A stretch of 44,155 bases of DNA, taken from positions 1 to 44,155 of the forward strand of contig JAQGOE010000379.1 of assembly GCA_028293725.1 (NCBI GenBank). The letters run 5' to 3'. Origin of the DNA: Gammaproteobacteria bacterium (GTDB lineage: Bacteria; Pseudomonadota; Gammaproteobacteria; Steroidobacterales; Steroidobacteraceae). The position numbers and the translations under genes are program-made. Every line of letters starts with the position of its first letter. The stretch's first letter is position 1. Shown in pieces: positions 1 through 44,155 of the stretch. The notes under the pieces are model-generated. The model saw nothing but the letters and a program-made list of their open reading frames with translations, was not told where the DNA came from and made no database searches.

Positions 1-257
1 AAGAACAGCGAGCCGCAGACAATCCAACCGAGCGTCACCGTGATGTTGAAATTCAACGCTTCGCGCGCTTCTATTTCCAAATACGCGGAAGTGTCACGCC
101 GGGTGAGCCAGATGATGAGAGGCGCGAGGATATTGCCGCCCAAAGGGAATACGAACACGGCAAACGCCGAGAGATGGGCGAACATTCCCCAGGTGCGCTC
201 GTCCTGCGTAGGAGGAGCACCCGTCATCGGCGCCGCCGCGGGTTTCGATTCGTTCAT
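1..257 (-). CDS. DUF4870-family membrane protein, 3' part outside the window
   Basis: The reverse strand reads an open frame beginning MNESKPAAAPMTGAPP and continuing with TQDERTWGMFAHLSAF, then FPLGGNILAPLIIWLTRRD and LEIEAREALNFNITVTLGW. The phrase WGMFAHLSAF, the GNILAPLIIWL helix and the EAREALNFNI segment are the family hallmarks of DUF4870/Tic20-like small membrane proteins, which usually have about 110-130 residues and three or four helices. About 85 residues are visible; the C-terminus runs off the left edge. Two adjacent ATG codons exist (260 and 257). I chose 257 because the AGAGGG stretch then sits about 5 bases upstream. The gene is divergent from the hydrolase at 328. Its function is not known. 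Confidence 0.8.
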   Translation of the reverse strand, partial: MNESKPAAAPMTGAPPTQDERTWGMFAHLSAFAVFVFPLGGNILAPLIIWLTRRDTSAYLEIEAREALNFNITVTLGWIVCGSLF

Positions 258-327
258 CATGTCCCTCTTCGTGGCCGGTTGACGCCGCGCCGCACTCCGA
301 TTATGACTTCTCGCGGGGGAAAGTACG

Positions 328-1227
328 ATGAGCTATGAGCCGGGCCGTGTGCCCTGGGAGGAAGATGTGCAGCTTCGCGGCGTGCGCCACCGGCTGACCT
401 GGTGGGGCGAGCGCACGGGCAACCCTATCGTACTGCTCCATGGCTTTCTGGACTGCGGCGCCACCTGGCAGTTTCTGGTGGATCGGCTGCCCGCCTCGTG
501 GACCTTGGTCGCTCCGGACTGGCGCGGCTTCGGCGACAGCGAATGGGTACCAGGCGGTTACTGGTTTCCGGACTACCTGGCTGACCTCGACGCCCTGCTC
601 GACACGCTGGTGCCCCAAAGTCGTGCACGAGTCATCGGCCATAGCATGGGCGCCAACGTAGCGAAGATGTACGGAGGCATTCGCCCGCAGCGGCTGGAGT
701 GGCTCGTAAACCTGGAAGGGCTGGGGTTGGCCCGCACGCGGCCTGAAGACGCGCCCAAACGTTACGCACACTGGCTCGATGAGGTGAAGGACCCGTTCAA
801 GGAAGGACGCTATGAGTCGATCGAGCAGTTGGCCTCGATCCTCAGGATGCGTAACCCGCGATTGACTGCGGATCGCGCTGCATTCGTCGCCGGGGCGTGG
901 AGCCGGCCCGAGCCGGACAGTTCAGAGGTCCGCCTGCGCTTCGATCCGCGGCATCGGCTCGTGAATCCCATCCTCTATCGGCGCGAGGAGGCCGAGGCCT
1001 GCTGGGCACGGCTCGAAATTCCGATGCTGTTGGTTATGGGCGAACTCTCGGACCACAGGGCACGGCAAACTTCCTATGTCACCGATGAGCAGCTGCATGG
1101 GTTGTTTCGCAAGCTGCGCCTCGTGACTGTCCCGGGCACGGGACACATGATGCACCACGAAGATCCCGAAGCGGTCGCAAGGCATATCGTCGAGTTCGAG
1201 CGCGATTGCGTATCATCGGGATCATGA
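328..1227 (+). CDS. alpha/beta-fold hydrolase coupled to cobU
   Basis: This is a 299-residue alpha/beta hydrolase with the normal catalytic landmarks. An oxyanion-hole HGF lies at 38-40, DWRGFGDS at 64-71, a nucleophile elbow GHSMG with Ser106, and a C-terminal GTGHMMHHE supplying His273. No signal peptide or membrane segment is visible, so it is probably cytoplasmic. The substrate cannot be read from the sequence. GGGGGAAA lies just before the ATG. Its stop overlaps the cobU start as ATGA (1224-1227), which predicts translational coupling. That suggests, but does not prove, a role linked to cobinamide metabolism. Homologues with this fold include esterases, epoxide hydrolases and dehalogenases. 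Confidence 0.85.
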   Translation: MSYEPGRVPWEEDVQLRGVRHRLTWWGERTGNPIVLLHGFLDCGATWQFLVDRLPASWTLVAPDWRGFGDSEWVPGGYWFPDYLADLDALLDTLVPQSRARVIGHSMGANVAKMYGGIRPQRLEWLVNLEGLGLARTRPEDAPKRYAHWLDEVKDPFKEGRYESIEQLASILRMRNPRLTADRAAFVAGAWSRPEPDSSEVRLRFDPRHRLVNPILYRREEAEACWARLEIPMLLVMGELSDHRARQTSYVTDEQLHGLFRKLRLVTVPGTGHMMHHEDPEAVARHIVEFERDCVSSGS

Positions 1228-1781
1228 GAACCTTTCTACTCGGTGGCGCACGCTCGGGAAAGAGCTCGCTGGCAGCCCGTTGGGCCGCAGAGCGTTCGAA
1301 GAGCGTCTGTTGTGTTGTAACCGCCACCGCATCCGATGACGAGATGATCGCGCGCATCGATGCACACCGCCGCGAAAGGCCACAGCACTGGCGCGTCCGT
1401 GAAGAACCCCGGCGACTGAGCGCGGCCGTGAGAGATGAGAGCCGCGCCGGCGGCCTGCTGTTGGTTGACTGCCTGACACTATGGACGGCGAACTGCCTCT
1501 GGCCGCCAGCATCCGCGGCGGCGGTGACATCCGAGGCCCCGGGCGACTTCCAGGCCGACCTGGCCGGCTGGCACGCCGAGCGCGACGCCTTTCTCACGAG
1601 CGTCCTGACAACCTCCAGCGAAATCATCATCGTCAGCAACGAGGTGGGCACTGGCCTGGTGCCCGAAAACGCCGCCGCGAGGCTCTTTCGCGACGAGCAA
1701 GGGCGGCTCAATCAACTCGTCGCCGCTGCCTGCGACGCCGTGTTTCTCGTTACAGCAGGCCTGCCACTGCGCCTGAAGTAA
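1224..1781 (+). CDS. cobU: Bifunctional adenosylcobinamide kinase / adenosylcobinamide-phosphate guanylyltransferase
   Basis: CobU (also called CobP) phosphorylates adenosylcobinamide and then transfers GMP to make adenosyl-GDP-cobinamide, the substrate of CobS. The 185-residue protein opens with the P-loop GGARSGKS (7-14). It has the IDAHRRERPQHW segment that carries the guanylylated histidine (about His48), LLVDCLTLW (the Walker B-like strand) and the family block VSNEVGTGLVPENAAARLFRD near the C-terminus. The length is typical for the family. I start at 1224, where ATG overlaps the hydrolase stop, rather than at the in-frame ATG at 1206, because homologues begin right at the P-loop strand. 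Its last 32 bases overlap the end of cobS on the other strand. Confidence 0.93.
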   Translation: MRTFLLGGARSGKSSLAARWAAERSKSVCCVVTATASDDEMIARIDAHRRERPQHWRVREEPRRLSAAVRDESRAGGLLLVDCLTLWTANCLWPPASAAAVTSEAPGDFQADLAGWHAERDAFLTSVLTTSSEIIIVSNEVGTGLVPENAAARLFRDEQGRLNQLVAAACDAVFLVTAGLPLRLK

Positions 1782-2493
1782 GCGCGACCAACAGCAGCAA
1801 CGCGGTTTCGGTGACCTCGACACCGGCGCCGAGACAGTCTCCGGTCATCCCACCGAGTCGCACTTTGAGCCAGCCACCCCAGGCCACTATGACCAGTGGC
1901 GCCGCGCACAGCACAGGCGCAACCGCAACGCTTGCCGCCAGGAGCGACAACGTCCAGAACACGATCCAGCCCATCGAGAGCTGCCAGCTGAAGCGCTCGC
2001 CGCGCCCCGGTTTCAAGGGTTTCAACCAGCGCCCCCAGGCCAGCGTCCCCAGGCGCGCCCAAGCGAGAATCAACGGAACAGCCCACAAAGCGTCCGGGGC
2101 CAGCATGGCGAGCGCAGCCGCTTTCAGCATCATTACCAACACAATGCTGACGATACCGAAGGTGCCCACGTGCGGATCTTCCAACACCGCGAGAAACCGC
2201 TGCGGATCCCTGTGAGACGCACCGAGCGCGTCCGCAAGATCCGCCAAACCATCAAGGTGCATGGCACCGGTCAACCACACCCACGCCAGCACCCCCGTGA
2301 CACCAGCGAGAGCCGCGCTGCGATGCCCCAGGGCGAACGTCACCAACGCGACAATGACGCCCAACACCAGGCCGATGACAGGAAACCACGCGGCAGAGCG
2401 GGCAACATCGACGGACGAGAAGTCAGCCACGCCAGGGACTGGAAGCCGGGTCAGGAACTGCGCGGCAAGCCTGAGGCCCCGAAAGCTGGTCAT
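1750..2493 (-). CDS. cobS: Adenosylcobinamide-GDP ribazoletransferase (cobalamin-5-phosphate synthase)
   Basis: CobS is the inner-membrane enzyme that joins adenosyl-GDP-cobinamide with alpha-ribazole (phosphate), completing the lower loop of cobalamin. This 247-residue copy begins MTSFRGLRLAAQFLTRLPVP, the usual family N-terminus. It carries the acidic motif GAMHLDGLADLADALGA, then LEDPHVGTFG, and at the end GGMTGDCLGAGVEVTE. Several hydrophobic helices separate these motifs. The start at 2493 overlaps the cobT stop as ATGA, so the pair is translationally coupled. The open frame continues upstream of this ATG, but that part is antisense to cobT codons in another frame and has no family similarity. 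Confidence 0.93.
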   Translation of the reverse strand: MTSFRGLRLAAQFLTRLPVPGVADFSSVDVARSAAWFPVIGLVLGVIVALVTFALGHRSAALAGVTGVLAWVWLTGAMHLDGLADLADALGASHRDPQRFLAVLEDPHVGTFGIVSIVLVMMLKAAALAMLAPDALWAVPLILAWARLGTLAWGRWLKPLKPGRGERFSWQLSMGWIVFWTLSLLAASVAVAPVLCAAPLVIVAWGGWLKVRLGGMTGDCLGAGVEVTETALLLLVALTSGAVAGLL

Positions 2494-3530
2494 ACAGCTT
2501 CCGACACTCCCGCCTCCCCAAACGTCGCCATCCTGGCATGCAACGCCAACGCCGCACGCACGACAGGCAACGTCAGTGCCGCTCCGGTTCCCTCGCCCAA
2601 CCGCATCCGCAAATCCAACAGCGGCTCCAACTTCAGCCACTCGAGCGCAACGCTATGTCCCGCCTCCGCCGAACGATGTGAGGCGAGCATCCAAGTCACG
2701 ACGCCCGGCTCGATCGCGGCGGCCGCAAGCGCAGCCGCAGTCGAAATATAGCCATCCAACATCACCGGGACACCCAGCCTGGCCGCCTCCAGATAAAAGC
2801 CGGCGATAGCTGCAATCTCCAGCCCCCCGAGCTCGGCGAGCGTCTGCGACGCCTCGCGCACTCCCGCCTTGCGGACCCTGGCGAGCGCAATACGAACCAT
2901 CTCGAGTTTGCGCGCCATTCCCGCGTCATCTACACCCGTCCCACGCCCGACAACGGACTCGGGCGTCGCTCCGGTAAATGCGCAGATGAGACATGCGGCC
3001 GACGTACTGTTGGCAATCCCCATGTCTCCGGCGATAAGAAGCCGCGCTTCGCGAGAAACAGCCGCCTGTGCGTAGCGCGCGCCAACCGCGAGCGCGGTGC
3101 GTAACTCGTCGGCGGTCATGGCCGACTCCGCAGCGAGATCGCGTGTTCCCGCGCGAACGCGTTCATTACGGACGCCCGCGGGCGGCGGCTCATCCGATGC
3201 CACGCCGACATCGATGACTTCGATGCGACATTCTTCCAACGAGGCGAGCACGTTGATGGCCGCGCCACCGCGAGCGAAGTTACCGACCATCTGCCCCGTG
3301 ACGGATTGCGGGAAAGCCGATACACCGCGAGCGGCTACGCCGTGGTCGGCGGCAAAGACGAAAATCTCGCAGCGGGGCGGCGCCGGCACCGCGCTTCCGA
3401 GGCGCGCGGCGAACCAACAGGCCAGATCCTCCAGCCTGCCCAGCGACCCGGGAGGCTTCGTGAGCTGCAGTTGGCGGGCACGCGCGGCATCCCCCGCCTT
3501 GACATCGACCGGGGGGAGTTCACTCGACAT
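2490..3530 (-). CDS. cobT: Nicotinate-nucleotide--dimethylbenzimidazole phosphoribosyltransferase
   Basis: CobT makes alpha-ribazole phosphate from nicotinate mononucleotide and dimethylbenzimidazole, activating the lower ligand for CobS. The 346-residue protein matches the family length. It shows KPPGSLGRLE near residue 25, FAADHGVAARGVSAFPQ around 58-74, IAGDMGIANSTSAA, and LGEGTGAALTLPVVRAA near the end. By motif position, Glu313 corresponds to the catalytic Glu317 known from Salmonella CobT. It is the first gene of the cobT-cobS unit. The 85-bp gap to the divergent DUF3429 gene is too short for a cobalamin riboswitch, and I see none of its conserved boxes, so B12 control at this site is not evident. 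Confidence 0.95.
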   Translation of the reverse strand: MSSELPPVDVKAGDAARARQLQLTKPPGSLGRLEDLACWFAARLGSAVPAPPRCEIFVFAADHGVAARGVSAFPQSVTGQMVGNFARGGAAINVLASLEECRIEVIDVGVASDEPPPAGVRNERVRAGTRDLAAESAMTADELRTALAVGARYAQAAVSREARLLIAGDMGIANSTSAACLICAFTGATPESVVGRGTGVDDAGMARKLEMVRIALARVRKAGVREASQTLAELGGLEIAAIAGFYLEAARLGVPVMLDGYISTAAALAAAAIEPGVVTWMLASHRSAEAGHSVALEWLKLEPLLDLRMRLGEGTGAALTLPVVRAALALHARMATFGEAGVSEAV

Positions 3531-3615
3531 TAGTCAGCTCCTGGGGAGGGACAGTAGGCGCAGCGCCCGGATTTTACGCCACACCCACCCCCCATGCATG
3601 GCATCATCGCGCCCC

Positions 3616-4086
3616 ATGAATATCGAGGGCGGGGCGGTATCTCGTCTCAACACCACCGCGGAGATCGTCAGCTACGCCGGCGTGGTGCCGTTCGTCCTCT
3701 GTCTGCTCGGCGTCGCATTCTTGCCGTCCTATGGCCAGCGTGAGCTGGCCCAGCGAATCGCGATTTCCTATGGGGCGGTGGTGCTCGCTTTCATCGGGGC
3801 GGTGCATTGGGGACTGGCGCTCGCCGGTCGCATGACCTGGCGCCCGGTGCGCGTCGCGGGCTCCATTGTGCCGGCGCTCCTGGGGGCGGCCGGCGTCCTG
3901 CTCGGTGGGCAACGCGGACTCGCGCTGCTCGTCGTCGGCTTCGGAGTGTTCTGGTTGTATGAGCATCGCAGCGTCGGCGCCGAGCTGCCGGCGGCCTATC
4001 TCAGCCTGCGACGCAATCTCAGCCTGGTCGTGTGCACCCTGCTCGCCCTGACCATGATTCTCTCCGACTCCGCCGGCCTGGTCTGA
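3616..4086 (+). CDS. DUF3429 domain-containing membrane protein
   Basis: About 156 residues with five hydrophobic helices. The frame runs AEIVSYAGVVPFVLCLLG, then SYGAVVLAFIGAVHWGLAL, then VPALLGAAGVLLG, GLALLVVGFGVFWLYEH and LSLVVCTLLALTMIL. The pair YAGVVPF and FIGAVHWGLAL is the recognisable core of DUF3429, a small inner-membrane family of unknown function. A second in-frame ATG at 3598 would add six residues (MASSRP). Neither start has a convincing ribosome-binding site, so the choice is uncertain. The AI-2E gene starts 10 bases after its stop, so the two are probably co-transcribed. Confidence 0.75.
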   Translation: MNIEGGAVSRLNTTAEIVSYAGVVPFVLCLLGVAFLPSYGQRELAQRIAISYGAVVLAFIGAVHWGLALAGRMTWRPVRVAGSIVPALLGAAGVLLGGQRGLALLVVGFGVFWLYEHRSVGAELPAAYLSLRRNLSLVVCTLLALTMILSDSAGLV

Positions 4087-4096
4087 AGGAAGTGTG

Positions 4097-5158
4097 ATGG
4101 AAGATTTCGTCTCCGCGCCGTGGCTCAGACGACTCATTACCGTCGTACTCCTCGCGGTGCTGGTCATCCTCGGTTGGCAGGTGCTGGACCCTTTTATCGT
4201 CCCGATCGTCTGGGCCGCGATTCTGGGGTACGTGAGCTGGCCGGCCTATCAACGGCTGGTGCGCCTGCTTGGCGGACGAACCATCATCGCTTCTCTCATC
4301 ATGACTCTCGTCATCACCGCCGCGGTGATCGTGCCTCTGGCGTGGCTCATCGTCATTATGCGGGTCGAAGTCGTGCGGGCTTACGCGGCGCTGCAGGCGC
4401 TGTTGTTGAGTGGTCCGCAGATGCCGCCCGCCTTGTTGAAGCTACCCTGGATCGGCGACCAGTTGACCGAGCTGAGCGCCCGCATGGCACAGGATCCCCG
4501 TGCGTTGAGCCTCGAGCTGCGCGAGTGGGCGGATCACTCCTTCGTGGCGATCGCGCACGTCCTTGGCGGCGTGACCCGTAACGCCGTGAAGTTGTTTTTC
4601 GCGGTGTTGAGTCTGTTCTTCGTCTATCGCGACGGCGAGAGATTCGCCAGTCAGTTCGCGCGCGTGCTGGAACAGGTGCTCGGCCCCCGGGTGCACAATT
4701 ACATCGAGGCGATCGGCCCTACGGTGAAGGCCGTAGTGTATGGCCTGGTGCTCGCGGCGGTCGCGCAGGGCACTCTCGCGGGACTCGGCTACTGGGCTGC
4801 GGGAGTGGCCGCGCCGGTGTTTCTCGCGGTACTGACGACCGTCTGCGGGCTGCTGCCGTTCGTCGTTCCGCTGTTGTGGGGCTCGATCGGTTTCTGGCTC
4901 ATCGCGACCGGCCACACCGCGGCCGGCGTCGGCCTGCTGATCTGGGGCACGATCGTCGTCAGCTGGATCGACAACATCGTGCGCCCCTTCGTCATCAGCC
5001 GGGAAACGCGCATCCCGTTCCTGCTCGTCATGTTCGGCGTGATTGGCGGCGTGGCGGCCTTCGGCCTGGTCGGCCTCTTCATCGGGCCCGTCATTCTCGC
5101 GATGTTAGTCGCGATCTGGCGCGAGTACCTCCTGGAAAGCGCCCAACCGGTCAAGTAA
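4097..5158 (+). CDS. AI-2E family transporter (UPF0118 permease)
   Basis: This 353-residue multi-pass membrane protein has the AI-2E/PerM layout. Two N-terminal helices (about 12-50, IVPIVWAAILGYVSWPAYQ) and a third around 60-90 are followed by a polar loop, then four or five C-terminal helices with GLLPFVVPLLWGSIGFWLI, the signature WIDNIVRPFVIS, and LFIGPVILAMLVAIWREYL. Some relatives export autoinducer-2 and others act as Na+/H+ antiporters or have unknown cargo, so the substrate stays open. AAGGAAG precedes the ATG at 4097. A GTG one codon upstream is less well placed. Confidence 0.87.
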   Translation: MEDFVSAPWLRRLITVVLLAVLVILGWQVLDPFIVPIVWAAILGYVSWPAYQRLVRLLGGRTIIASLIMTLVITAAVIVPLAWLIVIMRVEVVRAYAALQALLLSGPQMPPALLKLPWIGDQLTELSARMAQDPRALSLELREWADHSFVAIAHVLGGVTRNAVKLFFAVLSLFFVYRDGERFASQFARVLEQVLGPRVHNYIEAIGPTVKAVVYGLVLAAVAQGTLAGLGYWAAGVAAPVFLAVLTTVCGLLPFVVPLLWGSIGFWLIATGHTAAGVGLLIWGTIVVSWIDNIVRPFVISRETRIPFLLVMFGVIGGVAAFGLVGLFIGPVILAMLVAIWREYLLESAQPVK

Positions 5159-5187
5159 CCGGCGGGGCACCCGCGAGCCGCGTACCC

Positions 5188-6705
5188 TCACGCGCCGAGA
5201 AACATCCGGTACATCGGGTTATTCGTCTCCTCCACAAAGGCGTAGTGGAGCTCGTTGATGTGTTGGAGAAAGTCAGGCCGCTCGCGCGGCGGCACCTGGA
5301 TTCCGGTGAGCACCCGCCCATAATCCGAGCCGTGGTTGCGATAGTGGAACAAGCTGATATTCCAGCGGGGCCCCACCGCATGGAGGAATTTCAGCAGCGC
5401 GCCGGGTCGCTCCGGAAACTCGAAGCGATACAGCACCTCGTTCTCGAGGCCGCGCGCATGCCCGCCCACCATGTAGCGCACGTGGAGTTTGGCCATCTCG
5501 TTGTCCGTCATGTCCATGACGGTGTATTGCGCATCGCGCAGACTCTTCACCACGGCATCCCGTTCGGGCCGCCCCTGGGTGAGGCCGAATCCTAGAAACA
5601 ACTGCGCGCCCTGCGCGTTTTGATAGCGATACGTGAACTCGGTGATGCTACGGCTGCCGAGCGTCTCGCATAGATGCAGAAAACTCCCGGGCTGCTCCGG
5701 AATCGTGATGGCCAGTAACGCTTCGCGCTGGCCACCCAGATCGGCGCGTTCGGAAATGTGGCGCAGCCGATCGAAGTTCATGTTGGCGCCACTGTTGATA
5801 GCCACCAGCCGCTTGTCCTTCCAGCCTTCGCGGCCCACGAATTTCTTGATGCCGGCTACGGCGAGCGCACCTGCCGGCTCGACAATGGAGCGCGTATCCT
5901 CGAACACGTCCTGGATGGCGGCGCAGATCTCGTCCGTATCCAACAGCAGGATTTCGTCGACATGCTCGCGACAGAGATTGAACGTCTCCTCTCCAACACG
6001 TTTCACCGCAACACCATCGGCGAAGACTCCGACCCGATCGAGCGTCACGCGCTTACCCGCCCTGAGGGATTCGTACATGCTGGCAGAATCTTCGGGCTCG
6101 ACACCGATGATCCGGACGTTGGGATAGAGGTATTTCACGTAGACGGCGATACCGGAGATCAAACCTCCGCCGCCGACCGGAACGAAGATCGCATCGACAT
6201 TGCCACCCGTCTGGCGCAGCACCTCGACGCCGATCGTGCCCTGTCCGGCGATCACGTCAGGATCATCGAACGGATGAACGAAGATCAGATTGCGCTCCCG
6301 CGCAAGGGCCAGCGCACGCTCGAACGCGCTGTCGTAATCATCTCCATGAATCACAACCTCCCCGCCGAGGTCGATGACCGCCTGCACCTTGATGTTCGGC
6401 GTCGTCTGCGGCATCACAATGACCGCCGGAATGCCGCGTCGTTTCGCGGCCAGCGCTACACCCTGCGCATGATTGCCGGCCGAAGCGCACACGACGCCGC
6501 GCTTAGCGGTGGCTTCCGACAGGTGCGCGATCCGGTTGTAGGCACCCCGCACTTTGAACGAGAACACCGGCTGCAGATCCTCGCGCTTCAACATCACGCG
6601 GTTGCCGAGCCGGCGCGACAGGCGCGGCGCCTCGTCCAGCGGTGATTCGATCGCAACGTCGTAGACGCGCGCTTTCAGGATTCGCTCGATGTAGGGACTC
6701 GCCAC
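5188..6705 (-). CDS. ilvA: Threonine ammonia-lyase, biosynthetic (threonine deaminase)
   Basis: IlvA converts L-threonine to 2-oxobutanoate and ammonia, the first committed step of isoleucine synthesis. The 505-residue length and two C-terminal ACT-like regulatory repeats (about 325-400 and 420-505) mark the feedback-regulated biosynthetic form. The PLP lysine is Lys51 in FSFKVRGAYNR, SAGNHAQGVA follows, and the phosphate-binding loop is PVGGGGLISG. The second ACT repeat begins EVLYRFEFPERPGALLKFL. The start is GTG at 6705 with only a weak purine stretch before it. It supplies the substrate that acetolactate synthase (18638-20485) uses for isoleucine, but lies 12 kb away and is not in its operon. 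Confidence 0.95.
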   Translation of the reverse strand: MASPYIERILKARVYDVAIESPLDEAPRLSRRLGNRVMLKREDLQPVFSFKVRGAYNRIAHLSEATAKRGVVCASAGNHAQGVALAAKRRGIPAVIVMPQTTPNIKVQAVIDLGGEVVIHGDDYDSAFERALALARERNLIFVHPFDDPDVIAGQGTIGVEVLRQTGGNVDAIFVPVGGGGLISGIAVYVKYLYPNVRIIGVEPEDSASMYESLRAGKRVTLDRVGVFADGVAVKRVGEETFNLCREHVDEILLLDTDEICAAIQDVFEDTRSIVEPAGALAVAGIKKFVGREGWKDKRLVAINSGANMNFDRLRHISERADLGGQREALLAITIPEQPGSFLHLCETLGSRSITEFTYRYQNAQGAQLFLGFGLTQGRPERDAVVKSLRDAQYTVMDMTDNEMAKLHVRYMVGGHARGLENEVLYRFEFPERPGALLKFLHAVGPRWNISLFHYRNHGSDYGRVLTGIQVPPRERPDFLQHINELHYAFVEETNNPMYRMFLGA

Positions 6706-6783
6706 GGAATTCTCGCTGCCTCGCCAGGATGTAGCGAAGCTTAACCATTTCTCGGCCTTCGAGTGAGCGGTGCGGCGTTTTTC

Positions 6784-7536
6784 TTAAGATCTCAAGACGC
6801 TCGTCTCGCGGGCCGGCGACACCGCCAGCTCGACCACCCGGAATGGCGGCCGATCCGGAAACTGCTGCAGCAACAGCGGCATTGCCACGTTGTAGACCGG
6901 GACGCCGGTGCTCGTGCGCCCCTCGAGCGAGCCATGGTGCGCGTGCCCGTGGAACACCACGTCGACCGGGTAGCGATTGATCGGCTCCTCGAGGCGACTG
7001 GTCCCGAGGTAGGGCATGATCTCGAGCGGCTCGTTTTCGACCGTCGCGCGGATAGGAGAGTAATGCAGCAGCGCGACCCGCCGCTCCGTGCGCAAACGGG
7101 CCAAAGCACCCTCGAGTTTCATGGCTTCGTCGATCGCTTCCTGCACGAAGCGTTTGGTCGCTGGCTCGCCCCAGGCGCCCAGGGTCGCGCGTCCGAACCC
7201 GCCCGAGAAACCCTTCGCCCCGGCGATTCCGACCCCTTGCACCTCGAACGCCTCGCCGTCGAGCACCTTGACGCCCGCTTCGGTGAGAATCCGGCAGACC
7301 TCGACCTGCTGTCCGGACTCGAAGTCGTGGTTTCCCAATACCGCCACGATCGGAATGCGCACCACGGCATTGAGCTCACGGGCGAGAATGACAGCTTCCT
7401 CCTCGAGCCCGTAATCCGTCAGGTCGCCGCAGAGCAAGAGCACATCCGCGCGCTCGTTGACCGATGCAAGCAACGGCTGCAACTGCCCCTGCGACGTCTT
7501 CTTGACGTGGAGGTCGCCAACTGCAGCCAGGCGCAT
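6784..7536 (-). CDS. Metallophosphoesterase
   Basis: A 250-residue calcineurin-like phosphoesterase with all five family motifs in order: VGDLH (Asp8, His10), LLCGDLTDYG, LGNHD, LLHYSP and GHAHHG. These residues bind the two catalytic metals. No signal peptide is visible, so it is cytoplasmic. The substrate is unknown, and members cleave cyclic nucleotides, phospho-lipids or nucleic acids. I start at the ATG at 7536 (MRLAAVGDLH), because AGAGAAG lies before it and the motif strand begins there. An in-frame ATG at 7554 adds six residues. It is divergent from the nucleotidyltransferase-like gene, with 54 bp between the two starts. Confidence 0.87.
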   Translation of the reverse strand: MRLAAVGDLHVKKTSQGQLQPLLASVNERADVLLLCGDLTDYGLEEEAVILARELNAVVRIPIVAVLGNHDFESGQQVEVCRILTEAGVKVLDGEAFEVQGVGIAGAKGFSGGFGRATLGAWGEPATKRFVQEAIDEAMKLEGALARLRTERRVALLHYSPIRATVENEPLEIMPYLGTSRLEEPINRYPVDVVFHGHAHHGSLEGRTSTGVPVYNVAMPLLLQQFPDRPPFRVVELAVSPARETSVLRS

Positions 7537-7590
7537 TGTTTGCTTCTCTTTCATACCAAGGTCTTTCGCAAGGAGATCGGAGCAAACTGC

Positions 7591-8400
7591 ATGCCCAACG
7601 AAGGTCCGCCACTGGTGGAGCTGGAAGAGCCTGTAAAGGCGTTCTATCTGCGCGTCCTACGGGCGCTGCAGGATGCCGATGCCCCGTTTCTCGTCGGCGG
7701 CGCCTACGCGCTCAAGCATTACGCCGGCGTCGAGCGCAATACAAAGGATTTCGACATCTTCGTACGACGCGAGGACTACGACGACGTCATGACCATACTC
7801 AACGCCTCGGGGTGCGCCACCGAGCTGACTTTCCCACACTGGCTCGGGAAAGCGACCTGCGCGCACGCGTTGGTCGATGTCATCTTCAGCTCGGGCAATG
7901 GCGTATCACTGGTAGACGACGACTGGTTCCGTTATTCCACCATGGGATACGTCTTCGATGTGCCGGTGAGGCTGTGTCCGCCCGAGGAAGTCATCTGGTC
8001 GAAGGCGTTCGTCACGGAACGCGAGCGCTACGATGGCGCCGACATCATGCACGTGTTGTTGGCCTGTGCCGAAACTCTCGACTGGGACCGCCTGTTACGA
8101 CGCTTCGGCGTCCACTGGCGAGTGCTCCTCTCCTACCTGTGCCTGTTCGGATTCGTCTATCCCTCCGAGCGCACGCGAATTCCCTTATGGGTGATGACAG
8201 CTCTCATGGAGCGCCTCGAGGAAGAGATCCACGCACCGCCCCCCACCGAGCGCATCTGCCAGGGCACGCTCATCTCGCGCGAGCAGTATCTCCCGGACCT
8301 GAATCAGTGGGGCTTCGAAGATGCCCGCCTCACCATGACCCACGCCATGACCGAAGCGGAGATCGCCGAGTGGACCCGGGCGATCGCGGAAAAAGACTAG
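7591..8400 (+). CDS. Nucleotidyltransferase-fold protein, conserved hypothetical
   Basis: A 269-residue protein with a DNA-polymerase-beta-like nucleotidyltransferase core. FLVGGAYALKHYAGVER is followed by TKDFDIFV, that is, the GG motif and the paired acidic DFD, and a third carboxylate may lie in ALVDVIF. Further blocks are PPEEVIWSKAFVTERERYDGAD and a Trp/Leu-rich helical C-terminus. The pattern resembles AbiEii-like and other minimal nucleotidyltransferases that modify proteins or RNA, but I cannot assign a target. GGAG lies 8 bases before the ATG at 7591. The frame stays open upstream, but that part is antisense to the phosphoesterase. Its stop shares CTAG with the stop of the convergent FHA gene. 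Confidence 0.78.
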   Translation: MPNEGPPLVELEEPVKAFYLRVLRALQDADAPFLVGGAYALKHYAGVERNTKDFDIFVRREDYDDVMTILNASGCATELTFPHWLGKATCAHALVDVIFSSGNGVSLVDDDWFRYSTMGYVFDVPVRLCPPEEVIWSKAFVTERERYDGADIMHVLLACAETLDWDRLLRRFGVHWRVLLSYLCLFGFVYPSERTRIPLWVMTALMERLEEEIHAPPPTERICQGTLISREQYLPDLNQWGFEDARLTMTHAMTEAEIAEWTRAIAEKD

Positions 8401-10388
8401 TTGTTGCGCCGGTCGAAACCCGGCCGGACCGCGAACCGGAACACCGTCTTACCGATCATCACCGAATCCCCATCCTTCAGCGTCTGGCGCGTAATCCGCC
8501 GCCCGTTCACCAGCACGCCGTTGGTGCTGTTGAGATCTTCGATGATGGTATGCGCCGGGCCCGCCAGAATGACGGCGTGGTGCCGGCTGATGAACTTCGC
8601 GTCGATCTGCAGATCGTTATCCGGTGTGCGCCCGACGCTGGTCTTCCGCCCGAGCACGTGCACGACATCACTGTCACCCTCGGAACGAATCAACAGCCTC
8701 TTATCCCCATCGGGCGCGATCTCGTGAGTGCCGGTGCTCTCGAGCCGCTGCTGAATCGCCCCTAACAGTACGGCGCTGTTGGCGGTTTCTTCCTCCAGCC
8801 TGCGAATGAGCGAGTCGCGATCCGTGAGCGCATGGCGCGCCTCCTCGACCGTCGAGCGCCACTCGTGGTTCGTCTTCTCGAGCTCATCGAGCCGCGCGCT
8901 GCGACCGCGCAGATCCGTCTCGAGTCGATGGATCATGTCTTCCGCGGCACGGAGGTCGCCCTCCAGCTCCTTCGCGCGAGCCACGCTTGCGTTGGAATCC
9001 GCCTGCAGCACGCGGACAAACTCCTGCTGCTCTTCCATGCGCTGCTCGAGCTCCTTGGCACGAGCCTCGCCGGCGGTGATCCGCGCCATGTGCTCGGTGC
9101 GCTCGGTACCGGACTCCTGCAAAGCGCTCGTCCGCTGCAGCAACTCGGCACGAACAGTCGCCAATTCGGATTCGATCTGCTCGGAGCGCTTACGTTGCGC
9201 CGTAGTCGCCGCTTCGAGTTCCTCGCAACGGCTCTGTGCCGTCCGCACGGCAGTATCGCGCTCCGTGCCGTATTCGGTCGCCGCGGCCAACTTCGATTCG
9301 AGCGCGTTCACACTCGCGATGAGCGTCGTGTGCTCCGCAGTCACCCGGGCCAGCTCAACCTGCCGCTCTGTCAGCGCAGTATCCTGTTGCATCCCTGCCG
9401 TCTCGAGAGCGCGGATATGCTCATCGCGCGCGGCCAACGTCTCGGTCAACGCGCCGACGCTCCGTTTCATCTCATCGCCCGAGCGGGTTGTTTCGCGCAA
9501 CGATCCGTCGCGTTGCGCGATCGTCGTGCCCAGACTTCTGACTTCCTTTTCGAGCTTGGTGATCCGACCTGCCCGATCGCTCAGACTGGACTCCAGATCG
9601 CTCACACGAGCCTTGGCGGCGGTGAGTTGCCCGTCGAGAGTGCCGAGACGCGCGTCGCGCTCGTCAATCTCCTGGTACAGTGTCGAAGTCAGGTCCTGGA
9701 AAATGCTCCGCCGACCTTCCATCGACTGCAACGACTCGAGGTAGGTCGCGGCCAGATCATGTGCGGCGGTGAGATCCCGCTGCACGAGAGCCAGCGCCTT
9801 GTCACGCAGCGCGAGCTTCTCCTCGAACTCCTCGTCGTGCGAGCGTAACGTCTGGTTGACGGCCTCGCGCTCGTCGAGAGTTTTCTGTAATCCGCTTACA
9901 CGCGCCTCGGCCACTGCCACCGCGGAGCGTGCCTTCGTCAACTCGGCGGTGAGCTGTTGCGAGTGTTGTTCAGCAACAGCACGCTCGGTATTGGCAAGGA
10001 CCAGGGCCTGTTCGATTTCGGCAAGCCGCTCGCCCTTGCGCTTGAGACGCTCCTCCACCTCGCGCAGATTGTCGGAAAGCGAATGAAGGCTGGCCTCGAG
10101 GTGTGCGCGTTTTTCATCGTGAGTGCGCCGATCGTCATGGAGTCGCTTGTCGTCCAGGGCACGACTCTCATCAGCAACACTCGCAGGGGCAGCAGCTCCA
10201 ATAGAGGCGGCAGGGGTGCTCGCAAGCGGAGACTGGATGATCCAGGTGTCAGTGTTGACCAGCCGCTCTTCCGCGGTCGCGGCCTCGTACGCCGCAACAT
10301 CGAGCACCGGAAGCTCGGCAGTAGTTTCGAGGTCGCTCTCAGCCGCAGGTGACATTGGCGGAGGCGACGATTTGCGCTGCACACTCAT
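8397..10388 (-). CDS. Long coiled-coil protein with C-terminal FHA domain
   Basis: A 663-residue protein in three parts. Residues 1-80 are low-complexity, rich in Ala, Pro and Ser. About 85-560 is a nearly continuous heptad-rich coiled coil, full of Glu, Arg, Leu and Ala, without membrane segments. About 565-655 is a forkhead-associated domain with the phosphothreonine-binding signatures VGRTPDNDLQI, SRHHA and NSTNGVLVNG. FHA domains bind phosphothreonine peptides, so a scaffold role in Ser/Thr-kinase signalling or cell-envelope organisation is likely, though no kinase gene is nearby. The architecture resembles filament-forming cytoskeletal adaptors. Its gene ends on the last bases of the convergent gene. 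Confidence 0.85.
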   Translation of the reverse strand: MSVQRKSSPPPMSPAAESDLETTAELPVLDVAAYEAATAEERLVNTDTWIIQSPLASTPAASIGAAAPASVADESRALDDKRLHDDRRTHDEKRAHLEASLHSLSDNLREVEERLKRKGERLAEIEQALVLANTERAVAEQHSQQLTAELTKARSAVAVAEARVSGLQKTLDEREAVNQTLRSHDEEFEEKLALRDKALALVQRDLTAAHDLAATYLESLQSMEGRRSIFQDLTSTLYQEIDERDARLGTLDGQLTAAKARVSDLESSLSDRAGRITKLEKEVRSLGTTIAQRDGSLRETTRSGDEMKRSVGALTETLAARDEHIRALETAGMQQDTALTERQVELARVTAEHTTLIASVNALESKLAAATEYGTERDTAVRTAQSRCEELEAATTAQRKRSEQIESELATVRAELLQRTSALQESGTERTEHMARITAGEARAKELEQRMEEQQEFVRVLQADSNASVARAKELEGDLRAAEDMIHRLETDLRGRSARLDELEKTNHEWRSTVEEARHALTDRDSLIRRLEEETANSAVLLGAIQQRLESTGTHEIAPDGDKRLLIRSEGDSDVVHVLGRKTSVGRTPDNDLQIDAKFISRHHAVILAGPAHTIIEDLNSTNGVLVNGRRITRQTLKDGDSVMIGKTVFRFAVRPGFDRRNN

Positions 10389-10566
10389 GGTTTTCGCGCA
10401 TCCCCGTCGATCGTTAGTTCCTTATTGGAAAAGTGTAGCGCCGCAGGCGGTCGCAAAACGGCCGGTTTCACATTAAATCTGTGAGAGAAACCGCGAAATG
10501 GGTAATCGCACTGCGGCATAGGGCAAGGTCACGTTGCAGATCCAACGTGGGGGCCCACCGCAGGCG

Positions 10567-11409
10567 TCAGCCGCGCAGAAAATCTCGCACGCCGTCGGCC
10601 ACGAGTTCCGGCGCAGCCTCAAACAACGCCGCTCCTTGCTCGGATACGTCGATACAGCGCGCTTTGGGCAGCACCTCTCGTGCCCGCAACGTCGCATCCC
10701 AGAGCTCATCCCGCGGTCGTATCAACAACACCTGTTGGGTGATGAGACTCAAACGCTCCCGCACTGGATATTGCATTGCAGCATGAGCCAGCCACGCCGG
10801 GTGCAGCCCGTTTCGCAACTTCTCCACAAAGGCATCCGTCACGAGCTCGAGCGGCGCCCCGGCGCCGTAGGTGTCCGCCATCCGCTGCCACTCACCCGCC
10901 AGGTGCGCCCCATCCGAAGCGGGCGCGATGGAAGGGGGAACGCGCCTCAAGGAGTCCCGCTCGGCCTCCGTCAGCAGGGGCACGGATACGAGCACCACTC
11001 GTCGTACCTGCTTCGATCGAGTGACCGCGAGCTCTGCGGCGATGAGCGAGCCGGTGTGGTACCCCAGCACGTCGATCTGCCGAAAGCGCATGTTCTCCAG
11101 AAAATCACCAATCGCCGCGGCGTAGTCGACGAGCGCCGGACGCGAGCCCGGGGGATCCGAGTCGCCGAATCCCGGCAGATCAGGCGCGTACACCGAGCGA
11201 TCGCGGCCGGCGAGCGCCAGGAACCGCTCGAACATACGTCCCGATAGCGGGCTCCTGTGAAGACACAGGAGGGGAGTACCCTCTTCGAAGCCGCCTCCGG
11301 GAGGAATTGCATTGTGCACGTGCAATTGCCCGTAGCGACTCTCGAAATACCCTCGCCGGACTCGCGGCTGGGCCTCGACATAGCGGCTAGAGACAGTCCC
11401 TTTGACCAT
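10567..11409 (-). CDS. Alpha/beta-hydrolase-fold protein with atypical active site
   Basis: A 280-residue alpha/beta-hydrolase fold protein. The core strands and APDLPGFGDSD (75-85) are clear, but the nucleophile elbow reads GYHTG, placing His118 where Ser, Asp or Cys is expected. The oxyanion segment reads LHRSPLSGRMF instead of LHGxP, and near the C-terminus EQGAALFE replaces the usual catalytic Gly-His. A subfamily with G-x-H-T-G at the elbow exists among alpha/beta hydrolases; its chemistry is unclear to me. It may be non-catalytic or use a different mechanism. I start at 11409, where CGGAG lies 7 bases upstream; the in-frame ATG at 11460 has no such site. Confidence 0.8.
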   Translation of the reverse strand: MVKGTVSSRYVEAQPRVRRGYFESRYGQLHVHNAIPPGGGFEEGTPLLCLHRSPLSGRMFERFLALAGRDRSVYAPDLPGFGDSDPPGSRPALVDYAAAIGDFLENMRFRQIDVLGYHTGSLIAAELAVTRSKQVRRVVLVSVPLLTEAERDSLRRVPPSIAPASDGAHLAGEWQRMADTYGAGAPLELVTDAFVEKLRNGLHPAWLAHAAMQYPVRERLSLITQQVLLIRPRDELWDATLRAREVLPKARCIDVSEQGAALFEAAPELVADGVRDFLRG

Positions 11410-11554
11410 GCTGTGCTCCGAAACAGGCAGAACATACTGCCACGGGTTATCGGGAACCATAAGGAACCCGTCACGAAGTTCGTTATGGTTGCTTCGCGTG
11501 CGCCGTGGGCACGCGTAAATTCACGACTCCCGCCAATCCTTTCAGGGAGCCGCA

Positions 11555-11779
11555 ATGCCTAGATTCATCACACTGCTGACCGCGACCATGGTCCTCAGCG
11601 CAACGCTCAGCGGCTGCGGGCTGGCCGGGACGAGCGTCGCCGGCGCAACCGCCGGTGCCTCCGAGGTGGAGCAGGCCCGCCAGGCGAAGGAGACCGAAGC
11701 CCGGGTAAAGAAACAGCTCGACGCCGCGGTGCAACTGGACGCGGACCGCCGCAAGGCCGCCGAGACCGAGTCGCAATAG
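11555..11779 (+). CDS. Small predicted lipoprotein
   Basis: A 74-residue protein with a lipoprotein signal peptide: Arg near the start, a hydrophobic stretch TLLTATMVLSA and the lipobox LSGC with Cys21 as the lipidated residue. The mature part is about 54 residues. It has a short Gly/Ala-rich linker, then a charged helix with heptad-like Glu/Lys/Arg (about 38-72) that could form a small coiled coil. AGGGAG lies 5 bases before the ATG, and a strong hairpin follows the stop, so it is probably a monocistronic transcript. I do not recognise a family; its size and design recall small outer-membrane lipoproteins such as Lpp-type spacers, which is only an analogy. Confidence 0.7.
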   Translation: MPRFITLLTATMVLSATLSGCGLAGTSVAGATAGASEVEQARQAKETEARVKKQLDAAVQLDADRRKAAETESQ

Positions 11780-11792
11780 GCTCGGCCCGGAA

Positions 11793-11825
11793 CGCGGCCC
11801 GATCAACTCGGGCCGCGCCTTCTTC
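11793..11825 (+). terminator. Hairpin terminator after the small lipoprotein gene
   Basis: A perfect 10-bp GC-rich stem (11793-11802 with 11808-11817) with loop TCAAC begins 13 bases after the stop codon and is followed by CCTTCTTC. The T tract is interrupted, so termination strength is uncertain. Confidence 0.6.
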
Positions 11826-11924
11826 GATGAAAGCAGCCTCAGCGAAGGGCTACGCGTCCCCGGGGTAGGCACCCCCGGGCTACGCGCGCCGGACTAGGCG
11901 CTCGGCTACGCGCCCCGCCGCACT

Positions 11925-13076
11925 TCACTTCTTCTTTGCTGCCGACTTACCCCGTTTGGCGCTGGTGCTCTTGGCCGCCGCGCGCTTCGCGACAGGCCCC
12001 TTCTTCACCGCCTTCCCGGCAGCCTTCTTCGCCACCTTCTTCACGGACTTTTTGGCAGCCTTCTTGGCAGCCTTTTTAGCGACCTTCTTGACCGCCTTCT
12101 TGGCCACCGCCTTTTTCGCGGGAGCCTTCTTGGCGGGCGCTTTACCCTTCTTGGCGGGCGCTTTACCCTTCTTCGCGGCGGCTTTGCCCGCTGGCTTCTT
12201 TGCCGCCTTCGGCTCGGGAGCCGGGGGCGCCGCCGCGGCCGGCGTGTCGGCCTTGGCACTGGTCTTCGGCTTTTTCGCCTTGGCCGCCGGCTTCTTCGCC
12301 GCCGCTTTGGGCGGCTCGACCACGGCGAATGCGCCTCCCTGCGGATCCATCATCATGGTGATCCAGCTGCCGCCCGGTACTTCCATCGGCCCGTTCAATA
12401 TCCGTGCGCCGGCGGCCTTGGCGGCGGCGGTCGCCTTCTCACAATCGACCACTCCCACATAGCTGAGCCAGTGCGGTGGCGTAGAAGGTGTGTTCAGGTT
12501 GTAGATACCGCCAACCTGCGCGCCGTTCTGATTGATGAGCTGGTAGGTACCCATGGCTCCCATGTCGTGAGCCGGGCCTTTCTCCCAACCGAAAAGCTCC
12601 ACGTAGAAGTCCAACGCAGCGGCGTAGTCCGTCGTGCTGAGCTCGTGCCAATTGAACGCACCCGGTCCGCTGGGATCGGTGCTCCCCTCGGGTGTGGGGC
12701 CCGGAGGAGGGGTATATACGGCGAACGTCGCCCCCTGGGGGTCCGCCAGCACCGCGAACCGTCCCATGTTTGGAATGTCGGTGGCACCTTTTATAACCTT
12801 CCCGCCGAGGCGCTCAGCCTCAACCACGGTCGCGTCCAAATCGTCCGTGCCGATATAGACGATCCAGTGCGGTGGTGTATCAGCCGCCGCGCCCTCCGGC
12901 AGTCCGGTCAGGCCGCCGACCTGAGTTTTACCTGCCATCCACAATGTGTAGGAAGGCATGTGGGAGGCCTGCGCCTTCCACGGGACGACCTTCGAGTAAA
13001 AGTCGGACGCCGCATCCGGATCGGTCGTTACCAACTCGTGCCAGACAAATCGTCCCCGCATATCAGCGTTGCTCAT
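11925..13076 (-). CDS. Tandem VOC (glyoxalase-fold) protein with histone H1-like tail
   Basis: A 383-residue protein with two VOC modules. One starts RFVWHELVTTDPDAASDFY (about 8-125), the other FNWHELSTTDYAAALDFY (about 142-255). They share the WHEL...TTD...A..FY pattern and the ending DPQGxxFAVxxPP, as in the Cfp30B-like group of proteins. From about residue 257 to the end, 127 residues are almost only Lys, Ala, Pro, Gly and Val in AKK/PAKK steps, as in bacterial histone H1-like proteins. Such tails bind nucleic acid, so this may be a DNA- or RNA-anchored metabolite-binding protein; that is inference. I start at 13076 (MSNADMRGRF), preceded by GGGGAAA. The frame extends 22 codons further with no similarity. 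Confidence 0.85.
   Translation of the reverse strand: MSNADMRGRFVWHELVTTDPDAASDFYSKVVPWKAQASHMPSYTLWMAGKTQVGGLTGLPEGAAADTPPHWIVYIGTDDLDATVVEAERLGGKVIKGATDIPNMGRFAVLADPQGATFAVYTPPPGPTPEGSTDPSGPGAFNWHELSTTDYAAALDFYVELFGWEKGPAHDMGAMGTYQLINQNGAQVGGIYNLNTPSTPPHWLSYVGVVDCEKATAAAKAAGARILNGPMEVPGGSWITMMMDPQGGAFAVVEPPKAAAKKPAAKAKKPKTSAKADTPAAAAPPAPEPKAAKKPAGKAAAKKGKAPAKKGKAPAKKAPAKKAVAKKAVKKVAKKAAKKAAKKSVKKVAKKAAGKAVKKGPVAKRAAAKSTSAKRGKSAAKKK
12126..12167. repeat. Tandem 21-bp repeat in the Lys/Ala tail coding region
   Basis: Two identical 21-bp units (12126-12146 and 12147-12167) encode GKAPAKK twice in the histone-like tail. The surrounding DNA is made of many diverged copies of short AKK-coding units, so slippage and length variation are expected here. 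Confidence 0.85.
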
Positions 13077-13191
13077 GGTGCGTTTTCCCCTTGTTGGCGA
13101 GCTCGCACTGACATTCTGCACGGCTTGGCGGCTTACTTCCATGAGTGTTGTTGAATTTCTCGTTGCAGCGGGGCGCGCAGCACCGCCGCGC

Positions 13192-14052
13192 TCACTGTGC
13201 GAACGCGAGACTTACGACTCCGACCACGATACATATCGCTCCGGCAAGGCGTGCCGGTACGGCCTTCTCTCGCAGCAGGCGCGATCCGAAGTAGGTACCG
13301 ACGAGAGTGCTCAGCTCGCGAGCGGGCGCAACGTGGCTGATCGGCGCGATCCGCATAGCAAATAGAACGAGGATGTAGCCGAGAGGTCCCAGTACACCGA
13401 CCACCGCTGCGGGCTTGGCATACACCCGCGCCTCACGAGCCACCCCTGGAAGGTCCCGTAAGGCTAAAGGCGTAAGGACCACCACCCGGATCAGATTCCC
13501 GCTGAAGTCGATGATGAATGGCGACAGAGCGAGCGATTTGACCGACCAACCGTCGTTGACGGTATAGGCCGCGATAAAGAGACCGGTGAGCAGGCCAAAA
13601 AAGATGCCCGCCTTCGGCGCCCGATGCGGCTCGCGGGTTAGGCCGGCGACCAGCAGAATCCCGGCCACGATCAGCACCAGGCCCAGCCCGGCCAGCACCG
13701 TCGGCCGCTCCCCGAGGAGAATCGTCGCGCCCACGAACGACAGCAGGGGCCCGGAGCCGCGAGCGATGGGATAGACGAGCGAAAGATCGGAGGTCCGATA
13801 CCCAGCCTGCAATACGAGCGAGTAGCCGGTGTGCAGCACGGCGGTGGCGGTGAGCGCCAGGTATTCGATGGTGCCGAGATGCGGCCGCTCATACACCATG
13901 ATCCACGCGATGATGGGCAGATACAGAACGATCGAGCCGACCGAGTACAGCCAGACGAAGTGCCGCGAGCCGGCGGCCTTCTTGGCGTACAGGTTCCAGG
14001 TCGAATGGGTTACCGCGGCGAGCAGAACGGCGATGAGCGCTAGGGCTGGCAT
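13192..14052 (-). CDS. EamA/DMT-superfamily transporter
   Basis: A 286-residue inner-membrane protein with ten predicted helices in two EamA repeats. The first runs from LIAVLLAAVTHSTWNLYAKKA to ILLVAGLT. The second starts at GIFFGLLTGLFIAAYTVNDGW and ends in LAGAICIVVGVVSLAF. The GERPTVLAGLGLVLIVAGILL segment is the standard end of repeat one. Members move amino acids, sugars or other small metabolites, usually outward; the cargo cannot be told from sequence. It starts 24 bases after the thioesterase stop and belongs to the same minus-strand run. Confidence 0.85.
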   Translation of the reverse strand: MPALALIAVLLAAVTHSTWNLYAKKAAGSRHFVWLYSVGSIVLYLPIIAWIMVYERPHLGTIEYLALTATAVLHTGYSLVLQAGYRTSDLSLVYPIARGSGPLLSFVGATILLGERPTVLAGLGLVLIVAGILLVAGLTREPHRAPKAGIFFGLLTGLFIAAYTVNDGWSVKSLALSPFIIDFSGNLIRVVVLTPLALRDLPGVAREARVYAKPAAVVGVLGPLGYILVLFAMRIAPISHVAPARELSTLVGTYFGSRLLREKAVPARLAGAICIVVGVVSLAFAQ

Positions 14053-14075
14053 TTAGGGGCCGCGATTCCGCGCGA

Positions 14076-14528
14076 CTAACTAAGAGCCACGAAATCTCCC
14101 TCGAACGAAGCCACCCGATTCGCCAGGTGTACGAGGTGCGCGGCGAGCGTGAGACGCGCCCGGCCGCGTCGCGCGAACGTGGCCCGGAAGCGCTCCCAGG
14201 CGGAAACGTCGCCAAAGTCACAAACGGCTTCGAAATCTCCCGGGATGGGTCTTTCGTACTCCATGCGGCTGCGCTGGATGACCAGGCTCGCGTCGATTCC
14301 GGCGTCCTCCAGCCGCAAATGCAGCAACGTCCACGCCGAAAGCGTAGCGAGCGCAGCCGCACTGCCACCGAAAACCGTTTCGGTATGGTTGACGTTGGGC
14401 GCGAGGGGAGCTGCCAGCTTCACGTGTTCGACGGTGGCCGTCCTCACCTGCACGCCCATGGCGGCAGAAAGGGGAATGTATTGGTGCAGGTAGCGCTCTA
14501 CGCGCTTCTCGGAAGCTTCGACTGTCAT
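14076..14528 (-). CDS. Hotdog-fold thioesterase-like protein (YiiD C-terminal type)
   Basis: A 150-residue protein with the hotdog thioesterase pattern seen in the C-terminal domain of YiiD: EKRVERYLHQYIPLSAAMGV, then LAPNVNHTETVFGGSAAALATLSAWTLLH, and later the short strands SRMEYERPIPGDFEAVC. The NHxxTVFGGS turn and following helix form the active-site face in this family. The acyl substrate is unknown. I start at the ATG at 14528 (MTVEASEKR), 10 bases after the preceding EamA stop. A TTG at 14573 would overlap that gene and lacks support. Its place between two EamA genes suggests co-transcription, not a shared function. Confidence 0.78.
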   Translation of the reverse strand: MTVEASEKRVERYLHQYIPLSAAMGVQVRTATVEHVKLAAPLAPNVNHTETVFGGSAAALATLSAWTLLHLRLEDAGIDASLVIQRSRMEYERPIPGDFEAVCDFGDVSAWERFRATFARRGRARLTLAAHLVHLANRVASFEGDFVALS

Positions 14529-14538
14529 ACCCACATGC

Positions 14539-15471
14539 TCAAGGCGCAGGCGTCGATGCGCAAGACTTGTCAAACGCGTGCCGCTGTGAACGCTCGTGCC
14601 AGATTAGATACAGGCCGCTCGCGATCACGATACCGCCGCCCACATAAACGCGAGTCGCCGGCAACACATTCCATACCGTCCAGTCGATGAGGATGCCCCA
14701 CAGCAGTGCGGTGTACTCAAACGGCGCCACGACCGAAGGCGGCGCGGAGCGGAACGCTTCGGTCAATAGATGTTGGCCAATGGCGCCGAACACGCCCAGT
14801 GCCAGTAGCCACTTCCAATGCTCGCGTGCCAAGGGCGCCCAGTCGGGAACGGCAAGGAGGCCGGTCATCAGGGTCATGAGGCCTACGGTCCAGACAATCA
14901 CACTCGTAGTCGTGTCCGTGCGCGTAATCACTCGCAACAGAATGACGCTCAGTGCGTATGCGGTCGCCGAAACGAAAGCGGCCAGAGCCCCGAGCGTCAC
15001 CAGGCTCGAGGCCGACGGTTTCAACATGACGACCACGCCGACGAGTCCGACCGAGATGGCGATCCAATTCCGCCACCCGACCCGATCGCCGAGCAGCGGC
15101 ACCGCAAGTGCCGTGACAATGAGCGGCTCCGCCAGAAAAATCGAATACGTGCTCGCGAGCGACAGAGTGCGCACCGAGTAAATGAACCCGGCGAGCATGA
15201 TGACCATGAGCACGCCGCGCAGCAGGTGCATCCAGATTCGAGTGGGCTTCAGATCGCGGTAGCGCCCCTTGATGAGCGCCGGGAGTGCCATGAACGGCAG
15301 CGACGCGAGACCCCGCAGGAACGCGATCTCCATCGGCGGGTAGTGTTGGGAGAACAATTTGAGCGTAGCGTCCATGAACGAGAAGGCCGCCACGGCCACC
15401 AGCATCGAGGCAATCGCTCTGAGCCGTCCGGGATGCGTTGTGGGGCCTCGGACACCCGCGACGCTTACCAT
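14539..15471 (-). CDS. EamA/DMT-superfamily transporter
   Basis: A 310-residue membrane protein, ten helices in two EamA repeats. MLVAVAAFSFMDATLKLFSQHYPPMEIAFLRG is a classic first helix and loop, with FLRGLASLPFMALP next. LASTYSIFLAEPLIVTALAVPLLGDRVGWRNW lies in repeat one, and PPSVVAPFEYTALLWGILIDW in repeat two. This group resembles S-adenosylmethionine or riboflavin-type DMT exporters in pattern, but cargo is not assignable. It starts 22 bases downstream of the NdvB-like synthase stop, in the same direction. A glucan synthase and an exporter-like gene side by side is suggestive only. Confidence 0.85.
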   Translation of the reverse strand: MVSVAGVRGPTTHPGRLRAIASMLVAVAAFSFMDATLKLFSQHYPPMEIAFLRGLASLPFMALPALIKGRYRDLKPTRIWMHLLRGVLMVIMLAGFIYSVRTLSLASTYSIFLAEPLIVTALAVPLLGDRVGWRNWIAISVGLVGVVVMLKPSASSLVTLGALAAFVSATAYALSVILLRVITRTDTTTSVIVWTVGLMTLMTGLLAVPDWAPLAREHWKWLLALGVFGAIGQHLLTEAFRSAPPSVVAPFEYTALLWGILIDWTVWNVLPATRVYVGGGIVIASGLYLIWHERSQRHAFDKSCASTPAP

Positions 15472-15493
15472 GGCGCCGCGGTGGCGACCGCTA

Positions 15494-18124
15494 TCAACTC
15501 GGCGAATCCGCCTCCGCCCGGTGTCGCGGGACAGCCATGCGGCGATAGCCGATTCCCAACACGCGCGCCGGCAGCGGGAAGGCGCTGGCGAGCGACGCCA
15601 ACACCGCCGAAGCGTAGGGCACCGACTGGATGATCAACACCACGATCCAGGCCAGCCGGTCCGGTCCCTGCTGCCCCATCTGGAGCGGCGCGTGCGCGAC
15701 GCCCCAGGCGGCAAGCCACAGGCCGAGCATCATCAACGACTCCTCGCGAGCCGCCAGGAGAGCCTGCAACAGACGCGCCGATTCGCCGCCCTTCGGTGTG
15801 CGGAAGAACGGCTCGCTGCGCGTGAACAGGCCCTTCACCACTGCGGTACCGATCGTATGAGTAAGCGCCAAGCCCGCGATCGCGGCTGCTACCGTCTGCC
15901 GGTAATTCGCGCCGACGCGCACGCGATACAGGTGCACCAGCTTCGCCAGCTTGAACGTGAAGAGCGACAGCGGCAGCACGGAATACATGACCAGCGGCGG
16001 GTCGATCCGCTGTGGCGCCAGCACCATGGCAGCAGACCAGCCGAGCGCCGCGACATTGAACAACATGTTGCATCCGTCAGCGACCCAGGGTAACCAGCCG
16101 GCGACGAAATGGTAACGCTGCCCGGGCGAGAGCGGGCCGCCTTCCATGAAAAAAGCCCGTGCATGGCGTTTCAGGATCTGCATGGCGCCGTAGGCCCAGC
16201 GGAAGCGCTGCTTCTTGAAGTCGATAAAAGTGTCCGGCATGAGGCCGCGCCCATAACTCGTGGGTATATAGGTCGCCTGGAAGCCGGCTTCGAAAATACG
16301 CAGCCCCAGCTCGGCATCCTCGGTAATACACCACTCTGCCCAGCCGGCCTGGTCGAGCTGTGCCCGCCGGACCATGGTCATGGTGCCGTGCTGAATGATG
16401 GCGTTGCGCTCGTTGCGCGTAATCATTCCAATATGGAAGAACCCACGGTATTCGGCGTAGCACATCGCCTTGAAAGCGCTCGCGCCCTCGTCGCGATAAT
16501 CCTGCGGTCCCTGGACGATAGCGATACGCGGGTCCTGGAACCCGGGTACCAGCTCGCGCAGCCAGTTCGGCTCAACGACGTAATCACTGTCGATGACCGC
16601 GACGATCTTCGCGTCGGGAGCGGTACGCGCCAGGGCGAAGTTCAGGGCGCCGGCTTTGAAGCCCTGCAGCGGGGCAACATGGAAGAACCGGAACCGCTCG
16701 CCCAACGAGGCACAATGAGCCTCGACGGGGCGCCAGACACTTTCGTCCGGCGTGTTGTTGTCAATGATGAGAACTTCGTAATTCGAGTAATCGAGGCGGG
16801 CGAGCGCATCCAGCGTCTCGATCACCATCTCGGGCGGCTCGTTGTAGGCCGGCACGTGAATGGAAACCTTCGGCTGCGGCTCACCGTTCGCAAGCACCGG
16901 CGCCCCGAGACGCCGCCGATACGTGACCCAGTGAGCCTCGGCCCATTCGTGCGCCTCGGCGAGCAACACGAGAATGACGCCCAGCATACCGAGCAGTAGC
17001 AATACTCCCGACACGACACTCGAAACGGTCATGTACTGCTGCGTGAAGTCGTAGAACACCCAAACAGCGATCGTCGCGGCGGTGTACACCACGAGCGCCA
17101 GGAAGCTGCGCCCCCGGTTGCGCAGCGTATCGCTGTTCAAATACAAAACACCCAACACCAGGAGCGCCACCGCAATCGAGATGGCCGCCAGTACGTGCCA
17201 TTCCGGAACCCGGACGATGGCGTTGTGGAATTCGAACTTCGGATTGCGGTTCACGTCGTACACGCCCCAGTACGACCCGACGGCGCCCTCCTGGTAGGCC
17301 TTCCAGGGCTGATCGAAGGCTTCCATGACGTAGTAGACGATCTGCTCTTTCTCGGCGCGCTTGAGAAAACGGCGCAGAAAGAGGGCCTCGTTGGAATCGG
17401 AGGCGACCGCGGACTCGCGCGTGCGGCCCCGGCTCGGCCAGCCGATTTCGGCGACCACTATGGGCTTGCCGGGAAAAGCTTTCTGCAAGCGGCGGAACTG
17501 CGCGAACGAGTAGTCGACCGCGGTTTCGACACTGACACCTTCCCAGTAGGGCAGGAGGTGTACGCCGATAAAGTCGACGTGCTCGGCGAGCTCGGGGTGC
17601 GCCAGCCACACGTGCCACGGCTCCGCGGTGCTGACGGGCTGGCCGATGGCATCGCGCGCCTTATCGAGGTATTTCTCGAGCTGCTCGATGGGAATGTCGC
17701 CGCGCAGGACCACCTCGTTACCGATGATCACCCGTACGACATTGATATGAGTGCCGGCGAGCGCGATCGCGGTATCGAGCTCGGTCTCGTTGGTGTCGCT
17801 GTGATTGTCGATCCAGGCGCCGGCGGTCACGTTGATGCCGTGACGCTCCGCGAGCTGGGGAACGTCGGCCAGGGTGCCGAAGTTACTGTAGGTGCGGACA
17901 GCGAGCGTTTTGCCTTCGAGGCGCTGGAGATCCTGATCGATCTCCGCATCCGTCGGCATTTCCTTGTGGGTGGGGTCTTCGCCGATGCGAAACGGCGAGA
18001 ACGCAAACCCCTGTATTCGCGCGGGCCACGGCGGCTCGAGCGTCGGACGATTGAGAAACGCCCAGAACGCGAAGGTGAGGGTCGCGAACACTGCCGCGAT
18101 CAACAGACCGGGTAAGCTCTTCAT
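15494..18124 (-). CDS. ndvB: NdvB-like GH17-GT2 fusion: beta-1,3-glucan synthase with glucan-processing domain
   Basis: An 876-residue inner-membrane protein. After an N-terminal helix (about 5-23) comes a GH17-type domain (about 35-310), with acid/base Glu137 in IIGNEVV and nucleophile Glu226 in VVAEIGWPS. Three helices (310-390) lead to a family 2 glycosyltransferase domain (about 418-645) with IDSDYVV (Asp512/Asp514), TEDAELGLR (601-609) and QRFRW (639-643), the pattern of processive synthases. More helices follow. This GH17-GT2 order matches Pseudomonas aeruginosa NdvB, which makes cyclic beta-1,3-glucans tied to biofilm antibiotic tolerance. By family the product is a cyclic or branched beta-glucan in the periplasm; that remains unproven here. 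Confidence 0.86.
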   Translation of the reverse strand: MKSLPGLLIAAVFATLTFAFWAFLNRPTLEPPWPARIQGFAFSPFRIGEDPTHKEMPTDAEIDQDLQRLEGKTLAVRTYSNFGTLADVPQLAERHGINVTAGAWIDNHSDTNETELDTAIALAGTHINVVRVIIGNEVVLRGDIPIEQLEKYLDKARDAIGQPVSTAEPWHVWLAHPELAEHVDFIGVHLLPYWEGVSVETAVDYSFAQFRRLQKAFPGKPIVVAEIGWPSRGRTRESAVASDSNEALFLRRFLKRAEKEQIVYYVMEAFDQPWKAYQEGAVGSYWGVYDVNRNPKFEFHNAIVRVPEWHVLAAISIAVALLVLGVLYLNSDTLRNRGRSFLALVVYTAATIAVWVFYDFTQQYMTVSSVVSGVLLLLGMLGVILVLLAEAHEWAEAHWVTYRRRLGAPVLANGEPQPKVSIHVPAYNEPPEMVIETLDALARLDYSNYEVLIIDNNTPDESVWRPVEAHCASLGERFRFFHVAPLQGFKAGALNFALARTAPDAKIVAVIDSDYVVEPNWLRELVPGFQDPRIAIVQGPQDYRDEGASAFKAMCYAEYRGFFHIGMITRNERNAIIQHGTMTMVRRAQLDQAGWAEWCITEDAELGLRIFEAGFQATYIPTSYGRGLMPDTFIDFKKQRFRWAYGAMQILKRHARAFFMEGGPLSPGQRYHFVAGWLPWVADGCNMLFNVAALGWSAAMVLAPQRIDPPLVMYSVLPLSLFTFKLAKLVHLYRVRVGANYRQTVAAAIAGLALTHTIGTAVVKGLFTRSEPFFRTPKGGESARLLQALLAAREESLMMLGLWLAAWGVAHAPLQMGQQGPDRLAWIVVLIIQSVPYASAVLASLASAFPLPARVLGIGYRRMAVPRHRAEADSPS

Positions 18125-18199
18125 GGAATGAACCGCACGGAATGGCCGGGATCATAGACGCGCAGGGTGAAACCGCGCCTGAACCAGGCCACAACCCCC

Positions 18200-18619
18200 C
18201 TACCAGACTCCTACGTTCGGCATCGACTTCCACGGCTCCGCGGGCGCCTGGGCGGCCCCCTTCTGGAGCAGTTCCACGGAAATATTATCGGGGGACCGGA
18301 TGAAAGCCATCTTCCCGTCGCGCGGCGGCCGGTTTATGACCACACCATGGTCGGCCAGGTGCTGGCACGTGGCGTAGATGTCGTCGACCTCATAAGCGAG
18401 GTGCCCGAAGTTGCGGCCGCCGGAATAGCTTTCGGGGTCCCAGTTGTAGGTGAGCTCCACCTGCGCCGACTCGTCGCCTGGAGCTGCGAGGAACACCAAC
18501 GTGAAACGGCCCTGCGGGCTGTCCTTACGCGACAATTCCTTCAGACCGAGCGCGTCACGGTAGAACCGCAGTGACGCGTCGATGTCGGTGACGCGAACCA
18601 TCGTGTGCAGGTATTTCAT
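18200..18619 (-). CDS. gloA: Lactoylglutathione lyase (glyoxalase I)-like VOC protein
   Basis: A 139-residue VOC protein very like bacterial glyoxalase I, which isomerises the methylglyoxal-glutathione adduct to S-lactoylglutathione. It begins MKYLHTMVRVTDIDASLRFY, and the four expected metal ligands are present: His5, Glu55 (QVELTYNW), His73 (FGHLAYEV) and Glu116 (ISVELLQ). Compared with E. coli GloA (His5, Glu56, His74, Glu122) the spacing fits well. It starts 18 bases after the ilvI stop and is probably in the same transcript. A role with other glutathione adducts is possible. Confidence 0.85.
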   Translation of the reverse strand: MKYLHTMVRVTDIDASLRFYRDALGLKELSRKDSPQGRFTLVFLAAPGDESAQVELTYNWDPESYSGGRNFGHLAYEVDDIYATCQHLADHGVVINRPPRDGKMAFIRSPDNISVELLQKGAAQAPAEPWKSMPNVGVW

Positions 18620-18637
18620 GGCGGCGCGAGTGATGCG

Positions 18638-20485
18638 TTAGAACATCTCGGAAGGGCCGGGGGTCTTGATGCTCACTTTATAGCGCGACGGAATGAAGTC
18701 GCCCGTGATCATCTCCTCGTAGCTTTGTCCGGGACCGACCATGGGGTACACGCCGGCATCCGGATCGATCATGACTTCGAGGAAGGCGGGTCCCTCGAAC
18801 TTCACGAATTCCTCGATCACCCGCGGCACATCTTCCTTCCGGTCGAGGCGCACGGCGTAGCGGAAACCGTCGGCCTGCGCGGCCTTGACGAAATCCTTCT
18901 TGTGCAGTGACTTGTCACTCGCCGACAAACGCCCTTTGAAATATAACTTCTGCCACTGCTTCACCATGCCGTCGCCGTGGTTGTTGAGCACAACCACCTT
19001 CACAGGCAGATCATAGGTGGTGACGGTCTCGAGCTCACCGATGTTCATGCGGATGCTCGAGTCCCCATCGATGTCGATAACCAGCCGGCGCGGATTCGCG
19101 ATCTGCGCCCCGATGGCCGCGGGCAGGCCGAAGCCCATCGTGCCCATGCTGCCGGACGTCAGCCACAGCCGCGGGTGGCGGAAATCACAGTACTGCGCGG
19201 CCCACATCTGATGTTGGCCGACGCCCGTCGTGATGATCGCCTCGCCCTTGGTGTGCTTGTTGATCTCTTCGATCACGTAGTAGGGCTGGATGAGCGTGCT
19301 GGCGCGATCGTAGTTCATCGCGTGAACCCGCTTCAGTTCGGCAACATGCGTGTGCCAGGCCGTGTAGTCGCGCTTGAATTTCTCGCGCCGGCCATGCGCC
19401 ATCAGCGCCTGCAAGGCCTCGGTGAGCAGACCAATGTAGCTCCAGTGCGCACGCTTCACCTTGTTCACTTCGGCTCGATCCACATCGAAGTGCGCAATGC
19501 GCTTGGCGTTCCTCGCAAACTTCGCCGGCACACCCGCCACGCGATCGTCGAAGCGCGCTCCGACGGCAATGAGGAAATCACAATCATCCACGGCGTAGTT
19601 CGCGAACGCGGTGCCGTGCATACCGAGCATGCGCAGACATGACGGGCTGGTCGTATCCACAGACCCGATGCCCATCAACGTGGTCACGACCGGGATATTG
19701 AATGTGGCAGCGAACTCGGTGAGCACGCTCGCGGCGCCAGCGTTCACTACGCCGCCACCGGCATAAATCAGCGGGCGCTCGGACTCGCCGAGCATCTCGA
19801 AGAAGTGCGCCGCCTCGTGAGTATCGACCGCCCGCTCGGTGAGCTCTTTCATGCGGCGCCGGTAACCAGGAATCGGCAGCATGCCACCGCCGCTGAAGAG
19901 ACCCTCCCAGTTCTGCACGTCCTTCGGCACGTCGACCACCACCGGCCCGGGGCGTCCAGTGCGGGCTATTTCAAATGCAGTGCGAACGGTCGCTTCGAGC
20001 TTCGTAGGGTCGGTGACTAGGAAAATGTGTTTCGCGACGGCACCCATAATCGAGGGTACCGGCGCCTCCTGAAACGCGTCGGTCCCGATCGCGGCGCTGG
20101 CCACCTGGCCACAAATCACGACAATCGGCACCGAATCGGCCATCGAATCGCGCACCGGTGTAACAGTGTTCGTGGCACCGGGTCCGGAGGTCACGATACA
20201 AACGCCCACGCGGCCGGTGGCGCGGGCATAGCCGGCGGCCATGAAGGCGGCGCTCTGCTCGTTCGAGGGCACGATGAGCGGAATCGGCGGCTCGCCGGCC
20301 TGGCTATGCTGCTCGTTATAGAGGAATACGGCGTCGTAGGTCGGCAGGATGGCCCCGCCGCTATACCCGAAAATCGCGGTAACCCCTTCATCCGCCAATA
20401 CCTGCATGATCATCCGGGCGCCGGTCATCTTCTGGCCGGCAAGCGGATGCCCGAAGGGGCGGGGCTGAATTACCGTGTCACTCAT
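18638..20485 (-). CDS. ilvI: Acetolactate synthase large (catalytic) subunit
   Basis: This thiamine-diphosphate enzyme condenses pyruvate with pyruvate or 2-oxobutanoate, the shared step of valine, leucine and isoleucine synthesis. The 615-residue protein has FGYSGGAILPTYDAVF near the N-terminus, SNEQSAAFMAAGYARATG with the catalytic Glu, and the central domain DCDFLIAVGARFDDRVAGVP. The cofactor motif is GDSSIRMNIGEL with LNNHGDGMVKQWQ; most family members read LNNRYLGMVRQWQ here, so this is a divergent clade. I start at 20485 (MSDTVIQPRP). The open frame upstream is antisense to ilvH and is not part of the protein. The regulatory subunit ilvH is divergent rather than downstream. Confidence 0.93.
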   Translation of the reverse strand: MSDTVIQPRPFGHPLAGQKMTGARMIMQVLADEGVTAIFGYSGGAILPTYDAVFLYNEQHSQAGEPPIPLIVPSNEQSAAFMAAGYARATGRVGVCIVTSGPGATNTVTPVRDSMADSVPIVVICGQVASAAIGTDAFQEAPVPSIMGAVAKHIFLVTDPTKLEATVRTAFEIARTGRPGPVVVDVPKDVQNWEGLFSGGGMLPIPGYRRRMKELTERAVDTHEAAHFFEMLGESERPLIYAGGGVVNAGAASVLTEFAATFNIPVVTTLMGIGSVDTTSPSCLRMLGMHGTAFANYAVDDCDFLIAVGARFDDRVAGVPAKFARNAKRIAHFDVDRAEVNKVKRAHWSYIGLLTEALQALMAHGRREKFKRDYTAWHTHVAELKRVHAMNYDRASTLIQPYYVIEEINKHTKGEAIITTGVGQHQMWAAQYCDFRHPRLWLTSGSMGTMGFGLPAAIGAQIANPRRLVIDIDGDSSIRMNIGELETVTTYDLPVKVVVLNNHGDGMVKQWQKLYFKGRLSASDKSLHKKDFVKAAQADGFRYAVRLDRKEDVPRVIEEFVKFEGPAFLEVMIDPDAGVYPMVGPGQSYEEMITGDFIPSRYKVSIKTPGPSEMF

Positions 20486-20608
20486 GACGCGCTCTTTAAC
20501 TAAAGGCTTTAATAGGCCAGGGGAACGACTGAGCCTAGCAGCTTGCCGGTTGGGCGCAAAGCCACGATCATGGGTCTCATGACCCGCCAAGAAGTCCGTC
20601 CCAAGACC
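20486..20608. promoter_or_regulatory. Divergent ilvI / ilvH control region
   Basis: The 123 bp between the two starts must hold both promoters. A perfect dyad GGGTC-N4-GACCC lies at 20572-20585. On the minus strand TATTAA (20514-20509) is a possible -10 for ilvI, without a good -35. I see no leader peptide or attenuator. Confidence 0.4.
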
Positions 20609-21118
20609 ATGACCCCCATGCGCCATATCATTGCCGTCCTGCTCCAGAACGAAGCCGGGGCGCTGGCCCGGGTAGCAGGCCTGTTCTCCACCCGCGGCTA
20701 CAACATTGAATCCCTGTCCGTCGCCGCGACCGACGACCCGACCGTATCGCGCCTCACCCTGGTCACGAAAGGCTCGGACGCTGTGATTCAGCAGATCGCC
20801 AATCAGCTCAACAAGCTCGTCGACGTGGTGAACGTCGAGGACATGACACTCGGAGAGCACCTCGAGCGCGAGCTCGTTCTGCTCAAGCTGAAGGTTCGGC
20901 CTGAGCGCACCGATACTGTGCGAGGTCACGTCGTGCGACTCGGAGGCCGCGTTCTCGATCCGGCGCCCGATGGCTTCATCGTGGAGCTCACTGGAAGCGA
21001 AGCGGAGGTCAACACCTTCGTGAACGAGCTCGCGCGCGACGCGGAGCTGCTCGAAGTAGTTCGCAGCGGCGCCCTCGGCATCGCCAGAAACGCCCGTCCC
21101 CTGCGCGTTGTACGTTGA
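20609..21118 (+). CDS. ilvH: Acetolactate synthase small (regulatory) subunit
   Basis: IlvH binds valine through its ACT domain and sets the activity of the catalytic subunit. The core [19 protein letters not shown], then [25 protein letters not shown] and [11 protein letters not shown], is unmistakable. A C-terminal domain (about 85-165) makes it the long IlvH form of some 165 residues, not the short IlvN. In-frame ATGs exist at 20570, 20579, 20609 and 20618. Homologues begin at 20618 (MRHII), and the dyad at 20572-20585 argues that the first two are not starts. I chose 20609, but none has a strong ribosome-binding site. It is transcribed away from ilvI. Confidence 0.92.
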
Positions 21119-21128
21119 TCCAGCGCGC

Positions 21129-21152
21129 GAGTGACGCCATCTGGCGACGCTC
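21129..21152 (+). terminator. Possible hairpin terminator after ilvH
   Basis: Eleven bases after the ilvH stop an 11-bp stem (21129-21139 with 21142-21152, one wobble pair and one mismatch) has a minimal loop and is followed by CCTTGT. The tail is short in T, so it may not be a true intrinsic terminator. Confidence 0.35.
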
Positions 21153-21200
21153 CCTTGTAACAATTCCTACATTGCCCCGGGCTCCATACAGCCCGTAAGA

Positions 21201-21245
21201 TTCAACGCGGGTGGTTGAAACGACCGTAGTGTCACGCACGACACT
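21201..21245. promoter_or_regulatory. Two neighbouring perfect dyads upstream of the hybrid kinase gene
   Basis: TTCAAC-N7-GTTGAA (21201-21219) and AGTGTC-N6-GACACT (21228-21245) lie 131-175 bp before the kinase start. Both have perfect 6-bp arms and operator-like spacing. No clear -35/-10 pair was found in the 257-bp gap. Confidence 0.35.
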
Positions 21246-21375
21246 CACGGGGGTTGAGGAATTGCCGAGCTTACCGGCTCGGTGGCCGTCGATCGATATA
21301 TAACTCCGTTGCGGACCCGCTCCCAACTCGAGGCGTCGTCCGTCGACGAGAGCGAGCGGCCCCCATGAGAACACC

Positions 21376-24300
21376 ATGGATTTATTCAAGAGCCCACCAG
21401 CGTCTCGCAAATCACCCCGCCGTCCCAAAATCCCAGTTGCCAGCACCCGTGCCGCAACCCCACGGAACAAGCGGGAACACCCTGGGGAGGCGCTAAATGG
21501 TGAAACGAGCGCGATCCTCGCCGCTCTGATCGCGCTTAAGCGTGGCAATAGCGACGTGCGTCTGCCCGAGGAATGGCCCGGCCAGGCGGGTCGTATCGCC
21601 GAGGCTTTCAATGAAGTCGTTGAGCTCAACGTGCGCACCGCGCGCGAGCTCGAGCGACTCAACCAGGTTGTCGGACGTGAAGGCAAGCTGCGCCACAGGG
21701 CCTCTCTGGGCAACGTCAGCGGGTTCTGGTCCGACTCCATCATGAATATCAACGCGCTCATCGACGACCTCGTCCATCCGACGACCGAAGTCGCGCGCGT
21801 GATCGGTGCATTCGCGCAGGGTGATCTGACGAAGACCATGGCACTCGAAATCGAGAGCCGTGACCTGCAGGGCGAGTTTCTGCGCACCGCCAAAACCATC
21901 AACAAGATGATCGAGCAGCTGAGCTCGTTTGCAACCGAAGTAACACGCGTCGCTCGTGAAGTTGGCACCGAGGGCATCCTCGGCGGCCAGGCACGTGTGG
22001 AAGGCGTGTCGGGTACCTGGAAAGACCTCACCGAGAGCGTCAATTTCATGGCCGGCAACCTGACCGGCCAGGTTCGTAACATCGCCGAGGTCAACAAAGC
22101 AGTGGCCGCCGGCGACCTTTCGAAGAAAGTCACGGTCGACGTCAAGGGAGAGATTCTCGAGCTCAAGAACACCGTCAACACGATGGTCGATCAACTTAGA
22201 TCGTTCGCCTCGGAAGTGACTCGTGTGGCACGCGAGGTGGGTACCGAGGGCATCCTCGGCGGCCAAGCTGACGTCAAAGGCGTGTCGGGTACGTGGAAGG
22301 ACCTCACCGAGAGCGTCAACTTCATGGCGGGCAACCTGACCGGTCAGGTTCGTAATATCGCCGAGGTCACGACCGCCGTGGCGGCGGGGGACCTCTCGAA
22401 AAAGATTACTGTCGACGTCAAGGGCGAGATCGAAGAGCTCAAGGACACCATCAACACCATGGTCGACCAGCTCCGCTCGTTCGCAGCGGAAGTAACGCGC
22501 GTCGCGCGCGAGGTCGGCACGGAAGGCAGCCTGGGCGGCCAGGCGCAAGTGGAAGGCGTGTCGGGTACCTGGAAGGACCTCACGGACAACGTCAATCTCA
22601 TGGCGAGCAACCTGACGAGCCAGGTGCGCGGTATTGCCAAAGTCGTGACTGCCGTTGCCAACGGCGACCTGAACCTGAAACTCAAAGTTGACGCCAAGGG
22701 CGAGATCGCGGAGCTCGCTGAGACGATCAACAGCATGACCGAAACATTGGCGACATTCGCTGACCAGGTCACCAGCGTGGCGCGCGAGGTCGGTGTGGAA
22801 GGCAAGCTCGGCGGCCAGGCGAAGGTGCCCGGCGCGTCGGGAACGTGGAAGGGGTTGACCGAAAACGTCAATCAGCTCGCCGCGAATCTGACCACCCAGG
22901 TACGCGCGATCGCCGAAGTCGCGATGGCTGTTACCAAGGGCGATCTGACACGGTCGATCACCGTGCAGGCCGAAGGCGAAGTCGCGGCCCTGAAAGACAC
23001 CATCAACGAGATGATCCGCAATCTGAAGGACACCACGCAACAGAACACGGAGCAGGACTGGCGCAAAACCAACCTCGCCAAGTTCAGCCGCATGCTCCAG
23101 GGACAGAAGGACCTGGTCGCCGTGGGTCAGGCGATCCTGTCCGAGCTGGCGCCAGTGGTGGGTGCGCAGCAGGCCGAATTCTATATATTGGACGGGAGCG
23201 GTGCAGGGCAGAGATTGCGGCTGTTTGCGAGCTATGCCTCGGGCGGGCAGGGAGCCCACGGCAAGGAGCTCGCCCTCGGCGAGGGACTGGTCGGCCAATG
23301 CGCCGTGGACCAGCAAAAGATCCTGTTACACGGGGTGCCGGCAGACTCCATCCGGATTTCGTCGGGGCTGGCCGTAGGGTCTCCACAGGACATCCTCGTA
23401 CTGCCCGTCATCTTCGAGGGCCAGGTCAAGGGCGTCCTGGAACTCGCCTCGCTCGAGCGCTTCAACTCCACTCACCAGGCGCTGCTCGATCAGCTCACCG
23501 AGAGCATCGGCGTGGTCATCAACACGATCGAAGCCAACATGCGCACGGAGAACCTGCTGCAGCAGTCGCAGTCTCTCGCGCAGGAGCTGCAGCAGACGAA
23601 CCAGGAGTTGCAGGAGAAAGCCCAGCTCCTCGCCCACCAGAACCACGAGGTGGAACGCAAGAACAGCGAGGTCGAGCAGGCCCGCCAGGCGCTCGAGGAA
23701 AAGGCCAAGCAGCTGGCGCTCACTTCGAAGTACAAGTCCGAGTTCCTCGCGAACATGTCGCACGAGCTGCGCACACCGCTCAACAGCCTCCTCATTCTCT
23801 CCGACCAGCTCTCGCACAACACCGACGGCAACCTCACGTCGCGGCAGGTGGAATTCGCCCGAACGATTCATTCGGCGGGCAACGACCTCCTCATGCTGAT
23901 CAACGACATTCTCGACCTGTCGAAAATCGAATCCGGGACCGTGGTCGTCGATGTGGGGGAGTTGCATTTCGAAGAGCTGCAGCACTACGTGGAACGCAAC
24001 TTCCGGCACGTGGCCGAGGCGAAGAGCGTCGGCTTCGTGGTACTTCTGGGCGAGCAGCTACCGCGGTCCGTGGTAACGGACGCAAAGCGGCTGCAACAGA
24101 TTCTGAAAAACCTGCTCTCGAATGCCTTCAAGTTCACCCACCGCGGCCAGGTCACTCTCACCATCGATCACGCCGACGGCGGCTGGGGGCCGGAGAACGA
24201 AGAACTCGAGCGGGCACACGAGGTGCTGGCGTTCTCGGTAAACGACAGTGGCATCGGCATTTCCACGGACAAGCAACAGATCATTTTCGAGGCGTTTCAA

Positions 24301-25839
24301 CAGGCCGACGGCAGCACGAGCCGCAAGTACGGGGGTACCGGACTCGGGCTGGCCATCAGCCGCGAATTGTCGAAACTGCTGGGCGGGGAGATCCGGCTCG
24401 TGAGCGCACCCGGGAAGGGCAGTATTTTCACGCTTTACATTCCGCAGACCTACATTGGCTCCCGGTCCACCCGGCCGCGCACGGCTGCCGAGATGGCTCT
24501 GCACAAGCCGCCCAATGTCCAGCTCAACGAGCTGTTCCTCGATGGTGGGATATTCCCATTCCCCCTGACCGGTACACCGGCACTGGTGGCCGAAGAGCGT
24601 GAGCAGGAGACTTTCACACCCAACGAGGCGCAGGACGATCGTGACTCGATCCAGCCAGACGACCGGGTTCTGCTCATCGTCGAAAACGATCTCGCGTTCG
24701 CGCGGCTGCTGCTCGAAGGAGCCCGTGAGAAGGGGTTCAAGGGACTGGTCACGACGCTCGCTTCCGGCGCGCTGGCCCTGACCCGGGACTTCGAACCGGA
24801 TGCCGTGACGCTCGACCTGTTTTTGCCGGACATGAATGGCTGGCGGGTGCTCAATCGGCTCAAGAACCATTTGTCGACCCGCCACATCCCGGTATGCGTG
24901 ATCTCCACGGACGAAGCACGAGCCCAGGCGCTCGAAGCTGGGGCCGCGGGGTTCATCGCGAAGCCGCTACAGTCGAAGGAGACGCTCGACCGGGCCTTGG
25001 GAGAGTTACACCGCTTCGTGACCCAGCCGGAGCGGCATCTGTTGATTCTCATGTCGGAGTCGCCGGAGCGGGATGAGATCGTGGAGCTCCTCTCGGGTAG
25101 CGATGTGCGCATTTTCCCGATCGCTACCGCGGCTCTCGCCACCACCATCCTGCGGGAGCAGCCCATCAACTGCCTCGTCATCGGGCCGGGCGCTCCCGTG
25201 CTCGACCCTGGCGCCTTTGAGTCACTACTGGTCGATGAAAGCACGGGGTTGGGACAACCCGCCGTCATCTTTTTCGGCGCGGATCGCTCGGAAACGGGTT
25301 ACGAGGAATTCCGGCGGCGCTTCAAAGAACGGCTTACGTTGCGCGAGGCCCCCTCACGCGAGCGCCTCCTGGAGCAGACCTCGTTCTTCCTGCATCGCAA
25401 CCTCGACTCCCTCAGTGAGAAGGCGCGCCAGGAGCTGGAGTCGCTGCGCGAGTCACAACATGTGCTCGCGGACCGCAAGGTCCTCATCGTCGACGATGAC
25501 ATGCGCAACATTTTTGCGCTCGCCACCGTCCTCGACGAGCAGGGGATGACGGTGATCTCCGCGGACAATGGCCGCGAGGCCATCCAGCACGTGCTGCAGG
25601 ACCCGTCCATCGACGTCGTCCTCATGGACATCATGATGCCGGAGATGGATGGAATCGCTACGATCCAGGAAATCCGCAAGATTCCGGAACGACAAGAGTT
25701 GCCTATCATCGCGGTCACGGCCAAGGCCATGAAGGGTGACCGCGAGAAATGCATAGCGGCCGGCGCGTGGGATTACCTGTCGAAACCGGTCAATACCCAG
25801 GATCTGCTCGCGGCACTACGCGCGTGGTTGAAGGACTGA
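21376..25839 (+). CDS. Soluble poly-HAMP hybrid sensor histidine kinase with three receiver-like domains
   Basis: A 1487-residue protein without a membrane helix or signal peptide. Residues 85-560 hold one diverged and four near-identical HAMP units of exactly 92 residues (REVG(T/V)EG at about 194, 286, 378, 470). A GAF domain follows (575-720), a coiled coil (725-785), HisKA with His796 in [11 protein letters not shown], and HATPase (about 895-1023, [20 protein letters not shown]). REC1 (1097-1210) has Asp1147 and Lys1196. A degenerate receiver (about 1220-1345) lacks the acidic pocket. REC3 (1367-1485) has Asp1418 and Lys1470. This poly-HAMP design is shared with fungal group III kinases that sense osmotic stress. 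The REC-HK-REC gene begins 2 bases after the stop. Confidence 0.93.
21955..23058 (+). repeat. Four tandem 276-bp repeats encoding HAMP units
   Basis: Four in-frame units with a period of exactly 276 bp (92 codons), starting at the codons for REVG(T/V)EG at about 21955, 22231, 22507 and 22783. The second unit is closest to the first; the fourth is the most diverged. Such arrays can gain or lose whole units by recombination. Confidence 0.85.
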
Positions 25840-25841
25840 AC

Positions 25842-27548
25842 GTGTCACAGTCGGGCGCGCGTATTCTCATCGTCGATGACTTGCCGGAGAAGCTCCTCGT
25901 TTATCGCACGTTGCTCGAGGACCTCGATGCGCAGATCGTCGAGGCCCATTCGGGGACCGAGGCACTGAAGCGGGTTCTCGAAGGTGAGTTCGCCGTCATC
26001 CTCCTCGATGTCAACATGCCGGATATCGACGGGCTCGAGACGGCCACCCTCGTCCGACGACACAAGAACGGGCGGCACACGCCGATCATTTTCATCACCG
26101 CCTACGCCGACGAAATGCAGACCGCCCGGGGCTATGAGCTCGGTGCGGTCGACTACATTCTCTCGCCGGTCATCGCGCCGGTGATTCGCACGAAGGTGCG
26201 GGTGTTTGTTGATCTGTACGAGGCTCGCGCCGCACTGGCCCTGTCGAACCAGGAGCTCGAGACACGCGTAACCGAACGAACGGGTGAACTACAGAAAAGC
26301 AACGAGCGTCTGCAGGCGGAGATCGCCGAGCGTTTGCGCGCCGAAGCCGAGCGTGAGGCGCTGCTGGCACGCGAGAAAGTGCTCCGCGCGGAAGCGGAAG
26401 AGTTGAGCCGCTTGAAAGACGAGTTTCTGGCGACCATGTCACACGAGTTGCGGACCCCGCTGAATGCCATTTTTGGCTGGATCACGCTCTTGCGAACCAA
26501 ACGTCTGGATGAAGCCACACAGGAGCGTGCGCTGGAGACCATCGAGCGCAATGCGCGTGCGCAGAAGCGACTCATCGAAGATCTGCTCGACGTGTCGCGC
26601 ATCGTGACCGGGAAAGTGGCGCTCGAGCTCGTGACCGTCGATCCCCGGCGCGTCGTCGAGGCGGCCCTCGAGACGATGCATCCAGCCGCCCAGGCGAAGG
26701 GCCTCAAGATCGTGCCGTTGCTCGACATCGGGGCCGGCACGGTGCGCGGTGACTTCGCCCGGCTGCAACAGATCGTGTGCAACCTGCTATCCAACGCCAT
26801 CAAGTTCACCGACACCGGCGGGCATGTTGAAGTTTGCCTGGCCCGCAGAAACGATGAAGTCGAAATCAGCATCGCAGACAGCGGCCAGGGCATCAAACCC
26901 GAGTTCCTGCCGCTGGTGTTCGATCGGTTCCGCCAGGAAGACGGCTCGATCAGCCGCAGACACGGCGGCCTCGGGTTGGGTCTGGCGATCGTGCGTCACC
27001 TGGTCGAATTGCATGCCGGCAGCGTGGATGCTCAGAGCGCCGGAGAGGGTAAGGGCGCGCGGTTCATCGTGCGCCTGCCGGTGCGCGAAGCGCATCTGTT
27101 ACCTCGGGTGACGGAAGCGCCCACCAACGGCGTCGTAACGGCCGCGATGTTGATGGGAGTGCGGTTGCTCGTGGTGGACGACGATCCGGGGGCGAGAGAG
27201 CTGATCAGCGGGATGCTGGAGGGTTTCGGCGCGCAGGTCAGCGTGGCGGAGAGCGGGCAGGCAGCGCTAGCACTGCTGTTTGCGCAGCGGCCCGACGTGT
27301 TGATTGCGGATCTGGGGATGCCCGGGATGGACGGGTATGCGCTGATCGAGCAGGTGCGGGCGTTAGACCCCGACTTCGGTGGTTTGACGCCGGCAGTGGC
27401 GGTGACTGCTTACGCGTCCCCGCAGGATCGGCTGCGTGCTTTGCAAGCGGGGTATCAGAATCACGTGGCCAAGCCGGTCGAGGCCGAGGAGCTGGCCATC
27501 GTCATCGCCAGCCTGGCGGGACGGCCGGCGCAGGATAAGAGAGCCTAG
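25842..27548 (+). CDS. Receiver-histidine kinase-receiver hybrid protein
   Basis: A 568-residue soluble signalling protein. REC1 (about 6-120) has Asp56 in LLDVNMPD, but the usual Lys-Pro is replaced by LSP in DYILSPV. A coiled coil (about 130-190) leads to HisKA with His201 in [12 protein letters not shown] and HATPase with NAIKF, DSGQGI and GGLGLGLAI. REC2 (about 440-560) has Asp490 in IADLGMPGMDG and Lys452-type VAKPV at its end. The start is GTG at 25842 with AAGGA 6 bases before it, just 2 bases after the previous stop, so the two are translated together. It may take phosphate from the poly-HAMP kinase through its first receiver; that is inference. Confidence 0.9.
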   Translation: MSQSGARILIVDDLPEKLLVYRTLLEDLDAQIVEAHSGTEALKRVLEGEFAVILLDVNMPDIDGLETATLVRRHKNGRHTPIIFITAYADEMQTARGYELGAVDYILSPVIAPVIRTKVRVFVDLYEARAALALSNQELETRVTERTGELQKSNERLQAEIAERLRAEAEREALLAREKVLRAEAEELSRLKDEFLATMSHELRTPLNAIFGWITLLRTKRLDEATQERALETIERNARAQKRLIEDLLDVSRIVTGKVALELVTVDPRRVVEAALETMHPAAQAKGLKIVPLLDIGAGTVRGDFARLQQIVCNLLSNAIKFTDTGGHVEVCLARRNDEVEISIADSGQGIKPEFLPLVFDRFRQEDGSISRRHGGLGLGLAIVRHLVELHAGSVDAQSAGEGKGARFIVRLPVREAHLLPRVTEAPTNGVVTAAMLMGVRLLVVDDDPGARELISGMLEGFGAQVSVAESGQAALALLFAQRPDVLIADLGMPGMDGYALIEQVRALDPDFGGLTPAVAVTAYASPQDRLRALQAGYQNHVAKPVEAEELAIVIASLAGRPAQDKRA

Positions 27549-27667
27549 GAGGGCACTTGGCCCTGCGTAGCGCGGACCCGTGAACTTTGTGAGAGCCGAC
27601 CTTCCCGTAGCTCTGCGGCGAAAGTACCCTAGCGCAAGCTTCCCCTGGGAACTTTACGCTTTCAGGA

Positions 27668-29329
27668 ATGAGTCAGTACCCCCCACCCCCGACTCAGATA
27701 TTGGGCTCTCTCGCCATCGAGCAGCTCAACGACCTGGTGTACGTCTTCGATCGACAATTCCGCCTCCTCTATGTAAATGACACCGCCTGCAGAATCCTCG
27801 GTTATGCGCGTGAGGAACTCCTTGCGGCGAGTGCCGCGGTCATTGGTGCAGCGGATCCGCATCCGACCAGCCAGGAACCGGGGACAGCCCCTGGCTGGAA
27901 CATCGGCGAGCACTACACGGCCGAAACTTCTCTGCTCTCACGCGGCGGTCGCATCATTCCCGTCGAGATCTCGGCGCGGGTAATAGACCATGGCGGCGAG
28001 CCCCTGCGGGTGGTCGTGGCGCGCGACATCGGCGAACGTAAGTACCTGGAGGAAAAAGCCAACGCACGGATGGGAAGATTTCGCACACTCGCGGAGAATT
28101 CCCCGGATTGCGTCATACACCTCGATGCGCAATTGCGCTGCAAGTACGCCAATCCCGCTTTCAAGCAACTGCTGGGAGACGTTCCCGATGCGCAGCTGAT
28201 CGGGCAATCCATAGAGAGCTTCTCGGTCGGTGCGGTGTTGAATCGGACAGACGTGATCGGGCGCTTGAGTCAGGTTATCCAGGACAGGGCGCTCCAGGAG
28301 TACGAGGTCCATCTGCGCACGGCCACCGCGGATCTCGTCTACCTGGCGAGAGCTGTACCGGAGTTCGATAGCCATGGCCAGTTGGTAGGTGTGATTTCAA
28401 CTGCACGCGACATCACACCCTTAAAACGTATGGAGTCTGAACTCGCCGCGCGCGCCAGGGAGTTCCACACCCTTGTTGATCACCTCCCGGACGTCGTTTG
28501 CCGTTACGACCTGCAATTGCGGCGGACCTATGTCAACGCCGCATTTCACGCAGTGCATGGAACGACGGATGAGAACGTGCTGGGAAAACTCCCCGGCGAG
28601 GGCTCGCGTTTGACCGAGCCCGGGGCCATCGCGCTTCAGGAGCTTCTGCGGCAGACCTTTGCAACCCGGGTCCCGTGTGACCATGAATTCTCATTGCCCG
28701 CAAAAGATGGAAAAATCTTCTATTGGCACTTGCGCGTAATCCCGGAGTTCGATGAGAACAAGGCGGTCACGAGTTTGCTGACCGTCTGGTATGAGGTCAC
28801 GGAGCGAAAGCATTTGCTGGCCAGTCTCGACCGGATGGCCTATCACGATGCGTTGACCGGAATCGCGAATCGGGCGCTGCTCGTCGAACGCATGACACAA
28901 GGGTTGCGCGAAGCGCAGCAGCGCCACGATGCCCTTGCCCTGCTCTTCGTCGACCTGGATTCGTTCAAGCTCGTCAACGACCGCTGGGGCCATGAAGCCG
29001 GGGATGCGGTGTTGGTCGCCATAGCGCAGCGGCTGCAGAGTGTGGTCCGGGAAGCGGACACAGTCGCCCGTTTCGGAGGTGATGAGTTCGTAATCGTGCT
29101 CGCGGGGTCTTGCAGCGGCACGGCTCTCATCGCCTTGATGGACAAGATTGGCGCGGCCGTTGCTGAGCCCATTATCTGGAAAGGAACTCTCCTGCGCGTT
29201 GGGGCGAGCATCGGCCTCGCCCGCTACCCCGAGGATGGCCACGATGCCACCTCGCTGCTGCAACGTGCGGACGAGTCGATGTACTCTGAAAAAGCTCGAC
29301 GGCAGTCCCGAGCCGGCAGATACGGTTAG
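27668..29329 (+). CDS. Diguanylate cyclase with three PAS domains
   Basis: A 553-residue cytoplasmic protein that should make cyclic di-GMP. Three PAS domains follow each other (about 15-130, 135-255 and 262-375); each ends in a PAC-like strand such as VVVARDIGERK and VISTARDITPLKR. The GGDEF domain (about 380-548) has DALTGIANRALL, FVDLDSFKLVND and an intact GGDEF at 470-474. The inhibitory I-site RxxD is present as READ (461-464), so product feedback is expected. The ATG has AGGA directly before it, an unusually short spacing. It lies 119 bp after the receiver-kinase gene in the same direction and may be an output of that system. Confidence 0.9.
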   Translation: MSQYPPPPTQILGSLAIEQLNDLVYVFDRQFRLLYVNDTACRILGYAREELLAASAAVIGAADPHPTSQEPGTAPGWNIGEHYTAETSLLSRGGRIIPVEISARVIDHGGEPLRVVVARDIGERKYLEEKANARMGRFRTLAENSPDCVIHLDAQLRCKYANPAFKQLLGDVPDAQLIGQSIESFSVGAVLNRTDVIGRLSQVIQDRALQEYEVHLRTATADLVYLARAVPEFDSHGQLVGVISTARDITPLKRMESELAARAREFHTLVDHLPDVVCRYDLQLRRTYVNAAFHAVHGTTDENVLGKLPGEGSRLTEPGAIALQELLRQTFATRVPCDHEFSLPAKDGKIFYWHLRVIPEFDENKAVTSLLTVWYEVTERKHLLASLDRMAYHDALTGIANRALLVERMTQGLREAQQRHDALALLFVDLDSFKLVNDRWGHEAGDAVLVAIAQRLQSVVREADTVARFGGDEFVIVLAGSCSGTALIALMDKIGAAVAEPIIWKGTLLRVGASIGLARYPEDGHDATSLLQRADESMYSEKARRQSRAGRYG

Positions 29330-29368
29330 CGCCGCTAGCTGTTTCGCGGCTGGCAGCCTGTCTGGCTT

Positions 29369-30355
29369 CTACATCGGGTTATCCGGCACCAACACCGTCG
29401 AGCCTGTAGTACGGCGGCCTTCCAGGTCACGATGCGCCTCAGCGGCGTCCGCCAACGGATAGGTCTGGCCGACGAGGACGCGGACCGATTTGTTCTTCAC
29501 CGCCGCGAATAGCTCGCGGGCCGCACTATCGAGCGCCTCTCTCGTGGCGATGTAGTGGAACAGTGTTGGCCGTGTCAGGAACAAGGAACCCCGTTTACTC
29601 AACTCGAGCGGGCTGACCGCAGGCGGGGGCCCGGAGGCATTTCCGTAAGTCACCATCGTGCCCAGCGGGCGCAATGTGTCGAGCGACTCGATGAAGGTGT
29701 CTTTGCCGACGGAGTCATAAACAACCGCCACCCCCTGTCCCTTGGTGAACTTCTTCACGCTGGGTACGATCTCGTCGCGACCGGAAATCAGCACGAGCTT
29801 GCAACCGTACTTGCGCGCAAGCTCCGCCTTCGCTTCGCTGCCGACCACGCCGATCACCTTCGCACCGAGCGCCTTCGCCCACTGACAGAGTATGAGACCG
29901 ACTCCACCGGCGGCGGCATGGACCAGGATGGTATCGCCCTTGACCACGCGGTAAGTCCGTCGCAACAGATAGTGCGCCGTCAGCCCTTTCAACATCAGGG
30001 CGGCCGCCTGCTGGTCCGAAATGCCCTTCGGGACTTTGACGAGCCGGTCGGCGGTGATGTTGCGCACCTCACTGTAGGCGCCGGGTTTGGAGTACACGTA
30101 CGCAACACGATCGCCGACGCGGAAGCCGCGGACTTTGCGGCCGATGGCGGTAATGACACCCGCCGCCTCACGACCCAGGCCACTCGGCAGCTCGTGGGGA
30201 TACAGACCGGTCCGGTCGTAGACGTCGATGTAGTTCACACCGATGGCGGTGTGGCGCACCTGAACTTCGGCGGGCGCGGGTTTACCTGGGTCGAAGTCCT
30301 CGAAACGCAGGACCTCCGGACCGCCGTACTCGTGGAAGCGAATGGCTTTTGGCAT
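29369..30355 (-). CDS. NADPH:quinone oxidoreductase, zinc-independent MDR family
   Basis: A 328-residue medium-chain dehydrogenase/reductase of the QorA type. It starts MPKAIRFHEYGGPEVLRFED. The catalytic fold shows GVNYIDVYDRTGLYP and LGREAAGVITAIG, and the Rossmann motif AAAGGVGLILCQWAKALGA (near 150) binds NADPH. There is no structural zinc cysteine cluster, as expected for quinone reductases. The enzyme reduces quinones, perhaps as protection from redox stress. I start at 30355, because family members begin MxKAIRF; the frame continues 15 codons upstream without similarity. It is convergent with the diguanylate cyclase gene. Confidence 0.9.
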   Translation of the reverse strand: MPKAIRFHEYGGPEVLRFEDFDPGKPAPAEVQVRHTAIGVNYIDVYDRTGLYPHELPSGLGREAAGVITAIGRKVRGFRVGDRVAYVYSKPGAYSEVRNITADRLVKVPKGISDQQAAALMLKGLTAHYLLRRTYRVVKGDTILVHAAAGGVGLILCQWAKALGAKVIGVVGSEAKAELARKYGCKLVLISGRDEIVPSVKKFTKGQGVAVVYDSVGKDTFIESLDTLRPLGTMVTYGNASGPPPAVSPLELSKRGSLFLTRPTLFHYIATREALDSAARELFAAVKNKSVRVLVGQTYPLADAAEAHRDLEGRRTTGSTVLVPDNPM

Positions 30356-30532
30356 CCGCGTAGGATACCGCACGCTCGTGGCCGGGTGCCTTACCGGCAC
30401 GACGAGCCTGTGGGTTCGCGGTGGCGCAAGTTACCTTAACGCCCCGCTCCCCTTTCTTCTTATTCGACAACAGCGGGGGTCGCTCCCCGATCTTCCCCTA
30501 TTCCATATCCCGTTAACCGTTGCTTCAAGTCA

Positions 30533-30901
<369 letters not shown>

Positions 30902-30962
30902 TTATTTATAGAAAGTGTTTCGAGCGGCCGGTGTACCCGGGATTTCGCGGCAGGAGAGAATT

Positions 30963-30978
30963 TGCAGCTTTCATGCCA
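30963..30978 (-). promoter_or_regulatory. Sigma-54 promoter of the P-II gene
   Basis: The minus strand reads TGGCATGAAAGCTGCA. Against TGGCACG-N4-TTGCA it keeps the invariant GG and GC with the required 10 bases between them and differs at two other positions. It predicts a start site near 30952 and a leader of about 80 bases before the P-II ATG. Confidence 0.65.
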
Positions 30979-31020
30979 CGGTCGGAATCAGGTGTAACTC
31001 GCTGAGTTGCGGCCCGCCTT

Positions 31021-31089
31021 TGCACGCCTGCAAGAGAGCTTGCACCATTCTGGCGCGGTCATTTGTGGCACTTGCTCGTCGCTGGTGCG
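31021..31089. promoter_or_regulatory. NtrC-like activator sites upstream of the P-II promoter
   Basis: The best site, TGCACCATTCTGGCGCG (31041-31057), fits TGCACCA-N3-TGGTGCA with two mismatches. A second, TGCTCGTCGCTGGTGCG (31073-31089), has one good arm. A weaker half-site TGCAC starts at 31021. The best site is centred about 97 bp upstream of the predicted start, a usual place for NtrC enhancers. The same region precedes the flavoprotein gene at 31126. Confidence 0.5.
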
Positions 31090-31125
31090 GTGAAAGTCCC
31101 CTCTCATAGGCTATCCTTCGCGCCG

Positions 31126-32349
31126 ATGTTCGACCAAATTGTCATCGTCGGTGCCGGTCAGGCTGCCGTCCAGGCGATCGATACACTACGCCGCAAAGGG
31201 TTCACGGGGAAGCTGGCTGTCGTTGGGGACGAGCCTTGGTTGCCGTACCAGCGGCCACCCCTGTCGAAAAAATACCTCGCCGGTACACTCGAGCGCGACC
31301 GATTGATGATCCGGCCGGCACAGTTCTACGCGGATCATTCCGTGCAGACGCACCTCGGCCGCCGCGTCGAAGAGATCGCGAGAAGCGAGCAAAGACTTCG
31401 GCTCGACGACGGCTCGGTTCTCGCTTATGACGCGCTGCTGCTCGCCACGGGCAGCCGGCCGCGCAAGCTGGTCGCGCCCGGTGCCGACCTGGGTGGCGTC
31501 CATTTTCTGCGAACCATGACGGATGTGGAACGCATCCGGGCGGACTTCGGACCGGGCCGCCGTCTCGTCATTATCGGCGGGGGTTACATCGGCCTCGAGG
31601 TTGCGGCGACCGCGCGCGAGCTCGGTCTGGACGTCACCGTGCTCGAGATGGCGGATCGGGTCATGAACCGGGTCACCTGCTCCGAGATCTCCTCGTTTTA
31701 CGAGAAGGAGCATGCGCGGCACGGAGTGCGGATCATTTGTAATTCAAAAGTGCGCGCGCTCGCCGGCGATCCTGAATCACGTCGCGTCCGGGCGGTCCTG
31801 ACAGAGGATGGCGCCGAACATCCTGCCGACGTAGTGATCGTCGGCGTCGGCGTGTTACCTGCGGATGAGTTGGCCGTTGCGGCGGGCATCGAGTGCACGA
31901 ACGGCATCAATGTGGATGACCACTGCCGCACGTCGGATCCGCATATCTATGCTGCGGGCGACTGCACGCATCACCCGAATCTACATTACGGCCGTCACCT
32001 CCGGCTCGAGTCGGTTGATAACGCCTTCGAGCAGGCAACCACTGCCGCGCTCAACCTTCTCGGCACGCCCACTGTGCACGACAAGGTCCCCTGGTTCTGG
32101 TCCGACCAGTACGACCTGAAGATGATTATCGTCGGGATCTGCCACGCTCACGACACTGTTGTGACCCGCGGCAACCCGTCTTCGCGGAGTTTCAGCACCT
32201 GCTACCTACGCGGCGGCGAGATGATCGCTATCGATAGTGTGAACAGCCCCAAAGATCAGATGGCGGCACGCAAGATCATCGCCGCTCGTGGGCGACCCAA
32301 TCTCGACAAGCTCGCGGACGCGAGTATTCCCCTCAAAGATACGGTCTGA
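31126..32349 (+). CDS. FAD-dependent ferredoxin/rubredoxin-reductase-like oxidoreductase
   Basis: A 407-residue flavoprotein like putidaredoxin, rhodocoxin and phthalate-type ferredoxin reductases. An FAD-binding fold GAGQAAVQAIDTLR starts at about residue 8. PYQRPPLSKKYLAG follows near 45, ATGSRPRKL near 105, and the NAD-binding GGGYIGLEVAATARELG near 150. IYAAGDCT (about 280) is the second FAD motif. A C-terminal domain holds VPWFWSDQYDLKMIIVG. It would pass electrons from NAD(P)H to a ferredoxin or rubredoxin that serves a cytochrome P450 or dioxygenase; no such partner is in the window. Start at 31126; the frame stays open upstream without similarity. Confidence 0.87.
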   Translation: MFDQIVIVGAGQAAVQAIDTLRRKGFTGKLAVVGDEPWLPYQRPPLSKKYLAGTLERDRLMIRPAQFYADHSVQTHLGRRVEEIARSEQRLRLDDGSVLAYDALLLATGSRPRKLVAPGADLGGVHFLRTMTDVERIRADFGPGRRLVIIGGGYIGLEVAATARELGLDVTVLEMADRVMNRVTCSEISSFYEKEHARHGVRIICNSKVRALAGDPESRRVRAVLTEDGAEHPADVVIVGVGVLPADELAVAAGIECTNGINVDDHCRTSDPHIYAAGDCTHHPNLHYGRHLRLESVDNAFEQATTAALNLLGTPTVHDKVPWFWSDQYDLKMIIVGICHAHDTVVTRGNPSSRSFSTCYLRGGEMIAIDSVNSPKDQMAARKIIAARGRPNLDKLADASIPLKDTV

Positions 32350-32431
32350 GGCCGTCGTGAACGTCACCGGCAGACGTCTACATCGCCTACCTTTCTCGCC
32401 CGCGCGGATCAACGCGTGAATCGGCGTGTAA

Positions 32432-32480
32432 GACTTAGATAACACCACACGCATAGGCACGCGTGGTATCGATGTCTAAG
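32432..32480. repeat. Imperfect inverted repeat in the gap before the DUF4760 gene
   Basis: CTTAGA (32434-32439) pairs with TCTAAG (32475-32480), and an ACCACACGC block with GCGTGGT (32461-32467), giving an imperfect hairpin around a short central loop. It might be a regulatory site or a remnant of an insertion point. The rest of the 257-bp gap (32350-32606) shows no gene I can support. Confidence 0.35.
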
Positions 32481-32606
32481 ATGACCGCAGAAGACCAGGA
32501 ATATTTAGCCAAACAGTAAGATAGGCTGAATATCGAGGTCCGCCGCCACTTTCTTTGTTGCGCCGCCAAGCCGCACAATGCAACTTGTAACTCAGGGAAG
32601 AGGCAT

Positions 32607-33191
32607 ATGGCCGTCGCGGATAGATTGGGAGAGCTTCGCTTTCCGGTTACAGCAAGCATTGTTGCAACTCTGATCGTGATCGTTCTGGGCGGCGTCTACG
32701 GTTACATCATTCGGAAAGTTCCCGAAACGGTGCTTTTCATCGCCGCCGCCAGCGCTGGTGCTGGAGCCATTCTTGGCGCCTTCTACACGGCGCGCGGGCT
32801 CGAACTGACGGCGTCAGCACTGGCTCGGGACGAAATTCGATACAAGACGGCTCGAGCCTTCCAGTTCACATCGAAGTGGAATGACCCGGCCATGTTTCAT
32901 GTTCGCGATGCGGTAAGGGAACTATTAACCGGAGACCACAATTCCGTTGAGTTCTCAGCGCTGCTAACGTCCCAGCAGACGAACGTAATTCATTTTCTGA
33001 ACTTCCTGGAGGAAGTGGCGATTGCCCTGGAAAAGGCAGGAGCCGATCCTGACATTCTGCGTGAGGCATTCAGAGGTATCGTCCTGACCGCCTGGAGCAA
33101 ACTTCAAGCGTGGGCGATAGAGCAAAGGAGGAAACGAAATACTCCCAGACTATGGACCAACGTCGAAGACCTTGCTAAAAAGTGGAACTGA
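32607..33191 (+). CDS. DUF4760-like membrane-anchored hypothetical protein
   Basis: A 194-residue protein with two N-terminal membrane helices (about 14-36 and 41-62) and a cytoplasmic helical domain. RAFQFTSKWNDPAMFHVRDAVRELL and then VIHFLNFLEEVAIALEKAG, with RLWTNVEDLAKKW at the end, have the KWNDP...FLNFxEEVA pattern of DUF4760, a family of unknown function common in mobile or accessory regions. GGAAGAGG precedes the ATG. Base composition is visibly lower in GC than in the neighbours, codons ending in A or T are frequent, and dyads and a strong terminator flank it, all suggesting acquisition from outside. Confidence 0.65.
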   Translation: MAVADRLGELRFPVTASIVATLIVIVLGGVYGYIIRKVPETVLFIAAASAGAGAILGAFYTARGLELTASALARDEIRYKTARAFQFTSKWNDPAMFHVRDAVRELLTGDHNSVEFSALLTSQQTNVIHFLNFLEEVAIALEKAGADPDILREAFRGIVLTAWSKLQAWAIEQRRKRNTPRLWTNVEDLAKKWN

Positions 33192-33290
33192 TTTCAGCGT
33201 AAACTGTGCCCAGCACATAATCGGCACTCTGGAGCAATTATGACGAGAGAATTTGCGATATAGCCTGGTCAGCCCGGCTGCTCAGCCGGA

Positions 33291-33323
33291 AAGAGGCCGC
33301 TTGATGCGGCCTCTTTTGTTTCT
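33291..33323 (+). terminator. Intrinsic terminator after the DUF4760 gene
   Basis: A perfect 10-bp stem (33291-33300 with 33306-33315), loop TTGAT, followed by a T-rich tail TTGTTTC. A second perfect dyad CCGGCTG-ct-CAGCCGG sits just before it (33274-33289). The A-rich left side lets the hairpin work on both strands, so it may also end the pyruvate carboxylase transcript. Confidence 0.85.
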
Positions 33324-33347
33324 CACCCTCGCACTGCGGTTGCAGTC

Positions 33348-36300
33348 CTAAGCAAACACTACCAGCAAATCCTTAGCATCCACCTGCGCGCCCGGCTTCG
33401 CGACCACCTCCGCCACCTCACCGTCCAATTCCGCGCGGACGGCCGTCTCCATCTTCATAGCCTCGAGCGTCACCAACACTTCCCCGCGCGTGACCTTGCG
33501 TCCCACGGCAGTGGCGACGGTGGCAACTGTGCCGGGCATTGGTGCTCCGAGGTGTTTGGGATTGCCGGGCTCCACTTTTCGCTGTGGCGGACGCTGCGCC
33601 ACCTGCTTGCGATCCTGGACGCGGACGGGTCGCGGCTCACCGTTGAGTTCGAAATAAACCGTGCGTGTGCCGTCGTCATTGGGCTCGCCCGAGGTGACGT
33701 AACGGACGATGAGGGTCTTGCCACGCTCGATGTCGACCGTAACCTCCTCACCAGGCTGCATGCCATAGAAAAAGACCGGCGTCGGTAAAATGCCCACATC
33801 GCCGTACTGCAAACGGTCGGTCACATACTCCGTCCAGACCTTCGGATACATGAGATAGGACGCCAGATCGTCATCCGTCACCGGCCGGGGAAGCTTCGTT
33901 TGTATCTTCGCCCGCTCCGCCGCCAGATCGGTTGGCGGCAGCAACGCGCCGGGGCGCTGCGTCAGCGGTTTTTCACCCTTCAGCACCTTACGCTGCAGGC
34001 CCTCGGGAAAACCTCCGTACGGCTGGCCGAGATCTCCTCGAAAAAGCGACACGACCGACTCAGGGAATGCGACGTCAGTTTCCGGATCGAGCACTTTCTC
34101 TTTTGTCAGGCCGCTCGTGACCATCATCAACGCCATATCCCCAACGACTTTGGACGTTGGGGTCACCTTCACTATGTCGCCAAACATGGCGTTGACATCC
34201 GCGTAGGCCTGCGCAACCTCCGGCCAACGAGGGGCGTCGATGCCGAGCGAGCGAGCCTGCTCCCGTAGGTTCGTGTACTGTCCGCCCGGCATACCGTGCA
34301 CATACACCTCGGACGCGCCCGCCCGGATGTCGCTTTCGAAAGCGGCGTACAACCTCCGCACCTGTTCCCAATAAGCGGAAAGCATGCGGATGTGATTCGG
34401 ATCGATCCCCGGATCCCGCGGCCCGAAGCGTAACGCTTCGACAATCGAGCCCATATTCGGCTGCGACGTCAGGCCACTCAACGCATCAACGGCGCAGTCC
34501 ACGGCATCGGCCCCTGCCTCGACGGCAGCAAGCACGCTCGCCGCCGCGATTCCACTGGTGTCGTGTGTGTGAAAGTGCACCGGCAGACCAATTTCATCCT
34601 TCAGCGCCTTCACCAAAGTGTAGGCAGCGCCCGGCCGGCACAAACCACCCATATCCTTGAGACCCAACACGTGCGTACCCGCGGCCTTCAGCTCGCGCGC
34701 GAGCTTCAGATAGTAGTCGAGCGTGTACTTCCTCTCGTGCGGATCGCTAAGATTTCCGGTGTAGCAGATCGCCGCCTCGCACAGCTTTCCGGCCTCGAGT
34801 ACCGCGTCGATCGACACCCTCATGTTTTCGACCCAGTTCAGCGAGTCGAAGATGCGAAATACATCGATACCACGCTCGGCCGCCCGCGCCACGAAGAACC
34901 GCACGACATTGTCAGGGTAGTTGGCATAGCCGACCGCGTTCGCGGACCGCAGTAACATCTGCAGGAGCAGGTTAGGCATGCGCTCACGAAACTGATCCAG
35001 CCGTTTCCACGGATCTTCCTTGAGAAAACGCATAGCGACGTCGAACGTCGCGCCGCCCCAGCATTCCATCGAGAACAGCTGCGGCATCAGGGTCGAGTAA
35101 TACGGCGCGATCGCAGTCATGTCGATCGTGCGCATCCGGGTGGCGAGCAGAGACTGATGCGCGTCGCGCATCGTCGTGTCCGTAATGAGAACGCGCTGCT
35201 GCTCGAGCATCCACTGCGCAAAACGCTCCGGTCCGAGCTCTTCCAACCTCTGCCTGGTACCGGGTGGCGGCGCCTCCAGGGTGACGTGCGGCAGCTTGGG
35301 GCGATCGAACTTTTCGGGCCGGCCGCGATTCTTGGTCTCGACGTTGCCATTGACAATGGTCTCGCCCACGTACGTCAGGATGCGCGTTGCGCGATCCTGC
35401 TTGCGCGGCCAGCGAAACAGCTCAGGCGTCTCGTCGATGAAGCGGGTCGTGTACTCGCCGCGAGCGAAACGCGGGTTGGTAATAACCTGATCGAGAAAGC
35501 GGAGGTTTGTTACCACACCCCGTATCCGGAACTCCCACAACGCACGATGCATGCGCGCGATCGTCTCCTCCGGCGTCGGCGCCCAGGAGGTTACCTTCAC
35601 CAGCAGCGAGTCGTAGGAACGCGTAATGATCGCGCCCCCGTACGCGGTGCCCGCATCCAGCCGGATGCCAAACCCCGCCGGACTGCGGTAGGCGGAAATC
35701 TTCCCGTAGTCGGGAATGAAGTTGTTTTCCGGATCCTCGGTTGTCACCCGGCACTGCAGAGCATGAGCACTGATCCGGATGTCAGGCTGCGCTGGGACGC
35801 CGCTCTCCGGCGTGCCGATGCGCGCGCCGCCGGCGATGCGGATCTGCGCCTTGACGATATCGATGCCGGTCGCGCATTCCGTAACGGTGTGCTCGACCTG
35901 GATCCGGGGATTCACCTCGATGAAATAAAACTTCCCCGTGTCGGCGTCCTGCAGGAACTCCACGGTTCCCGCATTCAGATACATCGAGGCACGCCCGATC
36001 GACAGGGCGGCGCTACATAACTCAGCACGTTGCTCGTCGGAAAGAAAAACCGCCGGTGCGCGCTCCACCACCTTCTGATTACGACGCTGCACCGTGCAAT
36101 CACGCTCGAACAGGTGCACCAACTCGCCGTGGCTATCGCCGAGTATCTGCACCTCGATGTGTCGCGCGCGTCGCACGAGCTTTTCGAGATAGACCTCGTC
36201 ATTTCCAAACGCGGCTTTCGCCTCCCGTCGAGCCACGGGCAGCACTTCGGCCAACTGTTGATCGCTCTCAACCACGCGCATGCCGCGGCCACCCCCGCCC

Positions 36301-36794
36301 CAGCTTGCCTTGAGCATGACGGGATAACCAATGCCGCCCGCGAGCCGTGCGCACTCCTGAATGTCCAGAGGCAAGGGCGGCGTCGCGGGCATGGTCGGGA
36401 CCCCGGCCGCGGCCGCGAGATTGCGTGCCGACACCTTGTTGCCGAGAGTCCGCATCGTGTCCGGGCTCGGACCGATGAAGACGATGCCGGCGGCCGCGCA
36501 GGCCTGCGCGAACTCGGGATTTTCGGACAGGAATCCATACCCCGGATGGATCGCATCCACACGCGCTTCCCGCGCGATTCTCAGGATGTCATCAATGAAG
36601 AGGTATGCTTCGACAGGCCCCTTATCGCGGCCGACGAGATAGGCTTCGTCCGATTTGGTCCTATGCAACGAGAAGCGATCTTCCTGCGAATAGATCGCGA
36701 CCGTACGCAGGCCGAGCTCCGAGGCGGCTCTCATGACCCGGATGGCGATCTCGCCACGGTTGGCGACCAGAATACTGCGTATCCGCTGCGGCAT
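33348..36794 (-). CDS. pyc: Pyruvate carboxylase, single-chain
   Basis: Pyruvate carboxylase turns pyruvate, bicarbonate and ATP into oxaloacetate, refilling the TCA cycle. The 1148-residue chain carries every domain. Biotin carboxylase spans 1-450 (ANRGEIAIRV, GYGFLSENPEFA, ASWGGGGRGMRVV, FIEVNPRIQVEHTVTE). The carboxyltransferase spans about 530-850 (DTTMRDAHQSLLATRMRT and HTHDTSGIAAAS). A linker follows, then the biotinyl domain (about 1075-1148) with EAMKMET, where Lys1114 takes biotin. The start at 36794 has GGAAG about 6 bases upstream. Many gammaproteobacteria use a two-subunit or no pyruvate carboxylase, so the fused form is informative. It is divergent from the response regulator gene. 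Confidence 0.95.
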   Translation of the reverse strand: MPQRIRSILVANRGEIAIRVMRAASELGLRTVAIYSQEDRFSLHRTKSDEAYLVGRDKGPVEAYLFIDDILRIAREARVDAIHPGYGFLSENPEFAQACAAAGIVFIGPSPDTMRTLGNKVSARNLAAAAGVPTMPATPPLPLDIQECARLAGGIGYPVMLKASWGGGGRGMRVVESDQQLAEVLPVARREAKAAFGNDEVYLEKLVRRARHIEVQILGDSHGELVHLFERDCTVQRRNQKVVERAPAVFLSDEQRAELCSAALSIGRASMYLNAGTVEFLQDADTGKFYFIEVNPRIQVEHTVTECATGIDIVKAQIRIAGGARIGTPESGVPAQPDIRISAHALQCRVTTEDPENNFIPDYGKISAYRSPAGFGIRLDAGTAYGGAIITRSYDSLLVKVTSWAPTPEETIARMHRALWEFRIRGVVTNLRFLDQVITNPRFARGEYTTRFIDETPELFRWPRKQDRATRILTYVGETIVNGNVETKNRGRPEKFDRPKLPHVTLEAPPPGTRQRLEELGPERFAQWMLEQQRVLITDTTMRDAHQSLLATRMRTIDMTAIAPYYSTLMPQLFSMECWGGATFDVAMRFLKEDPWKRLDQFRERMPNLLLQMLLRSANAVGYANYPDNVVRFFVARAAERGIDVFRIFDSLNWVENMRVSIDAVLEAGKLCEAAICYTGNLSDPHERKYTLDYYLKLARELKAAGTHVLGLKDMGGLCRPGAAYTLVKALKDEIGLPVHFHTHDTSGIAAASVLAAVEAGADAVDCAVDALSGLTSQPNMGSIVEALRFGPRDPGIDPNHIRMLSAYWEQVRRLYAAFESDIRAGASEVYVHGMPGGQYTNLREQARSLGIDAPRWPEVAQAYADVNAMFGDIVKVTPTSKVVGDMALMMVTSGLTKEKVLDPETDVAFPESVVSLFRGDLGQPYGGFPEGLQRKVLKGEKPLTQRPGALLPPTDLAAERAKIQTKLPRPVTDDDLASYLMYPKVWTEYVTDRLQYGDVGILPTPVFFYGMQPGEEVTVDIERGKTLIVRYVTSGEPNDDGTRTVYFELNGEPRPVRVQDRKQVAQRPPQRKVEPGNPKHLGAPMPGTVATVATAVGRKVTRGEVLVTLEAMKMETAVRAELDGEVAEVVAKPGAQVDAKDLLVVFA

Positions 36795-36903
36795 AACCAC
36801 TTCCACTCTAGTATTCGCGATGCGAGGTCGATTTCATCATAGCTGGTGTGACGACGGCACGAGAAATGCTCATCTACCTTCCCCTGCATTGAGAGGAGAT
36901 TCC

Positions 36904-37311
36904 ATGACCGCGGCGTCCGATTCCCAACCACCCGAGCAGCGACAGCGGCGCCGGCGTCTCATGGTCATCGACGATAACAAGGACGCGGCCGAGAGCATGT
37001 CCATGTTGTTCGAGTTATGGGGTCACGAAGTGATCTGCGCCTATGACGGACGTACGGCGCTGGAGACGGCCGCGAAATATCGGCCGCACGCGGTGTTTCT
37101 GGACATCGGCCTGCCGGGGATGGACGGTTACGAGATTGCCGAACGCCTGCGCGAGCTGCCCGAATCCGCCCGGACCGTTCTGGTCGCCATCACGGGCTAT
37201 GGGCAGGATGAGGATCGCCGTCGCTCACGCGAGGCGGGGATCGATCACCATCTGGTGAAACCGGTGGCACCGGAGACCCTGCACAAGCTGCTCGACTCGC
37301 TGGCGAGCTAG
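36904..37311 (+). CDS. Single-domain response regulator (CheY-like)
   Basis: A 135-residue receiver domain with no output domain. After an Arg-rich N-terminal stretch it has the acidic pair in VIDDNKDAAES (23-24), Asp67 in FLDIGLPGMDGYE, Thr97 in AITGYGQDEDRR and Lys119 in HHLVKPV. This set resembles the receivers that sit at the C-terminus of hybrid kinases, so it may work as a phosphate shuttle or sink for an orphan kinase. A strong GAGAGGAG site lies before the ATG. It is divergent from pyc and convergent with the GlxA gene. A kinase partner is not next to it; the hybrid kinase cluster lies 10 kb away. Confidence 0.88.
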   Translation: MTAASDSQPPEQRQRRRRLMVIDDNKDAAESMSMLFELWGHEVICAYDGRTALETAAKYRPHAVFLDIGLPGMDGYEIAERLRELPESARTVLVAITGYGQDEDRRRSREAGIDHHLVKPVAPETLHKLLDSLAS

Positions 37312-37329
37312 CCTGCGGCGGATAGGGCG

Positions 37330-38292
37330 CTAGCCCGCCAGGTATTCACGAGGCCTGAAGGCGCTCGGTGGTTGGGATTCCCAACGCGCCCAGACACGAC
37401 GCAAGTGTTGCGCCGAGCGAAACCCGGCCTTCGCGGCCACCCGCTCGAGATCGAGCTTGCTCTGGGTAATGAGCTCCTTGGCAAAAGCGAAGCGAATGAG
37501 CTGCACATAGTCGAGCGGGGAACACTGCGCATGATCGGCGAACAGCCGTGCCAGATTACGGGCGCTGGTGCATGCGACACTGGAAAGTTGATTCGAGGTC
37601 CATGCGGCCGTGGGATCACGTACGACGGCATCCTGCACACGATGTACCGCCGGGTGAAGGTGGTTGCGATGAGCGACCCAGGGTGACAGAGCCGGATCGC
37701 TCCCCGAGCGGCGCAAGTAGACCACCAGGTCACGGGCAACTTCCGCGGCGACTCTGGGGCCGAGTTGCTGTCCGATCACGTACAGAGCGAGATCCAGACC
37801 GGCGGTCACACCCGCGCTGGTGAATACCGGGCCGTCCTCCACGAAAATTCGATTATCCAACACGCGCGCCCGCGGCTCGACTTCACGCAGTGCGTCGATG
37901 TGCGCAAAATGCGTGGTACAGTCGCGATCCGCCAGAAGTCCCGCCTTGGCAGCCAGGACACTTCCGCTACAGACACACAACAGCAGCGTGTTGCTTGTCA
38001 CACCGGATGCCAGCCAGTCGGTCAGCAACCGCGTCTCCGGCGCATCGAGCGGCATCGATTCACCGGCGACTCCGGTCAGGACGACAATCGCCCCGTCCGG
38101 TAACTGCGCGGGGAGGGGCTCGAGATTTGCGAGCTCCAACCCGATCGCAGCAGCCACGCTCTGTTTCGGGGCCACGAAGCGCAGCCGATAGCTATTCGCC
38201 ACCTTCGTGTTGGCGTTCCGAAACGCGTCCGCGGGACCGGCGACATCGAGCAGAACGACCCGCGGCAACAGTGCAAATACGACTTCTCTCAC
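37330..38292 (-). CDS. GlxA-family transcriptional regulator (DJ-1/PfpI + AraC HTH)
   Basis: A 320-residue AraC-family regulator. Residues 1-190 are a DJ-1/PfpI-like sensing domain with LLDVAGPADAFRNAN, LLLCVCSGSVLAAKAGLL and THFAHIDAL. The C-terminal 100 residues hold a double helix-turn-helix: SSVACTSARNLARLFADHAQCSPLDY for the first, LERVAAKAGFRSAQHLRRVW for the second. GlxA-type proteins often control genes of nitrogen or quaternary-ammonium metabolism. The start at GTG 38292 has GAGG about 6 bases before it; a GTG two codons earlier is too close to that site. It starts 26 bases after the cysteine hydrolase stop, as a frequent GlxA neighbour pair. Confidence 0.87.
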   Translation of the reverse strand: MREVVFALLPRVVLLDVAGPADAFRNANTKVANSYRLRFVAPKQSVAAAIGLELANLEPLPAQLPDGAIVVLTGVAGESMPLDAPETRLLTDWLASGVTSNTLLLCVCSGSVLAAKAGLLADRDCTTHFAHIDALREVEPRARVLDNRIFVEDGPVFTSAGVTAGLDLALYVIGQQLGPRVAAEVARDLVVYLRRSGSDPALSPWVAHRNHLHPAVHRVQDAVVRDPTAAWTSNQLSSVACTSARNLARLFADHAQCSPLDYVQLIRFAFAKELITQSKLDLERVAAKAGFRSAQHLRRVWARWESQPPSAFRPREYLAG

Positions 38293-38318
38293 CGGCACCT
38301 CGCTACGGCGATCATGAG

Positions 38319-38891
38319 TCAGTCAGGCTCCCGGCCTAGGGCGTCCGCGGTCGTTACGACGCGCGCGAACCGACCTTCCAGAACGAGCTCGGTACGCTCC
38401 CGAATCTCCGCCGGCGAGAACGTGCGACCGGATCGGGACTGCATTGGGAACGTGAGCGTTGCGTCGGTCACGTAGCGCACCTTGAACCCGAGATCCGAAG
38501 CGTGCCGGGTCGTAGTCTCACAGCACTGTTCGGTTCGAATGCCCGTCACGAGAAGTTCTTCGATGCCGCGATGGCGCAACCAGTCCTCGAGCGTCACGCC
38601 GTCGGCGGTCTGGCCGAACATCGCTGAATGCACGTGCTTGTGGAAAACAGCATCCGCGCGCAGAACAAGCTCGGGCATAGGTCTAACCAGTCCGGAGCTT
38701 CGTGAGAAGGGGTCGGAGGCGTCGTCAGTGATGTCCTCATGAAACACCTGGGCGATCGGAATGCCGCTGGCGTTGGCCTGGTCGATTAGCGACTGCACGT
38801 TCTTCAGGAACGCGGGCAGCTCATCGGCTCGCCAGTACGGCCGCTTGCGAAAGGACTCCTGGACGTCGATGACAATCAGTGCCTGCTTCAC
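38319..38891 (-). CDS. Cysteine hydrolase (isochorismatase-like family)
   Basis: A 190-residue isochorismatase-fold hydrolase with the catalytic triad in place: Asp9 in IVIDVQESF, Lys85 in VFHKHVHSAMFG and Cys123 in IRTEQCCETTTRHASDLG. Members hydrolyse nicotinamide, N-carbamoyl compounds, ureido compounds or isochorismate; the triad does not tell which. The GTG at 38891 (encoding VKQALIVIDVQ) matches the family N-terminus, with GAGG 9 bases upstream. Frame extension beyond it to 38978 lacks similarity. It is first in an operon with the GlxA-type regulator, which probably senses a related metabolite. Confidence 0.85.
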   Translation of the reverse strand: MKQALIVIDVQESFRKRPYWRADELPAFLKNVQSLIDQANASGIPIAQVFHEDITDDASDPFSRSSGLVRPMPELVLRADAVFHKHVHSAMFGQTADGVTLEDWLRHRGIEELLVTGIRTEQCCETTTRHASDLGFKVRYVTDATLTFPMQSRSGRTFSPAEIRERTELVLEGRFARVVTTADALGREPD

Positions 38892-39435
38892 GGGGTGGTG
38901 CCTCTGGTAACGATTCGGAAGCATCATCGGCCACGCGGGGGCCTGTCGCCACCGGGTTTTGGGACAGGCGGCGATCAAAAACGGACATTGAAAGGGGGGT
39001 GCGGTCGCGAAGGAGCGGCAGGGCGGCGCGCGGCGAGCTGGCGAACGGGGGGGCAGGGCGTGCTAGCAATGCGGAGCGGGTGGGACCCGGAGGGCAAGGC
39101 AGCTGGCGGGCCGCAAGGGTAGTTGGCAGGTAGTGGAGGCGCCTTCTGGGGCGCCGGCATCGCACCGGCGTTGCCGGCTCAAATCCGAGCGGACTCAAAG
39201 GCCGCAAGGGAGCTCGGTCAAGCCGGCGCGACGCAAATGTTGTGCTACCGCGCGCTCCGCGAATCAGTTCGGAGCACAACACCGGTCTCGGCGTGGGATA
39301 GAGAATGACAAACGTTGCCTGACTCGTGCCTGAACGCGCGCGAGAAATTACGTGTCGACCCGACGCCTGATCGCGACGGACGCGCGGTTCTCAACCACCG
39401 CGCAATCCGTACGCTTGTGATCACAAGATCCGCGG
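38892..39435. other. Gene-free, G-rich structured stretch between the cysteine hydrolase and YciI genes
   Basis: No gene can be supported in 544 bp. The + strand from about 38990 to 39150 is very rich in G, with runs of five to seven. Dyads follow: GGCGCC-N6-GGCGCC (39138-39155), GCCGGC/CCGGC elements (39154-39177), a direct repeat GGCCGCAAGGG (39109-39119 and 39200-39210), and a strong hairpin at 39238-39281. It may hold a noncoding RNA, but I recognise no family. The promoter for the hydrolase is probably near 38900-38960. Confidence 0.4.
39238..39281. repeat. Long perfect-arm hairpin in the intergenic stretch
   Basis: Arms TGTTGTGCT (39238-39246) and AGCACAACA (39273-39281) pair perfectly, then CCG/CGG continue the stem after a one-base bulge. 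A small CGCG-ctc-CGCG stem lies within. There is no T tract, so it is not a standard terminator. It may be an RNA element or binding site. Confidence 0.5.
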
Positions 39436-39804
39436 TCAACGAGGGTTATTCGACGGCGGCGGCATTTCGAGCACCTCCAAGAGCTCCGACTCTCCATCGC
39501 CCGCGACCTCCAGAAACTCCTTCGTCTTTTGAATCGCATCTTCCCGCGACGTCGCCCGAATCAACGCGAACCCTGCCGCGCCCATCAATGTCGAGTCCGA
39601 GAACGGCCCACGGGTTACGGTAACCTCCCCCTTCGCGAGCCGGACCTTCGCCCCGCCCGGACCGTTCTTACCCAGCGGCCCGGTGTAAACCAAGGAATCT
39701 TCCCTCATGGACTTCTCAATGAGCGCGCCCATCTTCGCCATGTGCTCCGGCGAAGGCGGACCGGACGGCTTGGTTGCAGGGGTATAAAGAGAAAGGAAAA
39801 GCAT
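39436..39804 (-). CDS. YciI-family protein
   Basis: A 122-residue YCII/DGPF-type protein (MLFLSLYTPATKPSGPPSPEH, LVYTGPLGKNGPGGAKVRL, VTRGPFSDSTLMGAAGFALI). GxxxPF...E.. with the central VTxGPF is the family pattern. Members have a ferredoxin-like dimeric fold and are often linked to ECF-type sigma factors in their DGPF form; no sigma-factor gene is seen here. The start at 39804 is fixed by AAGGAGA 7 bases upstream. Its ATG shares CATG with a possible + strand start at 39803. Function unknown. Confidence 0.8.
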   Translation of the reverse strand: MLFLSLYTPATKPSGPPSPEHMAKMGALIEKSMREDSLVYTGPLGKNGPGGAKVRLAKGEVTVTRGPFSDSTLMGAAGFALIRATSREDAIQKTKEFLEVAGDGESELLEVLEMPPPSNNPR

Positions 39805-39922
39805 GACTGAGTCTCCTTGGGTGGCGACGACGCTGCGGATTCGACCCAAGGACGCCCGGCTGGGCGCCGCGCCGACACGTAGACTCAATTTTTGCGCCAT
39901 GGCGGCGAGCCGGAGTACCGAA

Positions 39923-40000
39923 ATGCGTGAGCTGCTGGTGATTCTCTTCGTCGTACTCGTCGTGATCGGCATCCGGTTCTACAGTCGCCGGCAAGGCTGA
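39923..40000 (+). CDS. Tiny single-span membrane protein
   Basis: A 25-codon frame encodes MRELLVILFVVLVVIGIRFYSRRQG: a charged start, a hydrophobic span of about 14 residues, and a basic tail, typical of bacterial micro-membrane proteins. CGGAG lies 7-8 bases before the ATG. An upstream in-frame ATG at 39803 would add 40 residues with a composition unlike a protein and would overlap the promoter of the YciI gene. Function unknown, and it could be a chance frame. Confidence 0.4.
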   Translation: MRELLVILFVVLVVIGIRFYSRRQG

Positions 40001-40161
40001 CGCTGCTATTTACGGCCGCCCGTGAGCCGCAGGCGTTGCGCTGCGTCATCTGAAGACGACAACAGTCCCGGCCGCGACCGACCCTGTTATTTGGGCTGCG
40101 AGCCCGAGCTCCCAGCCCGAACTCGCGCGCCCGCCTTGCCGCGGGCAACGTCGCGCCGTCC

Positions 40162-40830
40162 CTAACGCGCGCGCAAAGCGGCGGCCCGAACCTCTCCAGC
40201 GAGCAGCTGCACCCCATGCATCCGCGCATTCTCCAGAGCCACGACCTCGCCCGAAGCCGCCGCCAACAGCATCTCGCGCCACACTTTCACCTTGTTCGGC
40301 CATCGCGGGCGCATCCATTCGGGGTAGCGCTCGGCGAGCTCATGGATCTGCGGCAACGTGCACGCGCTGATGACATGGGTGCAATAGCTCGGCATGCCCA
40401 ACAGAAGCTGTGCCGCTGTGTGTTTCGACTGCGCGAGGTGCCACGCGTAGAGAAACACCTGCCGGGCAACCGCAGACGCGCGAGGCACGGTAAAGAAAGA
40501 CCCGTAACTCGCGGGCGCCCCATCGTTCACATGCCGTCCCTCGAGCCATCGCCAGCGGCCCGGATCGGAGAATCCTGCATCGACCAGTAAGTAAGGACAT
40601 GAGGCGGCACGCCGTCGAGCCGCTGCGTCGAGCGTGCGCCAGATCTCCCCCATCTGGCGCAGAAGTAAATTCCCCTGCGCGGGTTGCGCGAGCGCCTGGT
40701 CCGCCAACAGGTCCAAACATTGCCCATTCAACTGCACCAGTGAATCGAGTGCTTCCGAGCGCGTCGAGGCAGCCGCCAGAGCGGCAAACTCCCCGACAAT
40801 TTCTTCTTCGGTTTCGCGTTGCAACAACAT
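40162..40830 (-). CDS. Hypothetical protein beside palindrome module copy 1
   Basis: A 222-residue soluble protein, not recognised. It begins MLLQRETEEEIVGEFAALAA, is mostly helical, and shows LLLRQMGEIWRTLDAAARRRA, then CPYLLVDAGFSDPGRWRWLEG, FLYAWHLAQSKHTAAQLLLG and RWPNKVKVWREMLLAAASG. It is rich in Trp and has no membrane helix or signal. Strong purine stretches (AAGGGGAG, CAGGGG) precede the ATG at 40830. The frame continues upstream to 40917 through the front part of the palindrome module, which is unlikely to be coding. Copy 1 of the module lies about 70-140 bp upstream, so the gene may be under its control. Confidence 0.65.
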   Translation of the reverse strand: MLLQRETEEEIVGEFAALAAASTRSEALDSLVQLNGQCLDLLADQALAQPAQGNLLLRQMGEIWRTLDAAARRRAASCPYLLVDAGFSDPGRWRWLEGRHVNDGAPASYGSFFTVPRASAVARQVFLYAWHLAQSKHTAAQLLLGMPSYCTHVISACTLPQIHELAERYPEWMRPRWPNKVKVWREMLLAAASGEVVALENARMHGVQLLAGEVRAAALRAR

Positions 40831-40895
40831 AACCCCTGCTCCCCTTCCCTCGTACAAGCGCCATCCTAACGATGTGCGATCGCAAAGGGTCCCCC

Positions 40896-40971
40896 GCATT
40901 TGTGGATTTCTTATCAAATTTCACTCCGTCGTTTTTTGGGAAAATTTTCCCAAAAATTCGCCGCCGCAAAC
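40896..40971. repeat. Palindrome module copy 1 (between the unknown gene and the EF-hand gene)
   Basis: The front part GCATTTGTGGATTTCTTATC is followed by AAATTTCACTCCGTC, then a perfect 24-bp palindrome at 40933-40956 (T5 G3 A4 T4 C3 A5), then CGCCGCAAA. The spacing from GCATTT to the palindrome start is 37 bp. It lies in the 366-bp gap between divergent genes; the rest of that gap (40972-41196) shows no further gene. Confidence 0.9.
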
Positions 40972-41196
40972 AACCACGCAAAAAGAACATTGAGGGGCCG
41001 CCCCGGGGCCGATCGTCTATCGGCCGGCGGCCCTGACGACACGTCTGAGCATACGTACAGGCCGGGAGCTGCCGGAGCGGTCGGGAATATGAAGTGGGTC
41101 ACATTCCGCAGCGCAGCGGTTTCGCGTTGCCGAACATGACGGTATTGAAGGAGGCCCCATCAAAGGAAGGCCGCACGCGGCATGCGAGGACAGCTG

Positions 41197-41421
41197 ATGT
41201 CAGGACTGAGCGACCACGAGCTTGCCGAGCTGCGCAAGACTTTCGACGGTTGTGATCTCAACGGCGATGGCTTCATCAATCCGGAGGAGTTCCACGCCCT
41301 GCTGATCAAGCTGGATGGCGACGTTTCCAGGGAAGAGTGCCAGCTCGACTTCGACGTCGCCGATAGCGAGGGCGACGGTTACATCGGCTTCAAGGAATTC
41401 GTCGTCTGGTGGACAGGCTGA
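41197..41421 (+). CDS. Small two-EF-hand calcium-binding protein
   Basis: A 74-residue cytoplasmic protein made of one pair of EF-hands, like half a calmodulin. Loop 1 is DLNGDGFINPEE and loop 2 DSEGDGYIGFKE; both have the acidic and Gly residues for Ca2+ at positions 1, 3, 5, 6 and 12. Helices flank each loop (ELAELRKTFDGC before the first, FKEFVVWWTG at the end). Such small bacterial calmodulin-like proteins are reported in several phyla, but their targets are mostly unknown. I start at 41197, with GAGGA about 7 bases upstream; the ATG at 41182 would add five residues. Module copy 1 lies 240 bp upstream. Confidence 0.85.
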   Translation: MSGLSDHELAELRKTFDGCDLNGDGFINPEEFHALLIKLDGDVSREECQLDFDVADSEGDGYIGFKEFVVWWTG

Positions 41422-41798
41422 TGAGCCCGCTTCAAAGATTCCCACGACAGTCGGTCGGCCAGGTCTCGGGGACGGAAAAGTGACCGCTTTGAATAACGAG
41501 CCGTACGTCGAGCCCGTAAAGTGATCTCCTAGCGGTGACTGACGCGATGCGCAATCGATTGGTAAGGCAAACGAATTCGCGTCGCACGCTATCCCCTCGC
41601 ATTTGGGGACGATTCACCAAATTTTGCACCGTTGTTTTTTTGGGAAGATTTTCCCAAAAATGCGCGGCTGCAAAACGACCGCGGAAGACGGTGTGCGCGT
41701 CCAACTGCTGGCATTGCCGCGACTTCGAGTTCGTGCGTCCTTCGTTGCGCTCGCGCTCGTTAATCAGCACAATCCCGAGGTCTCCAGGGAGCTCAGGA
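41422..41798. other. 378-bp gap with module copy 2 before the kelch lipoprotein gene
   Basis: No gene is supported between the EF-hand stop and the lipoprotein start. The gap holds the second copy of the palindrome module (41599-41672) and 128 bp after it with the start region of the lipoprotein transcript. I see no clear terminator for the EF-hand gene. Confidence 0.5.
41599..41672. repeat. Palindrome module copy 2 (upstream of the kelch lipoprotein)
   Basis: GCATTTGGGGACGATTCACC, then AAATTTTGCACCGTTG, then the 24-bp palindrome at 41637-41660 with one changed base (AAGA for AAAA at 41645-41648), followed by TGCGCGGCTGCAAAA. Relative to the other copies one extra T lies before the palindrome (38 bp from GCATTT). 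Same orientation as copies 1 and 3. Confidence 0.9.
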
Positions 41799-41799
41799 T

Positions 41800-43785
41800 A
41801 TGGAACATTTGTATCGCGTTTGTAGCGTTCCCGTTGCGGCATGCGCGCTCTTCGCACTGACAGCTTGCGGCGGCGGAGGTGGTGGTAGTAACAATTCGAA
41901 GCCGCCACCGGCGGCGGCGTACACGATCAGTGGAACGATCACCGGCCTGTCGCCGCCGGGCGTGGTACTCGTCAATGGGAACGAGACGGTGACGGTGACA
42001 ATAGGATCATCCGCGCCGGCGCCGTTTACATTCCCTACGGCTGTTCCCAGCGGCTCAGCTTATTCTGTCACGACAGAAACGCCACCGGCCGGTGAGACCT
42101 GTGTCGTCACCAATGGAAGCGGTACGATCGGCAATGCCAATGTCACGAATGTAACAGTGACCTGTGGCTATACGCTCGGCGGAACGATCACCGGCCTGGT
42201 CAACAATGGGCTGGTCCTGACCAACAACAGCACCGACAAGGCGTCTCCTGCAGGAGGGGCGACCTCGTTTACCTTCCCGCAGCCGGTGGCACGGGATAGC
42301 CCATTCAGCGTGACCATCAGTGCACAACCGTCGGGCCAGCTCTGCGGAGTCGCCGGCGGCGTGACCGTCAACGGCACTCCCTATTTAATGCCGGAACAGA
42401 ACGACAACAACATCGTGGTTCCCTGCGCGCAGGAGAATGCGGCGAGCGGCTCGTGGATATTGCAATCGACCTACACGGGAAACGCCGCAGTTTATGGAAC
42501 ACAGGGAGTGCCCGCGGCCGGCAATCAACCTGGCGCCCGTACCGCAGCCGCGACCTGGGTGGATGCCTCCGGCGCGCTCTGGCTTTTCGGCGGCTTGGGG
42601 TCCGGAGCTGGCCCCACTGGCGACCTCAACGACCTTTGGAAGTACGATCCGGGCACGCAGCTATGGACGTGGATCGGCGGATCGACGGCGCTCAATGCGA
42701 GCGGTGTCTACGGCACTCTAGGGACGACTGCGCCTGCAAATATCCCTGGAGCGCGTTACGCCTCGGCCACGTGGGTGGATGCCTCCGGCAAACTGTGGCT
42801 GTTCGGTGGCGCCGGATACGACTCCGCAGGCAAGACGGGCTTTCTCAACGATCTGTGGGAATACGATCCCACCACGGGGCAGTGGACGTGGATGAGCGGC
42901 TCCACGACGATCAGCGGCTTCGGCGACGCGGGCGTCTACGGTACGCAAGGAACCGCCGCGCCCACCAATATGCCAGGAGGCCGGTACGATGCAGCCTCGT
43001 GGATCGACGCTTCAGGCAATCTCTGGCTATTCGGCGGCTGGGGCACCGATGCGACTCCAAACGATAGCGCGGGTCTCAACGACCTGTGGAAGTACACACC
43101 AGGCACGGGTCAGTGGACGTGGACGAGTGGCTCGCCGACGCAAAATCAGTCGGGTGTCTACGGCACACAGGGGACAGCTGCCGCGGGCAACGTGCCCGGA
43201 GCGCGTCAGAACGCGGCCACCTGGATCGACTCGTCGGGTAATCTCTGGATGTTCGGCGGCATGGGACTGGATTCGACCGTCAACGACATCATCACAGGCG
43301 CGCTGAACGACCTGTGGGAATATTCCCCTGCCACCGGTTTGTGGACCTGGGTGAGTGGCTCCAACATGAAGGATCGGGTCGGCGTGTACGGCACCCAGGG
43401 TGTTGCCGCGGCACTCAGCATACCCGGAGGCCGCAGTTTGGCGGCCTCGTGGATCGATCGTTCCGGCAACCTCTGGTTGTCCGGTGGTGACGGAATCGAC
43501 TCGACCGTGCCCGGTTTCAGAGGGCCGAGCGGCAGCCCGTTGGCATACGTGGGGCTGACCGATGTTTGGGAATTTAATCCGACAACCGGCCAGTGGACCT
43601 GGGTGAACGGATTCTCGCGGGGTAACACGGCGACAGTGTCGCAGGGTGTTGGAGCACCAGGCGTGCCCGGAACGGGCGGCGGAATGCAGTGGGTCGACAA
43701 GACCGGGGCGATCTGGTTGTTGAATGGACTTAGTGTTGCCAACAGCGCAATGTACTTGTGGAAGTACACAAACACGGGCAACTAG
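41800..43785 (+). CDS. Kelch-like beta-propeller lipoprotein
   Basis: A 661-residue exported lipoprotein. A signal peptide ends at the lipobox LTAC with Cys23, followed by a Gly run. Two Ig-like repeats (about 41-122 and 124-209) share YTxxGTITGL...V..C and probably form a stalk. From 231, five units of 72-76 residues and a partial sixth follow the pattern VYGTQG...PGAR..A.WVDASG.LWLFGG...LNDLWKYDP..G.WTW..GS, as in kelch motifs, and predict a six-bladed propeller. CAGGGAG and AGGA lie before the ATG. Surface location and a binding or adhesive role are likely from this design, though no ligand can be named. Module copy 2 lies 140 bp upstream. Confidence 0.88.
   Translation: MEHLYRVCSVPVAACALFALTACGGGGGGSNNSKPPPAAAYTISGTITGLSPPGVVLVNGNETVTVTIGSSAPAPFTFPTAVPSGSAYSVTTETPPAGETCVVTNGSGTIGNANVTNVTVTCGYTLGGTITGLVNNGLVLTNNSTDKASPAGGATSFTFPQPVARDSPFSVTISAQPSGQLCGVAGGVTVNGTPYLMPEQNDNNIVVPCAQENAASGSWILQSTYTGNAAVYGTQGVPAAGNQPGARTAAATWVDASGALWLFGGLGSGAGPTGDLNDLWKYDPGTQLWTWIGGSTALNASGVYGTLGTTAPANIPGARYASATWVDASGKLWLFGGAGYDSAGKTGFLNDLWEYDPTTGQWTWMSGSTTISGFGDAGVYGTQGTAAPTNMPGGRYDAASWIDASGNLWLFGGWGTDATPNDSAGLNDLWKYTPGTGQWTWTSGSPTQNQSGVYGTQGTAAAGNVPGARQNAATWIDSSGNLWMFGGMGLDSTVNDIITGALNDLWEYSPATGLWTWVSGSNMKDRVGVYGTQGVAAALSIPGGRSLAASWIDRSGNLWLSGGDGIDSTVPGFRGPSGSPLAYVGLTDVWEFNPTTGQWTWVNGFSRGNTATVSQGVGAPGVPGTGGGMQWVDKTGAIWLLNGLSVANSAMYLWKYTNTGN
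42490..43575 (+). repeat. Tandem kelch-type coding repeats
   Basis: Five units of 216-228 bp, beginning at the VYGTxG codons near 42490, 42706, 42934, 43156 and 43384. Units are clearly related in DNA and share phrases such as GG(T/C)GT(G/C)TACGG and TGGAC(G/C)TGG, pointing to duplication within the gene. Confidence 0.75.
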
Positions 43786-43815
43786 CGGCCGTGTGAGCGG
43801 CGCGCCATGATCGCA

Positions 43816-43843
43816 GCCGCCCCTCTCGCGGGGCGGCAGTTTC
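43816..43843 (+). terminator. GC-rich hairpin after the kelch lipoprotein gene
   Basis: A perfect 8-bp stem GCCGCCCC / GGGGCGGC (43816-43823 with 43830-43837) with loop TCTCGC lies 30 bases after the stop. Only CAGTTTCC follows, so it may be a weak intrinsic terminator. Confidence 0.5.
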
Positions 43844-43931
43844 CGATTGGAGCGCAGAGCCGCCACGGTCAGCCCGCGAAACTCTCTGATGAGAGCCTCA
43901 TCCATATCGCGGTGCAACAGCACGGTCCGTT

Positions 43932-44005
43932 GCATTTGGGGATTTTTTACCAAATTTTGCCCCATTGTTTTTTGGGAAAATTTTCCCAAAAATGCACGGC
44001 CCCAA
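43932..44005. repeat. Palindrome module copy 3 (directly before the FlhC-like gene)
   Basis: GCATTTGGGGATTTTTTACC, then AAATTTTGCCCCATTG, then the perfect 24-bp palindrome at 43969-43992, followed by TGCACGGCCCCAAAA. GCATTT to palindrome start is 37 bp, as in copy 1. The palindrome ends only 34 bp before the ATG of the FlhC-like gene, so it should overlap the promoter or leader. Confidence 0.9.
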
Positions 44006-44025
44006 AATAAACAGGGAAGAAGGCC

Positions 44026-44155
44026 ATGCGCATCTCCGAGGATCGTTACAGTCGCGAGCGTCTCTGCCTCCAACTCGCGTTGCGCTTTCTGGAGCACGAG
44101 GCACGCACTCAGACGATTCGCACCTGGACGGGACTGTCGGACGATAGGATCAGAA
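44026..44155 (+). CDS. FlhC-like transcriptional regulator, N-terminal part (runs off the window)
   Basis: The first 43 residues, MRISEDRYSRERLCLQLALRF and then LEHEARTQTIRTWTGLSDDR, read like the N-terminal DNA-binding helices of FlhC-family regulators. Their usual form is ARxLIxxxARxxTIxxxTGLSxxRIRxLY. FlhC with FlhD activates flagellar class II genes in enterobacteria. Copies outside flagellar loci occur in some gammaproteobacteria and are uncharacterised to my knowledge. GGGAAG lies 6 bases before the ATG. No flhD or flagellar gene is visible. The rest of the protein, including any zinc-binding cysteines, lies outside the window. Confidence 0.65.
   Translation, partial: MRISEDRYSRERLCLQLALRFLEHEARTQTIRTWTGLSDDRIR

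Follow-up and report, generated by a model that had tools for sequence, protein, structure and literature searches.

The locus raises the question of what a palindromic module that occurs three times within a few kilobases is for, which genes it serves and which protein would bind it. We addressed this question in a stretch of 44,155 nt (the window), for which the initial annotation had reported three same-orientation, intergenic copies of a two-part module and had read them as the mark of an undescribed regulon. Repeat finding in the window places the three copies in one repeat family on the same strand, with start-to-start distances of 703 and 2333 nt (Table 1), and the number of matches lies far above shuffle means, so the copies are real. 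They are intergenic given the gene starts that we adopted. An alternative TTG start for gene X (40162-40917, minus strand) would overlap copy 1, and the ATG at 40830 fits as the start because most close X homologues are 220-222 aa long.

Table 1. Features of the module region (positions in the window)
Feature	Position	Strand	Remarks
X, probable FlhD-like gene	40162..40830	-	222 aa; about 110 aa precede the FlhD-like part
-10-like hexamer TAGGAT facing X	40863..40868	-	29 nt from copy 1 box A
Module copy 1	40898..40955	+	
Copy 1 box A	40898..40919	+	
Copy 1 box B	40934..40955	+	22-nt palindrome without mismatches; TCG at the rightward -35 in place of TTG
Small EF-hand protein gene	41182..41421	+	79 aa, downstream of copy 1; PF00036 E=2.9e-14, 2 stretches
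Module copy 2	41601..41659	+	
Copy 2 box A	41601..41622	+	
Copy 2 box B	41638..41659	+	10/11 pairs symmetric; within spacer of kelch-facing TTGTTT-18-AAAAAT
Kelch-repeat lipoprotein-like gene	41800..43785	+	661 aa; PF24681 E=3.4e-21, PF13418
Remnant of a second X gene, 25 codons	43849..43923	-	GTG in place of ATG; no similarity seen beyond codon 25
Module copy 3	43934..43991	+	
Copy 3 box A	43934..43955	+	0 mismatches to box A consensus of relatives
Copy 3 box B	43970..43991	+	perfect palindrome; within spacer of TTGTTT-17-AAAAAT toward the FlhC-like gene
FlhC-like gene	44026..44155	+	cut by window end; 43 aa present

Each module consists of two 22-nt boxes, A and B, whose centres are 36, 37 and 36 bp apart in copies 1, 2 and 3. 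Box B reads TTTTGGGAAAATTTTCCCAAAA, perfectly in copies 1 and 3 and with a single change in copy 2, and is identical at 21-22 of 22 positions among the window copies, while box A is a looser version of the same palindrome with ATTTGG-N10-CCAAAT in copies 2 and 3. The pattern TTTGGGAANNNNTTCCCAAA at up to three mismatches matches the window six times compared to a shuffle mean of 0.06; these matches include two of the three front parts (box A, 2-3 mismatches) and one position inside the kelch gene and outside any module (43565, 3 mismatches). The box A consensus of relatives gives three matches in the window against 0.01 in shuffles. The front part of the module is thus a degenerate copy of the palindrome, which makes the two boxes versions of a single motif. 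A GC-rich end common to the modules is present as well, but it is only loosely shared, at 22-23 of 33 positions in a gapped alignment. The flanks of the copies likewise agree at 20-23 of 33 positions, compared to 21-22 of 22 in box B.

The FlhC-like, EF-hand and kelch gene calls proved correct, and the kelch protein has a lipobox-like stretch, LTAC, near its N terminus as read by eye. The FlhC-like proteins of two related loci score 16.5 bits (L003) and 19.5 bits (L007) against PF05280, below its gathering score of 27. This model is matched at E≤1 by 25 of 28 members of the FlhC-like family (best 4.1e-6) and is present in the precomputed annotation of some homologues, and the FlhC-like protein has the FlhC fold by the criterion applied. 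FlhC has a four-cysteine zinc site near the C terminus, and four cysteines in that region (C154, C157, C173 and C176) are found in 28/28 aligned FlhC-like sequences as a putative zinc site. For X, the window protein has no match to the Pfam FlhD model PF05247, 1/28 members of its family matches at E 0.15, and among the 120 X homologues listed P0071 alone carries PF05247 in its precomputed annotation. X is probably an FlhD-like protein.

A scan of a species-genome collection with the two-box pattern returned 11 loci, five of which, all in gammaproteobacterial metagenome-assembled genomes, contain the true module (L003, L006, L007, L009 and L011). The remaining six (L001, L002, L004, L005, L008 and L010) were dropped as they come from unrelated taxa and the module box A is absent by eye. 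In the five genomes behind the true loci the palindrome (2 mismatches) is confined to the module locus; the reversed control pattern at 2 mismatches occurs at 5 places in two of these genomes. A sequence-only profile was then built from 16 rows (the three window copies and 13 relatives) and searched over 58 genomes of one genus-level group, with filters that can lose weak matches. This two-part search of relatives, which the initial annotation had proposed, matched 28 of the 58 genomes at E≤0.01, with one locus per genome; 13 of the matched genomes had contributed a profile sequence and 15 had not. The best matches adjoin an flhC-like gene in 28/28 cases, and X is divergent across the module from it in 27. 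The exception, G162, has a gene between X and flhC-like and X has its own box; the pair is split there and still divergent. In relatives, nudC- and TANGO2-type genes adjoin the X/flhC-like locus.

The profile matches 28 of 217 family genomes at E≤0.001, and the two that lie outside the genus-level set (G010 and G015) have the module at the same gene pair. Across the 58 genomes, a single-box pattern allowing one mismatch has 36 hits, which fall in 27 genomes; 35 of the hits are at the X/flhC-like locus, and the reversed control has 1 hit. The single off-locus box (G166:C183, L120) was taken as chance; it follows the stop of a 371-aa ORF by about 57 nt and falls within an overlapping ORF of 104 aa. 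With another palindrome pattern (1 mismatch), 10 of 150 family genomes were matched: at five loci (L020, L021 and L025-L027) the gene pair is present with one box, and three of the ten matches (G052, G081 and G084) lie away from the pair. The pair was not seen at L022-L024 (L022 has a 33 % FlhC-like stretch without X, and L023 and L024 have neither). A plasmid search with copy 3 gave a single match at E 0.8 and viral contigs gave 0 module matches. Because 35 of 36 boxes and all best profile matches are at the gene pair, the module in the closer group is, as judged from its distribution, tied to this locus and does not behave as a dispersed repeat. This speaks against a dispersed regulon: relatives have a single-locus operator, and a multi-gene set is found by local copying only, in the window and in G162, where the gene concerned is a different one.

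To describe the geometry of the module, we anchored 29 relatives and the three window copies on box A. The relatives are 27 of 30 fetched loci plus L006 and L044; L078 (the split locus of G162), L105 and L106 (48 % identity) and more distant matches were left out, and the anchors of L077 and L095 were set by hand. Of the 29 relatives, 24 have an X-facing TAnnnT at 28-30 nt from box A, compared to 9 of 1376 control offsets, and 26 have an flhC-facing TTGnnn-16..19-nAnnnT, compared to 476 of 6400 composition shuffles. Each divergent gene is thus faced by a conserved promoter-like signal; box A lies directly upstream of both signals, and the position of box B is the -35/-10 spacer of the flhC-like one. 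A sigma-70 scan of 40000-44155 reports 0 promoters (shuffle mean 1.1); the predicted promoters are weak by consensus and are supported by their conserved spacing.

Counting a box as intact when 7 or 8 of its 8 outer pairs are kept, 16 of the 29 relatives have an intact box B and 19 an intact box A; three of the remaining box A sequences are read out of register. Seven loci (L081-L083, L085, L088, L099 and L102) have a decayed box B and a retained promoter, while L103 and L104 qualify on neither count. At position 7/16 of box B, in a register chosen for symmetry, the pair is G-C in 19 relatives, T-A in 6, C-G in 1 and broken in 3; in box A it is T-A in 13, G-C in 4 and broken in 12. These counts indicate symmetric change in box B and partial symmetric change in box A.

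In relatives, X and flhC-like have one module in common. In the window these genes are 3.2 kb apart and the interval holds the EF-hand gene, the kelch gene and the three modules, whose promoter signals have been lost reciprocally: the X-facing hexamer is retained at copy 1 only, and the rightward promoter at copies 2 and 3 only, facing the kelch and the flhC-like gene respectively. Copy 1 is homologous to L007 over a stretch that extends from within X to roughly the start of flhC-like (to 40989). Beside copy 3, the X remnant has a best local score of 72, to P0030, equalled by 0 of 1000 composition shuffles, with the same shuffle outcome for four other X proteins; tblastn gives E=1.8e-4 and the X start region of L006 is matched at 22 of 25 nt. 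The copied unit thus included the edge of the X gene. The sequence following copies 1 and 2 shows no flhC-like remnant (98-328 of 500 shuffles are equally good). The flanks have diverged while box B is nearly identical, which suggests that selection keeps each copy.

G162 offers a second case. Here a Transposase_31 (YhgA-like) gene (PF04754, E=3.5e-44) separates X from flhC-like and three palindromes are present. The X side has a box and an X-facing TACATT at 30 nt, the flhC side has a box and TTGCGT-17-AAAACT, and the third palindrome has neither promoter signal; the partition of promoters between copies is the same as in the window. Two promoter readings with the TTG inside the box itself were discounted. 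Kelch genes were matched in 20 of the 58 genomes and, in module genomes, never on the module-bearing contig, which leaves the window as the only place where the kelch insertion has been seen to date.

We propose, with a probability of roughly 0.7, that the module acts in both directions as operator and promoter region for the divergent pair formed by the probable FlhD-like X and the FlhC-like protein, that this pair binds the boxes, and that the region has been tripled in the window. That the module is a shared operator or promoter and not a random repeat, as the initial annotation had argued, nor a mobile one, is well supported by its orthologous position, its conservation, the divergent promoters and the single locus per genome. 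An FlhD-like/FlhC-like complex would itself bind boxes A and B. The centre of box A would fall near -52 for X and near -55 for flhC-like. Binding there would activate both promoters in the way FlhDC-type proteins do, and binding at box B, judging from its position, would block the flhC-like promoter and so yield a feedback switch. In the lineage of the window the region would have been copied into three, copy 1 serving X, copy 3 serving flhC-like and copy 2 extending this control to the kelch lipoprotein gene. The modules had been placed before these genes and the EF-hand gene; the assignment would hold for X, kelch and flhC-like. Control of the EF-hand gene by copy 1 is doubtful because the rightward -35 there lacks its TTG, and this gene may have lost such control or never had it.

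One explanation for the boxes that spares the pair as binder is that another repressor or activator occupies the operator and that the FlhD-like/FlhC-like pair is its target only. A 22-bp palindrome suits many dimeric regulators, the E. coli FlhDC consensus AAATAGCG-N11-CGCTATTT has 0 matches in the window at up to three mismatches (spacer N11), and three of the ten genomes matched in the wider scan have the palindrome elsewhere. We nevertheless consider this unlikely, since in the genus-level group the near-exclusive placement of the boxes at the locus fits a regulator encoded there and both neighbouring genes are themselves regulator-like.

Genes between same-orientation copies, together with the transposase-type gene among the three palindromes of G162, could also point to a mobile or site-specific element, either a MITE/REP repeat or an integron-like site collecting cassettes of one gene and one site. 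This is very improbable: the genus-level group has one locus per genome and not the many copies of a MITE or REP, the position is orthologous in relatives, copy 3 bears a piece of the X gene so that coding sequence was in the copied unit, the copies have lost opposite promoters, the flanks diverge gradually, and no integrase is among the proteins scanned (part of the neighbours). Likewise very improbable is an RNA element in which the palindromes are hairpins in a leader transcript. A hairpin from box B is possible and the window copies fold somewhat better than shuffles, but the z-scores are weak (-1.6 to -2.0; 9-11 of 200 shuffles fold equally well), no Rfam family matches the window at gathering score, the flhC-like promoter would transcribe neither box if the predicted promoters are right, and in L011 and L041 the end of box B and the start codon are just about 8-9 nt apart.

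Returning to the operator of the FlhD-like/FlhC-like pair, it is conceivable that the locus enlarges the set of genes under its control through in-place copies of its operator, and that the window and G162 are independent snapshots of this process in a non-flagellar FlhDC-type circuit. We put this forward as a tentative reading. Duplication of the divergent operator would carry along the edge of a regulator gene, new genes would then take up positions between the copies, and each copy would retain only the promoter facing its gene. This step of regulon growth, in which an operator is duplicated and its copies then lose opposite promoters, is usually just inferred, and the locus is a clear natural example of it. 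For an FlhDC-type pair without an obvious flagellar link, the locus also supplies a concrete DNA site together with the geometry of its promoters, in bacteria represented here mostly by metagenome assemblies. FliM is found in 12 of 28 module genomes compared to 26 of 30 others (Fisher p=7e-4, ignoring relatedness and assembly gaps). With assembly gaps uncorrected, it is not found in 16 of 28 and 4 of 30 respectively, which makes a purely flagellar role unlikely, although the presence of FliM is in itself no measure of control over flagellar genes. The gene content of the window points to a surface lipoprotein as one kind of output. We found no paper on the FlhD-like/FlhC-like pair or its locus, nor one naming both Steroidobacteraceae and FlhC, most subscription journals being outside the search.

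FlhDC (FlhD4C2) is the flagellar master regulator of E. coli. There flhD and flhC form one operon, while here the genes are divergent (in the window and in 27/28 relatives); X is longer than E. coli FlhD, the recognition sequence differs, and in this group there is essentially one site per genome. FlhDC-dependent promoters have poor hexamers (PMC4183435), and in Salmonella the flhDC feedback runs via RflM (PMC3946378). Activators of the FlhDC type bind near poor -35 elements: SetCD of SXT/R391 binds a 19-bp site adjoining the -35 of promoters in which this element is poor, two divergent promoters among them (PMC4344509), and the placement of box A is of the same sort. AcaCD of IncA/C plasmids is described as flhDC-like (PMC4605294). 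SetCD and AcaCD are on mobile elements and activate transfer genes, whereas the present locus lies beside nudC-/TANGO2-type genes in relatives and has a local operator. Non-flagellar regulators of the FlhDC type are thus already known from SetCD and AcaCD, and what is new here is the divergent pair, its two-box operator and the multiplication of that operator in place.

The divergent pair of the probable FlhD-like gene X and the flhC-like gene is retained in a more distant set of five loci (L020, L021, L025, L026 and L027), where FlhC-like identity is about 53-59 %. These loci carry one palindrome only, TTTGGGA(A/T)ATTTTTCCCAAA, in a surround that differs from that of the two-box module. Two further loci with FlhC-like genes at 48 % identity, L105 and L106, likewise retain the divergent X gene and contain a TTG...AAAAT/AGAAT stretch. 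Since neither has a clear TTTGG box, the site may have changed there together with the regulator.

We looked for FliM in the 58 genomes of the genus-level group: the genomes in which it was not found number 16 of the 28 that bear the module, but only 4 of the 30 that lack it.

One relative (G162) has a Transposase_31/YhgA-like gene within its X/flhC-like operator region, surrounded by three palindromes.

Elsewhere in the window, the 178-aa ORF has no Pfam match at E<=0.001. Read by eye, the translation of the 1487-aa ORF contains a repeat unit of about 90 residues in several near-identical copies; after these come stretches that resemble a histidine kinase and a receiver.

Coordinates of the inserted gene and of other ORFs in the window
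Feature	Location	Strand	Remark
Transposase_31/YhgA-like gene	L037 (G162:C16:117500-128500), 4530-5756	minus	
1487-aa ORF	window 21376-25839	+	by-eye reading of translation
178-aa ORF	window 39436-39972	-	adjoins X/flhC-like locus
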